From Mucilaginibacter sp. (GTDB lineage Bacteria; Bacteroidota; Bacteroidia; Sphingobacteriales; Sphingobacteriaceae), in NCBI RefSeq assembly GCF_028287845.1, contig NZ_JAQBOW010000163.1, positions 1 to 64,000 on the forward strand: 64,000 bases of DNA, given 5' to 3'. Each line of letters starts with the position of its first letter. Position 1 is the stretch's first letter. Below are positions 1 through 64,000 of the stretch, piece by piece. The notes below the pieces were generated by a model. It was given only the letters and a program-made list of their open reading frames with translations. It did not search any database and was not told the DNA's origin. The translations under genes were made by a program, and so were the position numbers.

Positions 1-36
1 GCTAACCCTTCTTTAAAGTAGAAGGGTTAGTTTTTA
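1..36. terminator. Bidirectional hairpin terminator
   Basis: An inverted repeat (CTAACCCTTCT / AGAAGGGTTAG, positions 2-12 and 20-30) is followed by a T-run on the + strand. It lies just beyond the 3' end of the leftward isomerase-like gene and probably ends transcription from it and from a gene to the left of the window. Confidence 0.7.
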
Positions 37-40
37 TATA

Positions 41-1000
41 TTAAATTCCTTCAGTAACCGCTTTCATTTTAGCCAGCCCGGTTTTAGCAACCAGCAACGC
101 GTCCTGCGCGTAATAACTTTGATTAAATACTTCCAGCGATATAATTACCGGTTTCTCCGGGTTTTTAATAATTTGTAATATTTGCTTAAGCGGAGCAATA
201 CCATCGCCGGGGTAAACACGGTCAGGTTCTGATATTTTTGCAGGGGCTATGGCCGCCGGATAATCATTAACATGGAATACTTCAATAGCGGTTTTACCCA
301 CAAATGGTAAACTATCCAGGCTTGAGCCGCCTTTGTAGATATGGAAGGCATCTAAAAGTACAAGGGCGTTTTTATGCTCACTTTCTGTAGCTACGTATAA
401 TACCTGGCTTATTTTTTTTAAGTTTTGTGATGATCCCCACATTTCAATCATTGGTGTAACCCCTGTTTGATTGCCTATTTGTAGAATTGTGCGGTATCTA
501 TCGGTAATTACATTCAAGTCTATCAATGGCAATCCAGTGGCGCCGGATGGCGGTGCCGCAATACGGTGACAGCCAATTTGGGCCAACTGCTCCATTTCAT
601 GCTGTAACTGGTTTAATGCCGCTTTTCGGGTGGCTTCATCGTCAACCATCCATTTGGCAAAGCCTATGGCATTTTCAATCTTTATGCCTAAACCTTCAAT
701 TATCTTTTTGACTTCGGTTGTTGTGCCTCCATTTTTAAGATAGGTTTGAAAAGTATCTATCCATATCTCGACCGAGGTAAAGCCGGCTTTTGCAGCTACT
801 TCCAGTTCTTTAATAAAGCCTAATTTCTGCCCGCGTATGGTGCTCATATTCAGCGAATACTTAAAAGTGAAATTAGACTTTTTAGCAGTTGTCATGGCTG
901 ATAATGGTGTGTTTAATAAAGAGGCACCAGTAGCCAAACCTAAAGTTTGTAAAGCTTGCCTGCGATTTAATGATAGGTTGCCCATATTTGGAAAAAGCAT
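41..1000 (-). CDS. Sugar phosphate isomerase/epimerase-like protein with Tat signal
   Basis: The protein resembles the xylose-isomerase-like TIM-barrel family (sugar phosphate isomerases/epimerases), which act on sugar or inositol-type substrates using acidic and His ligands. Visible support: an N-terminal twin-arginine segment (LNRRQALQTLGLATG) pointing to export; then barrel-like pieces such as VEIWIDTF, a metal-ligand-like IEMWG near residue 195, LLDAFHIYKGG near 225, and a late VIISLEVFN. At 319 aa the length is normal. The start could be 1000 or 985 (MGNLSLNRRQ); the latter gives a more typical Tat n-region. On the minus strand a TATTTTTG (a TAnnTTTG-type -7 element) lies just upstream. 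This is chromosomal flank, outside the ICE. The exact substrate cannot be read from sequence. Confidence 0.85.
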   Translation of the reverse strand: MLFPNMGNLSLNRRQALQTLGLATGASLLNTPLSAMTTAKKSNFTFKYSLNMSTIRGQKLGFIKELEVAAKAGFTSVEIWIDTFQTYLKNGGTTTEVKKIIEGLGIKIENAIGFAKWMVDDEATRKAALNQLQHEMEQLAQIGCHRIAAPPSGATGLPLIDLNVITDRYRTILQIGNQTGVTPMIEMWGSSQNLKKISQVLYVATESEHKNALVLLDAFHIYKGGSSLDSLPFVGKTAIEVFHVNDYPAAIAPAKISEPDRVYPGDGIAPLKQILQIIKNPEKPVIISLEVFNQSYYAQDALLVAKTGLAKMKAVTEGI

Positions 1001-1107
1001 GTTTATAAAATGCGGTAAACAAAAATATACTATTTTAATAAAATAAGGCTTTGTAAATTGAAGGTAAAATCGTAAAATTGCAACCTGAAATTTAACAAAG
1101 TTTCTGC

Positions 1108-1181
1108 GCGCCTATAGCTCAGTTGGTTAGAGTAGAAGACTCATAATCTTTTGGTCCCTGGTTCGAGCCCAGGTGGGCGCA
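1108..1181 (+). tRNA. tRNA with anticodon CAT (tRNA-Met, elongator type)
   Basis: A full cloverleaf can be drawn. The acceptor stem is GCGCCTA/TGGGCGC (1108-1114 and 1174-1180, discriminator A 1181), the D stem GCTC/GAGT, the anticodon stem GAAGA/TCTTT with loop CTCATAA (anticodon CAT at 1142-1144), and the T stem CCTGG/CCAGG with loop TTCGAGC. It lacks the initiator-type GGG/CCC anticodon stem, so elongator Met is most likely; a lysidine-modified Ile tRNA cannot be excluded. Its 3' 22 bases form the left copy of the ICE direct repeat, so integration keeps the tRNA intact. Confidence 0.95.
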
Positions 1182-1182
1182 C
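1160..1182 (+). repeat. attL (23-bp direct repeat, left copy)
   Basis: This 23-bp stretch beginning GGTTCGAGCCCAGG covers the tRNA T-arm and acceptor 3' end plus one base. It is identical to 62469-62491 and diverges on both sides. It is the expected crossover region of a tRNA-targeting tyrosine integrase. Confidence 0.93.
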
Positions 1183-1205
1183 AAAGTGGAAATTTCCCAC
1201 CCCCG

Positions 1206-1238
1206 AAAACCCTCTAAGTCGCTGATTTAGAGGGTTTT
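1206..1238 (+). terminator. ICE-borne terminator for the tRNA
   Basis: Inverted repeat AAAACCCTCTAA / TTAGAGGGTTTT (1206-1217 and 1227-1238), ending in a T-run. It lies 25 bp after the tRNA but inside the ICE, so it replaces the native tRNA terminator that now sits after attR at 62497. Confidence 0.8.
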
Positions 1239-1284
1239 TTCATTTATTATCCCCTCAACAACCGTCAAGAAAGCCAAAGTTCTC

Positions 1285-1429
1285 GTTACCTATCCGACTA
1301 CCTGTTTTTAATTTTTAACTTAGGTAACGCAAACCCATTCAATGGATTGACATACAGTTAATTACAGCGATAAAAGTTTGTTTTAAATCAGTCTTTTTAG
1401 ACGATTCTGTGTTACCTTTTTGTTACCTA
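1285..1429. promoter_or_regulatory. Candidate integrase arm-type sites (GTTACCT motif cluster)
   Basis: GTTACCTA occurs at 1285-1292, in inverse orientation at 1321-1328 (TAGGTAAC), and again at 1411-1418 (GTTACCTT) and 1422-1429. A further copy lies near the other end at 62399-62406. The copies at 1285 and 62399 share a longer context, GTTACCTAT followed by CTACCT. Clustering near both att sites fits arm-type integrase or excision-factor binding sites. This 1182-1475 interval otherwise holds no gene. Confidence 0.55.
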
Positions 1430-1475
1430 AAAACAGGGTGTTTATTGAGCATTTTAAACTTAAAAATTAAATTTT

Positions 1476-2705
1476 ATGCAAACATCACAGTCATTCGGTA
1501 TCCATTTTACCACGCGCCCGGACAAAGCCAGGGACGGAAAAGAACCAATTTACGCTTGCGTAACCGTAAATAAGCAAAGGGCTTACATTGCGCTCAAACA
1601 TAATGTCGATCCAAAAAATTGGGATAGCGGTAAGGGAACAGCTAAAGGCAATAAGGATGAAGTTAAATCCATTAACAATTATCTGGGAGAGGTCCGTAAC
1701 ACGATCAGCAATAACTACAAGCAGCTACAACTTAAAGGTAAAATGCTTTCAGCCAAAGCAGTGAAAGATCTGTATTTGGGAGCTGAAGAGGAAGTTTATA
1801 CCCTCAGCCGTCTTTTTATCTATCATAACGAAACTTCCACTACGGATTTGAAGTGGAGTACCCTTAAACATTATTATGTCACCCAGCGGTATTTGGTGAA
1901 GTTTCTGGACGAACAGCATCAATCGTCAGATATTTACCTTCATCAGCTCGATTTTAAATTTGTGAAAGACTTTGAAGTTTACCTACGTAACCATAAACCA
2001 AAGGACCACCAAAAGCAGATCAATAACAACGGCGTGATGAAGCACATCATTCGGCTTAAAAAAATGGTCAACCTGGCGATGAACTTGCAATGGATCGATA
2101 ATGATCCTTTCGCGGCTTATAAGTTGAAGATACAGAAGGTAAACCGGGAACAACTCTCCGAAAAAGAGTTGGCTGATATGGAAAAGAAAGTATTTACCAT
2201 AGAACGCCTTGATATGGTTAGGGATTTGTTTGTTTTTTGCTGCTATACAGGACTATCCTATGTGGATGTTATCAATTTAACACCCGGCCATATTGTTGCC
2301 GGTACTGATGGCGAAAAGTGGATCAGGACATGCCGTGAAAAAACAATGATACCGGTTAATGTGCCACTGTTACCGCAAGCACTAAAAATATTGGATAAAT
2401 ACAAAACCAATATACGATCACTATCCGGCGGTAAAGTTTTCCCGGTAATGTCCAATCAAAAAGTCAATAGCTATTTAAAGGAGATTTCAGAAGTATGTAA
2501 CATTACTAAAAATGTCACCTTTCACTTGGCCAGGCACACTTTCGCTACTACCATTACACTCTCAAACGGTGTACCCATTGAAACAGTGAGCAAAATGTTA
2601 GGGCATACAAAAATTACCACTACGCAGATTTATGCGAAAGTTGTTGAAAGGAAACTGAAGGAGGATATGCAAAATTTGAAATCACGATTGGAAGAAAAAC
2701 TGTAA
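1476..2705 (+). CDS. int: ICE tyrosine recombinase (integrase), IntDOT-like
   Basis: Catalyses integration at, and excision from, the tRNA attachment site. The 409-aa protein has the Bacteroidota order: arm-binding N-terminal domain (about 1-90), SAM-like core-binding domain (about 110-210) and catalytic domain (about 225-400). Catalytic residues visible are K289, H350 and R353 (FHLARHTFATT), H377 (MLGHTKITTT) and the nucleophile Y386 (TQIYAKV). The usual Arg I in the TGLR motif is replaced by Ser261 (CYTGLSYVDV); from memory this is also true of IntDOT of CTnDOT, where a downstream arginine is thought to compensate, and R287 lies at a matching distance. It is adjacent to attL and preceded by GTTACCT repeats. 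Confidence 0.95.
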   Translation: MQTSQSFGIHFTTRPDKARDGKEPIYACVTVNKQRAYIALKHNVDPKNWDSGKGTAKGNKDEVKSINNYLGEVRNTISNNYKQLQLKGKMLSAKAVKDLYLGAEEEVYTLSRLFIYHNETSTTDLKWSTLKHYYVTQRYLVKFLDEQHQSSDIYLHQLDFKFVKDFEVYLRNHKPKDHQKQINNNGVMKHIIRLKKMVNLAMNLQWIDNDPFAAYKLKIQKVNREQLSEKELADMEKKVFTIERLDMVRDLFVFCCYTGLSYVDVINLTPGHIVAGTDGEKWIRTCREKTMIPVNVPLLPQALKILDKYKTNIRSLSGGKVFPVMSNQKVNSYLKEISEVCNITKNVTFHLARHTFATTITLSNGVPIETVSKMLGHTKITTTQIYAKVVERKLKEDMQNLKSRLEEKL

Positions 2706-4260
2706 TTACAGTATTAAATTAGAGAAAATGGTGACATTGATCATCGCTATTATACAAAAGCCTATAATATCTACGGAATTTATTCAACAATAAAAACCCC
2801 CATGGAATCGCTCTTTGGGGAGTCTAACCTAAGTATTATGATTTGAAAAACACCCGGGCTCATAAAAATGTAGTACATAGATAATCAACGGAGGATATTT
2901 ATGAAACAGAGAATTATTGAAGATGTAAACATTATGCCTCAATTGGACAGAGCCTGCGGTCTTGACATGCACAAGGATAAGATCGTTGGCTTTATCTCCG
3001 GGAAAGATGGCAGCAACCAGGAGTTCAGGGAATTTGGGACTTACACTTGTGAACTCAAAGAGATCAGAGACTGGTTGCAGGAGAATGATATTCAGCATTG
3101 CCTTATGGAAAGCACGGGTATTTATTGGATGAGTTTATACGCTATACTTACTGAAGCCAATATTAAAGTCATTGTGGCGAATCCAGTTCATATCAAGCAG
3201 ATGCCTAAGCGAAAAACGGATCGAAAAGATGCCAAATGGCTTTGTACATTATTGCTGCACGGATTAGTGCGGCCAAGTTTTATGCCTGATAATACCCAGC
3301 GAATAATCAGGGATTATTGCAGAAATCGATTGTTCTATACGTGGCAACTAAACAGAATTAGGAACCGCCTGCTTAAGATATTAGAAAGTAATAACATCAA
3401 ACTACGCTCTGTAATCAGTTCAATCCATACATTATCTGCTATGGATATGATACGATTATTAGCCAAAGGAGTTACGGATCAGGAACAATTACTTAATTGT
3501 GCCCGAGGTAAAGTAAAGTTGAAGAAAGAGCTATTGATCAAAGCGTTGGATGGTACGCTTCAAGGCTATCACCTTACTCAACTACAAATGCTGTTGGAAG
3601 ATTATGATCATGTTCAAAAACAAGTCGATTTTTTAGATAAATCAATTACTGAAATAATCAGTGAACATTATGCACAGGCATTCGAATGCCTCGATAGCAT
3701 CAGCGGTATAGGTATTAAATCAGCAGAAATCATTATTAGCGAGGCCGGAAAAGATATGAGCCGTTTTCCAACGGCTGATCATTTTACAGCTTGGTGCGGT
3801 ATTGCGCCCGGTAACAACGAGAGTGCGGGTAAGAGAAAAAACACATCTATTAAAAAAGGTAACAGCTATTTACGAGTTGCAATTGTTGGCGCAGCGTGGG
3901 CTGCTGTTCGCATGAAAGATTCCTATTGGCATGCCTTATTCGATAAGCTACGCAAGCGCATGAAGGCGCAAAAAGCAATTGTAGCTGTTGCAAGAAGATT
4001 GCTTAAAGTGGTATATAACACATTAGAAACGCTAACTATTTACATAGAAAAGGGCATAGCTCACTTTGTTGACTTGCAAGCTAAAGCGGCATTATATCAT
4101 ACCGCGAAACTATCATGGCCTCAAAACAATATTGATTAAAAACACTAAAAGGACGGAAAAGGTAATAGAATAAAGAGTCTGAAACCTAAGCTGCCAAAAC
4201 TGTAGATAGCACCCAGGCTTGTCCTTGAGAACGCAGAGGAAACTTATTTTTTTAACAGTT
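2706..4260 (+). mobile_element. IS110-family insertion sequence (ends approximate)
   Basis: An IS110-type transposase gene with about 195 bp of non-coding DNA before it and about 120 bp after it, wedged between the integrase and the hydrolase. IS110 elements lack terminal inverted repeats, so exact ends cannot be set by eye. A similar string occurs on both sides of the gene: GAGTCTAACCTAAG (2820-2833) and GAGTCTGAAACCTAAG (4175-4190). The non-coding ends are where family members encode a bridge/seek RNA; a hairpin CCCC..GGGG (2797-2820) lies in the upstream one. Confidence 0.6.
2901..4139 (+). CDS. IS110-family transposase
   Basis: An RNA-guided DEDD-type recombinase moving the IS. At 412 aa it has normal family length. 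The N-terminal DEDD/RuvC-like domain begins GLDMHKDKIVGFISG (first Asp) and continues through LMESTGIYW and KRKTDRKDAKWLC. The C-terminal Tnp_IS116/IS110/IS902 domain contains SISGIGIKSAEIIISEAG, then WCGIAPGNNESAGKRKNTS with the expected catalytic-serine region, then AAWAAVRMKDSYW. The frame is intact, so the IS may be active. The start at 2901 is supported by a strong GGAGG (2890-2894), unusual for this phylum. It interrupts the gap between int and the cargo and probably arrived after ICE assembly. Confidence 0.92.
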   Translation: MKQRIIEDVNIMPQLDRACGLDMHKDKIVGFISGKDGSNQEFREFGTYTCELKEIRDWLQENDIQHCLMESTGIYWMSLYAILTEANIKVIVANPVHIKQMPKRKTDRKDAKWLCTLLLHGLVRPSFMPDNTQRIIRDYCRNRLFYTWQLNRIRNRLLKILESNNIKLRSVISSIHTLSAMDMIRLLAKGVTDQEQLLNCARGKVKLKKELLIKALDGTLQGYHLTQLQMLLEDYDHVQKQVDFLDKSITEIISEHYAQAFECLDSISGIGIKSAEIIISEAGKDMSRFPTADHFTAWCGIAPGNNESAGKRKNTSIKKGNSYLRVAIVGAAWAAVRMKDSYWHALFDKLRKRMKAQKAIVAVARRLLKVVYNTLETLTIYIEKGIAHFVDLQAKAALYHTAKLSWPQNNID

Positions 4261-4274
4261 ATTAAGGTAGCCAT

Positions 4275-5513
4275 TTATAGTTTTAAACTATCTTTAATCC
4301 AAGTTATGCATTCATTCGCATCAACTATATTCCAGGAATGCGGATGCCGTGTGCCGTCTAAACGATAGCCTTTACCAAGTGCATTAATAAATTTTGCATT
4401 AGTATTACCTTGCAGAGTTAATTCGATAATCAATGCGGATTGGTCGGGAGCATTCATGTCATACAAATCGCGTTGCCTGTTCTTCATTGCCCAGTCGATA
4501 TCGGGGTCTGAATAAATACGAAATGGAACATTATGTAAAAACTTTGCATTGCCACCTTGCTTTTCAGATCGGGAGTAAACAGAATTCTTAATATAGTTAG
4601 CAGGATTTTCAGACGGCGTGCCTTTGAAATACTTGCGCATCCCATCCAGATAATATTTGGCTTCATTTACAGCCATTGTGGAAACATTCTTTTCAATTTC
4701 TCTTTCGAACTGGCGGTACATATTTGCAAAATCGACAGGTCCGTCCACGCTATAGACGGCAGCAGGAATAATTGCAGTATGATTATGCTCAAAAGCTACC
4801 TCAGCATATCTGAGACTGATAATGCCACCGAGCGAATAACCTCCGATCACAAATTTATCTTTTGGTATTTGATACCGCTGTATAGCATCATTAAATACTA
4901 AATTCAAAAAATCCGTTACAGGCTCGTCAAGGTATATATGCATATTGGTTGACGGTACAATGACTACCAAGCCTTCCTTCAATGCAAGCTGACTTAGCTT
5001 CGCATTATTGTTTAATACGCTTTCAGGCCTTTCCCAAGTGCTGGGCAATAATACTAATGCACCTTTCATTCTTATTTGAGGGGTTAAGGCATAATAGAAA
5101 GGGGATTTGTCTGGCAAAAAGTTGTCGAAAATGTGGGTGCTATCATTTATCGCAATCGCATTTCTTTTGAGCAGTTTTATAGATGAGCTATCTAAACCTG
5201 TTACTTCTCCGTCAATGAAGTATCCTTTACTGCTTTTTCCTCCATTAAAGCTGAATATCCCGTATCCATTCTGAAGCCCTTTATTCATTTCTCCAGTGTA
5301 GCGGGCTACCTCTTTTCCTTCTATAAGCCAAGTTAAAGTACCTTTACCAGAAGCGAACCCTTCTACACAATTACCAGACCAGGTAGCTTTATGAGTCGGG
5401 GCATAGGCAACATCCCATATCTTGCAACCATTTTTACTGTCTGCAATGTATTGCTGAGCAAAGATTAAAGTATGGATAAATAGCAGGAGGGAAATAAGTG
5501 ATAAGCGTTTCAT
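4275..5513 (-). CDS. Exported MORN-repeat / alpha-beta hydrolase protein
   Basis: The 412-aa protein begins with a clear signal peptide (MKRLSLISLLLFIHTLIFAQQ). Residues about 25-100 hold MORN-like repeats (ATWSGNCVEGFASGKGTL, YTGEMNKGLQNGYGIF). Residues about 130-412 form an alpha/beta-hydrolase domain with nucleophile elbow GGYSLGG (GxSxG) and a C-terminal candidate catalytic His in GTRHPHSW. It is therefore probably a periplasmic or surface esterase/peptidase-like enzyme; the substrate is unknown. It is the only gene between the IS and defence block 1 and is transcribed leftward. Its role in the ICE (accessory or entry-exclusion) cannot be told. Confidence 0.8.
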   Translation of the reverse strand: MKRLSLISLLLFIHTLIFAQQYIADSKNGCKIWDVAYAPTHKATWSGNCVEGFASGKGTLTWLIEGKEVARYTGEMNKGLQNGYGIFSFNGGKSSKGYFIDGEVTGLDSSSIKLLKRNAIAINDSTHIFDNFLPDKSPFYYALTPQIRMKGALVLLPSTWERPESVLNNNAKLSQLALKEGLVVIVPSTNMHIYLDEPVTDFLNLVFNDAIQRYQIPKDKFVIGGYSLGGIISLRYAEVAFEHNHTAIIPAAVYSVDGPVDFANMYRQFEREIEKNVSTMAVNEAKYYLDGMRKYFKGTPSENPANYIKNSVYSRSEKQGGNAKFLHNVPFRIYSDPDIDWAMKNRQRDLYDMNAPDQSALIIELTLQGNTNAKFINALGKGYRLDGTRHPHSWNIVDANECITWIKDSLKL

Positions 5514-6007
5514 GTGCCTTTTCTAACTGATTGACGAATCTAAGCATAGGCTTTCAGTGTTTAATTAAAACCCTTGTTAAATTAAGTTAAACATAGATCA
5601 ATTTTATTGCTTCTAATGTTTTTTAGAGGAAACCTTATCACAAATAAGCAAGTAAGAATACCTGCTGATTGAGTTAATCAATATACAAAAAAAAGTTAAA
5701 ATAAAAACGCAGAAAAAGTAAATTTTCAAAGATCCTTGATATGACTAACGAATTTTTAATTCTCAGAAAAATACACACAATAACAATCAGTAAGGTAAAA
5801 CGCTTTGTTTAATTAGTCGTGCGATTTGACAGACAAAATGTTCATGACTTATAATCATTTTGAATAAAAAATTAGGATACTACATTTCAGTTAATATCGC
5901 CAGGTTCATCCATTTATCAGCAGATTGGATATTTTAACCAAAAATAATTTTCATAAAAACGCCTAAAAAACTCATTTGTCTAATGATGTCTCGACTGTTA
6001 TCATTAA
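5514..6007. other. Non-coding AT-rich spacer
   Basis: About 490 bp without a credible ORF, tRNA or strong hairpin. It separates the hydrolase promoter side from the 3' end of the DUF499 gene. No structure is seen that can be supported beyond AT-richness. Confidence 0.5.
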
Positions 6008-9000
6008 CTAAACGTTTTCCTCCTCAAAGTCTAACCCCAGCTGTTTACTTGCTTCTTTTGCAGATTTATATTGTTGCTTGCTTTCATCCAATAAACTGCC
6101 ATCGTTTGATTTAATCTTGAATTTTACCTCTATATCAATTTTATTTCCATTCATGGCGAATGGTGTAATAAAATAGTTGAACAGTTCAGTATAGCGTTCC
6201 AATGGAACTTTACCGGAAATTGTAATGGATTTGAAATGTTTTATAGCGTCTAATATATTACTCCCGTTTGATTGAACAGGTTGTGTGGCGCCTTCGGGCG
6301 GTGACAAAGGATCTGTCTTACCGCCATTCGGATCTTTTATTGGATCTTCGGGCTTTGGTTTTAGGGATTTATCCAGCAACCAGTATGAAATATCAGCAGC
6401 GTCAAAAAATGGAACGTTTTCACTTAAATAATATTTACTAAACGTTGTTCCGTCTCCACTTGCAACACAGTAATGCCCTTCATAACAGTATTTGGTAATA
6501 CTTTTATTGATCGCCTCCAAACCTGTAATCATTGGTTTATCGTCAAACCTAATAAATGCTTCATATATATCTTTGGCTTTTATGGGTTGATCAATGGTTG
6601 GTAACAAATTATTATTTCGTAAAACATTCAATCCTACAGATTCCAATAACCACTCTTCCTCTTTTAAGGCACCGATTATATTTTGGTTGACTTGATTCTC
6701 AAATGTGTCTTTAAATTGCTTAATTGTCAATAATTCTATTCCGTTTTTAACGGAATACTTGGCTAATACTGAATATGCTGCAGCTAAGGCCCCGATGGCT
6801 TGCTTTTCTGCATCTTCCATTCGTTTCCTTACTTCTAACTTTTGATCTTGTTCTAATTGTCCCTGGTATTCAGAATATATTTTTTGGCACGCAAGGTAAT
6901 CCCTAACATCAGCATTAAGTTTTGAAATGCCAACTTCCGAACATAATAGAAACAACAACGTATTTCGATAAATACGCTCACTGTTCCCTTTCTTTGTAGA
7001 CAGTTTTTCAATTATAAAACTTGCTTGCTTACTTAATTCTTTTCCACCAAGAAAATACTTAGGACTTAGGATAAGTAATGTAGGTTTTTGTTGTTCGGGA
7101 ATATCCTCAGATGGATCGATTAAGGTGTTGAAAAGTTGAATGTGTCTTTCCTTTTCCTTGGTTTTTTTAATTATTTCGGCTTCAATACTTTCAATTTTGA
7201 TATCGGCTTTTGCCTGATTTATGAGAATGTTGATATTGGGTTTGGTATGGAACCAATACCTTTTCCCGTTCCCGCCAGACTGAGCATAGTATAAGTAATA
7301 GGCGTCATTTTCTAATTCGTCTAACGACCCATTTATGCTGTTATGGTTAAATCCGCCTGGGGTCAGTAATTGTAATTTTATTTCGGGAACTGATATTCCT
7401 TTATTTGATCCTTCATTGCCAAAGGAATTCATTAATATAACCGATGCAATGGACTTGGTAAGATTCCATAGTCCATATTCTTTTTTTTCAACGTCAATTT
7501 TAAAGGCATTGGAAGTAGAACCAGCAACGTCAGCGGTAATAACAGCGTCATAACCATTGCCATATAGCCTCTTTAACTGTCCACTCATGGCATCAAGGTT
7601 AGCAAAGTTGACTTCACCCGAGTGAATTAGTAAATTGGCACCTGGTAGCGTTTGCTGACGTTTCCACAAATCACTTACTATCGCTGCCAATAAACGTAAA
7701 GCGCCCCTTGTACGCTGAAAGTCATGATGACTGGCCCAACGTACTCTAAAAACATCTATCAATTCGGGATGAAACGGATAAGCTTTAAGCAACCGTTGCT
7801 TATACTCCATTTTATTAGCATTGCTCGGCAATTCGGTCCATGAACTTTGATACAGCTCTAAATATTTTGACGATACTGCCTCTATCATTTGTGGACTGCC
7901 TATATCTTCAAATAGTCGCCGTCTTATAACCTCATATATTTCATCATCAGCAACGGGTTGTGTATCGGCACCAACCCGACTAACACGTTTCTGAAGACTA
8001 TTTAAAATTGATTGTGCTTCCGCCGTATTACCGACTTCTTGCGGGCTTGCAGGTAACGTAATTACGGCAACGCAATTGTTTGTTGCAGCTATGGCTTCTG
8101 TAAGTTCCTGAACAAAACTTATTGTTTGATCGGCCAAACTACTATTACCCGTCATCTTTGCAGAAGCTTTAACGCAATAGTCCGCAAGCTCATCTATTAA
8201 AATTAAAGCTGGAGTACATTGTTGTAATACTTTCTTAAACAAGCCGGCGGGGGCAATTAATTGTTCGTCGTTTTTACGAATTATTTCATAGGCCTTTGGT
8301 CCACCTAATTGATAAGCCAGTTCTCCCCAAATGGTTTGAATATGCAAATTTTCTGCGGTAGTTCTTCCGTTTGCCGGGTCATTTGTGGTGTTCGTAAATA
8401 CAGCAATTCTCGCTGTATCAAACGTAGGATTGCCGGTATATGCTAATAATTCCTGCGTATATTGTGACTGAATGGATTGCTTACCCCATTTGCATAAATG
8501 GTATAAAGAAATTAAAGTGTGTGTTTTACCACCACCAAAACCTGTTTGTAGCGATATTATACGATTTTCCGCATCTTCATTACCGTTTAAACCATTGATA
8601 ACAGTTTTTGCAATACTTTTTAACCCAGCGGTAAAGAAGGTTTTTGAAAAGAACACAACTGGATTGTTATATATTTCCCGTCCGGTATTTAAAGCAACTT
8701 CAGCGAGATTAGCAGCAAATACTGATTCATCCAATCGTCCCTGGCGAATATCCATATGTGGAGTTACGACTCTAAACCAAGGCTGTAAATCGCCCGATTG
8801 TTGAATTGGTGCTATGGGGTGTTGTATTGTTGCTTTTAATTCCTGCAACCCCGCTAACTCCGTCTCAAGCTCATCCATGTTTAGCGATTTTGCAATGCTT
8901 TTCATTTGGATGAACGTTTCAACGAATTCATCTACGGAAATTGCCTGAAAATGGGCCAATTTATTCCTTGTATCATATATAGTTTCTAATCTCGTAGCCA

Positions 9001-9283
9001 GTTTATTAACGTCCTTTCCAAAATCTACTTTTAATAGATCTTTGTATCTTAACGAAAAGGCTTTTAAATAAGGGTAATCAATAAGTGTTTCTGGCGACGA
9101 ACCCGCTTTCAATCCCAAATTCCAACTGTCTTTCTGACCTGGGTATAACGCCTCTACAAACAATGCTGGCCATTTATCATCAGCCTCCTGTTGTAAAACA
9201 CTCACAACGTACGGTCGAAATGCTTCAATGAACAAGCCAAATGCTTTGAATAAATTATCTTGTTGGTGTTGTGCTATTGCCAT
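6008..9283 (-). CDS. DUF499 AAA-type ATPase of a defence module
   Basis: At 1091 aa, this is the last gene of a leftward three-gene operon (helicase, methyltransferase, ATPase). The N-terminal region (about 1-140) is Swt1/HEPN-like, with RNKLAH near residue 112 matching the R-x4-H pattern. The ATPase follows: Walker A GFGGGKTHT near residue 250 and Walker B ALILIDELADY near 350. The C-terminus has a Pro/Gly-rich linker (PEDPIKDPNGGKTDPLSPP) and a small domain. DUF499 ATPases recur beside DUF1156 methyltransferases and helicases in defence islands. The inferred role is the ATP-driven effector or regulator of a modification-based antiphage system. It starts 15 bp after the methyltransferase gene. 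Confidence 0.87.
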   Translation of the reverse strand: MAIAQHQQDNLFKAFGLFIEAFRPYVVSVLQQEADDKWPALFVEALYPGQKDSWNLGLKAGSSPETLIDYPYLKAFSLRYKDLLKVDFGKDVNKLATRLETIYDTRNKLAHFQAISVDEFVETFIQMKSIAKSLNMDELETELAGLQELKATIQHPIAPIQQSGDLQPWFRVVTPHMDIRQGRLDESVFAANLAEVALNTGREIYNNPVVFFSKTFFTAGLKSIAKTVINGLNGNEDAENRIISLQTGFGGGKTHTLISLYHLCKWGKQSIQSQYTQELLAYTGNPTFDTARIAVFTNTTNDPANGRTTAENLHIQTIWGELAYQLGGPKAYEIIRKNDEQLIAPAGLFKKVLQQCTPALILIDELADYCVKASAKMTGNSSLADQTISFVQELTEAIAATNNCVAVITLPASPQEVGNTAEAQSILNSLQKRVSRVGADTQPVADDEIYEVIRRRLFEDIGSPQMIEAVSSKYLELYQSSWTELPSNANKMEYKQRLLKAYPFHPELIDVFRVRWASHHDFQRTRGALRLLAAIVSDLWKRQQTLPGANLLIHSGEVNFANLDAMSGQLKRLYGNGYDAVITADVAGSTSNAFKIDVEKKEYGLWNLTKSIASVILMNSFGNEGSNKGISVPEIKLQLLTPGGFNHNSINGSLDELENDAYYLYYAQSGGNGKRYWFHTKPNINILINQAKADIKIESIEAEIIKKTKEKERHIQLFNTLIDPSEDIPEQQKPTLLILSPKYFLGGKELSKQASFIIEKLSTKKGNSERIYRNTLLFLLCSEVGISKLNADVRDYLACQKIYSEYQGQLEQDQKLEVRKRMEDAEKQAIGALAAAYSVLAKYSVKNGIELLTIKQFKDTFENQVNQNIIGALKEEEWLLESVGLNVLRNNNLLPTIDQPIKAKDIYEAFIRFDDKPMITGLEAINKSITKYCYEGHYCVASGDGTTFSKYYLSENVPFFDAADISYWLLDKSLKPKPEDPIKDPNGGKTDPLSPPEGATQPVQSNGSNILDAIKHFKSITISGKVPLERYTELFNYFITPFAMNGNKIDIEVKFKIKSNDGSLLDESKQQYKSAKEASKQLGLDFEEENV

Positions 9284-9298
9284 TATATTTTTTTATAG

Positions 9299-12200
9299 TT
9301 ATAATTCGAGGGCTGTTTGCTCTGAATTATCCTTAATCACTGTTTTACTTTCCCTTATTAGACTTTCCTTATTAGCCTGTAGACCAAGTGCTTGTTCGTA
9401 ATCTTGTGTATCTGTTGGTAGAATTTCGCAAAGCGAAGTTATAACTCGCCAAAAACTATCATCTGCATTAGGGGCTACATTACTGATATATTGCAGTAAA
9501 AGTTGCCTATTTGCACTCTTATACAAAGCCATCCCTCTATGAACTTTGTCGATTAAGATGCTTTTTGTTTGTTCACCAAGTTTAGTATTTATAACTAAAC
9601 GAGCTGCAAATCCTCCTAAAGCTTGTTTATTGAATTTCTTAATTAGGATATGGGAAGAGAATAAATCCTGAACATCGATACTTAAGCCAATCCTACTAAA
9701 CTTTGCGGCATCGTCAAAGTCAGTTTCCATAAAACCATAAAGTTGTAACCAACCAATATAAAACTTAGTAAATTCATCTCCTTCGAAACCTTTAAGCAAA
9801 GCATTAAACGCGCTTTCTCGTGCCATTTCTAATAATTCTGCAACAGTTACTTCGCTTCCATCTGCTTTTTCGACCTTTTCGTATTTACCAAATTCGCTAA
9901 CTGCTTGGCCAAAGCAGGCGGTTAATAAATCTGCACCTCTAAAACCTAAGTGATATAATTCATCAACCTCTTTGGCTACCGTTTTTTCTATCGCTTTTTT
10001 TACTTGTTTATATTCACCATACCCTTCTCGGATCATTGGACGACACGATACAGTAACTGACGATTGCAAGGCAGCGTTGTCCATAGCGACCATCCTGGCA
10101 CCCATTTCTGTATCAATAGCCCAACTTCCGGTAATATTCATTCTTGAGTCTAATATAGAATTACATAACGTTGTCCATGCTTCTGTACTTTGGTGAGCAA
10201 ACATAATACTGACGATATTCTTAGTTTGCTTCTCAATCGCCGAAAATATCTCTAATAGTTTTTTTTCAAAATGATGTTTGGCTTCCCCCATATTTCCATT
10301 ATGATGATGTTTCAATGCAGTGCATTCATCCGTTTTGGGAGTTTGCGGAACCGCAAAATTTAAATAAAAAACATCTCCAATCATTTTTTTTAACCAAGTG
10401 TAGAAAAAGTCAGACAGGTCAGCATAAGCAATTGCATCGTAATAAGGCGGATCGGTTACAACACAATCTAAAAATTTGGGAGGAAACTGAGATTCATCTC
10501 CACTTGTTGCATTTTTCAAAGTTGTTTCAAACGGATGGTTACATTCACTTTCAATATACCTTGTAATCCAATCTAACTGATTTAGTGCACTTCCTGTAGA
10601 ATTAGAAAATGGATTAGATTCAGGAAAATCAAGCATGAAAGGAATCGCTTGGCGACTAAAAGGTGTTTCTAATTTTTCTCCTGCTACATGCCATCGCCCA
10701 AACGCTGTATTAACGGCAGCTATTCTGTCAATAAAGATTGCCAAATATGTCAAAATCGCTTCATGATAAAGTGAATTCTCAAATATATTAATCTTGTAAA
10801 TTGCTAATTTAGAAACTAAGGTGTTCATGAGCATTAATTGTCTTTCTGTAAACATATCTGCCCATTCTTCAACCCCCCAGCCCATACAATGTAAATCTCT
10901 GTTATTCCCGATTGGCATTTTACCTATGGGACGGTCAATGTTTGTTGGCAATTCATTTAATATGTCAATCTCCGCCGTTGTGGGTAGCCGATAATTTTTT
11001 GAATTATTACCTTCTTCAATAACTGCAATTAAGACTTTTTTAGGCTCTTTAGCATTAAATTGCCTTTTTAATTCACCAATACTTGTTATATTACCGCATA
11101 CTGGACATTTTAAATTCTTTCTTTGAATCCATGTTTCGGCATCATATTTCCCATATTTAATATCGAAAGAAATATTCTTTTCATTTATTATGGGGTTTAA
11201 ATAGACTTTTTTATCAGGTTTATTGACTAAATAAAATTGCTTAATCAGGGGAACCTTGGCTTTGCAGGATGGGTTGGAACACGTGCCTTGGTAAGCCCAA
11301 TAATAAGCAACCGGCTTTTTTCCTTTTTCGTTTGCTGGATAAAATGATCCTATTTCCTTTTCAGCAAAACTCAGTAACTGTCTAGCGTAAAATGCAACAT
11401 CAAATGATAATCTATTTGAGATTTTTATAGCTACTGCTTCGCCATCGATTATAATCTTGGAAATTTGTTCTTGACGGTTCCATTCATATTCTCCATAAAG
11501 TTTTACGAATTCAGTCTTAGTGTAAATAATTGGTTTCCCAAATTTCTGTGGATATGATAAACTCCCTTTTTGAATAATATGCGCAACAGGGTTTATATCA
11601 TTACCGAAACTTCGACACCCTAATCGTGCAGCTTCTAATGGGATAGCACCGCCACCAGCGAACGGATCGAAAACTTTTGGCATTCTATCTAAAAAGGCGT
11701 CTATTACCTTCTGCAACTCAATTTCCTTTTCTTTAACTTCTTGACTTTCTAAATGTCTATTTGTTAAGCTATATAATCGATATTCAGCAGTTTTTATTGC
11801 TTTGTTTAATTCGTCAAATTCAGACAATAATACAGCGCAAGATTTATTAGTATTTGCGTTGTGTGATACCCATATTAACTTACGTGCTTTTTCAAGTATG
11901 ACTTCATTATCCTTATTATCCCATTTAATTAGACTTGCATCATTTAATTTATCCTTTGAAAGCGTTTTCTCTCCCAATAATGTATACTTATCTGAAAATT
12001 TTCCTATGAACATCAATAACCTATTACGATAATTATCGTCCATTTTGTCAATCGATGCGGTATAAGGTATATTTATGTAAGGTTTATAAGGATCCCCTAA
12101 ATTGTTTTCTTTTCCTAATAAGATACCAACTGCATCTATAAATGCTGTTGGACAATTATCATCTAAAGGGTCTGGTACCAAACTTGCAAACACTACAGCA

Positions 12201-12343
12201 CGACAAACAGGTAGAGGTCTCCTGGCCCACCAAATGTGTAAAGTGGAAATATGGCCATGCCTAATAGATTTATCTCTCACACTTTCAGCCGATATTTCTT
12301 TTATCGGCATTGCTACTTCTATGAGTTTTTTTGGTTGCCCCAT
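9299..12343 (-). CDS. DUF1156 DNA methyltransferase of a defence module
   Basis: A 1014-aa protein. The N-terminal DUF1156 segment is IKEISAESVRDKSIRHGH followed by HIWWARRPL. A SAM-binding motif FDPFAGGGAIPLEAARLG lies near residue 226 and a catalytic DPPY motif (VVTDPPYYDAIAYADLSDFF) near 635, the mark of N6-adenine or N4-cytosine methylation. Between them is a zinc-ribbon-like pair (CSNPSCKAK about residue 357, CPVCG about 414). It probably modifies host DNA so that the partner helicase and ATPase spare self. Its start overlaps the helicase stop by 1 bp (12343), indicating translational coupling. Confidence 0.9.
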   Translation of the reverse strand: MGQPKKLIEVAMPIKEISAESVRDKSIRHGHISTLHIWWARRPLPVCRAVVFASLVPDPLDDNCPTAFIDAVGILLGKENNLGDPYKPYINIPYTASIDKMDDNYRNRLLMFIGKFSDKYTLLGEKTLSKDKLNDASLIKWDNKDNEVILEKARKLIWVSHNANTNKSCAVLLSEFDELNKAIKTAEYRLYSLTNRHLESQEVKEKEIELQKVIDAFLDRMPKVFDPFAGGGAIPLEAARLGCRSFGNDINPVAHIIQKGSLSYPQKFGKPIIYTKTEFVKLYGEYEWNRQEQISKIIIDGEAVAIKISNRLSFDVAFYARQLLSFAEKEIGSFYPANEKGKKPVAYYWAYQGTCSNPSCKAKVPLIKQFYLVNKPDKKVYLNPIINEKNISFDIKYGKYDAETWIQRKNLKCPVCGNITSIGELKRQFNAKEPKKVLIAVIEEGNNSKNYRLPTTAEIDILNELPTNIDRPIGKMPIGNNRDLHCMGWGVEEWADMFTERQLMLMNTLVSKLAIYKINIFENSLYHEAILTYLAIFIDRIAAVNTAFGRWHVAGEKLETPFSRQAIPFMLDFPESNPFSNSTGSALNQLDWITRYIESECNHPFETTLKNATSGDESQFPPKFLDCVVTDPPYYDAIAYADLSDFFYTWLKKMIGDVFYLNFAVPQTPKTDECTALKHHHNGNMGEAKHHFEKKLLEIFSAIEKQTKNIVSIMFAHQSTEAWTTLCNSILDSRMNITGSWAIDTEMGARMVAMDNAALQSSVTVSCRPMIREGYGEYKQVKKAIEKTVAKEVDELYHLGFRGADLLTACFGQAVSEFGKYEKVEKADGSEVTVAELLEMARESAFNALLKGFEGDEFTKFYIGWLQLYGFMETDFDDAAKFSRIGLSIDVQDLFSSHILIKKFNKQALGGFAARLVINTKLGEQTKSILIDKVHRGMALYKSANRQLLLQYISNVAPNADDSFWRVITSLCEILPTDTQDYEQALGLQANKESLIRESKTVIKDNSEQTALEL

Positions 12344-15300
12344 TAATTTATTACTTTATTTTCCCATTCTGCCATAGGCAAAAAGTATTGTATTCCCTTT
12401 GTTTTTAATTCAAAATTCAATTGTTTTGCAGGGTTTTGAATTCGATAAATTTCGGGAGTACTTTTACAATTCATTATTATATATAACCAGGCCGCATCGC
12501 CCAATTGAGCTAAACGGTTCATTTCATTTTCACTCAACATTACACTTCCATCAGCTCCGCTTCTTCCTTTTACTTCAATATATCGCTTTAAATTTTCGGG
12601 ACTAATGCTCCTAATATCATAGCCTTCATTGTTTGCAGAAACGTCTTGTGGCTTCCACCCTTGTTCTTTTTCAAATTCCATCGCTTTTTGCATAGCAATG
12701 GCTTCAGCTTCGTCATCACGGCTCATGCCGTAATGGCCCAGATATTCAATTTTTGACAAAGGTACAACATATGCACAACCCAATATCTCAGGTTCCTTTG
12801 GACTTAATTGCTCCATCAGCGCTAAACTTTCTAACCTGAGTGTCTTTTTCTCAATCTTATCGTCAATGTGTTTCTGCAATTTAGAAATCTTTTCCTGCAC
12901 CTTAATATCGCCTATAAGGATCTTACCCTGTAGCTCCTGCATTTGCTTTTGCAAATCCAATATCACTTGGGTAAAAGCCGACTCCAAATATTTTTTACGA
13001 TCAGTCGAGTCTTTTTTTACGTGCGCTTTAGTATCTTCAAATTGCTGAATGGTTATATTCTCGAAGCTCCACTGCACTACATTGTTGTTGTTTACCACTT
13101 CAGGCAATTCAATAGGCTTGGTAAAATCAGCCGGGGCATGTAAGTCGATAAATTTCGCAGGAGATGTTACATGAAATGAACCATCCCTTGTTTGAAAGAC
13201 CATTACTAACCGTTCGTCGGCAATACTATCTTCTTTCTTACTCTCCCTATTGTCAACAATTTGAGATTTCACAAAGAAAGCAAAGTAAGCTTCGGAGTCA
13301 TCCGGAGAAATCAGTATAGTTCCTTTCAACATATCCTCACGGTATTGATGGCGAACTACTTTTATTAAGCTATCAAAAACGGGGTTACCCGGGTTTATAT
13401 AATGAACCTTCCCCAAATCGCCAACATTCTGATAATCTAAAAAAACCTGTTTGTCAAAGCAGAATTGAATTTGTCTTAAGTTATCTGCATATATCGTATA
13501 ATCCTTCCGCAAGGTTGCTGATATTAAATCCGGTAATTTGTCAATTCGGTAAATGGATGGTCTTAATTCTGTAAAATCACCACCTATATGCTTAAATGCT
13601 TTTTCAAAAAACAACCGAATGTAAATTGGCTGAAGCCGTTTTTCATCCGAATTCTCTTTGAGGATACGAGCATCCTTGTAATCAACAACGCTGTGCGCTA
13701 ATTTCTCCTTTTGTTCCTTTATTTTTTCAGAGAACTTAAGTTTTAAGATTTCATTATCCTGCGCCAAAAATTCATCCAAAGCAGATTCTTTTCCATTGAA
13801 AACCGAGTTGATAACAGCATCAAGGCTAACATTTTCTAAAACGTCCTGTATTACGTCATAAACCCTGTCATCACCCATTCCTTCCCGAATAATGTCCAAT
13901 TTGGTGAGCAGCCTTTCTAACACTTTCCCCTCCTTAGTATTGCTAGCCACCATATTAAACACCAACACATCCGCTTTCTGGCCATACCTATGAATACGTC
14001 CCATACGTTGCTCTAAACGGTTAGGGTTCCAGGGTATGTCCCAATTAATTAACAGGCGGCAAAACTGCAGATTTATACCTTCACCAGCGGCATCAGTGGC
14101 AATCAAAATTTGCGTATCGGGTTTAGCAAAATCAGCCTGTGCTTTTCTGCGTTCATCAACTTGCTTGCCGCCATGAATGGTAGCCACGTTGTAGCCTCCA
14201 CTTTTGCTTAATCTGTCTTCAAGGTAAATTAATGTATCCTTATGTTCAGTGAATATTACAAGTTTCTCCCCGTGTTCTAACACACCGTTTGATTTTAACA
14301 AATCCTGTAATTGCTGAAATTTCTTTTCTTCCTGTTTGCGATTATAAAGTATTTCGGCCATTTCGAACAGCCTCTTAACTTCTCTCGCTTCCTGGTGAAG
14401 TTCTTGAGGATTTTTGGCAGTAGTGAATAATCTGAATTTTTTAGGGTCAGATAAGATCCCTTCTAATGCCTCTCTTTCATCATCTTCTAAATCTTCAAAA
14501 TCATCAATATCGTTTATTTGATTAAAAGCAGCATCCATTTTATGCCGCTGGCTCCAAAGATTTGGATTTAAAGCTAAGTCATCCACAATACTTTGCAATG
14601 CTTTCCACCTTCTTTCCAACGTGTTTTTTATAGCATAAATGGAGCTTACTAATCGACGTTGCATTACCGTGAGTGCCAATGAAACGTGGATGTTTTTGGA
14701 TTCGGAAGCTTCTTCCTTTTTTGTAGTCAGATATTTAGTTACGGCATCATACAAATCTTTTTCTTCAGGGGTTAGTTGGTAGGCTACTGTTTTTGTAAAG
14801 CGTTCTTTAAATAATGGCATTCCTTTCCAATCCTTCATATCTTCCTTTAAACGGCGTATAAAGAACTTATTGATACCATTATGTTCAAACTCCTTAATTC
14901 TGGTCGATGCAATTTCATCAGTCGCAAAAATATCTGGATCTAAAAGTTGAAGGAGTTTTTTAAATGTATCGGCGCGGCCACGGTGCGGAGTCGCGGTTAG
15001 CAATAAAATATGCTCGCATTGTTGTGATAATACTTCAGCGGCCTTATAACGTTGAGACAAATATTGCTTTGCGCCATAATCATAAGCAGAAAGCTTATGA
15101 CACTCGTCAAATACGATCAAATCCCAGTGGTTGTTACTTGCAGTATTTAAAACATCCTCCCTTGAAATAAAATCGATCGATGTAACTATTCTTTTTTCAG
15201 ATTGAAAAACATTAGGATCAGAAGCGAAGCGCGCGCGATTTACAAGCGTAAAATTAATATTGAACTTTACGCCCATTTCGTCCTCTTGCCATTGTTTAGT

Positions 15301-15777
15301 TAAACCACCTGGAGTTATTATTAATATCCTCTCAGATAGTCCACGCATCATTAGCTCTTTTATTAACAAGCCGGTCATGATTGTTTTACCAGCACCCGTA
15401 TCATCTGCTAAAAGGAACCGAATTTTTGGCAAGGGTAATAAAAACTTGTAAACAGCTTCAACCTGGTGAGGGAGCGGGTCCACAATGCTACAATTAACTG
15501 CAAATAACGGGTCAAATTGGTAAGCTGAATTAATACGCTCGGCCTCTGCAAACAAAGCAAACTTATTGGGATCTCCTTTAAAATTGAAAGTACCTTCTTC
15601 TGTAAGTATTTCTAACCGGTCAAAATCCTCAATAGAAATAACTTTTGAATTAGCGCGATTAGAATTTACACCTGTAAATTTCAGGGAGACCATATTTCCC
15701 AATGGTTGAATTCTATCTACAGTTACAGCTTCAGATGGAATTAGGTTCTTTACAATTTGACCAGCTTTTATAGGCAT
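12343..15777 (-). CDS. Snf2-like helicase with C-terminal DUF3883 domain (DISARM DrmD-like)
   Basis: An 1144-aa SF2 helicase, first gene of the three-gene leftward operon. Motif I is LADDTGAGKTIMTGLLIKEL (about residue 141), motif II is DLIVFDECHKLS, motif III is LLLTATPHRG, and motifs V-VI are IATDAAGEGINLQF and RLEQRMGRIHRYGQ (about 580-620). The C-terminal about 110 residues form a DUF3883-type domain (NEGYDIRSISPENLKRYIEV followed by KGR), with D..ExK spacing like a restriction-endonuclease fold. The architecture resembles the DrmD helicase of DISARM-like systems, though no other drm genes are seen. The inferred role is recognition or translocation on unmodified invading DNA. No TAnnTTTG element was found in its 136-bp upstream gap. 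Confidence 0.88.
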   Translation of the reverse strand: MPIKAGQIVKNLIPSEAVTVDRIQPLGNMVSLKFTGVNSNRANSKVISIEDFDRLEILTEEGTFNFKGDPNKFALFAEAERINSAYQFDPLFAVNCSIVDPLPHQVEAVYKFLLPLPKIRFLLADDTGAGKTIMTGLLIKELMMRGLSERILIITPGGLTKQWQEDEMGVKFNINFTLVNRARFASDPNVFQSEKRIVTSIDFISREDVLNTASNNHWDLIVFDECHKLSAYDYGAKQYLSQRYKAAEVLSQQCEHILLLTATPHRGRADTFKKLLQLLDPDIFATDEIASTRIKEFEHNGINKFFIRRLKEDMKDWKGMPLFKERFTKTVAYQLTPEEKDLYDAVTKYLTTKKEEASESKNIHVSLALTVMQRRLVSSIYAIKNTLERRWKALQSIVDDLALNPNLWSQRHKMDAAFNQINDIDDFEDLEDDEREALEGILSDPKKFRLFTTAKNPQELHQEAREVKRLFEMAEILYNRKQEEKKFQQLQDLLKSNGVLEHGEKLVIFTEHKDTLIYLEDRLSKSGGYNVATIHGGKQVDERRKAQADFAKPDTQILIATDAAGEGINLQFCRLLINWDIPWNPNRLEQRMGRIHRYGQKADVLVFNMVASNTKEGKVLERLLTKLDIIREGMGDDRVYDVIQDVLENVSLDAVINSVFNGKESALDEFLAQDNEILKLKFSEKIKEQKEKLAHSVVDYKDARILKENSDEKRLQPIYIRLFFEKAFKHIGGDFTELRPSIYRIDKLPDLISATLRKDYTIYADNLRQIQFCFDKQVFLDYQNVGDLGKVHYINPGNPVFDSLIKVVRHQYREDMLKGTILISPDDSEAYFAFFVKSQIVDNRESKKEDSIADERLVMVFQTRDGSFHVTSPAKFIDLHAPADFTKPIELPEVVNNNNVVQWSFENITIQQFEDTKAHVKKDSTDRKKYLESAFTQVILDLQKQMQELQGKILIGDIKVQEKISKLQKHIDDKIEKKTLRLESLALMEQLSPKEPEILGCAYVVPLSKIEYLGHYGMSRDDEAEAIAMQKAMEFEKEQGWKPQDVSANNEGYDIRSISPENLKRYIEVKGRSGADGSVMLSENEMNRLAQLGDAAWLYIIMNCKSTPEIYRIQNPAKQLNFELKTKGIQYFLPMAEWENKVIN

Positions 15778-15913
15778 AGGGTAATCGAAATATTAGGGAT
15801 TGAATTAATCGTCTAATATAGTATAAGCCAACGGAACAAATGGGAGAATCTTGAAAGTTTTTGTTTTCATTTTAATGATAAAAGATGCCGTAACGATACA
15901 CAAAATCCTTAGA

Positions 15914-17365
15914 TTAGTTTAGCACCTTTTTAACTTCAAGACCATACTCCTTGATCTTGTTTCTCAGTGTATTAATAGAACCGTAACCGAGAACTTTAGA
16001 CGCTTGATTTTGATTTCCTTTAGCAATTATTAATACTTTCGCGATAAGCTCTTTTTCAACGTCCATCCATTTCATGGAATTTTGCGAATCGGGTTTCAAA
16101 ATCCGCTCTGGCAAATCATTAATTGAAACATCTCTTTCAAAAAAAACATATAGCTGTTCTATTAAATTTTCCAATTCCCGTATATTTCCAGGAAAATTAT
16201 ATAATAACAAGGCCTTACGAGCTTCCTTTGATAGCTGTATCTGATGATCCCTTTTAAAAAGTGATTTTTTGGATTTTATAAAATATTCGATCAATTGTAA
16301 CTTGTCATCAAGTCCTCTTTCATTTAAAGATGGGAGGCTAAGTTCGGTAACTGTAAGCCTATAATAAAGGTCCCATCTAAAATGACCTTGACGACACATT
16401 TCTGCTAAATTTTTATTGGTAGCAGCGATAATTCGCACGTTAATTTTAACAGGCTTGTTAAACCCTAAGGGTAATATTTCCTGCTCCTGAAGAACGCGAA
16501 GTAAGCTTTGTTGCATATAGGTTGATATATCTCCGATTTCATCCAAGAAAATTGTACCACTGTCGGCTTCCTCAAATAATCCTTTTTGATCCTTATCTGC
16601 ACCGGTAAATGCATTTTTCTTAAACCCAAACAACCTTGCCTCTAATAGATTCTCATTAAAAGCGGAACAATTAACAGCGATAAAGCTATTGTTGTGCCTG
16701 ATGGAGTTATCGTGTATATATTTGGAAAGATGCTCTTTACCAGTACCGCTATCTCCTATTATAAGTGTTGTTACTTTATCTGTTTGGGCTATTTTTAGCG
16801 CTTTGTCATAAGCCGGTTTAATACCGTCGCTTATCAAATATGAACTGTCGGTCTTTGCAGCATTTGAAATATTTTGCTCACGAATTATGGCTGTAACAGG
16901 TACAGTTGAAAACGATGTAGATATTTCTAAAAATTCTGGCTGTTTTGACTTTGAGAATCGCGCAGGTCTAGATTGGATTAACTTCGTTTTTAACCCTAAA
17001 GTTGTGTGGCAAATATACCATGATACCTGCATTGCCGAGGTGCCGGGTGAAAAAAAGATATCAATTTCATCGTCCTGAAGATTGAGTAATACTTTTTCTA
17101 CTTTGGTTTTTATCAAATTAATATCTATTACGTCCTTCACGTCCATGTATTTAATCTCTAAATGACCTTGGCGAGACGGGAATTCTAACAACAAGGCATT
17201 AAGTAATTTTTCAGCCATCAAATTGCTTTCGGCTGCAGTACTTAATATAATGTGTTTGTCGTAATTATAATTATATCGGTGATAATTAAAAGTTGGCCCA
17301 TCCAATAAAACTTCACTGTTAGTAAAGTCGTTGTTAAAGGCAAGCCAAGATATTAATATTCTCAT
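15914..17365 (-). CDS. CARF-like sigma54-dependent transcription activator (RtcR-like)
   Basis: A 483-aa bacterial enhancer-binding protein. The N-terminal domain (about 1-175) is not a receiver; it looks CARF/RtcR-like, with IDIFFSPGTSAMQVSWYICH near residue 105, the type of loop that contacts cyclic oligonucleotides in CARF proteins. The central AAA+ domain has Walker A IGDSGTGKEHL, a GAFTGA loop altered to NAFTGA, Walker B GTIFLDEIGD and the sensor IIAATNKNL. The C-terminus is a Fis-type HTH (KGNQNQASKVLGY). It is divergent from the CBASS operon, whose promoter is sigma54-type, so it most likely activates CBASS. It also lies directly upstream of the helicase operon on the same strand. The N-terminal assignment is by motif resemblance only. 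Confidence 0.88.
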   Translation of the reverse strand: MRILISWLAFNNDFTNSEVLLDGPTFNYHRYNYNYDKHIILSTAAESNLMAEKLLNALLLEFPSRQGHLEIKYMDVKDVIDINLIKTKVEKVLLNLQDDEIDIFFSPGTSAMQVSWYICHTTLGLKTKLIQSRPARFSKSKQPEFLEISTSFSTVPVTAIIREQNISNAAKTDSSYLISDGIKPAYDKALKIAQTDKVTTLIIGDSGTGKEHLSKYIHDNSIRHNNSFIAVNCSAFNENLLEARLFGFKKNAFTGADKDQKGLFEEADSGTIFLDEIGDISTYMQQSLLRVLQEQEILPLGFNKPVKINVRIIAATNKNLAEMCRQGHFRWDLYYRLTVTELSLPSLNERGLDDKLQLIEYFIKSKKSLFKRDHQIQLSKEARKALLLYNFPGNIRELENLIEQLYVFFERDVSINDLPERILKPDSQNSMKWMDVEKELIAKVLIIAKGNQNQASKVLGYGSINTLRNKIKEYGLEVKKVLN

Positions 17366-17370
17366 ATCAT

Positions 17371-17393
17371 TATTTGATATATATAATCAAATA
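17371..17393. promoter_or_regulatory. Inverted repeat, candidate upstream activating sequence
   Basis: A perfect 8-bp inverted repeat TATTTGAT / ATCAAATA (17371-17378 and 17386-17393) with a 7-bp spacer. It is 5 bp from the start of the sigma54 activator gene and about 76-98 bp upstream of the predicted CBASS transcription start. This is the usual place for an enhancer bound by a Fis-type HTH, and it could also autoregulate the activator gene. Confidence 0.6.
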
Positions 17394-17441
17394 AAGATAT
17401 TAAAATGTAATGAATTATGCATTTTTTAATATAAAATATCA

Positions 17442-17458
17442 TTGGCAAGGTTTTGGCC
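17442..17458 (+). promoter_or_regulatory. Sigma54 (-24/-12) promoter of the CBASS operon
   Basis: TTGGCAAGGTTTTGGCC matches the sigma54 consensus YTGGCACGrnnnTTGCW at 14 of 17 positions. The invariant GG (17444-17445) and GC (17456-17457) are separated by exactly 10 bp. The predicted start of transcription is near 17469. This rules out the upstream ATG at 17410 and points to the ATG at 17491 as the CD-NTase start. Confidence 0.8.
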
Positions 17459-17490
17459 TAAGCAGAATATCGCTAATTAAAACATTGATT

Positions 17491-18498
17491 ATGGCTAATT
17501 TGAATTACACACGACGACTTGAAAACTTACAAAACAGAAGGTATGACCCATTAGAACATCGGGTTGTTAATTTATCAGAATCTTTTTCTAAGGCTTACAT
17601 ACCTGAAAATCTGAAATACCTAATCGAATCTATGCGGCCGATTGATAAAAAGTATAACGATAAAACGTTAGAGGCGGCAGATAATGTAATGGGGCATTTA
17701 GAACGTGGTCTGCAATTATCATTTAATAGGGACTATCGAAAACAAGGCTCCGTTATGGCTGGCACCCACATCAAGTTATATAGTGATGTTGACTTATTAG
17801 CTATTATAAATGACTACTGTTTTCTTGAACCAGCGCTGTGTCCTCCGCAATCGCCATATCAAGGCGTTCCCAGCAGCGACATAGAAAGTTTACGTACTCA
17901 AGCCACGGCTATTTTAAAGCGGCAATACGATGATGTAGATGATAGCGGCACGAAATCAATTGCCATTTTCAATAAAAACCTTCGTAGAAAGGTGGATGTG
18001 GTTTTTAGTTTTTGGTATAACACTACGGAATATGAGCAACGCCGGAACGAGTACTTTAGGGGCATTTATTTGTTTGACTTTCCGAAAAAGAGCAAAATAT
18101 TAGATTATCCTTTTGCGCATATTAACAACATTAATCAAAAGGGTGACAGTACCAATGATGGTTCCCGTAAAGGGATTCGCCTCCTAAAAACTTTAAAAGC
18201 TGATAGTGAGGCTGATATTAAACTGAATAGTTTTCAGCTTACAACCATAGTTCATAACATCGACAATTCATCATTGTATTATTACACAAGTCGCGAGTTA
18301 GATATTGCTAAAGTTATGTCTTTAGAAATGAATCGACTTATTACCGATTCCACCTATCGCAAATCTGTAAAAAGCCCGAACGGCATTGAAAATCCATTAT
18401 CGGACGATGCTTGCATCACATGCCTAAAAGCATTAAAACGTGATTTGGATTTGCTAATTGAGGACTGTAATGGTGAGGCAAAAAATTTATTCTATTAA
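17491..18498 (+). CDS. CBASS CD-NTase (cGAS/DncV-like nucleotidyltransferase, CdnE-type)
   Basis: Makes a cyclic nucleotide signal on phage infection. The 335-aa protein has the polymerase-beta-like active site: GSVMAGTHIK, the metal-binding pair SDVDLL, and a third acidic residue in RKVDVVFSFW. Length and layout fit CD-NTases. Because the partner effector is a TIR-STING, the likely product is 3',3'-cyclic di-GMP, as known for STING-containing CBASS. The open frame extends to an ATG at 17410, but that lies upstream of the sigma54 transcription start, so 17491 (MANLNYTRR) is chosen. It is followed 9 bp later by the effector gene. No Cap2/Cap3 (E1/JAB) genes are present, so this is a short (type I) CBASS. 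Confidence 0.9.
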   Translation: MANLNYTRRLENLQNRRYDPLEHRVVNLSESFSKAYIPENLKYLIESMRPIDKKYNDKTLEAADNVMGHLERGLQLSFNRDYRKQGSVMAGTHIKLYSDVDLLAIINDYCFLEPALCPPQSPYQGVPSSDIESLRTQATAILKRQYDDVDDSGTKSIAIFNKNLRRKVDVVFSFWYNTTEYEQRRNEYFRGIYLFDFPKKSKILDYPFAHINNINQKGDSTNDGSRKGIRLLKTLKADSEADIKLNSFQLTTIVHNIDNSSLYYYTSRELDIAKVMSLEMNRLITDSTYRKSVKSPNGIENPLSDDACITCLKALKRDLDLLIEDCNGEAKNLFY

Positions 18499-18507
18499 CT
18501 TATTAAC

Positions 18508-19443
18508 ATGGATTTAAAACCAAGGATTTTTATAGGTTCTTCAGGGGAAGGGCTTGAGGTAGCCAAATATGTTAAAAGCTATTTGGATCTCGATTTTGAT
18601 TGTTATTTATGGACAGATGATATCTTTAAATACAATGAAAGTGTTTTAGAAACTTTGCTAAAAGAAGCCAGTTTATTCGATTTTGGGCTATTAATTGCTA
18701 CTAAAGATGACTTTCTTCAATCTCGAAACAATGCGTTTGATGTTGCGAGGGATAATGTTGTTTTTGAATATGGCTTATTTCTGGGTAGGGTTGGTTCGTC
18801 AAGGGCGTTTGTCATTCAGGAAGAAGGAACTAAGCTTCCATCAGATTTATTTGGTATAACAACACCGCGATTCAAAAAAGAAATCGACTTATCGCAATCG
18901 CAAAGCCTAAACAACGAACTACGTAAAATACGCAATACTATACTGGAAAAAATGTCTTTGGGCGAATTAAGCTTATTGCCGTCCACCGCTTTGGCGATTG
19001 GGTATTTTAACAATCTTGTTGCTATAACTTGCGAAACACTGTGCTCCAAAGGAAAAGTTGAAGTAAACGGTAAGATATTCAACCAATTTGAATTTAATAT
19101 TGTAATGCCTGGCGATTTGGATGCAGATATTAAAAAAAGAGCGGCTTTGTTTTTTCGTAAAAACAACCTGCATCAGGTTCCCTTAGAAACGCATGGCAGG
19201 AGCTATCCGATTTTTGTTACTTATGGTGACAACCAAGATATTTTAAAAATATACGATATGCCAACAACCTTGAATGGCATTGACAAAGCCATTGAAATGT
19301 TTATGCGTAAAGGGCATATTGGCAAATCTGCACAACAAAAACTACTTGAAGAAAGGGAGTTAAGGAACTTTCAGCGAACGCTTCAACTATTAATCGATAA
19401 TGATGCTTACTGCAAGCATATAGTTAAAATAATAGACGAATAA
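18508..19443 (+). CDS. cap12: TIR-STING effector of CBASS (Cap12)
   Basis: Senses the CD-NTase product and degrades NAD+ to stop phage spread. Residues about 1-140 are a bacterial TIR-like domain (RIFIGSSGEGLEVAKYVKSY, then a region with catalytic-type Glu in VARDNVVFEYGLFLG). Residues about 155-311 form a STING domain beginning with the characteristic LPSTALAIGYFNNLV and including RSYPIFVTYGDN and YDMPTTLNGIDKAIEMF in the ligand-pocket and lid region. The 311-aa length and TIR-then-STING order match the Sphingobacterium TIR-STING described as a c-di-GMP-responsive NADase. No transmembrane segment is seen, as expected for the TIR-fused class. It is the second gene of the sigma54-driven operon. 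Confidence 0.9.
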   Translation: MDLKPRIFIGSSGEGLEVAKYVKSYLDLDFDCYLWTDDIFKYNESVLETLLKEASLFDFGLLIATKDDFLQSRNNAFDVARDNVVFEYGLFLGRVGSSRAFVIQEEGTKLPSDLFGITTPRFKKEIDLSQSQSLNNELRKIRNTILEKMSLGELSLLPSTALAIGYFNNLVAITCETLCSKGKVEVNGKIFNQFEFNIVMPGDLDADIKKRAALFFRKNNLHQVPLETHGRSYPIFVTYGDNQDILKIYDMPTTLNGIDKAIEMFMRKGHIGKSAQQKLLEERELRNFQRTLQLLIDNDAYCKHIVKIIDE

Positions 19444-19486
19444 TAAACTAACCTATCAAAAAGACCTGAATGGGGGTATAAAGATT

Positions 19487-19657
19487 ATGGCAAGAAATGC
19501 ACCAACTGATGATGGACATAGAATTGGAGATGTTAAAGATCGCGTAGAAGTATTCACTCCAGGTAATGAAAAATGGACGAAGATTGATACAAATACAAAC
19601 AAGTTTATGGATCAAAAATCAGACGAAACCCCTTTTAAGGGTGTTACCCAAAAGTAA
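19487..19657 (+). CDS. Small conserved-type protein (56 aa) in the CBASS operon
   Basis: A 56-aa hydrophilic protein starting MARNAPTDDGHRIGDVKDR and ending KFMDQKSDETPFKGVTQK. From memory this resembles a family of very short uncharacterised bacterial proteins with a GHRxGxVKDR start and an FMDxK..G.PFKGV end. It contains WTK and many charged residues, no membrane segment and no cysteine. It begins 43 bp after the TIR-STING stop, on the same strand, with no terminator between. Function unknown; it may be a CBASS accessory. Confidence 0.65.
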   Translation: MARNAPTDDGHRIGDVKDRVEVFTPGNEKWTKIDTNTNKFMDQKSDETPFKGVTQK

Positions 19658-19769
19658 AAAAAAGAGCCGATACGGATAAAGAGAAAATACCGATGGCGTT
19701 TAATTAATTTCTCAGAGGGTTTATGTGTTCCTGCCCTAATTCAACAAGGAGAATTAACACTTATGAGTT

Positions 19770-19937
19770 ATGAAAAGCCCAATAGGTACTACAGCAAGTA
19801 CCGGTCATTCATGTCCTGAAAGTGGTGTGTGGCGCGTAGTTGATACTCCTACGACAACTGCACCGATTGCTAAAGGTAACACTATGCCCCCTTATGCTGG
19901 CAAAGCTGTAACCTGGCGATTAGAAGCTTATGCTTAA
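19770..19937 (+). CDS. Small conserved-type protein (55 aa) in the CBASS operon
   Basis: A 55-aa protein, MKSPIGTTASTGHSCPESG at the start and IAKGNTMPPYAGKAVTW near the end. The GHxCPESGxW and IAKGNxMPPYxGKAVxW blocks look like a short uncharacterised family found in many bacteria, often compared with YjzC-like peptides; the assignment is from memory. An overlapping out-of-frame ATG at 19763 would give only 18 residues. The gene ends 4 bp before a strong terminator, so it closes the CBASS transcription unit. Function unknown. Confidence 0.6.
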   Translation: MKSPIGTTASTGHSCPESGVWRVVDTPTTTAPIAKGNTMPPYAGKAVTWRLEAYA

Positions 19938-19941
19938 CCCG

Positions 19942-19972
19942 ATAATGGGGAGATTCCATATCTCCCCATTAT
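19942..19972. terminator. Terminator closing the CBASS operon
   Basis: A 13-bp perfect stem ATAATGGGGAGAT / ATCTCCCCATTAT (19942-19954 and 19960-19972) with a 5-nt loop, followed by TTAACATTTAAT. It lies directly after the 55-aa gene. The 170 bp after it, up to 20142, hold no gene and probably contain the promoter of the HEPN trio. Confidence 0.8.
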
Positions 19973-20142
19973 TTAACATTTAATCACTTTATCCCCTTAC
20001 TATAGTTTATTTAATTTCCATATTTGCAATAAATTTACTCTTCGCTTTTGATTCTAATAAATATGTGATATTTATTGCTGTAATATTTTTTATTTTAAAA
20101 ATTTAACTATTATTGCATGAAACTAAATCACTTTTCTTAGGC

Positions 20143-20553
20143 ATGTCGATTTTAACTACTAAATCAGATGAAAGTATTATTGCCTCAAACAAACTCATTA
20201 AAGCTTCGTTGTTCTCTTCAAGTATTCATTGTGCATATTACGGATGTGTACAATTAATGCTGCACTTATTACGTTCGCATTTTGGGAAGACTGAATTGCA
20301 AATTTATAATGAAGGCAAAACCGGATCAAAAGAAAGTGGTTTCCATATTTGGTTACAAAATGAAATTTTTGTAGAGTTTATGAGACTAAATGGCACAGAT
20401 GCCGCAAAATTTAATTCAAAAATAAGAAGCCTTAGTACAGCACGTGCTAAAGCTGATTATAGAAATGAAACAATTATAGATAATGAAGCTCTAAAAGCGT
20501 ACGATATGTCAGTAGACGCAAAAAGGCTTTTAGTTAAACATTTTGTATTATGA
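20143..20553 (+). CDS. HEPN-domain (UPF0332-like) protein, candidate toxin
   Basis: A helical protein of about 136 aa. It begins with SNKLIKASLFSSSIHCAYYG (helix 1 of many HEPN proteins) and later has RSLSTARAKADYRNE, the R..xADY signature of the UPF0332-type HEPN family. The canonical ribonuclease R-x4-6-H pair is not clear here (R-x4-Y), so catalysis is uncertain. ATG 20143 is preferred to an upstream TTG at 20113. Its stop overlaps the next start (ATGA, 20550-20553). With the following two genes it forms a tight trio resembling a toxin-antitoxin-chaperone locus. Confidence 0.7.
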   Translation: MSILTTKSDESIIASNKLIKASLFSSSIHCAYYGCVQLMLHLLRSHFGKTELQIYNEGKTGSKESGFHIWLQNEIFVEFMRLNGTDAAKFNSKIRSLSTARAKADYRNETIIDNEALKAYDMSVDAKRLLVKHFVL

Positions 20554-21104
20554 ACTCAAAGGAATATATAGTATCTCGAATTGATGAATTAGCTGAAAAT
20601 TTCCCACTGGTGAAATTTAGCTATCAGTTAGATAATTATAGTGAAACTCATTTTATTGAGGTATTGCCGAAGGATTTTTTTGAGCTTTATGATGATAGTT
20701 TTGTAAATCAGCAAAACAAAATTGTATTGGCTTTTATAAAAGAGTTTCCAGATGAGGCATTGGCTTTTATTACTGAGGATGACCTTTTCAAGGTTGACCA
20801 GCCTTCTTATGTAAAATGTGGTGCAGCCTATAAAAACTCATTGGAGAACTTATCATGGAATCATGAGAATTTGAATGATTTGCTGACCGATTTCACGCCA
20901 GATATTCAAAACTCATTTGTATTTAAACAGGAAATCCGACAAATTAAACAAAACCCGGTTAATTGTACTTTCAGTTTTCATGAAAATCTTGAGCATACCG
21001 ATTTTCAGTCATTTACAAATAACCTCCCATCTGAATCAAAAAATACAGATACTGTTATCAATGACGGAATTACTGATGAATCAACGTACTATTTAGCGGC
21101 GTAA
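20550..21104 (+). CDS. Uncharacterised acidic protein with LAA tail, candidate antitoxin
   Basis: A 184-aa protein with no family recognised. The N-terminal half looks folded (IEVLPKDFFELYDDSFVNQQ; FPDEALAFITEDD). From about residue 140 it is polar and probably disordered, and it ends DESTYYLAA. That tail resembles the ssrA degradation tag (YALAA), a ClpXP degron, which would suit a short-lived antitoxin. In known toxin-antitoxin-chaperone systems the antitoxin carries a C-terminal chaperone-addiction region bound by a SecB-like protein, here encoded 2 bp downstream. It overlaps the HEPN gene by 4 bp. The antitoxin role is inference from position and tail. Confidence 0.65.
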   Translation: MNSKEYIVSRIDELAENFPLVKFSYQLDNYSETHFIEVLPKDFFELYDDSFVNQQNKIVLAFIKEFPDEALAFITEDDLFKVDQPSYVKCGAAYKNSLENLSWNHENLNDLLTDFTPDIQNSFVFKQEIRQIKQNPVNCTFSFHENLEHTDFQSFTNNLPSESKNTDTVINDGITDESTYYLAA

Positions 21105-21106
21105 TT

Positions 21107-21538
21107 ATGGCAGGCCAGTCTATGTTCCGATTGTCAGAAATTTATTTATTGGAAAGTATATTTAAACGAGTTGCAAATGTTGATTTTAAGGAGCCGACTT
21201 TTAAAAACAGTGCTAATATTTCTGTTGAACATCAGGTTCTTGAGAACGACTCCCTGCAAATCACAGTGACATTAGATTTCAAAGCTGGTAAAAGTCGTGT
21301 AAAAGAAATTTCTGCAAAAATAAAAATGATTGGTATTTTTATATGCGATACAGACCCCATAATACCAATTGATCAATTTGCTGTAGCGAACGGTCCAGCA
21401 ATAATGTTCCCTTTTTTGAGAGAACACCTGGCATCAATAACGTTAAAAGCCGGGATCAGTCCCATTTTGCTCCCATCCGTTAATTTTATAAGGCTATCCA
21501 CAGAAAATAAAGCTAAAAAGAAGCTTCCTAACGCGTAG
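21107..21538 (+). CDS. SecB-like chaperone
   Basis: A 143-aa protein resembling export chaperone SecB and its toxin-antitoxin-associated relatives. The C-terminal half contains FAVANGPAIMFPFLREHLAS and GISPILLPSVNFIRL, close to the conserved SecB pattern (NAPAIxFPYLREHI ... PLLLPPINF). The N-terminal half shows alternating strands (VEHQVLENDSLQITVTLDFK). SecB homologues encoded next to toxin genes, as in M. tuberculosis Rv1957 and phage-sensing CmdTAC, stabilise a labile antitoxin. It is last in the HEPN trio, 2 bp after the LAA-tailed protein, supporting a chaperone-controlled module. Confidence 0.8.
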   Translation: MAGQSMFRLSEIYLLESIFKRVANVDFKEPTFKNSANISVEHQVLENDSLQITVTLDFKAGKSRVKEISAKIKMIGIFICDTDPIIPIDQFAVANGPAIMFPFLREHLASITLKAGISPILLPSVNFIRLSTENKAKKKLPNA

Positions 21539-21609
21539 GTAATATATCAACTAAAGTATAACTCCAAAGTTCATCAGAATTTCCTCATACACACTTCGTA
21601 ATAATAAAA

Positions 21610-21634
21610 ACACCTACCTCGTACATGAGGTGTG
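21610..21634. promoter_or_regulatory. Palindrome upstream of the mobilization operon (copy 1)
   Basis: ACCTC-GTACAT-GAGGT at 21616-21631, inside a wider ACACCT/AGGTGT dyad. The same 16-bp core with one change occurs in reverse orientation at 27417-27432 upstream of the tra operon. It lies 53 bp before the HTH gene. It is a candidate operator coordinating mob and tra expression. Confidence 0.5.
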
Positions 21635-21683
21635 ATAAACATATTTTAGCCTTCCCCACATTTGCCACAGTAAAATTTAAGCT

Positions 21684-22013
21684 ATGGCAAATTACAATGA
21701 AACTCAGAACGACTTTCCAAAAGTTCACAGGGATCAATTGATAACTGTTCAGGACTTGATTGATTTTAAACAGCAACTTATTGGCGACATTAAGAAATTG
21801 CTAAAAGAACAATCCGGGCATCCGGGCCACCAATGGCTCAAAGCTTTTGAAATTAAAAGAATGCTACGCTTGTCGGAAAGCAAGCTTCAAATCCTACGGG
21901 ATAAAGGCGTTATTCCTTTCAAAAAATTGGGTGGTGTAACGTACTATAATCTGGAAGAAATCGAAAACCTGATGCACTCAGGGACATTAATTGATCAGAT
22001 GAAAATGGCATGA
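21684..22013 (+). CDS. Helix-turn-helix protein of the mobilization region
   Basis: A 109-aa protein. The N-terminal 45 residues are a helical, charged segment (LIDFKQQLIGDIKKLLKEQ). The C-terminal part is a MerR/excisionase-like winged HTH (WLKAFEIKRMLRLSESKLQI followed by LRDKGVIPFKKLGGVTYYNLEEI). Such small HTH proteins sit next to mobilization or excision functions in many Bacteroidota ICEs and serve as excision factors or regulators. It overlaps the next gene by 4 bp (ATGA). It is a candidate binder of the ACCTC-N6-GAGGT palindrome upstream. Confidence 0.78.
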   Translation: MANYNETQNDFPKVHRDQLITVQDLIDFKQQLIGDIKKLLKEQSGHPGHQWLKAFEIKRMLRLSESKLQILRDKGVIPFKKLGGVTYYNLEEIENLMHSGTLIDQMKMA

Positions 22014-22330
22014 AGCGGAAGGCAAAACGGATCATTCAGCACCTACCAAAAGCGTCCCAGGCTAACTTCAAAATCAGGGGTCAAGACCCGAACGGATTTG
22101 GTGTCAATGTGCCTCCGGACAGGTTTGTGGTACACGTCTATTTTGATCAAAAAGATTTGGCGGAATGTGCAGAGGTGTTCTTATCGGAGCAGGAATTATT
22201 GCAATGGAAAACGATCAAAGGCGCGCCAATTCGGAACTGGAAAGTCTGTGCGGCTGACTGGATTTTTGATCATCGGCAGCGAATGAAGCGGAGGTCCAGA
22301 CTATCGCCATATTATTGCGAATCAATATGA
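22010..22330 (+). CDS. Hypothetical protein of the mobilization region (106 aa)
   Basis: A basic 106-aa protein with no recognised family. Visible pieces are a Lys/Arg-rich start (MKRKAKRIIQHL), a central FVVHVYFDQKDLAEC, and a basic C-terminus (WIFDHRQRMKRRSRLSP). The basic character and its place between the HTH gene and the oriT-like region suggest a DNA-binding accessory of the relaxosome, by inference only. Translationally coupled to the HTH gene. Confidence 0.65.
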   Translation: MKRKAKRIIQHLPKASQANFKIRGQDPNGFGVNVPPDRFVVHVYFDQKDLAECAEVFLSEQELLQWKTIKGAPIRNWKVCAADWIFDHRQRMKRRSRLSPYYCESI

Positions 22331-22499
22331 GTAGGGATGTTTAACAAATCCAATCGAGGACTTTGAAAAGAGGAGATTGCCTCTTTCAGCAATCAGCAAG
22401 ATGTACGTTTGTAATACAAACGAAATCTTGCCCTCCCTTCCGAAGTCAGTCCGGGACATGGAAAAATCCTCCGAAGTCGGATTTTTAAAGATTTTGATA
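22331..22499 (+). other. oriT: Candidate origin of transfer (oriT) with hairpins
   Basis: This intergenic stretch before mobC holds three hairpins: AAAGAGG/CCTCTTT at 22367-22386; a two-tier structure GCAAGAT..CGTTTGT-AAT-ACAAACG..ATCTTGC at 22396-22431; and AAAAATCC/GGATTTTT with a 9-nt loop around 22461-22486. Inverted repeats directly upstream of mobC and relaxase are the usual layout of a MOBP oriT. The nick site cannot be placed by eye. An open frame running through it from a TTG at 22377 is judged an artefact. Confidence 0.55.
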
Positions 22500-22895
22500 A
22501 TGGAAAATCAAGGAGAAAATAGGTCAAGAATATTGCTAACGAGATTGAAACCGGCAGAGTTTACTTTGCTGGACAGCCGGTTTAAGAAGACACGGTTCCG
22601 AAAGTTAAGTGAGTATATAAGGAGCGTGTTACTCGAAAAACCGATAACCGTAACCTACCGCGATAAGTCAATGGATGAGGTGTTGGAAGAGCTTATTTTG
22701 TTGCGGAAAGAACTCAACGCTATTGGTAATAATTTGAACCAGGCGGTACGTAATATCAATAGCGCCCACGGCCATGCTGACACCCGGTTGTGGGTCAATT
22801 TGCTTGGTGTAATTAACAGTAAACTGGAGCCGTCCATCATCCAAATTAAAGATCGGATGAACAAATATGCAGATATATGGTCGCAAAAATTATAA
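22500..22895 (+). CDS. mobC: MobC-like mobilization protein
   Basis: A relaxosome accessory of 131 aa (start ATG 22500, after the hairpins). Typical MobC features are visible: an N-terminal ribbon-helix-helix-like part (RILLTRLKPAEFTLLDSRFK, then RKLSEYIRSVLLEKP) and the C-terminal signature LRKELNAIGNNLNQAVRNIN. MobC proteins bind oriT and help the relaxase nick. The 3' end overlaps the relaxase start by 19 bp, so the two are co-translated. The helical C-terminus (SKLEPSIIQIKDRMNKYADIW) is probably for oligomerisation. Confidence 0.87.
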   Translation: MENQGENRSRILLTRLKPAEFTLLDSRFKKTRFRKLSEYIRSVLLEKPITVTYRDKSMDEVLEELILLRKELNAIGNNLNQAVRNINSAHGHADTRLWVNLLGVINSKLEPSIIQIKDRMNKYADIWSQKL

Positions 22896-24142
22896 ACGGA
22901 AAAAGTCTTGTCGGCGCATTGAATTACAATGAAAATAAATTGCGAAATGATAAGGCGCAGCTTATTGAGGCGAGCGGGTATTTCAAGGATTTGGAAGATC
23001 TGAATTTCTATGACAAGCTGTTACGGTTGACAGATTTGGCATCAAGGAATGAAAGAACTAAAACCAATACCGTCCATATTTCTTTGAATTTTGCTATCGG
23101 TGAGCAGCTTGAAAAGCACCTGCTTCAGCAGATTGTTAGTGATTATATGGAGCAGATCGGGTTTGGTAATCAGCCTTATTTGGCCTATCAGCATTCTGAT
23201 GCCGGGCACCCACACGTTCATATTGTTACCACCAATATCAAAACATCGGGCGAACGGATAAGCCTGCACCTGTTGGGGAAAACCAAATCAGAAACAGCAA
23301 GGAAAGCGATAGAAATTCAATATGGCTTGCAACAGGCCGGCAACAAATCCAATGAGCTAAGGCTGCCGGAAAGGATACCATTAAAACAGGTTAGCTATGG
23401 GAAAACAGAAACTAAAAGGGCCATAACCAATGTGGTTAGTGAGGTAATGAAAAGTTATAAATTCACCAGCATACCCGAATTAAACGCAGTACTTAACCAG
23501 TTTAATGTAACCGCAGACAGAGGCTCTAAAGATTCAAGGATGTATGAAAAAAACGGACTTGTTTATTGGATACTGGATGAAAAGGGCAACAAGCTTGGCG
23601 TACCAATAAAAGCCAGCAGCATTTATGGGAAGCCCACTTTAAAAACACTGGAAGATCGTTTCAGGCTAAATGAAGTATTACGCAAACCATTGAGGGAGCA
23701 ATTAAAAAATGCCATTGATGCAGTGTTGTCTAAACCTATTAACAAAGCAAAATTCCGACAAGATCTTCATCAAAAAGGGATACAGGTAATATTCAGGCAA
23801 AACGAGGAAGGCCGATTGTATGGGGTAACTTTTGTGGATCATCAAACTAAATCTGTTTTTAATGGCAGTGATCTCGGTAAAGCCTATAGCGCGGCCTCAT
23901 TTATAGATCGCTTTGCCAATACAGATAACCTCAAAAATCAGCCTTCTACCGTAGCTAAAGATACTGGTAGCAGTAATGACAATATGAATACCATAAAAGA
24001 TAATTCAGGCAGCCAGGGCGACTTTAATTCAGGTAATACATTACTGGATAATCTCTTTCAGGAAGAACATCAGGATATGTCTGCTTTAGGACGGCTACAA
24101 CAAACAAAAAGGAAGAAGAAACGAAAAGGACACTCACTATAA
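22877..24142 (+). CDS. mobA: Relaxase (MOBP-type mobilization nuclease)
   Basis: Nicks oriT and pilots the single strand into the recipient. A 421-aa protein with the relaxase domain in the first 250 residues. The metal-binding histidine motif is in AYQHSDAGHPHVHIVTTNIK (about residues 107-126). The candidate nucleophile tyrosine is in LVGALNYNENK near residue 17. The C-terminal 150 residues are Asn/Ser-rich and disordered, ending in a basic KRKKKRKGHSL. It is encoded between MobC and the coupling protein, as in other Bacteroidota elements. Confidence 0.92.
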   Translation: MVAKIINGKSLVGALNYNENKLRNDKAQLIEASGYFKDLEDLNFYDKLLRLTDLASRNERTKTNTVHISLNFAIGEQLEKHLLQQIVSDYMEQIGFGNQPYLAYQHSDAGHPHVHIVTTNIKTSGERISLHLLGKTKSETARKAIEIQYGLQQAGNKSNELRLPERIPLKQVSYGKTETKRAITNVVSEVMKSYKFTSIPELNAVLNQFNVTADRGSKDSRMYEKNGLVYWILDEKGNKLGVPIKASSIYGKPTLKTLEDRFRLNEVLRKPLREQLKNAIDAVLSKPINKAKFRQDLHQKGIQVIFRQNEEGRLYGVTFVDHQTKSVFNGSDLGKAYSAASFIDRFANTDNLKNQPSTVAKDTGSSNDNMNTIKDNSGSQGDFNSGNTLLDNLFQEEHQDMSALGRLQQTKRKKKRKGHSL

Positions 24143-24152
24143 TTCAATTATT

Positions 24153-26090
24153 ATGCAAACAGGTGAAAACGAACAGGCACTAAGAAAGATCATTGATTTT
24201 ACCAGGCTACTGAGTTTAGGGGTATTGCTGATCCACTTCTATTTAAGCTGTTATCCGGCATTTATGCAATTGGGGCTAACAAAACCCATAATAAATCACG
24301 TACTGCTGCCCATTTCTAAAATGTTGATTTTCAGGGAGGTGATGTATGCGAAGCTTTTTGCTTTGTTTCTACTACTGGTTTCATTAGTGGGCAGTAAGGG
24401 TAAAAAGGATGAAAAAATCAGGACAAAAACGATAATTACGTATTGCATTACCGGGTTGTTGTTATACTTCATCAGTAATCTAATATTGACATTAGATTAC
24501 CCGGCTTATACTATTGCCATCCTTTATATTGGTTTGACTTCATTAGGATATATTCTCTTGCTTTCGGGTGTTAGTCTGCTTTTTAGAATGTTGAAACTGA
24601 CCTTAGGTAAAGATATTTTCAATAAGGACAACGAATCGTTTCCCCAAGAAGAAAGGCTACTTGAAAATGAATACTCCATCAATCTACCGGCTATCTATAA
24701 TCTAAAGGGTAAAAGCCGCAAAAGTTGGATCAACATTATAAACCCTTTCAGGGGAACGTTAATTGGCGGCAGCCCAGGATCGGGGAAGTCATATTTTGTA
24801 ATCCGGCATGTGATCACGCAGCATATTCAAAAGGGTTTTACCATGTTGGTATATGATTTTAAGTATGATGACCTTTCTAAGATCGTTTACAATGCCCTGC
24901 TAAAATATGGGCACCTGTATAAAGTAAAACCATCACAATACATCATCAACCTGGAACAGATCATGCACCGTGCGAATCCGTTAGAACCGGAAACCATGCT
25001 TGATATAACCGATGCGATAGATTCCAGCCGTACTATCATGCTGGGCCTTAACCGGGAATGGATAAAGAAGCAAGGCGACTTTTTTGTGGAATCACCGATC
25101 AATTTTATTACCGCTATTATGTGGTTTTTAAAAAAGTATGAGGGTGGCCGCTATTGCACCTTACCCCATGTTATTGAACTGGCAGAGGTCGAATACCAAG
25201 AACTTTTTGAAGTTTTATTACAAGAGCCTGAAATTGAGGTGTTGATCAATCCCTTTGTTTCAGCATGGAAAAATGAAGCTTACGAACAATTGGAAGGTCA
25301 GGTGGCCAGCGCGAAGATCAGTTTGGCCCGATTGTCCTCACCGCAATTATACTACGTATTGAGTGGTAATGATTTTTCATTGGATATTAATAACCCCGAG
25401 GAGCCTAAAATAGTTTGCCTGGCGAATAATCCGGTAAAATCACAGGTCTATGGTGCCGTTCTGTCTTTATATATCAACAGGATCAATAAGCTGGTCAATC
25501 GTAAGAATCAGCAAAAGTGCAGCATGATCTTCGATGAGTTCCCTACCATTTATTTTAACGGGATAGATAATCTCATCGCGACAGCAAGATCAAATAAAGT
25601 CGCTGTCACATTAGCTGTACAGGATTACAGCCAGTTAAAAAAGGATTATGGGCGTGAACAGGCAGAAGTAATCTTAAACATCGTAGGTAACGTGATTTTT
25701 GGTCAGGTAACAGGCGACACCGCAAAACAACTGTCAGAACGATTTGGCAAGATCAACCAGGAGAAAGAAAGTATTTCTATTAATAGTTCGGATACCTCTG
25801 TTAGTAAATCTGTGCAATTAGATTGCGCTGTACCAGCTTCTAAAATATCAGGGCTTTCATCGGGTGAATTTGTGGGGATGGTTGCTGATGACCCGGATAA
25901 CAAAATTGACCTTAAAACTTTTCATAGTGCTATTCAAAACGACCACGATGCCATAAAAAAGGAAGAAGAATTGTATCAGCCGATCCCATCGGTGAGGGAG
26001 GTAGATCAAGCAGAGGTCTTAGCCAATTACCACCAAATTAAAGAGGACATTAAAGTGTTGGTAGAAACGGTTTTAAGTCAGCTTTGTTGA
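24153..26090 (+). CDS. Type IV coupling protein (VirD4/TraG-like, YWFCY-type)
   Basis: An inner-membrane ATPase of 645 aa linking the relaxosome to the transfer channel. Four or so N-terminal membrane segments are seen (LLSLGVLLIHFYLSCYPAF, AKLFALFLLLVSLVG, ITGLLLYFISNLIL, YTIAILYIGLTSLGYILLL). Then come Walker A GGSPGSGKSYFV (about residue 205) and Walker B CSMIFDEFPTIYF (about 460), followed by TLAVQDYSQLKKDYG typical of VirD4 proteins. It starts 10 bp after the relaxase gene and closes the mob operon. It is followed by a 378-bp gap. Confidence 0.93.
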   Translation: MQTGENEQALRKIIDFTRLLSLGVLLIHFYLSCYPAFMQLGLTKPIINHVLLPISKMLIFREVMYAKLFALFLLLVSLVGSKGKKDEKIRTKTIITYCITGLLLYFISNLILTLDYPAYTIAILYIGLTSLGYILLLSGVSLLFRMLKLTLGKDIFNKDNESFPQEERLLENEYSINLPAIYNLKGKSRKSWINIINPFRGTLIGGSPGSGKSYFVIRHVITQHIQKGFTMLVYDFKYDDLSKIVYNALLKYGHLYKVKPSQYIINLEQIMHRANPLEPETMLDITDAIDSSRTIMLGLNREWIKKQGDFFVESPINFITAIMWFLKKYEGGRYCTLPHVIELAEVEYQELFEVLLQEPEIEVLINPFVSAWKNEAYEQLEGQVASAKISLARLSSPQLYYVLSGNDFSLDINNPEEPKIVCLANNPVKSQVYGAVLSLYINRINKLVNRKNQQKCSMIFDEFPTIYFNGIDNLIATARSNKVAVTLAVQDYSQLKKDYGREQAEVILNIVGNVIFGQVTGDTAKQLSERFGKINQEKESISINSSDTSVSKSVQLDCAVPASKISGLSSGEFVGMVADDPDNKIDLKTFHSAIQNDHDAIKKEEELYQPIPSVREVDQAEVLANYHQIKEDIKVLVETVLSQLC

Positions 26091-26468
26091 ATAAAGCAAA
26101 TATTTCGCTTATATATTCACAAGCAAGAAACCCATAGTACTTGTCTATTTCCGATATTTAATTCAACTATGAATTCTTTAATAGGTCCTATCGAGAAGGA
26201 ATAATAATAAGTCATATTCATGAACGAATCCTAGCTGCCAAAACGAAAAGATCTTACAGTAAAATAACTTACCATTTAAATCGTTAATAGTCAGTAGTTT
26301 ATTCATGTCTTGAATAACTTCCACTTTGCAAAGCAAGATTATAACTTAAAGGATTACTTTCCTCCCTAACTCGTAGTCTTTTTATTTATGTTAAAGCATA
26401 TTAAATATAGAGCCTATAGCATCAGACATTACTCCATATAATATTTCTTTCACCTGATACTATTATCT
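26091..26468. other. Intergenic region before rteC
   Basis: 378 bp of AT-rich DNA between the coupling-protein and rteC genes. No ORF, tRNA or strong hairpin is seen; it presumably contains the rteC promoter, but no clear TTTG / TAnnTTTG pair stands out. Confidence 0.45.
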
Positions 26469-27338
26469 ATGAGAAAATTTGCGGAGCGGTTAAATAGCGC
26501 ACTTGAAAACCAATTAAACGAGGTTTCTTCAAACGGGGAAACATTAGCAGAGCGATACAGGGCTTCTATTATGCTTTCAAAAAAAGCGTTAGCCAAGCTT
26601 AAGAACTATATCCATAGCTATTCCTTTGAAAATACAGAGGACGAAATTCATTTCTTTAAAAAAGTAAAACCTCAGTTTTATAACCGGTACATTTATTTTA
26701 TAAATGTATATAATCTCATTATGCAAAAGCCGCTTGGTGGAGATGAGATCTTGAAAGAATACATCAACATTGAATTGACTGATTTAAAACGGTTTTTTGA
26801 CCACAATCAAGCATTTTATCAATATTACAGGTCCGGGTCATGCAAAATGGATGAAGTCTATTTTACCCGTGGTGGATTCGATGTTCATGTGGAATTAGAT
26901 GATTTTGAAGATGATGAAGTTTATTCTACCAGTCATGATTATAAATTATCTAAGATCATAGCTAACGAAAAATATCAGGATTATCTCAACCTTGAACTGG
27001 TGAATATAAATAACAATGTCAATCATGCACAGGATATCACTCTTGAACTTCCCCTTACGTGGACTTCTAATAAAACGGACATGGTAGAGCTGATCTATGC
27101 TTTGGTTGCTTTGGGAGTATTTAATAACGGGAATGCGGAAATTAAATCAGTGATCAATTTCTTTCAGCATATTCTACAGGTGGACCTCGGGGCCTATTAT
27201 CATAAATACACGGATATTACCCGAAGGAAAAAAGAACGCACTTGCTTTTTGGATAAACTCAAAGTTGCACTTTTAAGGCGAATAGATGAAAAATTCGCCC
27301 TTGATGAACCCATTCAGCAATCAATGCACTTTAATTAA
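26469..27338 (+). CDS. rteC: RteC-family regulator of ICE excision
   Basis: In CTnDOT, RteC is a DNA-binding activator of the excision operon. This 289-aa protein has the family signatures in order: an N-terminal helical part (KKALAKLKNYIHSYSF, FFKKVKPQFYNRYIYF), the FYQYYRSGSCKMDEVYFTRG block near residue 115, and the C-terminal winged-helix part LTWTSNKTDMVELIYAL, GVFNNGNAEIK, DLGAYYHKYTDI. Length is normal. It stands alone between the mob and tra operons. No RteA/RteB pair of the CTnDOT type is present; the ICE carries other sensor kinases instead. Confidence 0.92.
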   Translation: MRKFAERLNSALENQLNEVSSNGETLAERYRASIMLSKKALAKLKNYIHSYSFENTEDEIHFFKKVKPQFYNRYIYFINVYNLIMQKPLGGDEILKEYINIELTDLKRFFDHNQAFYQYYRSGSCKMDEVYFTRGGFDVHVELDDFEDDEVYSTSHDYKLSKIIANEKYQDYLNLELVNINNNVNHAQDITLELPLTWTSNKTDMVELIYALVALGVFNNGNAEIKSVINFFQHILQVDLGAYYHKYTDITRRKKERTCFLDKLKVALLRRIDEKFALDEPIQQSMHFN

Positions 27339-27410
27339 AACCTAATTGCCATAAAATAGTCGGTTTAATAGGTTGATCTAAGCATAATCTCCTAATATTT
27401 CAAATAAAAA

Positions 27411-27435
27411 ACACCTACCTCATGTACAAGGTGTG
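27411..27435. promoter_or_regulatory. Palindrome upstream of the tra operon (copy 2)
   Basis: ACCTC-ATGTAC-AAGGT at 27417-27432 within ACACCT/AGGTGT. Read on the opposite strand, it matches the mob-side copy (21616-21631) at 15 of 16 positions. It lies between rteC and the first tra gene, 78 bp before that gene. It is a shared candidate operator for the conjugation genes. Confidence 0.5.
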
Positions 27436-27510
27436 AATTTTAAAATGTTGACGGCCGCACCTTTGTTTCCAGGTTACCGCATGGAGTGGCAACTTTTAAA
27501 CTAAAATCCT

Positions 27511-28026
27511 ATGTTGTCTTCAATTTCCTGGCAGCACTATTTGGCAGCCATAATTATTCTCGCCCTCATTTATTACGGGTATGTAGTACTTCGTTATTAC
27601 CAAAAAGAAATTAGCAACTTGTTTAATCGCAAGCAACCTGCCACTGCATTATTCTCAAATGCTCAAACCGGCTCCTATCAGGTTATGGGCAATGCGAAAT
27701 TAGATAATGGAGTAACCATAACCGAATCTCAGGACTTGGTTTTTTCCGAACCGTTAGAGGATCATCCGGCAGCAGGTGCAACCAGTGCAGCGGACATTAC
27801 CCCATCGCAGGAATTAGCGGTTGAGGCCGGTAATTTAATAGACGCTTTTAAAGAGATTGATAACAAGCCGGAGTTTATAACCCTGCTTCGGATATTGATC
27901 GGATCTTATAAAAGATATAAGGATGAAATTGATTTGCCCACAACGCTAAACCGAGTTGTGGAATTATCCAAAGAAAAACTAATGTTTCCTATTGCCTTGA
28001 CGGATTTGCAAGTTAGCTGGGCATAA
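27511..28026 (+). CDS. Conjugal transfer protein, first gene of the tra operon (TraD-position)
   Basis: A 171-aa protein with one N-terminal membrane anchor (YLAAIIILALIYYGYVVLRYY), a polar linker and an acidic C-terminal domain (LAVEAGNLIDAFKEI; FITLLRILIGSYKRYKDEID). It occupies the place just before TraE, where Bacteroidota ICEs often carry a small membrane protein; the family is not certain. It is the first gene after the palindrome and is followed 38 bp later by traE. Confidence 0.7.
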   Translation: MLSSISWQHYLAAIIILALIYYGYVVLRYYQKEISNLFNRKQPATALFSNAQTGSYQVMGNAKLDNGVTITESQDLVFSEPLEDHPAAGATSAADITPSQELAVEAGNLIDAFKEIDNKPEFITLLRILIGSYKRYKDEIDLPTTLNRVVELSKEKLMFPIALTDLQVSWA

Positions 28027-28064
28027 CGCTTATTAAATCTATAACCCATTTAAAATTGATCATT

Positions 28065-28403
28065 ATGGAATCTCAAAAAACAAACCTCCGTTTTAGAACG
28101 GTAGCCTTTTTCAAGCAGGTAATAGCAATAATCTCCTTTTTACTGATTAGCCTGTCACTTTACGCTCAAGATGGTAACGCTGGCATAACCCAGGCTACGA
28201 CACAGGTTAAGGGTTATTTTTTAACCGGCACCAGTTTAATGTATGCTATCGGGGCGATCATGGGCTTAGTTGGTGCAATAAAAGTTTTCAAAAAATGGAA
28301 TGATGGTGAGCATGATACGGGCAAGGTAGCTTCCAGTTGGTTTGGTAGCTGTATTTTCCTTGTGTTAGTGGCGACAGTTTTAAAATCTTTTTTTGGAGTA
28401 TAA
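28065..28403 (+). CDS. traE: Conjugative transposon protein TraE (DUF4134)
   Basis: A small membrane protein of 112 aa, probably the pilin-like/VirB2-like component. It has an N-terminal hydrophobic signal segment (VIAIISFLLISLSLYAQ), then two helices (GTSLMYAIGAIMGLVGAIKV and SSWFGSCIFLVLVATVLKSF) with the conserved FKKWNDGEHDTGK between them, the hallmark of DUF4134. ATG 28065 is chosen over an upstream TTG at 28056. Confidence 0.92.
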   Translation: MESQKTNLRFRTVAFFKQVIAIISFLLISLSLYAQDGNAGITQATTQVKGYFLTGTSLMYAIGAIMGLVGAIKVFKKWNDGEHDTGKVASSWFGSCIFLVLVATVLKSFFGV

Positions 28404-28418
28404 GCTAAATAATAGATT

Positions 28419-28733
28419 ATGGCAATGTATCAGATCAACAAGGGTATTAACAAACCCTTAGAGTTTAAAGGACTTAAAGCACAATATATTGGTTATCTCG
28501 CAGTAGGGCTGGTTATACTATTAATTGGTTTTGCGGTCATGTACCTGATAGGCGTACCTGTTTACTGGTGCATTATTATAGTTGCTGGATTAGGGAGTGC
28601 CTTATTTTACCAGGTATTCAGGTTAAGCCATAAATACGGAGAGCATGGTCTCATGAAGAAAGCAGCCAAACATTATCTGCCCAACCATTTAAAATTCAGC
28701 TCCCGGAGGATTTTTTTACGATTAAAACAATAA
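28419..28733 (+). CDS. traF: Conjugative transposon protein TraF (DUF4133)
   Basis: A 104-aa, two-helix membrane protein corresponding in position and layout to VirB3. It begins MAMYQINKGINKPLEFKGLK, a conserved DUF4133 start, followed by two adjacent membrane helices (YIGYLAVGLVILLIGFAVMY; VYWCIIIVAGLGSALFYQVF) and a basic tail. It precedes the TraG ATPase by 2 bp, the usual VirB3-VirB4 pairing. Confidence 0.92.
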   Translation: MAMYQINKGINKPLEFKGLKAQYIGYLAVGLVILLIGFAVMYLIGVPVYWCIIIVAGLGSALFYQVFRLSHKYGEHGLMKKAAKHYLPNHLKFSSRRIFLRLKQ

Positions 28734-28735
28734 TC

Positions 28736-31225
28736 ATGGCTTCACATAGCAAAGCGGAACAAGTATTCCCGATTTATAAAGTTGAACATCAATGTATGAT
28801 CTCAGCGCAAGGCGATTTGACAATTGGTTACAAAGTCAATCTGCCGGAGATATTTACATTATCTAATGACGAGTACCATGCTTTCCATGAGGTATTGATC
28901 AAGGCCCTGAAATTGCTTCCTAAAAACAGCATTTTTCATAAACAGGATTGGTTTATAAATGACCAGTATGAAGCCGTCTTTTCACAAGATAGCCAGGAAA
29001 ATGTTAAAACATTTTTATCTCATTCGAGTGAGCGATATTTCCATGAAAGGGCGTATTTACATCATCATTGCCATATCTATTTGACTAAAAAGCCGGATAA
29101 ATTTAAGCGGTATTCAAGCGGGGTGAGTTTGCTGATGCGTAAACGCATTGTTCCTGTTCAAACAACTTGTGAGGAGTTGTTTAGGGATTTTGAAGACAGC
29201 GCAGGTCAATTCATAAGAGTTTTGGAAGATAGTGGGTTAATATCCTTAACAAGGTTAAATGATGACGAACTGACCGGAACGATGAAGGTGCCCGGAATTT
29301 TAGAGCAATATTGTTTCCTATTGAATAAAAATCAAGCCCCTGTTTTAAAGGATATTCATATCGAGGACGAGATCAGGATCGGCGATAATCATTGCCAGCT
29401 TTACACGCTAAGTGATGCGGAAGACTTGCCCGCGCTTTGCGGCCCGAGGATAACCTATGATAAATACAGTACCGATAAAACGAAATTCAGTACCGGTTTT
29501 GCTACACCTATTGGCACCCTGCTTAGATGCAATCACTTGTATAACCAATATATCTTTATTGGCGATAGCCAACAAACCTTGAAAAAACTGGAATCCAAAA
29601 AGCTTCGGCTTCAATCCCTGTCAGCCTATTCGCGGGAAAATGCGATTGGACGCGATGCTACACACGAATTTTTAAATGAAGCAATTAGTCAGCAACGGTT
29701 ACCTGTTAAAGCACACTTTAATATTTTAGCGTGGACGGATAACCCGGCCAATTTAAAAGATCTTAAAAATAGGGTGAGTTCTTCGCTGGCTCAAATGGAT
29801 GCGCAGCCGAAACAGGAAACAGATGGAGCGGCGCAGATCTGGTGGGCGGGATTACCAGGTAATGAGGCCAGTTTTCCAATGAATGACACCTTTGATACCT
29901 TTGTTGAGCAAGCTACCTGTTTTCTTAATCTCGAAACTAATTATCAATCCAGCATTAGTCCTTGCGGTATTCGCCTGGGCGACCGCCTATCAGGTAAACC
30001 TGTTCACGTTGATATTAGTGATGCCCCTATGACCAAAGGGATAACCACTAACCGCAATAAATTTATTTTAGGTCCATCCGGCAGCGGCAAATCATTTTTT
30101 ACCAACCACATGCTGCGCAGTTATTTTGAACAAGGCTCCCATGTGGTTATCGTAGATGTTGGACATAGCTATCAGGGTTTATGTGAATTTGTGGGTGGCT
30201 ATTACTTCACCTATACCGAGGATGAGCCGATCAGCTTTAACCCATTCTATGTTCCCGAAGGCGATACCCTGGACACGGAAAAAAGAGAAAGTATAAAAGC
30301 CATGATCCTGGCCTTATGGAAGAAGGAGGACGAGGATGTGCAAAGGTCTGAATATGTAGCTATATCAGATGCGCTGTATCATTATTATGAAAAGCTAAAA
30401 ATCGAAACGGACATATTTCCTTGCTTCGACAGCTTCTATGATTTTTTATCAAATGAGTTTTATGAAACAATGAAGCAATCAAAAGTGAAAGATATTCGTT
30501 TTGATATTGACAATATGCTGTTTGTATTAAAACCATACTATAAAGGTGGGGAATATGCCTATCTGCTAAATGCAAAAGAGAACCTTGATTTACTACAGAA
30601 ACGCTTTATTGTCTTTGAATTAGATAACATTAAAGATCATCCAATTTTGTTTCCAGTTGTTACCCTAATTATCATGGAAACATTTGTTTCTAAAATGCGG
30701 AAACTCAGTAAGGAGACCCGCAAAATGATTTTAATTGAAGAAGCCTGGAAAGCGATTGCACGGGAAGGCATGGCAGAATATATCAAATACCTGTTTAAAA
30801 CAGTCCGCAAATATTTTGGTGAAGCAATCGTGGTAACACAGGATATTGAAGATATCATAAGTTCACCGGTAGTTAAACAAGCCATTATCAATAACAGCGA
30901 CTGTAAAATATTGCTTGACCAGCGTAAATATCAAAATGACTTTCCTAAAGTTCAACAGCTATTAGGGATCACGGATAAGGAAACAGCGTTAATAATGAGT
31001 ATGAACAGGAATAACGATGAGAAACTACAATATAAAGAGGTATTTATTAGTCTAAATGGCCAATTATCCAAAGTTTACCGTACTGAGGTAAGCCGGGAGG
31101 AATACTGGACTTATACAACGGAATCGTCTGAGAAAGCAAAGGTGCAGGCCTACACTAAAAAATTAGGAAATGTTCGCTTGGCTATCGCAGCCATTGTAAG
31201 AGAAGAATTAGAAAAAGCAGCTTAA
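28736..31225 (+). CDS. traG: Conjugation ATPase TraG (VirB4-like)
   Basis: Powers assembly of and transfer through the type IV secretion channel. It is 829 aa with an N-terminal VirB4-type domain (about 1-400) and a C-terminal ATPase. Walker A is LGPSGSGKSFFTNHML (about residue 445) and Walker B is KMILIEEAWKAIA (about 665), followed by FGEAIVVTQDIEDI and NNSDCKILLDQRK, all standard for TraG of CTnDOT-type elements. The frame is intact, so transfer is probably functional. Confidence 0.94.
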   Translation: MASHSKAEQVFPIYKVEHQCMISAQGDLTIGYKVNLPEIFTLSNDEYHAFHEVLIKALKLLPKNSIFHKQDWFINDQYEAVFSQDSQENVKTFLSHSSERYFHERAYLHHHCHIYLTKKPDKFKRYSSGVSLLMRKRIVPVQTTCEELFRDFEDSAGQFIRVLEDSGLISLTRLNDDELTGTMKVPGILEQYCFLLNKNQAPVLKDIHIEDEIRIGDNHCQLYTLSDAEDLPALCGPRITYDKYSTDKTKFSTGFATPIGTLLRCNHLYNQYIFIGDSQQTLKKLESKKLRLQSLSAYSRENAIGRDATHEFLNEAISQQRLPVKAHFNILAWTDNPANLKDLKNRVSSSLAQMDAQPKQETDGAAQIWWAGLPGNEASFPMNDTFDTFVEQATCFLNLETNYQSSISPCGIRLGDRLSGKPVHVDISDAPMTKGITTNRNKFILGPSGSGKSFFTNHMLRSYFEQGSHVVIVDVGHSYQGLCEFVGGYYFTYTEDEPISFNPFYVPEGDTLDTEKRESIKAMILALWKKEDEDVQRSEYVAISDALYHYYEKLKIETDIFPCFDSFYDFLSNEFYETMKQSKVKDIRFDIDNMLFVLKPYYKGGEYAYLLNAKENLDLLQKRFIVFELDNIKDHPILFPVVTLIIMETFVSKMRKLSKETRKMILIEEAWKAIAREGMAEYIKYLFKTVRKYFGEAIVVTQDIEDIISSPVVKQAIINNSDCKILLDQRKYQNDFPKVQQLLGITDKETALIMSMNRNNDEKLQYKEVFISLNGQLSKVYRTEVSREEYWTYTTESSEKAKVQAYTKKLGNVRLAIAAIVREELEKAA

Positions 31226-31240
31226 TTAAAACTAACCATT

Positions 31241-31615
31241 ATGAAAATATCAACCATTTTAATCGTCCTTACAACATTGTTATTTTACAGTTGTAGCAGT
31301 AACAATACAGCAACTGACATTTCAGGCACTTATGTTACACATTTCAAAAACGAATTTAATATTACCGATGACACATTGATTGTAAGTACTTATAGCCTAC
31401 AAGACAAAATTTATAATATAGAATCCCGTACTGGTTTCCATAAAATAAGAAATGGTTCAGTGCAACCTAAGCAATATCAAATCGAAAATACCAAAGCAAA
31501 ATGGGATGTGGATAAGAAAGTTTTGGAAGAAACGGAATTAGGTCACCAAATACAATTTATCGCACAAAAATCCATTTTATTGATTGGTAATACTGAATAC
31601 CATAAAATAAACTAA
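31241..31615 (+). CDS. Small putative lipoprotein in the tra operon
   Basis: A 124-aa protein with a lipoprotein-type signal (MKISTILIVLTTLLFYSC, Cys near residue 18). The mature part is short and beta-rich (TDISGTYVTHFKNEFNITDD; QIQFIAQKSILLIGNTEYHK), resembling lipocalin-like or lipoprotein-type proteins carried in conjugation operons. Possible roles are surface exclusion or channel assembly; nothing in the sequence decides. It lies 15 bp after traG. Confidence 0.75.
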   Translation: MKISTILIVLTTLLFYSCSSNNTATDISGTYVTHFKNEFNITDDTLIVSTYSLQDKIYNIESRTGFHKIRNGSVQPKQYQIENTKAKWDVDKKVLEETELGHQIQFIAQKSILLIGNTEYHKIN

Positions 31616-31680
31616 CACATCAATTATTTTCTTTAAACAATTGTTTATCCATGTAATTATGGATGATTAGGGAGGTCTAT

Positions 31681-32364
31681 ATGAAAATTTTAAAGATAAA
31701 AATCGTTTATGGGCTTGTGTTAATGCTCTTATTTACAACGATTAATACAGTTAAAGCGCAATTTGTAATAGGCGAAGTAATTAAGCTAACGGTTACTAAA
31801 GTGATAAAAGCGATTGATCTGAAAGTACAGCGTATGCAGAATAAAACAATATGGTTGCAAAATGCTCAAAAAGTCATTGAAAATCAGTTGTCTAAAACAA
31901 AACTGAATGAAATATCCGGCTGGACAGATCAGCAAAAACAACTATATAGTAATTATTATACCGAATTATGGAAGATCAAATCAGCCATATCCTATTACCA
32001 GCGCATCAAGGATGTCACTTTAAAACAGGCATCGTTGGTCGCAGAGTATCATCAGGCCTGGGGCCTGTTCCGTCAGGATAGCCATTTTAATGCGCAAGAA
32101 TTGAATCACATGCAGCAGGTTTATTCCGGGATATTAGATGCCAGCGTTAAAAATCTCGATGAAATATTATTGGTGGTCAATGCTTACAAAACGCAGATGA
32201 CAGATGAACAAAGGTTAGAGCTGATTAATCACGCTGGCGATCATCTGGATGAGAATTATAGCGACCTACACCAATTTAACAATCAGAATATCCAATTGAG
32301 TTTGCAGCGCAGTAAGGATTTAAATGATACACACTCAATCAAAAGGCTTTATGGAATCAATTGA
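31681..32364 (+). CDS. TraI-like conjugal transfer protein, paralogue 1
   Basis: A 227-aa exported protein: signal peptide (LKIKIVYGLVLMLLFTTINT to VKAQ), then an all-helical body (ITYYQR-type repeats; LVAEYHQAWGLFRQDSHF) and a C-terminus ending LQRSKDLNDTHSIKRLYGI. The start at 31681 is fixed by a strong GGGAGG (31670-31675); an in-frame ATG at 31663 lies upstream of that ribosome site. It is the first of three adjacent paralogues sharing the end motif R-x-x-x-D/N-x-x-x-T/A-x-K-x-LYGI. It takes the TraI (DUF4141) place of the CTnDOT order; the VirB5-like role is inference. Confidence 0.78.
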   Translation: MKILKIKIVYGLVLMLLFTTINTVKAQFVIGEVIKLTVTKVIKAIDLKVQRMQNKTIWLQNAQKVIENQLSKTKLNEISGWTDQQKQLYSNYYTELWKIKSAISYYQRIKDVTLKQASLVAEYHQAWGLFRQDSHFNAQELNHMQQVYSGILDASVKNLDEILLVVNAYKTQMTDEQRLELINHAGDHLDENYSDLHQFNNQNIQLSLQRSKDLNDTHSIKRLYGIN

Positions 32365-33043
32365 TCTGGCCCGTATTCGGGCTGATGAGATCCGCCGGAA
32401 AACTAAAAAACTGCTTGCTTTTACTTTAATGACCGTTGTTGCCTCCGCTTTTGCTGCCAAAGTACAAGCACAGACTTTTGCGGAATGGTTCAATCAAAAA
32501 AACACGCAAAAGAAGTATTTATTACAACAGATAGCCGCCTTACAAGTGTATTCCACCTATTTAAAGAAAGGTTATAATATTGCTCATAATGGGTTAGGTT
32601 CAATATCCGGCTCATTGAAATCGGAAAATGGTTTGCACACAACCTATTACCACAATAAGATTAATATTAATCCTGTAGTCAGAAATAACAAGCAGGTGAA
32701 TTATATACTGCAATGGCAGAAGGACATTCTTACCCGCATGAGCGATTTAGATAAAATCGCCAACATAACCAATGATGAAAAAAAGTATATCGTGCAGGTG
32801 AAGTTTGCCCTGCTTAAGGATTGTGACGAACAGATCACTGAATTGCAAAATGTGATAACGGACAGCAAACTACAAATGAGTGATGAAGAAAGATTGAACC
32901 GTATTGGCAAAATACACCTTGCGATGCAGGATAACTACCGTTTTTCAGCTGCTTTTTCAAATCAGGTAAAAGTATATGCCGTGCAACGGGTGCGGGAAAG
33001 TAACGATGCGGCAACGGCGAAAAGTTTATATGGTATTCAATAA
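32351..33043 (+). CDS. Conjugal transfer protein, paralogue 2 of the TraI-like triplet
   Basis: About 230 aa. A basic n-region and membrane/signal segment (RRKTKKLLAFTLMTVVASAF, ending AKVQAQ) precede a helical body (QKKYLLQQIAALQVYSTYLK; YNIAHNGLGSISGSLKSENG) and the shared tail RVRESNDAATAKSLYGIQ. It overlaps the previous gene whether read from ATG 32324 or from ATG 32351; the latter is preferred for a compact signal. It is clearly related to the next gene (both have KxGYxIxxxGxGSIS) and more distantly to the one before. Confidence 0.75.
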   Translation: MESIDLARIRADEIRRKTKKLLAFTLMTVVASAFAAKVQAQTFAEWFNQKNTQKKYLLQQIAALQVYSTYLKKGYNIAHNGLGSISGSLKSENGLHTTYYHNKININPVVRNNKQVNYILQWQKDILTRMSDLDKIANITNDEKKYIVQVKFALLKDCDEQITELQNVITDSKLQMSDEERLNRIGKIHLAMQDNYRFSAAFSNQVKVYAVQRVRESNDAATAKSLYGIQ

Positions 33044-33055
33044 TAAAGCAGGGTT

Positions 33056-33703
33056 ATGAAAAAGTATTTAAAATATATCATAGGTGTGCTGGTCGTACTT
33101 GTTTCGGTTAGCAATGCTGTCAAATGCAAGGCGCAGGCACAGGAAATGCAGCAATTGATTTTGAATATCGAAAAGCTGACCCAATTAAAAGGTATCCTAT
33201 CCGATATGAAAACAGGCTATCAAATCTATCAGCAAGGGTACGGTTCAATTTCATCCTTATCTAAAGGAAACTTTGACCTGCATAGCGTTTACCTTAACGG
33301 CTTATTAGCCATTAGTCCGGCAGTTAGAAATTATGGAAGAGTTGCCGAAATTCTTATACAGCAAGCCAGCCTGATTAGTGAATATAAAAGTGCTTATAGC
33401 AGGTTTAAACAAAGCGGTACTTTCAGTACAGGTGAATTGAACTACATGAGCGATATTTATGTACAGTTGGTCAAACAAAGCCTTGAAAACCTGGATGAAC
33501 TGGCCAATGTGCTGACTGCCGGAAAACTCAGAATGTCCGATGATGAACGGCTGCGGGCAATTGACCGCATATATGGCAGTAGTTCAGAAAAGCTTCAATT
33601 TCTTCGGCACTTTAACCGGCAAGGGGCCTTGCTTAGTATCCAGCGAAGTAAAGATATAGGCGACACGCGAACGCTCAAACAGCTTTATGGTATAATTAAC
33701 TAA
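33056..33703 (+). CDS. Conjugal transfer protein, paralogue 3 of the TraI-like triplet
   Basis: A 215-aa protein: signal segment (KYIIGVLVVLVSVSNAVKCK), helical body starting LILNIEKLTQLKGILSDMKT, then GYQIYQQGYGSISSLSKGNF, LNYMSDIYVQLVKQSLENLD and the shared end SIQRSKDIGDTRTLKQLYGI. The first and third paralogues share LN-Y/H-M...NLDE. The body shape resembles TerB/P-type plasmid transfer proteins of VirB5 class, which sit at the pilus tip or in the periplasm; this is inference. It starts 12 bp after paralogue 2. Confidence 0.77.
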   Translation: MKKYLKYIIGVLVVLVSVSNAVKCKAQAQEMQQLILNIEKLTQLKGILSDMKTGYQIYQQGYGSISSLSKGNFDLHSVYLNGLLAISPAVRNYGRVAEILIQQASLISEYKSAYSRFKQSGTFSTGELNYMSDIYVQLVKQSLENLDELANVLTAGKLRMSDDERLRAIDRIYGSSSEKLQFLRHFNRQGALLSIQRSKDIGDTRTLKQLYGIIN

Positions 33704-33767
33704 TTCGAATTTTTATGAAACCTCCATTTTTGGAAGCTTCATCACCTTAAAAAAACAATCAAATAAG

Positions 33768-34985
33768 ATGAAAAACAAGGTTTATTTAACCGCAATTATT
33801 GCGGTAACGGGGATTGCTTTTCCTTTATTTTCCAAAGCAGAAGGGCTTGCAACTGATATTCAAGGCCTTCAGGGAACACTAAACGGCGTATATAATGATA
33901 TGCTGCCGATGTGTAGCCAGTTGATCGGTGTAGGCCGGGCAATAGCTGGTTTTGGTGCACTATGGTATATTGGCAGCCGTGTTTGGCGACAGCTTGCATG
34001 TGCCGAACCCATAGATTTTTATCCTTTAATGCGCCCCTTTGCCCTGGGGTTGGCTATTCTTTTATTTCCGACAGTGATCGCCGTTATCAATGGCATTATG
34101 CAACCGACCGTTAGCGCGACAGGTGGCATGGTACAAAATTCAGATAATGCTATCGCTGCCTTACTGAAAGCAAAAGAGGCGGCAGTAGAAAAAACAGATA
34201 CCTGGCAAATGTATGTGGGTTCTGATGGTGACGGTGACCGGGATAAGTGGTATAAATATACGCATCCAAAAAGTGAGGATGGAAAAGGCGAAGGCATCCT
34301 GGAAAGCGTAGGCAATGATATGAAGTTTGCTATGTCAAAGGCCTCTTATAACTTTCGCAATACGGTTAAACAATGGATGTCAGAAGTATTGCAGGTGCTC
34401 TATGAAGCTGCCGCCCTATGTATCAATACCATTCGAACGTTTTATTTGATCATTCTCGCCATTTTAGGGCCTATCGTGTTTGGGCTGGCGGTTTTTGATG
34501 GTTTTCAGCATACACTCACCGTATGGCTGGCAAAATATATCAATGTTTTTCTCTGGCTGCCTATAGCTAATATTTTCGGTGCCATTATTGGCAAGGTGCA
34601 GGAAAATATGCTCAAACTGGATATTTCACAGGTTCAAAATGCAGGTGATACCTTTTTTAGTGCAACAGATACGGCCTACCTCATTTTTTTAATTATTGGA
34701 ATCATCGGTTATTTTACCGTACCAAGTGTAGCCAATTATGTAGTTAATGCGGGTGGTGGCAACGGGTTACTGCAAAAAGTAAACAGTATCGTAAGCAGCA
34801 CTAGCCAGTCCGTTGTTGGCGCGGCAAGTGCGGGCGGCGGTATGGCCGCTGATGCTTTTGGTAATCAAAAGGAAAATACCAGCCAAAGCATGGCATCTGG
34901 GGCCGTTTCAAAACCTTACTTCCAGGATAAAGGGCAGGCGGCAAATAGTTATCAAGCCTCAAAAATTGACCCTCAAAAATCTTAA
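33768..34985 (+). CDS. traJ: Conjugative transposon protein TraJ (VirB6-like)
   Basis: A 405-aa polytopic inner-membrane protein with a cleavable-looking N-terminus (MKNKVYLTAIIAVTGIAFPL). Membrane segments include LIGVGRAIAGFGALWYIGSR, FALGLAILLFPTVIAVINGI, FYLIILAILGPIVFGLAVFD, INVFLWLPIANIFGAIIG and AYLIFLIIGIIGYFTVPSVA, with a Gly/Ser-rich C-terminal tail. The order and the VWRQLACAEPIDFYPLMRPF segment are typical of TraJ. It probably forms the VirB6-type inner-membrane pore. Confidence 0.93.
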   Translation: MKNKVYLTAIIAVTGIAFPLFSKAEGLATDIQGLQGTLNGVYNDMLPMCSQLIGVGRAIAGFGALWYIGSRVWRQLACAEPIDFYPLMRPFALGLAILLFPTVIAVINGIMQPTVSATGGMVQNSDNAIAALLKAKEAAVEKTDTWQMYVGSDGDGDRDKWYKYTHPKSEDGKGEGILESVGNDMKFAMSKASYNFRNTVKQWMSEVLQVLYEAAALCINTIRTFYLIILAILGPIVFGLAVFDGFQHTLTVWLAKYINVFLWLPIANIFGAIIGKVQENMLKLDISQVQNAGDTFFSATDTAYLIFLIIGIIGYFTVPSVANYVVNAGGGNGLLQKVNSIVSSTSQSVVGAASAGGGMAADAFGNQKENTSQSMASGAVSKPYFQDKGQAANSYQASKIDPQKS

Positions 34986-35012
34986 TTAAACTCATCTCTT
35001 AATCTCAGTCTT

Positions 35013-35627
35013 ATGTTCGCACATCTCAAAAATATTGAAACAGCCTTTAAGCATATAAAGCTGTTTAGCTACTTGTTCATAGGGGCATGTACCTTAATTT
35101 CCTGCTTTGCTCTTTTTAAAAGTTACCAGGCGGCAGATCTTGCCGGAAGGCATATATACATATTGGCCAACGGGAAAGCATTAGAAGCTTTTGCGGCAGA
35201 TCGAAAAGATAATATCCCTGTAGAAGCAAGGGATCATATCAGGATGTTCCATCACTATTTCTTTACGCTTGACCCGGATGAAAAAGTCATTGATGCCAAT
35301 ATCGGCAAAGCCTTATATCTCGCCGATGAAAGTGCTAAAAATCAATACAATAACTTAAAGGAAAAAAGCTATTACAACAACCTGATTTCCGGCAATATCA
35401 GCCAGGAGATAACCGTAGATAGCATTCAACTGGATATAAATCAATATCCTTATTATTTCAAATGCTTTGCTACGCAAAAGCTGATCCGTTCTACCTCAAC
35501 GGTGAACAGAAGCTTAATTACACAGGGATACCTACGCAACGTTACCCGTTCCGATAACAACCCCCACGGCTTTTTGATCCTGCATTGGGAAACATTAGCC
35601 AACCGGGACACCACTATTCAACACTAA
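35013..35627 (+). CDS. traK: Conjugative transposon protein TraK (VirB8-like)
   Basis: A 204-aa bitopic membrane protein: cytoplasmic start (MFAHLKNIETAFKHIKLFSY), one membrane helix (YLFIGACTLISCFALFKSYQ), then a periplasmic domain with the conserved RDHIRMFHHYFFTLDPDE and YNNLISGNISQEITVDSIQL. This matches TraK, the VirB8-like scaffold. Its stop overlaps the next start (TAATG, 35625-35629). Confidence 0.93.
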   Translation: MFAHLKNIETAFKHIKLFSYLFIGACTLISCFALFKSYQAADLAGRHIYILANGKALEAFAADRKDNIPVEARDHIRMFHHYFFTLDPDEKVIDANIGKALYLADESAKNQYNNLKEKSYYNNLISGNISQEITVDSIQLDINQYPYYFKCFATQKLIRSTSTVNRSLITQGYLRNVTRSDNNPHGFLILHWETLANRDTTIQH

Positions 35628-35977
35628 TGATGATGAAATTATTTAAAAACAACAGATCAAAAGAGGCCAGCGATAAAGTCAGTGACCAAATAGCGGCAGT
35701 ATTGGCAAACCGACTTATTAAAATACAGTGCCGCATCGCCCAATGCCTGAATGCCTGGTTTAATGCCTATTCGGTTAATCAAAAGAAATGGATACTGGTT
35801 TCATCGGGATTATTGGTAGCCGGACTTTTAATAACAGGCGTATTCAGTTCATTTTATAGTATCCCGCTTTGGTCGCAGGGTAATTATACATCCGCTCATA
35901 TCGGCATGGCTTCCGAAATACCCAAGCCAAATTTTAGTAAACATCAATTAATAGATTCTTTAACCATAAAAAAGTAG
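35627..35977 (+). CDS. TraL-position membrane protein
   Basis: A 116-aa protein with a basic cytoplasmic start and a single membrane helix (WILVSSGLLVAGLLITGVFS). It lies between TraK and TraM, where CTnDOT-type elements encode TraL (DUF3989). The start is chosen among three consecutive ATG codons (35627, 35630, 35633) directly at the traK stop; the frame extends to a TTG at 35585 inside traK, which is unlikely to be used. Confidence 0.78.
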   Translation: MMMKLFKNNRSKEASDKVSDQIAAVLANRLIKIQCRIAQCLNAWFNAYSVNQKKWILVSSGLLVAGLLITGVFSSFYSIPLWSQGNYTSAHIGMASEIPKPNFSKHQLIDSLTIKK

Positions 35978-35980
35978 ATC

Positions 35981-37261
35981 ATGGAAACACAACAGGTAAG
36001 CGGCCAAACGCCGCAGCACTCGCAGGAGTTTTTAAAAGAACGCAAATTTTTAATGATTGTCCCTTTATTGATCCTGCCATTCTTAACAATGGGATTTTGG
36101 GCGTTAGGAGGGGGTAAACAGGTAAACGGCCCGTTTGATACTTCAACTGTTAAAGGGCTGAATACCTCGCTGCCCCAGGCACAGTTTAAAGATGAGAAAG
36201 CTGAAAATAAAATGGGGGTCTATCAAAATGCCAAACGGGATTCAGCAGGGTCGGAAAATAGCGGGGTTAATCAAAACTTCGTCCGCTCAATGGGGTTTGA
36301 TGCCGCGAAAGCCAACCACATAGATTCTATGGGTAAAGGGAATGTGATCAATCCCGGCGAGCCACAAAATATGGCAGATGCCAACGAGTTGAAAATTCAA
36401 GCCAAACTTGCGCAGATCAACCGCCAAATCAGCCAGCCGGAGGCATCGCAATATTCAGTCGGGGTAACACATGACCAGCAATCGGGGCCGGATGTAAAAA
36501 GGTTGGAAATGATGATGAAAACAATGAACAGCGGTGGCAACGACCCGGAAATGCGGCAGCTCAGTCAAATGTTGCAGCAGATCAATGATATTCAAAATCC
36601 GGGGAATGAAAATAGCCGCATACGCAGCCAATCCTTAAAAAACCGTCAACGGGCATATCCGGTAATGGCCGCTAAAGAGGATGACGAAGATGATAACGGT
36701 GTATCAAACGATCAGCTATCCGTTAGCTATGCCTCTTATGATGGCGGGGGTAAAAGTAAAAAACGTCATACCGCAAATACGGGGCAGGCACCGGGTAATA
36801 CCATTCAGGCGGTGGTGCATGAAGATCAGACACTGGTAAGCGGCGCGGTTGTCAAACTACGTTTGGTGGACGGTATTTATGTTAATGGCCGGATGATCCC
36901 CAAAGGCAGCTTTGTATATGGGACTTGTGGATTGAATAATGAACGGCTTATCATTAAGATCGCAAGCATCCGCTACTTAAATAATATACTCCCGATTGCA
37001 CTTTCTGTATATGACCTGGACGGCATGGAGGGTTTATATGTGCCGGGTTCTATTGGCAGAGATGCCGCTAAGAACGGTGTGGGCGATGCTGTCCAATCCG
37101 TACAGTTAATGTCCATGGATCAGTCCGTAGGCACACAAGCTGCCGGGGCTGGTATTGAAGCCGCTAAAGGTCTATTTGGCCATAAAGTAAAACAGATCAA
37201 AGTTAAAATTAAGGCAGGTTACGAAGTGTTGCTAAAGGATAGCAACGAGAGAGACAATTAA
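35981..37261 (+). CDS. traM: Conjugative transposon protein TraM (VirB10-like)
   Basis: A 426-aa protein. One membrane anchor near the N-terminus (FLMIVPLLILPFLTMGFWAL) is followed by a long polar, Gln/Asn-rich linker (about 60-250). The C-terminal VirB10-like domain has AVVHEDQTLVSGAVVKLRL, VNGRMIPKGSFVYGTCGLNN and LPIALSVYDLDGMEGLYVPG. These are core TraM signatures. It probably spans from inner to outer membrane as the channel scaffold. Confidence 0.93.
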   Translation: METQQVSGQTPQHSQEFLKERKFLMIVPLLILPFLTMGFWALGGGKQVNGPFDTSTVKGLNTSLPQAQFKDEKAENKMGVYQNAKRDSAGSENSGVNQNFVRSMGFDAAKANHIDSMGKGNVINPGEPQNMADANELKIQAKLAQINRQISQPEASQYSVGVTHDQQSGPDVKRLEMMMKTMNSGGNDPEMRQLSQMLQQINDIQNPGNENSRIRSQSLKNRQRAYPVMAAKEDDEDDNGVSNDQLSVSYASYDGGGKSKKRHTANTGQAPGNTIQAVVHEDQTLVSGAVVKLRLVDGIYVNGRMIPKGSFVYGTCGLNNERLIIKIASIRYLNNILPIALSVYDLDGMEGLYVPGSIGRDAAKNGVGDAVQSVQLMSMDQSVGTQAAGAGIEAAKGLFGHKVKQIKVKIKAGYEVLLKDSNERDN

Positions 37262-37271
37262 ACAGATCATC

Positions 37272-38093
37272 ATGAAAACATTAATCATCATCATATTTCT
37301 TGCCACCATAGGGACAGTTTCCTTCGCGCAGGATACCGCATACATTAGCCGGGATAAAACAACGGCCTTATTTTTCAAATCATCCGTTAAGATCATTGGG
37401 AAAACACCACCGGATTTTGAAGTCAGGCAGGTTGAAAACGGCTTAATAACGCTAAAGGCGATAAACCCTGATTTCAAATCCGTTAAGCTGAATATACAAG
37501 ATCAAAATACAAATCAGGTTTATCACATACCAGTGGAGTATTCTTATGGTCGGGCTGGACGGAGAATAGACGTTGCCGGAAGCAGGTCCATAATTACAGT
37601 TATCAGATCCCCTGTAAATAACTATGCAGCCATTGGAAGTCAGCTTGCATCCGGCAAACGCTCGGATGTGGTTGACCGGAAAAAGACGGGGGGCGTTAAA
37701 GTTTGGGTAAACAAATTATCGCTTGCAAATAATAAGGTGTTTTTCAGGCTGGATGTTCGCAACCGCTCTAACCTGCCTTATGATGTCGATTTCATCCGTT
37801 TTTATATCAGGGATTTAAAGACCGTTGCCCGGATGGCAACTCACGAGCAGGAAATTGTCCCTATATATTCAAACCTGAACAAACGCACCACCATATTAAA
37901 AAGTAAAGAGATCGCTAAAGTATTTGGCTTCCACCGTTTCTCCCTATCGGAAGATCAGGCATTGAATATTGAACTCTACGAGCGGAACGGCAATAGGCAC
38001 CTCTATCTTCAAATCAAACAAAAAGACCTGGACAATCTGGAAACGATCAATCCGGCTCCGCCAGCAGCAGCGGTTATACTTGCTGCAAACTAA
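37272..38093 (+). CDS. traN: Conjugative transposon protein TraN (VirB9-like)
   Basis: A 273-aa exported beta-rich protein: signal peptide (MKTLIIIIFLATIGTVSFAQ), then YISRDKTTALFFKSSVKIIG, the typical start of TraN/VirB9-type proteins, and a C-terminal domain with VKVWVNKLSLANNKVFFRLD and NRSNLPYDVDFIRFYIRDLK. It probably forms the outer-membrane part of the channel with TraM. It is the last recognisable core tra gene here. Confidence 0.93.
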   Translation: MKTLIIIIFLATIGTVSFAQDTAYISRDKTTALFFKSSVKIIGKTPPDFEVRQVENGLITLKAINPDFKSVKLNIQDQNTNQVYHIPVEYSYGRAGRRIDVAGSRSIITVIRSPVNNYAAIGSQLASGKRSDVVDRKKTGGVKVWVNKLSLANNKVFFRLDVRNRSNLPYDVDFIRFYIRDLKTVARMATHEQEIVPIYSNLNKRTTILKSKEIAKVFGFHRFSLSEDQALNIELYERNGNRHLYLQIKQKDLDNLETINPAPPAAAVILAAN

Positions 38094-38132
38094 TCAATTA
38101 ACAGTAAATATTAACTTAAAACTAAGTGAATT

Positions 38133-38903
38133 ATGAACAAGCAAAATTCTGAATTTTTGAAAAAAAGCTTGCTGAACCTGGGGTTTGGCGACAAATTAAA
38201 CGCTGACCTGGACAAAGAAATGGAGGCGAAAACACCCGAATTTATGTTGGGTATGCAGCAGGAGTTTAACCAGAAAACGATTGATTACACGCTTCATTTC
38301 AAGGCTGGCGATAACCAAGATATGTATTTCTTTAATAAATACGATGCGACGATCAGCCACAAGGATGATCCGGCCAAAGATGTAAACCAATCATTTTTTA
38401 TCAATAAAGGTAGTGGTATCACCGCAAAAGAAGCCTTTAATTTAATGGAAGGTAGAGCGGTTCACAAACAACTGTACAACCTGGAAGGGAATAAATACCA
38501 GGCATGGTTACAACTCGATGATAAGAACCTGACCGATAACGGCAATAAAAAAATTAAGCACTACCATGAAAATTATGGCTATGATATAGATAAAGTGATT
38601 GCCGGTAAAGGAATAAAAGAACTGAACGACCCGAAAGGTAAAGAAGAATTAATGCGCTCACTCAGAAAAGGTAATGCCCAACAGGTTACCGTTGACCGTG
38701 ATGGCTCCGAGCAAAAATATTTTATGGCCGCCAATCCGCAATTTAAAACAGTAGATCTGTACGACCATCAAATGAAAAAGATAAAACGGGAAGAAATATT
38801 GCAGCCGGAACAGAAGGCAACTAAAAGTTTAAAACAACGTGAGCAGCCAACGGAGGAGCTGCTAAAAAAAAAGCAATCGCGTAAAGCGAAACTGAAAGTT
38901 TAA
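38133..38903 (+). CDS. Conserved Bacteroidota ICE protein (DUF3945-like)
   Basis: A soluble 256-aa protein with no signal. It starts NKQNSEFLKKSLLNLGFGD and has DMYFFNKYDATISHKDD, SFFINKGSGITAKEAFNLME and KHYHENYGYDIDKVI, a pattern seen in many conjugative elements of this phylum, usually annotated as a DUF3945/DUF4099-related conserved protein of unknown function. The Lys-rich C-terminus (TEELLKKKQSRKAKLKV) suggests nucleic-acid contact. It is the last gene before the operon terminator. Confidence 0.75.
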   Translation: MNKQNSEFLKKSLLNLGFGDKLNADLDKEMEAKTPEFMLGMQQEFNQKTIDYTLHFKAGDNQDMYFFNKYDATISHKDDPAKDVNQSFFINKGSGITAKEAFNLMEGRAVHKQLYNLEGNKYQAWLQLDDKNLTDNGNKKIKHYHENYGYDIDKVIAGKGIKELNDPKGKEELMRSLRKGNAQQVTVDRDGSEQKYFMAANPQFKTVDLYDHQMKKIKREEILQPEQKATKSLKQREQPTEELLKKKQSRKAKLKV

Positions 38904-38910
38904 TTTACAT

Positions 38911-38945
38911 AAAGAAACAGGTCAAATTTGGCCTGTTTCTTTTTT
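38911..38945 (+). terminator. Terminator of the tra operon
   Basis: A perfect 11-bp stem AAAGAAACAGG / CCTGTTTCTTT (38911-38921 and 38932-38942) with a 10-nt loop, running into TTTTT. Strong intrinsic terminator just after the DUF3945-like gene. Confidence 0.85.
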
Positions 38946-39119
38946 AAACTTATCTCTGTGAATTTTACTCAAATGGCAATATTAATAGCAACAGCTTTTT
39001 AAAGAAGGTAGTACCGAAAACTTGTCTAAAAACATGATGGCTAAAAAGCAAAAACACGAAATCGTATTAAGTTTTACCTCCATACATCATCCTGATAAAG
39101 GCGGGGATGATAGACATGA

Positions 39120-39755
39120 TTAATTTTCTATAATATCTTCCGGTAATTTAGAAAATGAAAAAAACATATGATAAACATGGATCACAGTGTTGTCAGCCCG
39201 TTTGTGGGAACTTAAAAAGCTACTTTTAATATGAGGCAGCGTTGATGAACTAAAGTCTGATTCGATGTAGTCATACGTTTTTACCGAATTACTTAATGTG
39301 GTTAAAATGTTATCCTCTTTGTTTGAGGTAACAAACCCGATCATCCCGGCAAATTCATCCCCTTTACTATATTTTGTGGAAGTAAAGCGGGTTAAACCCT
39401 CGTCAAAATATTGCTTATCAGCGAATTTCAGACGTTTGCACTCTATTATAAATTCGAAGCCTGTAATTTTAAACGATATATCTGCCCGTGCTAAGCTCAA
39501 TTCCGGGGTAAAAACCCAATTTTCCCAATTTAGGTAGATGACCTTTAATTGCAACCAATTTTTCAGCGTCGAATCAATAGTGTAAAGGTCGAGCATGAAA
39601 CGATCCCTGATGTCATTCTCGGTCGAAACTGTTTGTTCGACCCTATGGTAACTTTCTGCAATAGATTTTAAATAAAGATTTTCGATTAAATCTCTTTTAG
39701 ATGTAAAACCTAATGCGGATGTGTTTGCCTTGATAAAATCTGACTGAGAAGACAT
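39120..39755 (-). CDS. PD-(D/E)XK-type protein, candidate restriction endonuclease
   Basis: A 211-aa protein encoded 3 bp after the large methylase on the same strand. Its central segment (SLARADISFKITGFEFIIEC followed by KR) shows the Asp...Glu-x-Lys arrangement of a restriction-endonuclease fold (D in RADISF, ECK in IIECKR). The pairing with a methylase suggests a restriction-modification system of unusual layout: a large methylase/specificity protein plus a small nuclease. No other family was recognised. The cleavage role is inference from the motif and gene order. Confidence 0.65.
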   Translation of the reverse strand: MSSQSDFIKANTSALGFTSKRDLIENLYLKSIAESYHRVEQTVSTENDIRDRFMLDLYTIDSTLKNWLQLKVIYLNWENWVFTPELSLARADISFKITGFEFIIECKRLKFADKQYFDEGLTRFTSTKYSKGDEFAGMIGFVTSNKEDNILTTLSNSVKTYDYIESDFSSSTLPHIKSSFLSSHKRADNTVIHVYHMFFSFSKLPEDIIEN

Positions 39756-39758
39756 TTA

Positions 39759-42659
39759 TTAATCCTTAAGCTGTTTAATAAATTGACTGACTTCTTCCCT
39801 CGCATCTTTTATAGCTTGCCTTACCGTCCAGTCTTTGAATTGATTACTTTTAATAATATAAATCTTGTTTTCTTCATAAAGCTTAACTTTCCCCTCATTC
39901 AATACATTAAGTGCATCAGCATTTTGCATTTGCTTCGATTTTACGAAGTTTAATATCTTCAAATTTTCGTCTACAGCTATCGTAGACACTTTATTTACAG
40001 GAACAATAGATGCGGATATGATAGCCCCAAAATTTGATGAGATGTGATAACTAAAATTCAGGGTATGTGCATCTGACAAAATCAGCGAAAATGTCTTTTT
40101 AAAATTGGCAATGTAATTCTCAATGTCCTTGTGATTGGCTACAGACCTTGAATTGTTGGCTCTTTCAACCCGTATCTGATAAAACTCGTTAATGATCTCC
40201 TTTTCATAATCCAACAGATTACTGTTAGAAAGCAGGTAACTGTTAATATGTGCATCCAGATTACGAACATCCACCTCGCTATCCGCTGTATTGATCTTAC
40301 CTATCAATTTGGAAAGATTAGCTTTTAGGCTGTTCGTTAAGATCAGATCGTAATTAAACGCTTTAATGTCATAGGTCCTTAAGGCTTCTCTTTTTAAGCC
40401 CCCATCCCATTGAGACGATATATTATAAATAAAATAGCCGAATAATGATGAGTTTAATAGCGCCAGGTAAGGAGTATGATCTGTGACACCTTTATATTTG
40501 AAGCAAAGGACGTCATTCCTAAAAACCATATCTTCGATTACTTTTATACACCTGAGCCTAAAATTATCTTTCCGCCCTGGTCTATAGGCAATGAGTATCC
40601 TATCGTGATTAAATAATTCGTTTTCAGTTCGTCTACGTAAAGTTTGATTCCAATTAAATACGCCCAATCTTTTCTTGATCTTGTACCGATCAAAGTCTTC
40701 TGACTTGATTAAAGTCCGGTTATGAGGAACTTCACTGGTAGCAACCATATTTTTAGATGGTTCAAAGCCCCTGCTACATATAATGTTTTCATTCGTGGAT
40801 TCGTTTCTTAATTTGCTTATTAACTCAAAATCCTCATATTCCCCATCAACCAATACCTTCCATAAAAGGTCATGCTTAATAAATTCTGTTTGGTGTATCT
40901 CGAATTTATCGCGGCTGGTAAACTGGATAAGATCAAAATTCTCCGCGAAAGGTGTTAGTTTAGGCGAAACATAAAACATATTAGGATCGCTATTTTTATC
41001 ACTAAACGGGGAAAAAACTAAAACGGCACAAGGCTCACTGGCACCTAATTCTATCTTCTGATCGCCGATGTAACCTATTTCTGTCTTCTTAAATAGAATT
41101 TTATTTAAATGCGATAATTCATAAAAAGTATCAATTTTGTATTTTGTCAATAATTCCCGCCTAAAATCTAAAGCATTATCAGTTAAAAAAATGGAATTTT
41201 TAACGACCATAACAACCTCCGTTAAAGGGTTGCACCAGCGATTAACGCCTATCAAAAAAGCTTGAGACCGCTCGTAGTTAGCTACATTTTTATATTCAGG
41301 ATAATCTTGTTCTATGTTATCAATAGCCTCCCTTTCTTTCCTGTTTTCGCCGTTCTCCCCTTCCAAATCTTCAGTGGTAACAGGTACACTTCCCCAAGGC
41401 GGGTTCGAAACGATATAATCAAATGTTTGAGCTGAAAATAACTTATCCGTGATTGCATTGCCGTGGATAAGGGTTTTACCTATTAAGCTTGGCAGTATAG
41501 GGTGGGCGTGCTTAATTTCGTCGCGAATAAACACCGGGTCTTCTGTTTCCAGTAAAGCAAGATAAAGGCTAAACGCAGCTATTTGAAGCGCCTTGCGGTC
41601 AACATCTATACCAAATAGCTGATGCTCTAAAATCCGCTTCTTATCCTCAAAACTCAATGGCCCTTTGTGCGACCTTTGTATTATTCTGAAACTTTCCACT
41701 AAGAACGCCCCCGAACCCACGGCGGGATCAAGCACCGTAAGGTTTGAACTTAGATCAGCGTTTGCTTCCAGCGTTTGGGAAAGCATGAACCTGACCAGGA
41801 AGGGCGGGGTATAATATATTCCTTTACTTTTCTTATTATCCTCTTTTAAAAACGCTTCATAAACATGGCTTATTAATTGAATGGGTATCTGATCAAACTG
41901 ATAGGGGAAAAGGTATTGCTGGCCAGATCGGTAATCTGATTCAAAAAACAGCGCAAGTTCGGTAAGAAATTTAGGCAGGATACTGTCCAGTTGAAATTCA
42001 TCGTATTTGAATACATCGCCATTGATCTTCTTTATCTCGTCAAAAGCCGCCGATAAATTCCCCGGCACTCCGCTCTTTAGAATATTCAGCAGGTAATGCT
42101 TTTCAAAAATACCCCTATCCTCCAGGTATTTGATAAACAGGCATCGCAATATCAGTAAATGTATTATATCCTCGTTCCCTGCCCCAGCTAAATTGTTTTT
42201 TAGTGCTAATAAGTTAAGTAACAAATCTTTATCTACCTGCTGCCCCCGCTTTTTGAAAGTACTTATAAAATTGAAAAAGTAAGCTGAATCAATATTGGTT
42301 TTCGTTATTTCCGATGGAATAACATTTTCAAAGCCAAGTGAGTTAATGCCATAATCAAATGTTTTTAAGCATGTGCTTTTCTTTAGCGGTTGGTTGATGT
42401 CCGGCTTATCGTTTACATTGATTAAATAAGTCTTATGATCGGATACTGCTAAGAAAACATTATCCTCACTTTTGTTCCACAATAGCTTGTGGGCGTTATA
42501 AACATCCTGTTTAGTTAAGGTTAATATATATTTTACAGGAAGTTGTTTTTTACTATCTGTTGCGTACACGAAAGTACTGTCATCAATACTACCTGATGAA
42601 ATTTCACTTTGTGTATACCCCAGGGTATTTAAATAGTTATAAAAGTTATTTCTTGGCAT
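39759..42659 (-). CDS. N6-adenine DNA methylase (type IIG/Eco57I-like)
   Basis: A 966-aa protein. The N-terminal about 270 residues are helical. A class I methylase core follows: SAM motif LDPAVGSGAFLVESF (about residue 308) and catalytic motif DYIVSNPPWGSVP (about 418). The C-terminal about 400 residues look like a target-recognition/specificity region (RILIAYRPGRKDNFRLR; DHTPYLALLNSSLFGYFIYN). The size and NPPW motif fit Eco57I/TaqI-type modification enzymes that methylate adenine. No nuclease motif is obvious at its N-terminus, so the small downstream PD-(D/E)XK protein may cut. It is part of defence block 2. Confidence 0.85.
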   Translation of the reverse strand: MPRNNFYNYLNTLGYTQSEISSGSIDDSTFVYATDSKKQLPVKYILTLTKQDVYNAHKLLWNKSEDNVFLAVSDHKTYLINVNDKPDINQPLKKSTCLKTFDYGINSLGFENVIPSEITKTNIDSAYFFNFISTFKKRGQQVDKDLLLNLLALKNNLAGAGNEDIIHLLILRCLFIKYLEDRGIFEKHYLLNILKSGVPGNLSAAFDEIKKINGDVFKYDEFQLDSILPKFLTELALFFESDYRSGQQYLFPYQFDQIPIQLISHVYEAFLKEDNKKSKGIYYTPPFLVRFMLSQTLEANADLSSNLTVLDPAVGSGAFLVESFRIIQRSHKGPLSFEDKKRILEHQLFGIDVDRKALQIAAFSLYLALLETEDPVFIRDEIKHAHPILPSLIGKTLIHGNAITDKLFSAQTFDYIVSNPPWGSVPVTTEDLEGENGENRKEREAIDNIEQDYPEYKNVANYERSQAFLIGVNRWCNPLTEVVMVVKNSIFLTDNALDFRRELLTKYKIDTFYELSHLNKILFKKTEIGYIGDQKIELGASEPCAVLVFSPFSDKNSDPNMFYVSPKLTPFAENFDLIQFTSRDKFEIHQTEFIKHDLLWKVLVDGEYEDFELISKLRNESTNENIICSRGFEPSKNMVATSEVPHNRTLIKSEDFDRYKIKKRLGVFNWNQTLRRRTENELFNHDRILIAYRPGRKDNFRLRCIKVIEDMVFRNDVLCFKYKGVTDHTPYLALLNSSLFGYFIYNISSQWDGGLKREALRTYDIKAFNYDLILTNSLKANLSKLIGKINTADSEVDVRNLDAHINSYLLSNSNLLDYEKEIINEFYQIRVERANNSRSVANHKDIENYIANFKKTFSLILSDAHTLNFSYHISSNFGAIISASIVPVNKVSTIAVDENLKILNFVKSKQMQNADALNVLNEGKVKLYEENKIYIIKSNQFKDWTVRQAIKDAREEVSQFIKQLKD

Positions 42660-42818
42660 TTAATTTTCTACTTACATTAAGTAAAGTTTGAAGCCCTCAA
42701 TACCTATAAATGTATCAAAAATCGCCGCAAACGTAATCATTAATTATCAACATGTTAGACTTTGGCTGTCCTATTCAGCCGTGGTCAATATATTTACCGG
42801 GGTCGCAATACCCTACTT

Positions 42819-43604
42819 TTATTTCAGCATCAATTGTTTTTTCATATCCATAAGCATTGTTTTTAATTCATCCATCTCGGTGGGTTGATGTGGTAATTCC
42901 TGGCTGATAAATCGTTCAAATTGCCATATCTCCAAAACGGCGGAAACATGAACGGTATAAGGTTTATATAGCCCATTATTCGATTCCAACAATAGAACAC
43001 CATCCGATTGCTGCGTTATATTTTTAAATACAAAATCCTGTTCGCTATTGAAAATAACGATACACGGCGTAGCTTGTTTAATGGTTGTCCAATCGCCTAC
43101 ATAGGAAGCCAGTATGTCGCTACCTTCGGGAATAGGCAGCATCGAATCGCCTATTGTTGGAAACATTCTGAATGTGCGACCTTTCGGCAAGCCGGGAAAG
43201 CTATATTTAGGCAAAGCTGCTATAAATTCAGGATCGTGGCAGCCCGCCCGGTATCCCGCTTTTGCTTTGACCGGCACATATTCAATGTTTTCCTTGTTTT
43301 CTCTATCAATACTTATCGCCAGCACCCGTAAATTATTACCTTTTGTATAAGGTTCATTCCCTGCAATAAGTTTGTTCAGCTCATCAACCGCCAGTTCTCC
43401 AAGTTTTGTCTTTAATAGGTCGTCAATACTGATTCCAAAATAATCCGAAAAGGCAAGTAGGTCTTCTACTGGTGGGTTCACCGTGTGCCCATTTTCATGC
43501 GCATTCAACTTTGACCGGCTAATGTGCAATTCCTGCGCCATAGCATCCTGGCTTAAGCGCCGGTGCTTACGTAAAAACCTTACATTATTGCCCCAATTTA
43601 CCAT
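42819..43604 (-). CDS. HTH-S24 (LexA/CI-like) repressor
   Basis: A 261-aa transcriptional repressor with an N-terminal XRE-type HTH (RFLRKHRRLSQDAMAQELHI, then SRSKLNAHENG) and a C-terminal S24/LexA-type autoprotease. The latter shows a candidate Ala-Gly cleavage site (VKAKAGYRAG), catalytic Ser in TIGDSMLPIPEGS and catalytic Lys in DFVFKNI. It would be inactivated by self-cleavage on DNA damage (RecA filament) or another signal. Two operators (43615-43631, 43638-43658) lie between it and the divergent SIR2 gene. The methylase gene lies about 160 bp further along on the same strand. Confidence 0.9.
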   Translation of the reverse strand: MVNWGNNVRFLRKHRRLSQDAMAQELHISRSKLNAHENGHTVNPPVEDLLAFSDYFGISIDDLLKTKLGELAVDELNKLIAGNEPYTKGNNLRVLAISIDRENKENIEYVPVKAKAGYRAGCHDPEFIAALPKYSFPGLPKGRTFRMFPTIGDSMLPIPEGSDILASYVGDWTTIKQATPCIVIFNSEQDFVFKNITQQSDGVLLLESNNGLYKPYTVHVSAVLEIWQFERFISQELPHQPTEMDELKTMLMDMKKQLMLK

Positions 43605-43614
43605 CAGTCCACTT

Positions 43615-43658
43615 TGATACCTATGGTATCATTTTAATTTGATACCATAGGTATCAAA
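43615..43658. promoter_or_regulatory. Tandem operators of the S24 repressor
   Basis: Two palindromes sharing TGATACC-N3-GGTATCA: 43615-43631 (7-bp arms, centre TAT) and 43638-43658 (9-bp arms TTTGATACC/GGTATCAAA, centre ATA). Their centres are 25 bp apart. The first is 10 bp upstream of the repressor start, the expected place for autorepression. They could also control the divergent SIR2 gene. Confidence 0.75.
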
Positions 43659-43751
43659 AGTAATAATTGTTCTATATATTACATCATTGTTTGAAAAAAA
43701 ATATCACTAATACTATCAATTTCTTTTCAAGCGAATATGTTCTGATAGTGG

Positions 43752-43759
43752 TACTTTTG
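43752..43759 (+). promoter_or_regulatory. Candidate -7 promoter element of the SIR2 gene
   Basis: TACTTTTG fits the Bacteroidota -7 consensus TAnnTTTG and lies 19 bp before the SIR2 start codon. A perfect -33 TTTG is not seen at the standard distance, which might mean a weak promoter. It is about 95 bp from the nearest S24 operator. Confidence 0.45.
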
Positions 43760-43778
43760 CGATAACCAATCATTCATC

Positions 43779-44951
43779 ATGAGTAATATTTCATTGCTAT
43801 TAGGTGCTGGGTTTTCCGTTAACAAGGGATATCCTACGGCAAACCAACTAAACAACAAAATCACTTCGTTAAGGGGAGATGAGTTTACGGTCGCACAACA
43901 AGGTTCGGTTTGTTGGCTGAAAAAAGGCCAGGTTGACCCGTATATACACGATGCGTCTCACACTTATAAATTGTTCACGCTCGAACTGATCGCATTTTAC
44001 GTCGCTAACCACGAGTCTTTCAACTATGAAGAATTTTTTGATTACTACACTAACGTCAATCAACCGGGACAAACAGACGAAGCTTTTGAACAATTATGTA
44101 ATGCCTTTAGAGAGAAGCACAACATCGAAAATGAAAACATTGATTTAATTGGCAGGCACAACAGCATTTTCAACCAGTTAATTTCAGGATTTCTTGTTGA
44201 TCGTGACGGCACTAAGTTCTATGAAAAGATTCACCACATGGGGCCATACGCCGGTTACAATGGGTTTTTGGGGTGTCTACAAAAATGGGGTAATGAAAAT
44301 ATTGTTCATATAAATACGCTGAATCACGACTTATTTTTAGAATCATTAAATCATACTGATGCCTTACATGGTAATTTATCTGATGGCTTTCAGGAATTAG
44401 GTTCGCCCTTTTATGGCGGAATGGAAGACGGTTCAAAAATCAGATTATCATATTTTTCATGTGAATACGACACAAATTTCAGGCTTTATAAATTGCATGG
44501 AAGCCTCGACCAATACCCATTTCATCTGATGAATGGTGGAAAGATAGATAGCTATATCAAAATAAAACCGGGCATTGGAGTAACTGATCTCTACAAAGAA
44601 GTAACTGATGAAGATGGTAAATTGGCGTATATAAATGATTTCATTAATTACTTTCCTGATTTTCTATCAGGTACCACATCAAAAATATTGCGTTATAGTG
44701 ATCTCATATATTATGAGGGGATATTCAAGGCTTTCGAAAGCAACTTACAAGCTTCGGATACGTTGATACTTATCGGTTATGGTTGTGGAGATCAAGAAAT
44801 CAATAATATCATTTTGGAGAATTTTAAAGGTAGGATTTACGTGGTAGACCCTTTTCCCCAACCGGCAACGTTTGAATTTTGCGAGAAGGCAAAAGCTGTA
44901 CTGGTTCAAAAAACACCGGAGCAAATTGGGTTGGATGATTTTAAAAAATGA
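43779..44951 (+). CDS. SIR2-domain defence protein
   Basis: A 390-aa protein with SIR2-like NAD-binding and hydrolase motifs in order: SLLLGAGFSVNKGYPTA at the N-terminus (GAGxS), VHINTLNHDLFLESL near residue 180 (TxNxD), RLYKLHGSLDQYP near 238 (catalytic-type His), and LILIGYGCGDQEINNII near 330. Such stand-alone SIR2 proteins degrade NAD+ during phage infection (defence-associated sirtuins). No extra effector domain is obvious, so it may work alone. It is divergent from the S24 repressor with operators between, suggesting inducible or repressed expression. It belongs to defence block 2. Confidence 0.85.
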   Translation: MSNISLLLGAGFSVNKGYPTANQLNNKITSLRGDEFTVAQQGSVCWLKKGQVDPYIHDASHTYKLFTLELIAFYVANHESFNYEEFFDYYTNVNQPGQTDEAFEQLCNAFREKHNIENENIDLIGRHNSIFNQLISGFLVDRDGTKFYEKIHHMGPYAGYNGFLGCLQKWGNENIVHINTLNHDLFLESLNHTDALHGNLSDGFQELGSPFYGGMEDGSKIRLSYFSCEYDTNFRLYKLHGSLDQYPFHLMNGGKIDSYIKIKPGIGVTDLYKEVTDEDGKLAYINDFINYFPDFLSGTTSKILRYSDLIYYEGIFKAFESNLQASDTLILIGYGCGDQEINNIILENFKGRIYVVDPFPQPATFEFCEKAKAVLVQKTPEQIGLDDFKK

Positions 44952-45064
44952 TAAGGTTATTTAACGACCTCTTATTCAGAATTCTTGAATTTATTTTCAA
45001 AATAATTCAGATTACTGCAACAAAGCGGTGATCGTGAGTATAATTCTTTCTTAATTATTACAAT

Positions 45065-45232
45065 ATGAAGGAATTACATGATGAAGTAAGCCAGTTTAAG
45101 AAACTGGTTGCAAGGCTGACAATGTTTTGCGTGGTGTCAAAAAATCTACGGGATGGTCAAAATGGCTTTTTCCTTAAAAGAATGAAGCGGTTTAAACAAC
45201 GGCTGCTGGCTGAAATTAACGGGAAACCGTAA
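45065..45232 (+). CDS. Small hypothetical protein (55 aa)
   Basis: A basic 55-aa ORF, MKELHDEVSQFKKLVARL at the start and ending LAEINGKP, with helical KRMKRFKQRLLAEI. It has a clean start and stop and is followed by a strong terminator, so it looks real. No family is recognised. It lies between the SIR2 gene and the histone-like gene in the ICE housekeeping segment. Confidence 0.55.
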   Translation: MKELHDEVSQFKKLVARLTMFCVVSKNLRDGQNGFFLKRMKRFKQRLLAEINGKP

Positions 45233-45245
45233 GCCCGTTAAACAA

Positions 45246-45278
45246 ATAGAGGCCCGCTAAAAGCAGGCCTCTATTTTC
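45246..45278. terminator. Bidirectional terminator between convergent small genes
   Basis: Stem AATAGAGGCC / GGCCTCTATT (about 45246-45255 and 45267-45276) followed by TT, between the 55-aa gene (rightward) and the histone-like gene (leftward). It probably serves both. Confidence 0.75.
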
Positions 45279-45297
45279 CCCAAAACAATATTGTAGA

Positions 45298-45477
45298 TTA
45301 TTTCGCGCTGGTTTTTTTAGCGGTTACTTCGGTGCGGATTTCCTGGGCAAGGTTTTTCAGGTCTTGCATTCCTTTGCGGACACGGGTTCCTGCTGCTGAA
45401 TTGGCATGGTTATAAAATTTTTCCGCGTCTGCTTCTATGGCAGCTACTAACTCTTTTACTTTTTTGAATGTTTCCAT
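45298..45477 (-). CDS. Histone H1-like small basic protein
   Basis: A 59-aa protein, METFKKVKELVAAIEADAEK at the start and NLAQEIRTEVTAKKTSAK at the end. This matches the short histone-H1/Hc1-like family found across Bacteroidota ICEs and chromosomes. It has a Lys/Ala-rich C-terminus with an RVRKGMQDLKNL centre. It may compact or protect element DNA or silence its genes. It is on the minus strand and convergent with the preceding small gene. Confidence 0.85.
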   Translation of the reverse strand: METFKKVKELVAAIEADAEKFYNHANSAAGTRVRKGMQDLKNLAQEIRTEVTAKKTSAK

Positions 45478-45523
45478 TTTGATAATTTGTTTAAGATTAA
45501 TATATGCTCAACTTAAAATTAAG

Positions 45524-45735
45524 GTTTAAAGATATTAATTTTTGTTAGACGGACATGCCTTTGCTTTTTCCGGCTTTTTTTGATTGGGGTTTTGTCTTTG
45601 CTGACGGCTTTGTCCAGTTTTTGGCTTTGGGTCTGATCCTTCTTTTCTACTTTTTCCCGCTTAACAGTGTTGCCTAATTCGTCCTTAATGTTGAGGGTTC
45701 TATACCAAATAACAATACTAATTAAGGGTTATAAT
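45524..45735 (-). pseudogene. Possible 3' remnant of an ICE gene
   Basis: On the minus strand there is an open stretch without a start codon: WYRTLNIKDELGNTVKREK, then a Gln/Lys-rich run, then basic residues. A shift of frame near the end would give KKAGKSKGMSV and a stop at 45545-45547, like the basic tails of DUF3945/DUF4099-type proteins. It reads as the degraded end of a larger gene. Family assignment is weak and from memory. Confidence 0.3.
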
Positions 45736-45739
45736 GATT

Positions 45740-46380
45740 GTTTTTTACATCATTAATGGATAAATAAGGACTTAATGATGGATATTTTAAGCATTAATGT
45801 TTTCTGATTCGTTTTTATGCTGTCCCTACGGCCAGGCTATACGCTATATCTTTCTCTGAAAGGATGCCACTGCTATCCTTGACAGGGGATTTTAAAAGAT
45901 GGCCTGCTTAAAGTTCATGCTCCTGCATTTTTGCTATGCTGCAAAAGCATCGCTTTGGTAAACCTGCCGGAAGATGCAATTAAGAGCATCATTCAGGGCT
46001 GCACTTGTTTACCCGCTCCATTGCATTACGCCGGGAAAAGCGGCGCTTGCCTTCTCTCTGCACTTAATTTATTGCTAAAAGATCAGACACTTTAAGTAGC
46101 TATTTTCCAATCGAAACGGAGAAAAAGGCAGCTAAGGTTTTGCCCGCATTACTAAAAGACTTCTAAAACATCCGCAAAAGACTACGGCATAATGAATTAG
46201 CTCGTCCCTCGCCAATTCACCCTGCGGGACTTATTCCGTTTCCTTTTGCCTGCTGCGGGCAACTTTTAATTGCTTTCTTTTTTTCCGTTTTTTCTTTTGA
46301 AAAATAGCTTTTTAGGAAAGTCTTCGGGAAAAGGGGGAAACAAGAAAACAAATTTTTAACCCTTTAAAAGCAGTAAAAAA
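45740..46380 (+). other. Long non-coding leader before the 208-aa ICE gene
   Basis: About 640 bp with no credible ORF. It has GC-richer patches (46019-46060; 46200-46262, CTGCGGG repeated) and hairpins such as AAAGGATGCCACTGCTATCCTT (45858-45879). Similar non-coding leaders occur in Bacteroidota mobile elements; possibilities are a structured RNA, a long 5' leader or a single-strand replication origin. Nothing in the sequence decides. Confidence 0.4.
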
Positions 46381-47007
46381 ATGAAAACAACAGAAAAAAA
46401 TGCAACCGCAGTACAAGGTACAGCAGCAAAAAACAACCAAACAGCAAACCGAGTTGAAAACCGCCCAAGCTTAACCCAAAAGGAAGCCAAAGAAGATGAA
46501 AACGCTAAAAATCAAACACCTGCCCAAACTCCGCAAGTTGAGGCAAACAACGCCAACGAGGTTAAAACCAATAGCCCCGCTACAATGGATAACCAACCCG
46601 TTCACATTGACGGGCAACCCGAAAAACCCGAATTGAAAGAAGAACCAAAGGCAGAGGCGGTAAAAGCGGAAGAACCAACAGCGGAAGTAAAACCCGTAAA
46701 ATTCGCTTTGAACTTAGAAAGTACCTTAAAAGTGGTGGATGATTTGCACCGCAGGAGCATCCAACGGGTAAACCTGATTGCCCGTATCAACCAGCTAACA
46801 GCCTTTGAGGTGGCGTTAACGCAGGAAAATGACGAGTTGGAAGATAACCCGTATCAGGGCTGCAAACTGATTATTAAAGATGATAAGAACCGGGAATTTA
46901 TTACCACCACACCGGGCTTGATCCGTTTGGTATCCCAATTCATTTTTGATGCTTGCAGCGACAAACTGGCGGACATTGAAGCCAATATCGTTTTTCCTAA
47001 TGCCTAA
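46381..47007 (+). CDS. Conserved ICE protein with disordered N-terminus (208 aa)
   Basis: The first about 105 residues are low-complexity (Asn, Lys, Glu, Pro, Ala; KAEAVKAEEPTAEVKPVKF) and probably disordered. The C-terminal about 100 residues form a folded domain (LESTLKVVDDLHRRSIQRVN; CKLIIKDDKNREFITTTPGL). Proteins of this layout are common just upstream of DUF932 genes in Bacteroidota elements; the function is unknown. It is followed by a terminator-like hairpin. Confidence 0.75.
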   Translation: MKTTEKNATAVQGTAAKNNQTANRVENRPSLTQKEAKEDENAKNQTPAQTPQVEANNANEVKTNSPATMDNQPVHIDGQPEKPELKEEPKAEAVKAEEPTAEVKPVKFALNLESTLKVVDDLHRRSIQRVNLIARINQLTAFEVALTQENDELEDNPYQGCKLIIKDDKNREFITTTPGLIRLVSQFIFDACSDKLADIEANIVFPNA

Positions 47008-47014
47008 CCAGTCT

Positions 47015-47046
47015 AATGCTCCCGGTAGCAAGCCGGGAGCATTTTT
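47015..47046 (+). terminator. Terminator after the 208-aa gene
   Basis: AATGCTCCCGG / CCGGGAGCATT (47015-47025 and 47033-47043) with a 7-nt loop, followed by TTTAATTTT. Confidence 0.8.
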
Positions 47047-47071
47047 AATTTTCACCTTAAAAGATAATCCG

Positions 47072-47200
47072 ATGTACGAGCAATTTATAGAGTTAACCAA
47101 CCAAATATTTTGGGAAGGTTACGCAGAGCAATTAGCACAGGAAAACCCGGTAAGGTTTCAATTCGAGTTAAACGATTTTATAAACACCTATCAAAATTAA
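47072..47200 (+). CDS. Small hypothetical ICE protein (42 aa)
   Basis: A 42-aa ORF, MYEQFIELTNQIFWEGYAEQ through FELNDFINTYQN, acidic and helical. ATG 47072 is preferred; the longer open frame from 46946 runs back into the 208-aa gene and the terminator stem. The next small ORF starts 4 bp later. Family unknown; its position in a cluster of compact ICE genes supports it. Confidence 0.55.
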   Translation: MYEQFIELTNQIFWEGYAEQLAQENPVRFQFELNDFINTYQN

Positions 47201-47204
47201 GGCG

Positions 47205-47375
47205 ATGGAAGATACAATCTTTTTACTACTGAAAATAACCATCAAAACCACCCATAAGGATATACATGAGGCAATACGAGAACTGCAAACGAAAACGCAA
47301 TTAACGGTAAGCAGTACCAAAAAAGTTAAGGTTTTGAAAACAGAGATCATGCAGTTAAAAACTAAAACCCTTTAA
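47205..47375 (+). CDS. Small hypothetical ICE protein (56 aa)
   Basis: A basic 56-aa ORF beginning MEDTIFLLLKITIKTTHKD and ending VKVLKTEIMQLKTKTL. It starts 4 bp after the 42-aa gene and ends 12 bp before the DUF932 gene, which indicates an operon. No family recognised. Confidence 0.55.
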   Translation: MEDTIFLLLKITIKTTHKDIHEAIRELQTKTQLTVSSTKKVKVLKTEIMQLKTKTL

Positions 47376-47387
47376 ATTAAAATTATC

Positions 47388-48449
47388 ATGGCACATCAAA
47401 TAAATTTCAATCAGAAAACAGGCAAAAACAGCTTTATGAGCGTAAAAGAAAAAGCCTGGCACAATCTCGGGCAGGTGATAGACCGTTACCCGACCAGCAG
47501 CGAAGCCATACAACACGCCGGACTGGATTATATTGTTGAGAAACGACCGCTCTTTACGTATGATACAGATAATTATCTCGGCACTGCTGAGATAATTATC
47601 CCTGAAATAGCCGTACCTAATTTCTTTGCGACCGTTAGGGCCGACACGGAACAGGTTTTGGGCGTAGTGGGCAATGATTATGAAGTGGTGCAAAACCGGG
47701 ATGCGTTTTCTTTTTTCGATGCTATCGTAGGCGGTGGCGAGGGTATTTTATACGAAACAGCCGGGGCGTTAGGCAATGGCGAACGGGTTTTTATAACCGC
47801 TAAACTACCCGATTATATCAAAGTAGGAAGAAAGGATATGATCGAGCAATACCTGTTTTTAACCACCTCTCACGATGGTTTAGGGAGTATTACAGCCGCT
47901 TTTACCCCCATAAGAATAGTTTGCAACAACACGCTTAACGCTGCCATGCAGAGCAATAGCAACGCCATTAAAATACGGCATACCGCATCCGCAGGGGAGC
48001 GTTTAAAACAGGCGCATACGCTTATGGGGATCAGCCACGTTTTAGCGGGTGAAATGGAGGGCTTATTTAACGAATGGGCAAAGGCGCGTATCACCGATAC
48101 CGAAGTGAAAAAATTAATACAAATTGCAATGGCACCTAATAAAGAAGTGCTGACCAACTTAGCCGAAGGTAAATTAGACCTGTTATCTACCCATTACACC
48201 AACATCGTAGATAATGTGTATGAATATGCTTTGGCAAGCCATACCCAGCAATTGGAAACTACCGCCGGAACGGTGTTTGGTGCTTATAATGCGGTAACGG
48301 GCTATTTTCAAAATGTGCGCAGTTTTAAAAGTGATGAAGCAAAGTTTAAATCCATTATGGATGGAACTGCCAAGCAACGGGCGCAAACCACTTTTGATCT
48401 TTGTAGCGATTTTGTAAAGCACGGAGGCGAAGCGCTGATTTATAATTGA
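47388..48449 (+). CDS. DUF932 protein (phage/plasmid-like protein)
   Basis: A 353-aa member of the DUF932 (TIGR03299) family. Signatures: SVKEKAWHNLGQVIDRYPTS near the N-terminus, VGNDYEVVQNRDAFSFFDAI, LFLTTSHDGLGSITAAFTPI and RIVCNNTLNAAM in the centre, and TFDLCSDFVKHGGEALIYN at the end. Family members are frequent on plasmids, phages and ICEs; their biochemical role is not established. It is last in the small-gene operon, followed by a hairpin terminator. Confidence 0.9.
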   Translation: MAHQINFNQKTGKNSFMSVKEKAWHNLGQVIDRYPTSSEAIQHAGLDYIVEKRPLFTYDTDNYLGTAEIIIPEIAVPNFFATVRADTEQVLGVVGNDYEVVQNRDAFSFFDAIVGGGEGILYETAGALGNGERVFITAKLPDYIKVGRKDMIEQYLFLTTSHDGLGSITAAFTPIRIVCNNTLNAAMQSNSNAIKIRHTASAGERLKQAHTLMGISHVLAGEMEGLFNEWAKARITDTEVKKLIQIAMAPNKEVLTNLAEGKLDLLSTHYTNIVDNVYEYALASHTQQLETTAGTVFGAYNAVTGYFQNVRSFKSDEAKFKSIMDGTAKQRAQTTFDLCSDFVKHGGEALIYN

Positions 48450-48455
48450 TAACCA

Positions 48456-48482
48456 AGGGGGAGCGATCCCCCTTTAATTTTT
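48456..48482 (+). terminator. Terminator after the DUF932 gene
   Basis: AAGGGGG-AGCGAT-CCCCCTT followed by TAATTTTT. An almost identical stem (AGGGGGAGCAATCCCCCTTA) recurs at 48709-48728, on the other side of the 65-aa gene. Confidence 0.75.
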
Positions 48483-48487
48483 ATAAC

Positions 48488-48685
48488 ATGAGTATTTTAG
48501 CAGATAAAACAGATTTTAAGGTTTTGAAAATCATATCAAAATGCCTTAAACAGCTTGATGAAATAAATAATCTAAATTTAAACGTGACCAAAACGGATGA
48601 TTTTGAAATTAGCCTTGCAACAAATATGCTAAAAAGCGTAATTGATAATAATGAGCAGGTTATAAATATAAATCCTGCTACATAG
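48488..48685 (+). CDS. Small hypothetical protein (65 aa)
   Basis: An ORF of about 65 aa starting MSILADKTDFKVLKIISKCL, helical and without a recognised family. ATG 48488 is preferred; an earlier in-frame start at 48446 overlaps the preceding terminator stem. It sits alone between two copies of the GGGGGAGC(G/A)ATCCCCC hairpin, like a small cassette. Confidence 0.5.
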   Translation: MSILADKTDFKVLKIISKCLKQLDEINNLNLNVTKTDDFEISLATNMLKSVIDNNEQVININPAT

Positions 48686-48708
48686 ATCATTTTTCCTTAA
48701 ACCTATTA

Positions 48709-48728
48709 CAGGGGGAGCAATCCCCCTT
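48709..48728 (+). terminator. Second copy of the GGGGGAGCnATCCCCC hairpin
   Basis: AGGGGGAGCAATCCCCCTTA, one base different from the copy at 48456 in the stem-loop. It closes the 65-aa gene. It is followed by a GC-rich hairpin (GGCGGGCTACGCCCGCC, 48747-48763). Confidence 0.6.
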
Positions 48729-48775
48729 AGTGTGAAAATTGCCCGGCGGCGGGCTACGCCCGCCCGGAAGAACAC

Positions 48776-48820
48776 CCCCTGTTTTCCTATTATTTGATGA
48801 TCTTTGGTGAAAACAGGGGG
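48776..48820. repeat. 45-bp repeat flanking defence block 3 (left copy)
   Basis: The sequence centred on CCTATTATTTGATGATCTTT, with GC-rich ends that form an inverted repeat (CCCCCTGTTTT/AAAACAGGGGG). A near-identical copy in the same orientation is at 53545-53589. The two enclose the PHP-ATPase, its small partner and the DUF2779 nuclease gene. Confidence 0.7.
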
Positions 48821-48909
48821 TGGTTTGAAGTAAAAGGCTATTAAATTAAACAAGCAATACATAATAAGATAAATCAATTATTAAAAACATAAATTTATAA
48901 GGGGGGATT

Positions 48910-50979
48910 TTGAAAACCAGTTTAAATGTGTTAGGTTTAAATAACCAATCCTATACCCAAATCAAATTGAAAAAGATTGATTTACACATTCACACTAAAT
49001 CTTCAATAAGTGACGCCGCATTTGAATTTAGCCTTGCAAGTCTACAGGGGTACGTTACCAAGTCTGAAATTGACTGCATTGCAATTACTAATCACAATTT
49101 ATTTGATTTAAGGCAATTTGAGGAAATCAGATCCAATTTACGTATTAAAGTATTTCCTGGTATTGAAATCAATCTTGAAAGTGGGCACTTACTATTAATA
49201 TCAGATATTGTTGCCTTGGAAGAATTTGAGATTCAATGCAATATGGTTGAAGCTGAGATAGTAAACAAGAACGATTCTATATCTGTTGAAACGTTCAAAA
49301 TAATTTTTCCAGACTTAAGTAAGTATTTATTAATCCCACACTCCGATAAGAATCCTATTATTTCAAAAGAGACTATTAACAAGTTAAGTCCTCATATCTA
49401 TGCAGGCGAAGTAACAAGTCCTTCCAAGTTTAAAATGTGTATTCAAGATGTCACTAAGCTAACGCCAGTAATATTTAGTGATGTTAGAATTATTGAAAAT
49501 ATGTCACCCTATCCTACTAAAGCTACTTTTGTAGACATCGGCGACTTAACACTGATGGGGCTAAAATTTTGCCTTCGAGACAAAACAAAGGTGTTTCTTT
49601 CTAAAGATGACGGTAACGAACGTTTTCAAGCCACAGATGACGGTTTATATTTGTCCACTGGTTTAAATGTAATATTAGGCGAAAGATCTTCTGGAAAATC
49701 ATACACGCTAAATAAAATTAAGTCTGCGTTCACAGATAATATTAAATATATCGAACAGTTTGCTCTATTGCAAAATGACGAGGAAAAGTTTAAAACGTTA
49801 ATGTCAAATCGCAATAGCGATGTTAGTGAGCGATTCCTGAAAGAATTTAAACATGTCGTTGACGATGTTATAAATATTGACTATACAGCTAATAAATCAG
49901 AAATAGGTCAATATCTTGATAGCTTAATTAGATATGCCTCGGATAGTCATAAACATGATAGCTTTTCCCGCGCGAGACTTTTTGATGAAGTACAGTTTTC
50001 TATCTCAGAGTTAAAAGGTCTCAGTGACTTAATCGAGGCTACGGCAAAATTAATTGATAATACATCCTATAGTCAAATAATAGTTAAGCATTTAAATATT
50101 GAAAATCTTAAAAAGTTAATATGTGAATTGATTGAAAACTACATTGATAGTTATGAATTGAATTTGAAAAGAAATTGGGTCAATGAGTTAGTTAATAAAA
50201 TAAAAGATGATTTAAAACTTAAAACCACAATTGTTCCACCTAATGAAATTGATTTATATAACAGCATTTGGGAAAATTATAAAGTCAAGAAATTTATTAA
50301 AATTGTGGATGAAATTAGGAAAGAAAGAGAAATTGAGCGGAAAGAATTTGGTTCATTTAAGGTAGTTGTTTCAACAAAGAAGTTTACCGGTGCTCAAAGA
50401 ATGAAAACAATAAGCAAAACCCAATTAACATTTACGGAAGCATTTAACAAGTATAATGGTCCCGGTTCATTTCTTAAAGCTCTCAAAGAAACGGGACTAC
50501 CACCTACAGAAATTCATAAATTCTTTGTGGATATTGATTACATAACCTTAAATAGAGATAACTTTTCTGTCTCTGGTGGTGAGCGTTCGGAATTTAATCT
50601 ATTGCATGAAATAAAAGATGCTATGCGCTATGAAATGTTATTAATAGATGAGCCTGAATCCTCATTTGATAACTTGTTCTTAAAAAGTGAAGTAAACAAA
50701 TTATTAAAGGACATCTCTGCGCATATCCCAGTAATTCTTGTAACACATAACAGCACGGTTGGAGCGTCAATAAGTCCTGATTATATTGTTTACACTCGTA
50801 AAAGTGTTAGTCAGAGTGTAGTAAAATATCAGGTATTTTCCGGATACCCATCCGATAAACAACTAAAATGTGTTGACGGCGAAGTAGTAGACAATTACGG
50901 AGTGATGATGGCCTGTTTAGAGGCTGGTGAGCAACCTTACGAAGAGAGAAATAAAACTTATGGATTACTTAAAAATTGA
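48910..50979 (+). CDS. PHP-domain SMC-like ATPase (Ppl-type defence protein)
   Basis: A 689-aa protein. The N-terminal PHP phosphoesterase domain (about 20-210) has IDLHIHTKSSISD, CIAITNHNLF, FPGIEINLESGH and LLIPHSDKNP as metal-site motifs. A P-loop ATPase of the ABC/SMC type follows: Walker A ILGERSSGKSYTLN (about residue 257), signature FSVSGGERSEF (about 555), Walker B MLLIDEPESSFDN (about 580) and switch VILVTHNST. PHP-plus-ATPase single proteins were reported as the antiphage system ppl, which cleaves nucleic acid or nucleotides on infection; the exact activity is not settled. The start is a TTG (48910) with GGGGGG just before it; no in-frame ATG precedes the PHP motif. Codon use is AT-rich compared with the flanking ICE genes. 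Confidence 0.85.
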   Translation: MKTSLNVLGLNNQSYTQIKLKKIDLHIHTKSSISDAAFEFSLASLQGYVTKSEIDCIAITNHNLFDLRQFEEIRSNLRIKVFPGIEINLESGHLLLISDIVALEEFEIQCNMVEAEIVNKNDSISVETFKIIFPDLSKYLLIPHSDKNPIISKETINKLSPHIYAGEVTSPSKFKMCIQDVTKLTPVIFSDVRIIENMSPYPTKATFVDIGDLTLMGLKFCLRDKTKVFLSKDDGNERFQATDDGLYLSTGLNVILGERSSGKSYTLNKIKSAFTDNIKYIEQFALLQNDEEKFKTLMSNRNSDVSERFLKEFKHVVDDVINIDYTANKSEIGQYLDSLIRYASDSHKHDSFSRARLFDEVQFSISELKGLSDLIEATAKLIDNTSYSQIIVKHLNIENLKKLICELIENYIDSYELNLKRNWVNELVNKIKDDLKLKTTIVPPNEIDLYNSIWENYKVKKFIKIVDEIRKEREIERKEFGSFKVVVSTKKFTGAQRMKTISKTQLTFTEAFNKYNGPGSFLKALKETGLPPTEIHKFFVDIDYITLNRDNFSVSGGERSEFNLLHEIKDAMRYEMLLIDEPESSFDNLFLKSEVNKLLKDISAHIPVILVTHNSTVGASISPDYIVYTRKSVSQSVVKYQVFSGYPSDKQLKCVDGEVVDNYGVMMACLEAGEQPYEERNKTYGLLKN

Positions 50980-51304
50980 CGATAATAAAGCTTTCTTTAA
51001 TAGAAGAGAGAACGATAAAGATTATTGGCACTCAATCGACGAAATTAACAAGGAGGATTTATTTAAACTTTTGAACTTAGCTGTTGAAAGCGATTTTAAA
51101 ATGGATGAATATGACGAGAAATTATTGCAAAATAAAGCGCATCAGATTATATACAAACACCTTCATGCAAAATTCGCTGAGATTCTATTAAATAAAAACA
51201 AGTTTAAAGATGATAGCGAGAATCTATATAAAGAAGCATGGGAAAAATATAGGCAAACGGAAAATGTAAATGGATCTTCCGAAACTCCCGGCCAAGCTGT
51301 TTAA
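50960..51304 (+). CDS. Small partner of the PHP-ATPase (114 aa)
   Basis: An acidic helical protein of about 114 aa (MDYLKIDDNKAFFNRREN; EKLLQNKAHQIIYKHLHAKF). ATG 50960 is chosen, giving a 20-bp overlap with the ATPase gene, so translation is probably coupled. No family recognised. The overlap suggests it is an obligate subunit or an immunity/regulatory partner of the PHP-ATPase. Confidence 0.65.
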   Translation: MDYLKIDDNKAFFNRRENDKDYWHSIDEINKEDLFKLLNLAVESDFKMDEYDEKLLQNKAHQIIYKHLHAKFAEILLNKNKFKDDSENLYKEAWEKYRQTENVNGSSETPGQAV

Positions 51305-51439
51305 AACACTTTAAATCATTAAGATCCGAAGTATATTAAATATAAAGATAGAATAACAAATCAATATTCGCCTTGCGGCATATATTTTAACGAGCGGAAT
51401 AGATAATTATGAGCAGGTGATACTTATAAACCCCAATCA

Positions 51440-53443
51440 ATGTCAGGTCAGAGATATTTAACAAAATCCAAATTAAAACTTGCATTAGAATGTCCAACTA
51501 AGCTTTTTTATAATTCAAAAAAAGAGTATCCTGATAAAAAGATCCAGGACACTTTTTTGGAAGCTTTGGCCAATGGTGGATTTCAGGTCGGTGAACTTGC
51601 GAAATGTTATTTTCCAGGCGGAATTAAAATCGACGAACTTGATTATGACAAAGCACTTCTAAAAACCAATGAACTGTTACTTTTAGATAAGGTAACCATT
51701 TATGAAGCTGCTTTCTGTTTTGATTTGTTTTTTATCAGGGCAGACATCGTTGTCAAAGACGGGAACAGCCTGAAATTATTTGAAGTTAAGGCAAAATCAT
51801 ACGATCCGACAAACTTAAAAGCATCAATTTTAAATGCCAATGGAATTTCTCCAAAATGGCAACCCTATGTTTATGATGTTACTTTCCAAAAGTATGTGAT
51901 CTCCCGTTCCAGGCCCGATTTAAAGGTTAAGGCGTTTTTGATGTTGGCAGATAAAAGTAAAAAGACATCGGTTGACGGTCTGAATCAACATTTTCATATT
52001 CAAAAGAATAGGGATAATAAAGTTTCAGTCAAGGTATCAGGGGATGTTTCACCCGCAGCTATTGGACAAGAAATCCTTTGTCGTGTCAATATAGATGAAC
52101 TGGCAGATATGCTGCTAAAAGATGACCCGTTGTATAATGATGATACCAAATCGTTTAGAGAATGGATTGATTTTTTTGCCCAAAAATATAAATCTGATGA
52201 ACGCATACAGGGCAAAATAAGAGCGTATTGTAAGACCTGCGAGTTTCGCGCTACGCCGGAGCAAGAAGCTTTAGGTTTAAAAAATGGGTATAAGGAATGC
52301 TGGAAAAGCGTCAATGGCTTTACCGAGGAGGACTTTTTAAAACCATCTATACTTAATGTTTGGGACTTTAGGAAAAAAAATGAGTACCTGGATAATAACA
52401 TATTTTTTCAATCTCAATTAAGTAGAATTGACTTGGAAGGTCAGAAACCCCAATTTAATACTGAACCAGGCCTAAGCCGGGTTGATCGTCAGGAATTACA
52501 GGTACAGAAATCAAAAGACAAGGACTTATCGAACTATTTTGATGATGAAGGATTTAAGCAGATTTCTTCAACCCTTACCTATCCGCTACACTTCATAGAT
52601 TTTGAAACCTCTGCTGTGGCTATTCCATTTAACGCGAACCGGAGGCCTTATGAACAGATCGCTTTTCAGTTTTCACATCATGTGCTTCATCAGGACGGCA
52701 CTATTGAACATAAAGGGCAGTGGCTAAATACGGAGGGCAGCTTTCCCAATTTTGAATTTATCAGGAAACTTAAAGCGGATCTTGATGGAGATAGCGGCAA
52801 TATTTTTCGGTATGCTGCCCATGAAAATTCTATACTTAACGCTATTCACCGGCAGCTAAGAGAATCATCTGAACCGGATGCCAATGAATTATGTTCATGG
52901 ATTGAAACAATTAGTAAATCCACGGGGGACAGTACCGTAAAATGGGAAGGCACCCGGAACATGATAGATTTATTGGATTGGGTTAAGAAATTTTATTATT
53001 CTCCACTCACCAACGGATCAAATTCCATTAAAGATATTTTACCAGCGATACTAAACAACAGCCCATTCCTTCAGGAAAAGTATAGCCGCCCCATCTATAA
53101 AGACAAAAATCAGAGTTTAAATTTTAGTGAAAAGGTATGGATCGACCTGGATAACCAGGGTAAGGTAATCAGCCCTTATAAACAACTGAAGTCTATATTC
53201 GCAGGAATAGATGAATCCTTATTAGACGATTTGCTGATGGATGAGGAGGCTGAGTTAAGTGATGGAGGTGCAGCAATGATGGCTTATGCCCAAATGCAGT
53301 TTACAGAAATGAAACCGGAGGAAAGGAAACCTATCCATTCATCGCTTTTAAAATATTGCGAACTGGATACATTGGCAATGGTGATGATTTGGGAAGATTG
53401 GCAACAACAACTTAAAGTTCGCGAAGCAAACGTTAAGTTATAA
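51440..53443 (+). CDS. DUF2779 nuclease: Cas4/RecB-like plus DnaQ-like exonuclease
   Basis: A 667-aa two-nuclease protein. The N-terminal part (about 1-285) is Cas4/RecB-like: LTKSKLKLALECPTKLFY with a cluster Cys, the PD-(D/E)XK core IRADIVVKDGNSLKLFEVKA followed by K, and AYCKTCEF plus ECW (Cys-x2-Cys...Cys) for an iron-sulfur cluster. The C-terminal part is DUF2779, a DnaQ/RNase-H-like exonuclease with YPLHFIDFETSAVAIPF (DxE), HENSILN and YCELDTLAMVMIWEDW. Expected to degrade DNA with 5' and 3' activities. It lies inside the repeat-bracketed block with the PHP-ATPase. Whether it is part of the same system or an independent defence is open. Confidence 0.83.
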   Translation: MSGQRYLTKSKLKLALECPTKLFYNSKKEYPDKKIQDTFLEALANGGFQVGELAKCYFPGGIKIDELDYDKALLKTNELLLLDKVTIYEAAFCFDLFFIRADIVVKDGNSLKLFEVKAKSYDPTNLKASILNANGISPKWQPYVYDVTFQKYVISRSRPDLKVKAFLMLADKSKKTSVDGLNQHFHIQKNRDNKVSVKVSGDVSPAAIGQEILCRVNIDELADMLLKDDPLYNDDTKSFREWIDFFAQKYKSDERIQGKIRAYCKTCEFRATPEQEALGLKNGYKECWKSVNGFTEEDFLKPSILNVWDFRKKNEYLDNNIFFQSQLSRIDLEGQKPQFNTEPGLSRVDRQELQVQKSKDKDLSNYFDDEGFKQISSTLTYPLHFIDFETSAVAIPFNANRRPYEQIAFQFSHHVLHQDGTIEHKGQWLNTEGSFPNFEFIRKLKADLDGDSGNIFRYAAHENSILNAIHRQLRESSEPDANELCSWIETISKSTGDSTVKWEGTRNMIDLLDWVKKFYYSPLTNGSNSIKDILPAILNNSPFLQEKYSRPIYKDKNQSLNFSEKVWIDLDNQGKVISPYKQLKSIFAGIDESLLDDLLMDEEAELSDGGAAMMAYAQMQFTEMKPEERKPIHSSLLKYCELDTLAMVMIWEDWQQQLKVREANVKL

Positions 53444-53544
53444 AATAGGAGGCATTTAACTGACTCATGTGTTGTGTTTTTTGTGGTTTTAAATCTCCAT
53501 GCAAACTGACAAAGAATTTGAAATTGACATTCAGGGGCTAAAAT

Positions 53545-53589
53545 CCCTTGTTTCCCTATTATTTGATGCTCTTTGGTGAAAACACGGGG
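53545..53589. repeat. 45-bp repeat flanking defence block 3 (right copy)
   Basis: The copy of 48776-48820: CCTATTATTTGATGCTCTTT in the centre, with the outer bases diverged (TCCCTTGTTTC / GAAAACACGGGG). It lies just after the DUF2779 gene, in the gap before the response regulator. Confidence 0.7.
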
Positions 53590-53642
53590 CGCTTTTAAGA
53601 CATTTTGAAGGTGCGTGAATATTTGAAGAATGACATCATCTT

Positions 53643-54062
53643 TTAATCCAAAAGCGAATCGTTTTCAAGTTCTTTTTCTAACTTTTCAAAAAAATCCGCT
53701 TTGGAAATTGGCTTGAGAAGATATCCCTTTAATACAGGATAATTTGAAACCCTATCTAAATCAAATTTACTGGTAGAAAATGTACAGATGTAAATGGTTA
53801 TCAATTCCTTTTTAAAGTCATTTACCATAAATTTATCTAGAAACTGCCACCCATCCATGTAAGGCATATTTAAATCTAAAAACACTAAATCAGGTATTTT
53901 ATCCGGTTCGTCCTTGTTTTCTAAAAAATATTGAATGGCTTCTTCACCATCATGAAACTGGAGGATGTGTTCGACCTTGTTGCTTAACTCTAACGTTTTT
54001 TTTGTAGAGAACTGAAAAAAGGCATCATCATCAATAATACTTACTATTTCGATTTTTTTCAT
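53643..54062 (-). CDS. CheY-like single-domain response regulator
   Basis: A 139-aa receiver domain only. Phosphoacceptor Asp is in LVFLDLNMPYMDGWQFLDKF, the acidic pair in IVSIIDDDAFFQF and the conserved Lys in KGYLLKPISKADFFEKL. There is no DNA-binding output domain, so it probably signals by protein contact (Rcp1-like). It follows the histidine kinase gene on the same strand, 125 bp downstream, and is likely its partner. Confidence 0.9.
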   Translation of the reverse strand: MKKIEIVSIIDDDAFFQFSTKKTLELSNKVEHILQFHDGEEAIQYFLENKDEPDKIPDLVFLDLNMPYMDGWQFLDKFMVNDFKKELITIYICTFSTSKFDLDRVSNYPVLKGYLLKPISKADFFEKLEKELENDSLLD

Positions 54063-54187
54063 TGGAATAATTTTTAAAGACCATTTAACGACATAACTAC
54101 TATTTTAATTGGTAATCTTCAGTTCAACACAACTGGTATGTTTCACTAATGTAATGTGGTTTGGTAAGCTCATTGTTTTTGAAGACT

Positions 54188-56227
54188 TTACAGTTCAATT
54201 GTAAATGTTGTTCCAATGTTCGGCTCGCTTTCAACACTGATACTTCCACCAAACGTTTCTATTTGTGTTTTTGTCATAAAAAGGCCAACTCCCTTGCTAT
54301 CAAATCCCCTATGGAATATTTTATTTAATTTAAACATACTGTTTCCATGCATAATTAAATCTATTCCAAGTCCGTTGTCACTAAAAGCAAGTATAACTTT
54401 ATCATTCGCGAAGCGGGAAGTAATCCTGATTTCCGGCGGAATGTCGGCTTTACTATACTTTAAGGAATTACTGATCATATTATAAAATATGCTTTCCAGA
54501 TAGATTCGGGGAAATTTCATTGAAGGCGTTTCAAAGTCAGTAGATATCTTTGCATTCTTGGAAACAATTTGCCCCGTTAACATGGCTTCAACTCCGGCCA
54601 CTATTTCTGTTAAATCACAATGATCATAAGGCAAAGTATTATTATTTCGGACTTCCAGTACCTTCATTAAGTCATTTAGTGTTTCGTTTAGGGTGGCACT
54701 TGATTTTTCCAGCATCCCAAAAAGTTCCGATTTTTCTGTATCAGATTCAGACTCCGCCATCATGGCTAATATCATTTGAATACTTCCTGCCGGCCCGCGT
54801 AAGTTGTGTGCAACTATCCGATTAAAATCTTCAAATTGGGCAATTCTCTTTTGCAGTTCTATCGCTTTTTTATACTCATCAATGTCAATGCTTGACCCAA
54901 ACCATTTAATAATTTCACCATCTTCATTTTTCATGGGCTGCGCTCGCCCCAAATGCCATTTATACATACCATCAGAACCCCGTTTAAGCCGATATTCACT
55001 TTCAAAGGATGTGCCTGTAGTAGATGATTCCGTCCAGGCCGTTAAACATTTTTCAATATCATCGGGGTGCATAACAGATACCCATCCCTGGTCTTTTGTT
55101 TCCTGCAAAGTCATGCCAGAATAAGTAAACCAGTATTGATTATAATAATCAGCGGTTCCATCAACGTTGGTGGTCCAAATAATTTGAGGAATAGAATCCG
55201 CTAAAAATTTAAACTCCCGAATTTTCTCAATGGTATGATCTTGTTGTTTAACATGTTCAATTTTTTCAATTAATGTATTATTTAGTTTCTCTTGCGTTTC
55301 AATAGATTTTTTCAAGTCTACGGTTCGTTCAATTACGATTAATTCAAGATTTTCGTTGTTCAACCTGATCTCATTTTCCGCATCTTCTCTTTGATGGTCT
55401 ATTTTATTCAATAAAGTTGCGGTGTCCCAAATTAATATGAGGCCGACAAAAGTAAATGACAATGCAAACAAAACGATTCCAAATTCCACTCCAATTACCT
55501 GGTATCTGTACGCCTCAATCCGCAAGAAAGCAAGGACAAATATTGCAATGATCATTTTTGGAAATAGTCTTCGGGCCATTTGGTTGCCTATCCTGTCTCC
55601 TGTAAATAAACCTGTGATTCCAAGATATGGATTGACCATTGATACCGCTACCGAAAAAATAAATAAAGCGATAGCCGTATGCACAGCCATAGATGGCAGA
55701 TAGGGCAATTTATAAAGTGTTGGAACGCTAAAAAAATAGCCAACAACAGCAATAAAAGTGATTAGTGAAACAAAATGAAGTATATACTGACCGAAAATGT
55801 TCCATCTCTTGTTATTCAATATGAATAATGAAGGGGCTATAAGGAAAAAGCAAAATGCAGTGGTAGGAGACATTCGGCCAGGATGTAAACTATTTTTCAA
55901 TAAATTGCCTTTATCTGCTATTAATAATTCATCCATCCCAAAATTGATATTAAAAATATCCTGTAAAAGGGAAAGAAGGCATAAAAGAAACACAAAGCCA
56001 GCCGATATCAAATAAAGGCTACGGCTCTTTCCTGTTAATATAAGATTTAAAGCCATTCCCAAAGCGATAAAACAAAGGGCAGTATTGACTTTCATGGTTG
56101 TAAAGCCAGGCAACACAGCTTTAAGGATGAGGATATTAAAAATCCAGCCAATCACCACAAGAATACCAAGGGATGTGATTAAATAGCTAATTGCAATGAG
56201 TCCGTTTTTAGGTTTCATATATGGCAA
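54188..56227 (-). CDS. Membrane PAS histidine kinase
   Basis: A 679-aa sensor kinase. About eight membrane segments occur in residues 10-270 (for example LIAISYLITSLGILVVIGWI; PTAFCFFLIAPSLFIL). A coiled-coil follows (about 280-335), then a PAS/PAC domain (FLADSIPQIIWTTNVDGTAD; MHPDDIEKCLTAW), the H-box FNRIVAHNLRGPAGSIQMIL and an HATPase with FYNMISNSLKYSK (N-box), AFSDNGLGIDL (G1) and GFDSKGVGLFMTKTQI (G2). It senses an unknown membrane or cytosolic signal. In this ICE it and its CheY-like partner might play the role that RteA/RteB have in CTnDOT; that is inference. Confidence 0.9.
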   Translation of the reverse strand: MPYMKPKNGLIAISYLITSLGILVVIGWIFNILILKAVLPGFTTMKVNTALCFIALGMALNLILTGKSRSLYLISAGFVFLLCLLSLLQDIFNINFGMDELLIADKGNLLKNSLHPGRMSPTTAFCFFLIAPSLFILNNKRWNIFGQYILHFVSLITFIAVVGYFFSVPTLYKLPYLPSMAVHTAIALFIFSVAVSMVNPYLGITGLFTGDRIGNQMARRLFPKMIIAIFVLAFLRIEAYRYQVIGVEFGIVLFALSFTFVGLILIWDTATLLNKIDHQREDAENEIRLNNENLELIVIERTVDLKKSIETQEKLNNTLIEKIEHVKQQDHTIEKIREFKFLADSIPQIIWTTNVDGTADYYNQYWFTYSGMTLQETKDQGWVSVMHPDDIEKCLTAWTESSTTGTSFESEYRLKRGSDGMYKWHLGRAQPMKNEDGEIIKWFGSSIDIDEYKKAIELQKRIAQFEDFNRIVAHNLRGPAGSIQMILAMMAESESDTEKSELFGMLEKSSATLNETLNDLMKVLEVRNNNTLPYDHCDLTEIVAGVEAMLTGQIVSKNAKISTDFETPSMKFPRIYLESIFYNMISNSLKYSKADIPPEIRITSRFANDKVILAFSDNGLGIDLIMHGNSMFKLNKIFHRGFDSKGVGLFMTKTQIETFGGSISVESEPNIGTTFTIEL

Positions 56228-56517
56228 TGCTAAATAAAAAACAACATCAATAAAATGATAACAGTCATTTTAACTAAAATCTTTATTGAGAATAGCTTGT
56301 CAGTTAAAGCAATTATTGAGAATTAAGTTATAAAATACATTTTTACAACCATGCAGTCCTGCCGTAGCTATTTCAGCTTTTAATCGCAAATATTTGATTT
56401 GACCCCATTATTGCTAATCGCAAATTTTTGCATATATTCGACAATTAGTCGCAAAAAATTGCTCAAATAAGGGTTTAGCGCTGATTAGCCGTAAAAATTT
56501 GTAAAGGTCAACCTGTT
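56228..56517. promoter_or_regulatory. Divergent promoter region with four TAATCGCAAA-type repeats
   Basis: Four imperfect direct repeats of the form TwrtCGCAAAwwwTTG precede the Fic gene: 56381-56397, 56415-56431, 56445-56462 and 56485-56501 (the last with CCGTAAA). They are placed 31-40 bp apart and read towards the gene. They are probable operators for the AbiEi-like DNA-binding domain of the Fic fusion (autoregulation). Confidence 0.6.
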
Positions 56518-58011
56518 ATGGATAAAAACATCCCACTACACCTGCAAGAGATCATTTTTTCATCAAGTGATCCCGGAACGAGCAGGGCAATATCAAAACT
56601 TGAAAAGGACGGTAAGATTCGCAAGATCGCCGCCAGGGTATTTACCCCGAACCTGGATGAAGATCCTGCCGTTATTGTCAGGCGCAATGTTTTCAAAATT
56701 ATAGGGAAATTATATCCCGGAATCGTGTTAAGCCATCGTTCGGCATTGGAGTACAAGCCGACATCTTCAGGCGACCTGTTTCTAACCTATACACATGACC
56801 GCAAGATCAAACTTCCGGGCGTGACTTTGAATTTTTTTAAAGGGCAGGGGCCTGTACTTGGGGACATCTTGTTTTCCGATGGCCTGTATGTTTCGCAACA
56901 GGAACGCGCCTTGCTGGAAAATTTCCAGGAATCCCGGAAGCCAGGCCCGCAATCGAAAACGTTGACGTTACCCGAAATCGAAGAAAAGATGGACCAGGTC
57001 GTTAGGGTCAAAGGGGAAGATGGATTAAATATGTTGCGTGACACCGCCCGGCAGCTCAGCGAAGAACTCAGCATGCAAAAGGAGTTTAACAAACTGAATC
57101 GGCTGATCAGCGTCATCCTGACCACTAAACCATCGGATATCTTAACTTCGCCGGTCGCTATCGCCAGGGCATTTGGGCACCCGTATGACCCGCAACGTAT
57201 CGTTCTTTTTGAAAAACTATTCGTGGAATTGCAACAGCGCGAGTTTGCCGACGTGCCTGAAAACAATATGACGCTGAAATCATTTAGGAATTTTGCATTT
57301 TTCGAGGCCTACTTTTCCAATTTCATAGAAGGAACTAAATTCAGTATTGAGGAAGCAAAACAAATCATTGAAACCGGCAAACCGCTGCCTGCAAGGGACG
57401 AGGATTCCCATGATGTACTTGGTACTTATCAAATCGTGAGTAACCGGACAGAAATGGCCATTACCCCCGAAAGTCCTGAACAGCTGTTGCAGATACTACA
57501 ATACCGGCACAAAATCATGCTGAGCGCCAGGCCGTCCAAAAATCCAGGCGAATTTAAAGACAAGAATAACCGCGCCGGGGATACGGAATTTGTTGATCAT
57601 TCTCTGGTCAGGGGTACGCTCATTCAGGGCTTTGATTTTTATAGAGGCCTGCAACATCCATTCTCCAAAGCAGCTTATATGATGTTTATGATCAGCGAAG
57701 TACACCCTTTTCTGGACGGCAATGGCAGGGTCGCAAGGGTAATGATGAATGCGGAGCTGGTCAAAGCCGAACAAACTAAAATCATCATTCCAACGGTATT
57801 TCGTGAAGACTATCTCGGTGCACTAAGGCAATTAACCAGGAGGAACCAAGCTGATATCTACATCCGAATGCTGCAACGGGCCCTTTTATTCAGCGCCACG
57901 ATTACCGGCGAATCTATGGAAGTTATGCAACAAGTATTAATTCAGAGCAATGCTTTTAAAGAAGGCAATGAACATATCCTTCAAATTGTTACCCCGGAAA
58001 GAAAACCCTGA
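56518..58011 (+). CDS. AbiEi-like HTH / Fic domain fusion protein
   Basis: A 497-aa protein. The N-terminal about 170 residues look like an AbiEi-type antitoxin/regulator domain (HLQEIIFSSSDPGTSRAISK, a winged HTH, then VLSHRSALEYKPTSSGDLFL). The C-terminal Fic domain has the catalytic motif HPFLDGNGRVAR (about residue 398), which AMPylates target proteins, and an internal inhibitory helix SNFIEG (S-x3-E-G) near residue 268, so activity is self-restrained. A fused antitoxin-like DNA-binding domain and a toxin-like Fic domain suggest a self-contained, autoregulated toxin-type module. It is preceded by four operator-like repeats and followed by no partner gene. Confidence 0.85.
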   Translation: MDKNIPLHLQEIIFSSSDPGTSRAISKLEKDGKIRKIAARVFTPNLDEDPAVIVRRNVFKIIGKLYPGIVLSHRSALEYKPTSSGDLFLTYTHDRKIKLPGVTLNFFKGQGPVLGDILFSDGLYVSQQERALLENFQESRKPGPQSKTLTLPEIEEKMDQVVRVKGEDGLNMLRDTARQLSEELSMQKEFNKLNRLISVILTTKPSDILTSPVAIARAFGHPYDPQRIVLFEKLFVELQQREFADVPENNMTLKSFRNFAFFEAYFSNFIEGTKFSIEEAKQIIETGKPLPARDEDSHDVLGTYQIVSNRTEMAITPESPEQLLQILQYRHKIMLSARPSKNPGEFKDKNNRAGDTEFVDHSLVRGTLIQGFDFYRGLQHPFSKAAYMMFMISEVHPFLDGNGRVARVMMNAELVKAEQTKIIIPTVFREDYLGALRQLTRRNQADIYIRMLQRALLFSATITGESMEVMQQVLIQSNAFKEGNEHILQIVTPERKP

Positions 58012-58360
58012 CAATGTGATGATGATGATCAGGAACCTGTCAGGGATATCGGGCGTCAATTATGCATTAATAACCGAGACTAACCCAATTGTATTACCCA
58101 ACCAACCGCTAATGGCTTAGCGGTTTTTTATGTCCGGCCCGTTTCCACTATCTTACTTTCGTTCATCATTTTGTTTTGTTCACGTAACGTGAATAGTCAT
58201 AGTGAACATGCTATTAATAAACAAGTGGTTATATTGAAGCCAGCGGCCAGTTTTTATTGACAATGGTCTTGGATTATATGCGAAAAAACGTTCCTGTTCG
58301 CAAAGTCTTGGCAGCCGATCCTTCAAAAATCAAAATTAGAGATTTCATATTGATGTTGAT
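58012..58360. other. Intergenic region with Fic-gene terminator
   Basis: About 350 bp between the rightward Fic gene and the leftward hydrolase gene. It holds the terminator at 58104-58129 and otherwise no ORF or other structure that can be supported. Confidence 0.5.
58104..58129 (+). terminator. Intrinsic terminator after the Fic gene
   Basis: AACCGCTAA-TGGC-TTAGCGGTT (9-bp perfect stem, 4-nt loop) followed by TTTT. Confidence 0.85.
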
Positions 58361-59707
58361 TTAATTCGTTTTTTTACCTTCTAACTGCCGCCCCGACACG
58401 TATATAGTTACCTTGTCCACCTTGCCGGTTTCATCATTTTCAAACTTTATTTGTGCCTCTGCCTCTTTCGAAAAGAAAAAATTAGTTGTTTGTGCGAACA
58501 TTTTTTCTTTGGGCCTCCCTGTTGTCTGTATCCATAGTTGCCCGTTTTCAATCGTAACCTCCATCGAAAAATTCGGAGTAACATAAATACCAGCGTATTT
58601 TTTAAGTATTTCTTCATCTATTTTTATTTCCCGTCTTTTAACAGGCACGGCATATGGTTTATCGTAAAGAACAGAAAGTATATCCCTTGTAACCTCGCCT
58701 CTCATCTCTTCATCCTCAATATTGTTGAGCAGGATAACGCATACGTCATCGTCCGTTATACGGGCTATATTGGTTTTAAAACCCCATATATCTCCGCTAT
58801 GAGATATCACTCTTTTATCGTAAAGCGAATCAATCTGCCAACCAAAACCATAATGGTTTTTAACGGGCGTATAAGCCTGGTCAAGCGATGCTTTACTAAT
58901 AATTTGATGGTCCTGAAGCCCTTTATGCCATTTAAACAGATCGCCGATAGTCGAATAAATTGAGCCGGCTGAAAAAGTCTCAACCGAATCAATAATAGAA
59001 GCTTCCTGGCTGTTGTTTTTTGATGGGTAGGTATAATAGCCTGTTGCTTTGTTGCTGCTTTTCAGGTGTATAAAATCAAACCCGCTGTTATACATATGCA
59101 AAGGGATAAATATGTATTTTCTCACGGCCTGATAGTAAGTCATTTTAGTGAGTTCTTCAATAATTTCACCTAACAACTGGTATCCCTGATTGCTGTATTT
59201 CCAGTTTGTACCGGGCGCGAAGTCGGCCTTATTGTATTTAATCAGCGCGTCAACTATACTTAGTGGTTTGGCTTGTTTATGCACTATATCTTTCATAAAT
59301 ACAGAATCCAAGGTATAATTAGGTATACCGGCTGTATGTGTTAAAAGGTTATAAATGGTAATATTTTCGCCATTAGGATAATTAGGGTAGTATTTGGTGA
59401 GTTTATCTGTTAACGCCAATTTATGCGCCTCTATTAGCTTTAATATAACTGTAGATGTAAATTGCTTGGTGATTGAAGCTAGCTGGTAAATGGTATTGGC
59501 ATCATCTAAAGTTTGGGCTTTGAAATTTTTAAAGCCATAGCCTTTTTCCAAAACGATCCGCCCGTTTTTAGCTACCAATACCGAGCCATTAAACTTATGT
59601 ACCTGTGTATAGCCATTCATCAGCGAGTCTAATTTTTTTGCTGTTGTTTGGGCAATAAGAGTTTGTACCGGCCAAAGGGCCAGTGCCGTTAAAAGTATTT
59701 TTTTCAT
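58361..59707 (-). CDS. Exported serine hydrolase (beta-lactamase/CubicO family)
   Basis: A 448-aa protein with signal peptide (MKKILLTALALWPVQTLIAQ). The class-C beta-lactamase/DD-peptidase-like fold shows SxxK in LASITKQFTSTV (about residue 80), YxN in WKYSNQGYQLLGEI and a late HSGDIWGFKTNIAR (H-x-G). A C-terminal beta domain follows (about 360-448). Substrates of this family range from peptides to esters; a true beta-lactamase role cannot be claimed. It is the last gene of a leftward operon with the LytTR two-component system, 5 bp after the regulator gene, so it is probably its cargo or target. Confidence 0.88.
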   Translation of the reverse strand: MKKILLTALALWPVQTLIAQTTAKKLDSLMNGYTQVHKFNGSVLVAKNGRIVLEKGYGFKNFKAQTLDDANTIYQLASITKQFTSTVILKLIEAHKLALTDKLTKYYPNYPNGENITIYNLLTHTAGIPNYTLDSVFMKDIVHKQAKPLSIVDALIKYNKADFAPGTNWKYSNQGYQLLGEIIEELTKMTYYQAVRKYIFIPLHMYNSGFDFIHLKSSNKATGYYTYPSKNNSQEASIIDSVETFSAGSIYSTIGDLFKWHKGLQDHQIISKASLDQAYTPVKNHYGFGWQIDSLYDKRVISHSGDIWGFKTNIARITDDDVCVILLNNIEDEEMRGEVTRDILSVLYDKPYAVPVKRREIKIDEEILKKYAGIYVTPNFSMEVTIENGQLWIQTTGRPKEKMFAQTTNFFFSKEAEAQIKFENDETGKVDKVTIYVSGRQLEGKKTN

Positions 59708-59712
59708 GTTAT

Positions 59713-60411
59713 TTAGTTGTTTTTGATTATTTTTTTGATGTTCTGCAAGTAGGCCTCACCTATGGGTATCTCTTTTTGATTTATCCAAACCGTTCGTTTA
59801 TCTATTTTTCGGATGTGTTTTTTTGAGACGATATAAGACCGGTGAATACGTACAAAGGCGGAACCCGGCAAGAAAGCATCTGCTTCGCCCATCGTCAAAC
59901 GTGAGGTAATATTCTGTTTCTCCTTTACAAATTGCACATAATTGCCTACGCTTTCTACATATAAAATATCATCCAGTTCAACCCTAATGTGTTCATAACC
60001 ACTTTTAATAAACATTGCCGGAGCCATCGGTTGAACCATCTGGTGATTTTTCCTTAATTCAAATTGCTCGAAAGCTTTATTGCAGGCTTTTAAAAAGCGT
60101 TCTAAAGAAAATGGCTTTAATAAATAATCAATGGCATCAAGTTCAAAGCTTTGTACAGCATGTTCACTATAAGCTGTTGTGAAAATCACCAGTGGAGGAT
60201 TACTAATAGTTTTTATAAAGTCTATACCTGACAGGTTTGGCATTTTAATATCCAGGAAAAGTACGTCTACTTTGTTTTTTTGCAGATAGCTTGTCGCAGC
60301 TAAAGCATTAGTAAAACAAGCCATCACCTCTATAAAAGGCACTTCTGCCGCCAGGTTTTTTATAATTTCCAGTGCAATGGGTTCATCATCAATCGCTATA
60401 GCTTGCAACAT
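59713..60411 (-). CDS. LytTR-family response regulator
   Basis: A 232-aa protein. The receiver domain (about 1-115) has phosphoacceptor Asp in VDVLFLDIKMPNLSGIDFIK and Lys in IDYLLKPFSLERF. The LytTR DNA-binding domain (about 135-232) has DDILYVESVGNYVQF, SAFVRIHRSYIVSKKHIRKI and EIPIGEAYLQNI. It acts with the adjacent kinase (3-bp gap). Candidate target repeats lie upstream of the kinase gene. Confidence 0.93.
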   Translation of the reverse strand: MLQAIAIDDEPIALEIIKNLAAEVPFIEVMACFTNALAATSYLQKNKVDVLFLDIKMPNLSGIDFIKTISNPPLVIFTTAYSEHAVQSFELDAIDYLLKPFSLERFLKACNKAFEQFELRKNHQMVQPMAPAMFIKSGYEHIRVELDDILYVESVGNYVQFVKEKQNITSRLTMGEADAFLPGSAFVRIHRSYIVSKKHIRKIDKRTVWINQKEIPIGEAYLQNIKKIIKNN

Positions 60412-60414
60412 ATC

Positions 60415-61977
60415 TCAATTAGTTATTAGCATTGTGTCAATAATCAGTTCTGCAACAAACTCTGCGTTGTTTATTCCGTAATTCAATTGATACTGATCGA
60501 TATAAAATAAATTCAATCTTTCCCGAACATTTTGCAGCCCAATGCCGGAATAATCTTTTTCGGGGTCATTATCAGTAGTGGGGAATACACTGTTGCGTAC
60601 TTCAAAATGTATTTGTTGTTGGTCGCAATTCAGATTAATTTTAATCCATGATTTTTCAAGTGGGTTTATACCATGCTTAAAAGCGTTTTCTACGAATGGA
60701 ATAAGCAGCATAGGTGCAATAAGATGCCTGCAATTGTCTTCATTAATATTTGTTTCAATTGTAATATTTTCGACTATCTGGATTCGCAATTTTTGAAGCG
60801 AAATGTAGTTATTCAGATAGGCTATCTCACTGCTCATCGGAATAAAATCAAGATGATTATCACCCAACATAAAGCGCATCATATCCCCAAGTTTTTGTAT
60901 GCCTTCTGCCGTATCTTTCGCTTTTTCTCGCAAAGCAGTGCCATATAAAGTATTTAATACGTTAAATAAAAAATGAGGGTTGATTTGTGAGCGCAGAAAC
61001 TGAAGATCAGCTTTTGATTTAGTTAGTGCTTTTGCTGCACCGCTTAATTGTAATATTTTATCTTTCCGCTGCTGATAAAGCAACCATGTAACAGGCGTTA
61101 CAACCAATAGTTGGAAACCCCAACAAAGGGGTAATAAATTACCATTGAAACCAACATGTGTAAATAATACCCAGAATACTGGCCCGATGAAAGTGAAAAT
61201 AAAAGTAATCACTATCAAGCGCCCAACAAATTGAAAATTGAAACTCACTACTTCTTTTGCCGGGAATAGCCAGTAAGTTAATGTAATATAAACTATAATG
61301 GTAGGGCTTACAAAAACAAAGTAAATAAGATAAATAAAGTCATTGTTTATAAGATGGAATGTCAATGCTAACGCCGGTACAGTGAAGAAGATGACAAGTA
61401 ATGTAGTAATTTGATTAGTAATTAAAATCCGAAACGGCTTTTTGGTGCCGGATTTATCTATTTTATAGATGATATACTCTCTTATGCTTATGTAAGTCAA
61501 ATAAATACCTACTAAAATAAGGGCCCTATCAAAGCCAAAAAATAAATGTTTCAATGGCTCATCGTTATAGCCGAACATGGCAAAAGAACCAAATCCGCCA
61601 TAATTAAAGTAATAAGGATGTGCATAGTATGTTGCTGCATTTACACCCAGGGCCAATAAATAGCTTAATGTAACCAGCTGTAAGGCAGCTAAAAAATAAG
61701 CAATGATTTTTGTTTTGTTTGATTTTAAAAATGTGGGAACAGTAATAAGATTCAGCCATAAATATATTAGGTAGAATACAAGTAAAACGCCTGCTTGAGG
61801 CAGCAGAACGTTGTTGCTGTAGCTAAAACGAATATGATTATCATTAAAAGCTTTAATACCTTGGTCTATAAGAAATTGTCCGGTAAATTTTTTATTATAT
61901 AATATATCGCCTATGGCTGTTAAGCCTACCAGCATTGAGACGATTATGATCTCGTGTTTTCTCCACCTAACCTTCAT
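60415..61977 (-). CDS. LytS-like sensor histidine kinase
   Basis: A 520-aa His_kinase-family (LytS/YpdA-type) sensor. Multiple membrane helices occur over about 1-310 (AGVLLVFYLIYLWLNLI; IAYFLAALQLVTLSYLLALG; LLVIFFTVPALALTFHLI). The kinase core starts with LRSQINPHFLFNVLNTLYGT (phospho-His in NPHFLFN, about 342) and has an HATPase with LLIPFVENAFKHGINP and YSGIGLQNVRERL. First gene of the leftward LytTR operon, the last operon before attR. Confidence 0.92.
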   Translation of the reverse strand: MKVRWRKHEIIIVSMLVGLTAIGDILYNKKFTGQFLIDQGIKAFNDNHIRFSYSNNVLLPQAGVLLVFYLIYLWLNLITVPTFLKSNKTKIIAYFLAALQLVTLSYLLALGVNAATYYAHPYYFNYGGFGSFAMFGYNDEPLKHLFFGFDRALILVGIYLTYISIREYIIYKIDKSGTKKPFRILITNQITTLLVIFFTVPALALTFHLINNDFIYLIYFVFVSPTIIVYITLTYWLFPAKEVVSFNFQFVGRLIVITFIFTFIGPVFWVLFTHVGFNGNLLPLCWGFQLLVVTPVTWLLYQQRKDKILQLSGAAKALTKSKADLQFLRSQINPHFLFNVLNTLYGTALREKAKDTAEGIQKLGDMMRFMLGDNHLDFIPMSSEIAYLNNYISLQKLRIQIVENITIETNINEDNCRHLIAPMLLIPFVENAFKHGINPLEKSWIKINLNCDQQQIHFEVRNSVFPTTDNDPEKDYSGIGLQNVRERLNLFYIDQYQLNYGINNAEFVAELIIDTMLITN

Positions 61978-62020
61978 ATCCTATTTTTTATCAATATTAC
62001 CACATCTGCTAAAGCGTTTT

Positions 62021-62057
62021 TTAAAAATGTGACGGATACGCTAAAAAATGTGATAGA
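62021..62057 (-). promoter_or_regulatory. Direct repeats, candidate LytTR binding site
   Basis: AAAAATGTGACGGA and AAAAATGTGATAGA are exactly 21 bp apart (about two helical turns), 44 bp upstream of the kinase start. Paired direct repeats at this spacing are typical of LytTR regulators, so autoregulation is likely. Confidence 0.55.
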
Positions 62058-62398
62058 ACATGAATTTATGAAGAATTTTGGCTATGGCAGAGTTTGATTC
62101 CCTTGTTACTATTAATAAAGGGTAAATCAAAGATTATTAACCCATCCTGTTAAAACTGAAATTTCATTAACAGGGGTTTTACGGTGACTATGCCTAAAAT
62201 GCCTGGGCCGCATATCCAACATACATTGAACATACGGTAAGCCAAAAAGTATCCAGGGCGGGAATCGAACAACTGGTTTGGATTATCATGATCTTTATAA
62301 AAGAATCATAAAAATTGATATATAGAATATCGAAATCAAACAATGTTCACTATCAACAAATCATTACAAATTACTATATTTGACTATCGGCAGGGCGT

Positions 62399-62406
62399 GT
62401 TACCTA
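62399..62406 (+). promoter_or_regulatory. Right-end arm-type site candidate
   Basis: GTTACCTA, with CTACCT shortly after, matches the left-end copy at 1285. It is 63 bp inside attR. Confidence 0.45.
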
Positions 62407-62468
62407 TGTAACTACCTCAAACGACGAAAGCTTTATAATTCATTGATTATCAGTTGATAACAAAGATA

Positions 62469-62491
62469 GGTTCGAGCCCAGGTGGGCGCAC
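62469..62491 (+). repeat. attR (23-bp direct repeat, right copy)
   Basis: Identical to 1160-1182. It is not part of an intact tRNA here, since no upstream cloverleaf exists. It marks the ICE/chromosome junction and is followed by the original tRNA terminator. Confidence 0.93.
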
Positions 62492-62496
62492 TTAAG

Positions 62497-62530
62497 GCCT
62501 CTTAGAGCAATCTAAGAGGCTTTGTTGTTT
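62497..62530 (+). terminator. Displaced native terminator of the tRNA gene
   Basis: GCCTCTTAGA-GCAA-TCTAAGAGGC (10-bp stem, GCAA tetraloop) followed by TTTGTTGTTTT, starting 6 bp after attR. In the uninterrupted chromosome it would directly follow the tRNA. Confidence 0.85.
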
Positions 62531-63210
62531 TAAGCTGAAAAGTGCCTCTATAAGCTTGAAATGCAGTTTTTGAATCTATTAGTTAATAGAATTGAGTTGT
62601 CTGTCGTTCTGTTGAAATTACTTTCTGTTTCGTATTTTCTGTGTTATTATTAGGATTTGGCGCACTTTTTGGCACACTTTGGCGCAAAAAGTTATACTCA
62701 AACGTAGTGTAATTTGCCTTCAATTGAATGTCTGTCCATAAATAATATGTTTAAGTGAATAAATAATTATTAAGCCTACTCAGGTTTGGTGCGATCAAGT
62801 GCAAAAGGAAAAGATATAAATGGATAGTGCGTTGGCCTTGCGGGTTTATGCTCGGTAAGCTTTTGCACGCTTCGGAAGCACCAGTCCTAACTTAGCTGTT
62901 AATTATGTATTCTCCCCACTCATTTCAATCCAAGAAATATGAGATTTCTTACTTTATAGGCATGGTGTAAATCTTGGATAGCAATTCAAGAATATTGAAA
63001 TTTTAATGTTTATACCAGTAGATGAAACCCTGAATTGAATATCCAAAAAACATTCAAAATACTTTGTAATAGGGATAATAACTTTTTGGATATGATTATG
63101 GGTTTTATTGTGGGGCTTAGTTACAATCACTTCTTTATAAGGTAAAATACTTATGTGTAATATATTAAACCTATAAATTCTATAGAATTAGTATATTAAT
63201 TAAAAAACTC
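62531..63210. other. Chromosomal gene-free region
   Basis: About 680 bp with no supported gene. It includes an odd repeated string around 62659-62690 (GGCGCACTTTTTGGCACACT then TTGGCGCAAAAAG), which could be a relic of earlier insertions at this tRNA site. No more can be said. Confidence 0.4.
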
Positions 63211-63218
63211 TATATTTG
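63211..63218 (+). promoter_or_regulatory. Bacteroidota -7 promoter element
   Basis: TATATTTG exactly matches TAnnTTTG and lies 18 bp before the second ATG (63236) and 9 bp before the first (63227) of the leader ORF. A clear -33 TTTG is not seen. Confidence 0.55.
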
Positions 63219-63235
63219 CCTCATAAATGAAGTTT

Positions 63236-63319
63236 ATGAAAACACGTTTACATTTTTATGAGATAGCGGCAAAACCTGTTTGTATAACAACATTGCGTCC
63301 AATGTACTGTTGTTGCTGA
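63236..63319 (+). CDS. Short leader peptide ending in Cys-Cys-Cys
   Basis: A 27-aa ORF, MKTRLHFYEIAAKPVCIT and then TLRPMYCCC before the stop (30 aa if ATG 63227 is used). It starts right after a -7 promoter element and is followed by a strong hairpin and then the SusC-like gene, all on the same strand. Three terminal Cys codons (four Cys in 27 residues) suggest a ribosome-stalling or attenuation peptide sensing cysteine supply, as known for poly-Cys upstream ORFs in mycobacteria. Function here is inference. Confidence 0.55.
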   Translation: MKTRLHFYEIAAKPVCITTLRPMYCCC

Positions 63320-63445
63320 ACTTTTCCTTCAGCATAATTAGTTGTTTGCTAAACGCTGCAACAGTGATTATGCCATCCCAACACCCATTTATTGCTTACC
63401 ATACAACAGAACAGATATGACATAAATAATTGTGCTTAAATAAAA

Positions 63446-63472
63446 TTACCGGCAAGGAAGCCTTGCCGGTAA
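63446..63472 (+). promoter_or_regulatory. Strong hairpin in the SusC leader
   Basis: A 12-bp perfect stem TTACCGGCAAGG / CCTTGCCGGTAA with a 3-nt loop, 127 bp after the leader ORF and 94 bp before the SusC-like start. There is no T-run after it, so it is not a standard intrinsic terminator; it could be a Rho-independent attenuator variant, a processing site or a stability element. Confidence 0.65.
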
Positions 63473-63566
63473 GTACATGAAAGACCAGAGAGACTGCGAA
63501 TCACATACTGATCTTCATACAAGTTTTACTAACGAATTAATCATTAACATAAAACCAGTTAAATAT

Positions 63567-64000
63567 ATGGAAATATATAGACATTCCGTTTTTGGGAGTG
63601 GATCAAGATTTCTAAAATACCTATTCTTTTTGCTCTTTTTATTTATAATAATCAGTAGTACAGCCAAATCAGAAAGTCCTAAAAAATTACCCGGCAGGCA
63701 CTTTTTAAAGCAGTTAAACCCCAAAATAGATACTGCAAGAGATTATGAAGACAGGAACTTATCAGGCACTGTACTTGATGAAAACGGGCAAGGATTGCCG
63801 GGGGCGAGTATCAAGATAAAAGATGCCGGAACAGGCGTAACTACCGATAAGCAGGGTACTTTCCATTTACCAGCGCCGAACAATAATGCGACTATTGTAG
63901 TATCATTTATAGGTTACCGTCCACAGGAATTATCTATAAGAACCCACAAAAATCTTATCATCAGGCTTGAACCCGATCATAATATATTAAACGATGTGGT
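63567..64000 (+). CDS. SusC/RagA-type TonB-linked outer-membrane protein (partial)
   Basis: Start of a gene that runs off the window; about 144 residues are seen. It has a signal/anchor segment (FLKYLFFLLFLFIIISSTAK), a short linker and then a carboxypeptidase-D regulatory-like domain (LSGTVLDENGQGLPGASIKI; GTGVTTDKQGTFHL; VVSFIGYRPQELSI), the N-terminal extension of SusC/RagA receptors. The next residues (HNILNDVV) lead to the TonB-box/plug. It probably imports an oligosaccharide, peptide or, given the Cys-rich leader, a sulfur-containing nutrient. Chromosomal flank. Confidence 0.85.
   Translation, partial: MEIYRHSVFGSGSRFLKYLFFLLFLFIIISSTAKSESPKKLPGRHFLKQLNPKIDTARDYEDRNLSGTVLDENGQGLPGASIKIKDAGTGVTTDKQGTFHLPAPNNNATIVVSFIGYRPQELSIRTHKNLIIRLEPDHNILNDV

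Follow-up and report, generated by a model that had tools for sequence, protein, structure and literature searches.

A poly-cysteine leader upstream of SusCD-sulfatase operons in Mucilaginibacter, a probable cysteine-responsive attenuator

Why should a gene for an outer-membrane receptor of the SusC/RagA type be preceded by a short ORF that ends in three successive Cys codons? SusCD systems are usually seen as carbon-source receptors under the control of hybrid sensors or sigma/anti-sigma pairs. The arrangement lies near the 3′ end of the stretch of DNA that we analyzed, 64,000 nucleotides of a Mucilaginibacter sp. contig, which we call the window. A sequence-only reading of it had described a TAnnTTTG element, an ORF of 27 to 30 aa ending in CCC, a 12-bp hairpin, and a SusC/RagA gene, and had proposed a cysteine attenuator that governs uptake of a sulfur-related substrate. 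All four parts held, with the 27-codon form of the ORF the likelier one. Here we ask whether the Cys codons are conserved, which genes follow them, and how far the attenuator interpretation is supported.

The leader and the operon downstream of it

Table 1. Features of the leader region, with positions in the window
Feature	Position	Strand	Remarks
Two overlapping boxes 5′ of the promoter	63171-63194	+	Proposed regulator site; regulator inferred
Promoter element TATATTTG	63211-63218	+	Bacteroidota -7 type
Leader ORF MKTRLHFYEIAAKPVCITTLRPMYCCC	63236-63319	+	27 codons plus stop; translation inferred from sequence
Cys codon run TGT TGT TGC at leader end	63308-63316	+	Followed by TGA (ends at 63319)
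Spacer between leader stop and hairpin	63320-63445	+	Variable; C exceeds G in 38 of 41 leaders
Hairpin H1, TTACCGGCAAGG-AAG-CCTTGCCGGTAA	63446-63472	+	12 pairs; conserved, core ACCGGCAAGG-AAG-CCTTGCCGGT
Stem H2	63478-63517	+	Second conserved stem; loop AATCAC kept; covarying pairs
Conserved run AGTTTTACTAACGAA..AATCATTAACATAAAAC	63518-63566	+	Reaches the SusC start
SusC/RagA gene, 5′ part	63567-64000	+	Runs past the window end

The features of the locus are listed in Table 1. TAnnTTTG is a promoter motif of Bacteroidota; across the whole window, it was not rarer than chance (55 matches versus 89.5 expected). The leader reading frame is open from an ATG at 63227 (30 codons) or from one at 63236 (27 codons), and the shorter form is favored because only the second ATG is present in the orthologous operon described below. 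We place the start of SusC at 63567. Another ATG, at 63477, is in frame, but the orthologue has no equivalent of it and an in-frame stop intervenes there. Of the two boxes 5′ of the promoter, CTATAAATTCTATAG (63171-63185) fits the pattern CTA[TC]N7[AG]TAG exactly, and CTATAGAATTAGTAT (63180-63194) occupies the position that the box has in the relatives and deviates at its last base. Farther 5′ of the leader, the minus strand encodes a sensor histidine kinase (60415-61977; His_kinase domain), which adjoins an ORF that by eye resembles a response regulator.

Beyond the window end the operon reads SusC-SusD-sulfatase-FGE (contig C108, 63567-71788). The Sulfatase domain (E 7e-62) belongs to a protein of 784 aa, and the FGE-sulfatase domain (E 3.3e-84) to one of 385 aa. 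FGE-type enzymes activate sulfatases. Because the operon encodes both domains, it looks designed for the import and opening of sulfate esters, a role that is inferred and that fits the earlier prediction of a sulfur-related substrate. An orthologous operon, with a SusC 88% identical to that of the window, is present in Mucilaginibacter sp. RYN_330 (L032; a second entry, L142, is the same genome). Its leader, MKALLHLHKITAEPVCTATLQRMYCCC, aligns with that of the window without indels. Of the 27 positions, 12 differ as codons and 11 as residues, whereas each of the four Cys codons is the same in both, as is the stop.

Conservation of the leader within the genus

To survey the genus, 149 genomes were searched with a DNA query (63195-63560) that included the hairpin-to-SusC segment, and 75 places in 58 genomes matched. 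Apart from the window there were 74 places, of which we looked in full at 40, namely the top 43 without three; together with the window these gave 41 copies from 30 genomes. Of those 40, 39 matched only from query position 194 onward, that is, 3′ of the ORF. A poly-Cys ORF of 24 to 36 codons was nevertheless found in all 41 copies, including L155, L179, and L180. The count leaves out a strong place at a contig edge (G314:C164) and 31 weaker places; two further strong places, on 3-kb loci (L136 and L141), also have a poly-Cys ORF.

Under a strict test that required an ATG-initiated ORF of 10 to 60 aa with at least three Cys in its last nine residues, 41 of 41 genus copies passed, compared to a mean of 0.42 and a maximum of 2 over 50 rounds of dinucleotide shuffling. 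By the same test, none of the 450-nt regions upstream of 77 other SusC genes contained such an ORF (79 control loci were assembled, and two were dropped because their upstream DNA was too short). When the criterion was relaxed to CC anywhere in the last 12 residues, with three start codons allowed over 1 kb, 9 of the 79 control loci gave chance matches. The 41 copies are kin and not 41 independent events, and their ORF sequences are very different. The endings vary as well (MCCACCCC, MCCTCCCC, NCCMCCC, MCCYCCCW), with the Cys cluster near the end retained; the last nine codons of the leaders contain 143 TGT and 54 TGC. The sequences thus establish that the cluster of C-terminal Cys codons is the only well-conserved trait of the leader ORF. 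Conservation of the terminal Cys codons upstream of related receptors, on which the sequence-only reading depended, therefore held in 41 of 41 genus copies, with exceptions among distant copies and SusC relatives that are given below.

These counts bear on the simplest alternative, namely that the ORF is a chance reading frame over unrelated conserved sequence. In its favor, short ORFs are common, and when the peptide was used as a protein query against 201 family genomes, no relative was convincing. That search returned only weak matches besides the query itself; 30 loci were translated, and the 12 that were checked in context were mostly coding or unrelated sequence. Against it stand the 41 of 41 copies compared to 0 of 77 controls and the shuffle mean of 0.42, and these all but exclude it. 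A Cys-Cys ORF upstream of an O-acetylhomoserine sulfhydrylase-like gene (called by eye) was rejected as a leader, being a SAM-I riboswitch (L026 1384-1487).

The sequences 5′ of the ORF are also shared. The ATG lies 17 to 20 nt 3′ of TAnnTTTG in 32 of the 41 leaders, 25 to 27 nt in five, 9 to 10 nt in three, and 38 nt in one doubtful leader. Of the 41 leaders, 37 have the box CTA[TC]N7[AG]TAG no more than 95 nt 5′ of the ATG, and none of the 77 control SusC upstream regions (450 nt) has it. It may point to a second, transcriptional layer of control, for which the regulator is inferred. As a genome-wide mark of a regulon the box supports no claim, with six matches in the window's own genome compared to seven for a control pattern; one of the six is the poly-Cys leader on contig C132 described below.

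On the 3′ side, H1 and H2 form the most conserved part of the leader region. H1 hardly varies within the genus, and H2 covaries: the two helices together have 6 covarying pairs with 27 cells changed on both sides, compared to 2.0 and 7.6 in shuffles and to at most 3 pairs and 6 cells in slid versions of the structure. A caveat is that this alignment was also the source of the structure. The 12-bp hairpin of the sequence-only reading is real, and a scan found no plus-strand intrinsic terminator at it, the T-run following the hairpin on the minus strand only. Read on that strand (63446-63472), H1 and its T-run resemble the terminator of an antisense transcript.

Folding of nine subgroups of leaders gave, in several, a stem just 5′ of the Cys run and, in several, one in which the Cys codons pair with sequence 3′ of the stop. 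With the 40 nt 3′ of the stop, the Cys codons paired only slightly better than in shuffles (mean z -0.49, p<0.05 in 4 of 41). Masking of the SusC start by the Cys codons, the one form of translational attenuation covered here, is not supported, as this pairing was no better than in shuffles (mean z 0.21, p<0.05 in 0 of 41). The spacer contains 19.4% C and 12.5% G, compared to 15.3% and 14.1% in the last 150 nt of the control upstream regions. Such an excess of C over G is compatible with a Rho site, a possibility that it does not demonstrate.

The genes that follow the leader were tabulated for 37 copies by blastp to the window proteins, each run being read to the first gene on the opposite strand (L155, L179, and L180 were excluded). 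Sulfatase relatives lie downstream in 23 of the 37, and 17 of these have FGE relatives too. Eight copies precede a more distant SusC (35-37% identity), and six have neither sulfatase relatives nor the more distant SusC. In five copies the run consists of SusCD and a fatty-acid-hydroxylase-like gene without a sulfatase, and in one (L164) it leaves the contig. The hydroxylase-like assignment rests on resemblance to the L158 gene, the sole one that was domain-tested, and the available sequence of one of the five (L149) ends within the run. Each of the five genomes concerned (G249, G254, G243, G274, and G255) has a second leader copy before sulfatases (L151, L178, L147, L152, and L159). The 23 include two copies without a whole SusC gene: at L178 (G254) the sulfatase gene is directly 3′ of the leader, without SusCD, and at L152 (G274) the SusC is truncated and the leader is then followed by a hydroxylase-like gene and sulfatases. 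A gene with a fatty-acid-hydroxylase domain (L158 6648-7607 and similar genes) recurs in SusCD-sulfatase operons.

Six of the eight copies that precede the more distant SusC (L168, L169, L170, L172, L175, and L176) have a common long string of genes, as judged by length and N terminus; L173 has a shorter string, and the further genes of the eighth, L161, are unclassified. The one copy of the eight tested for sulfite dehydrogenase, L175, encodes such an enzyme of the SoxC type (TIGR04555, 455.7 bits; cut-off 420) as well as a cytochrome c domain. Outside the genus, a comparable operon (L218) encodes a protein with a Peptidase_S51 domain and one that resembles the putative sulfate exporter YeiH, the latter at 97.4 bits and below the cut-off of 232.6.

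A second alternative is that a Cys-rich micropeptide with a function of its own, as a metal carrier or the precursor of a modified peptide, is the product of the ORF, which is co-transcribed incidentally. Short Cys-rich peptides can indeed serve as precursors of this kind. We regard this as very unlikely, since the length (24 to 36 codons) and the sequence outside the Cys cluster vary freely and no peptide-modifying enzyme was recognized by eye among the downstream genes in a non-systematic look.

Leaders beyond the genus and upstream of other genes

To extend the search, an RNA covariance model (R1) was built from the 3′ element. Among 301 family genomes R1 matched in 47, which represent 7 of 25 genera, and we followed 19 of the 28 non-genus places as well as a second place in the window's own genome. 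Twelve of the 19 pass the strict Cys test, and a further five (L213, L220, L221, L230, and L231) have two Cys among the last nine residues, so that 17 reach two or more. From an ATG, L222 reads only MCCCN (5 codons), or from a GTG 12 aa, and the ORF of L215 has a single Cys. Four more diverged places (L228-L231) have a changed hairpin sequence that still forms a hairpin by eye; in these the distance from the ORF end to the matched element is 16 to 26 nt, and in L227 it is 43 nt. The leader family is real and widespread in Sphingobacteriaceae.

A class-wide R1 search matched 5 of 295 genomes, and the three of these outside the family are weak (E 5.5e-4 to 0.0063). Among 80 named SusC loci the only strong match was L032, with weak ones (E 0.027 to 0.47) on the L032 minus strand and at L088 and L057; the SusC-sulfatase operons in L034, L035, L041, and L077 (Pedobacter) lack the leader. 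A class-wide protein search with the more distant SusC, that of the second operon type, provided loci for 30 matches, seven of them at ≥46% identity. Among these seven, Cys-ending ORFs precede all three genes from the same family (L315, CCCCCCA; L318, CMCMC; L320, CC) and one of four from other families (L316, MNCCNILHSDCCCCK, followed by what by eye is a GC-rich hairpin); L314 (66% identity), L317, and L319 have no Cys-ending ORF. With a looser two-Cys filter, only L326 and L337 passed among the 23 more distant matches, in both cases through 5-aa ORFs, and L337 additionally has MKTMQTCCFK.

Poly-Cys leaders also precede genes of other types. In the window's own genome the pattern TGYTGYTGYTRA has 53 matches, compared to 9 for a control pattern. 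Eight pass a short-ORF filter (frame of at most 75 codons, with an ATG), and three of these we take as leaders, those of the window, contig C132, and contig C24; the other five were judged on context to be chance matches. On C132 (13358-14188, L272) the poly-Cys leader MVHSKIIIFLYILSGRSDLGIRMCYCCC is followed by an AhpC/TSA-family gene. On C24 (2627-7476, L290) a poly-Cys leader precedes a porin gene and a PstSCAB-like operon without phoU; no TAnnTTTG lies within 60 nt before this leader's ATG.

The C24 permeases match NCBIfam phosphate permeases, PstC and PstA above the cut-offs, and homology alone would name this transporter a phosphate transporter. The genome has a separate pstSCAB operon on contig C118, followed by a PhoU-like protein (read by eye), which makes the C24 copy a paralogue. 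Because of this separate operon, we predict, as a possibility only, that the paralogue carries sulfate. No poly-Cys ORF was found in the stretch examined upstream of the CysH gene of the same genome, whose operon start may lie outside that stretch.

Relatives of the porin and AhpC/TSA loci were collected by protein searches in 121 family genomes each. With the own copies counted, poly-Cys leaders stand before 3 of 4 porin/PstSCAB-like genes and before 10 of 12 AhpC/TSA genes, and no Cys run was found at L293, L302, and L300. Five of these 13 leaders have their ORF stop only 58 to 70 nt from the gene match. At L292 the complementary sequence AACAACAA precedes the porin start, and some leaders have spaced Cys motifs, such as MCCSRMCNGACCC before AhpC/TSA genes.

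The spaced motifs could instead be taken to indicate that a Cys-rich nascent peptide senses a metal or the thiol/redox state in the manner of an arrest peptide, with the supply for Cys codons irrelevant. A nascent-protein copper sensor reported in a different bacterium provides a precedent (PMC9973294). However, the downstream genes indicate sulfur and not metals, the spacing of the Cys residues differs among leaders (CCC, CCACCCC, CCTCCC) while the cluster near the end is kept, and the remainder of the peptide is unconserved. We consider this alternative unlikely.

Still less likely, in our judgment, is that the H1/H2 stems are the regulator, acted on by a protein, an sRNA, or an antisense RNA, and that the poly-Cys ORF is secondary. 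Supporting such a view, H1/H2 is the most conserved part of the leader, H2 covaries, and H1 resembles a terminator when read on the minus strand, a feature that an antisense RNA would require. In addition, at the second place in the window's own genome (C144 20492-20619, L212), a different SusC gene has an H1/H2-like element 5′ of it but no poly-Cys ORF. Because of this copy, H1/H2 may serve SusC genes generally, as a wider SusC leader element. However, the view leaves unexplained why every one of the 41 genus copies has a Cys run and why poly-Cys ORFs precede the PstSCAB-like and AhpC/TSA genes, in 5 of 13 cases with only 58 to 70 nt between stop and gene match.

A cysteine-responsive attenuator as the proposed mechanism

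The reading that we prefer is that the leader is a cysteine-responsive leader-peptide attenuator for sulfur acquisition. We consider it likely because the locus combines a conserved promoter, an ORF with a Cys cluster, two conserved RNA stems, and a sulfur-linked uptake operon. These parts, their conservation, and the gene content are shown by sequence; the response to cysteine is inferred, without experimental data. The attenuator proposed by the sequence-only reading is thus supported by conservation and gene content, namely the sulfatase and FGE genes, the conserved Cys run, and the poly-Cys leaders before other genes with a plausible link to sulfur or thiols. Three criteria for an attenuator are fulfilled. 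A short ORF lies between the promoter and the first structural gene, and the cluster of regulating codons is kept beyond the rest of the peptide; both are shown. The downstream genes supply the amino acid, although for cysteine this holds only at one remove and by inference.

In the mechanism that we propose, plentiful charged tRNA-Cys would allow the ribosome to complete the leader ORF, upon which the Cys codons would pair with sequence 3′ of the stop and expression of the operon would be kept low. When cysteine is short, the ribosome would stall on the Cys codons and prevent this folding, SusCD, the sulfatase, and the formylglycine-generating enzyme would be made, and sulfate esters would be imported and opened. 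The repressed step might be Rho-dependent termination in the spacer or SusC translation via H1/H2. Translation of the ORF, stalling, and the relief of repression are all inferred.

A similar switch appears likely to serve other operons in Sphingobacteriaceae, again with the response inferred. A bolder reading, toward which the balance of evidence leans only slightly, is that Sphingobacteriaceae, and perhaps more Bacteroidota, have a cysteine regulon that is sensed by translation. Under it, poly-Cys leaders unrelated to one another would put SusCD/sulfatase, sulfite-dehydrogenase SusCD, PstSCAB-like, and AhpC/TSA genes under one cysteine signal, would have arisen independently of those of mycobacteria, and would have been joined by the H1/H2 platform in the SusC class. 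If the leader does sense cysteine, some SusCD systems are sulfur-scavenging systems and the leader is a sequence mark by which to find them, and functions become assignable to unannotated transporters such as the PstSCAB-like operon. H1/H2 would be a new conserved RNA element, the target class (SusCD/sulfatase) would also be new for poly-Cys attenuators, and the presence of such attenuators in a second phylum would be a testable case of convergence.

We found no report of poly-Cys leaders in Bacteroidota in the open-access literature searched, most subscription papers being outside that scope. Short ORFs in long 5′ UTRs have been described in Bacteroides thetaiotaomicron (PMC7366714). Cis-acting control of sulfur genes is present in the same family in the form of the SAM-I riboswitch (Rfam RF00162; L026), whereas the window leader (L001) matches no Rfam family at E ≤1. 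The nascent exported protein that senses copper (PMC9973294; the organism is reportedly Bordetella and the target a TonB-dependent receptor) is comparable to the SusC leaders, as interpreted here, in that a protein still being made from an upstream gene exerts control over translation. There, however, copper acts via the exported nascent protein, whereas here sulfur genes follow a codon run.

Closer parallels are the leader-peptide attenuators of the trp, his, and ilv type. Leader-peptide attenuation has also been proposed for amino-acid operons of Flavobacterium psychrophilum (PMC9723704). As in the trp, his, and ilv type, the SusC leaders have a short ORF that ends in a series of regulatory codons and, in several subgroups, predicted alternative hairpins around those codons, for which the pairing statistics are weak. 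Unlike them, the SusC leaders govern the capture of an external nutrient and not amino-acid synthesis, and by scan they have no plus-strand intrinsic terminator.

The closest known systems are mycobacterial. There, leaderless poly-Cys short ORFs are described as cysteine-responsive attenuators (Canestrari et al. 2020, cited in PMC13236596 and PMC9094748), are linked to cysteine genes and cysteine availability (PMC13236596, PMC9094748), and attenuate translation of the downstream gene (PMC13236596). Both groups consist of a short ORF with a Cys codon run in the 5′ leader of an operon. The SusC leaders differ in that they are probably not leaderless, the ATG lying 17 to 20 nt past the -7 element in 32 of 41; this verdict was reached without a measured transcription start, and the three leaders at 9 to 10 nt could be near-leaderless. 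They differ further in their target, outer-membrane SusCD and sulfatase, in the long leader with conserved H1/H2, in the lack of support for base pairing between Cys codons and gene start, and in phylum. Homology between the poly-Cys leaders of Bacteroidota and those of mycobacteria is not shown; we infer that the two are analogous and that they likely arose by convergence.
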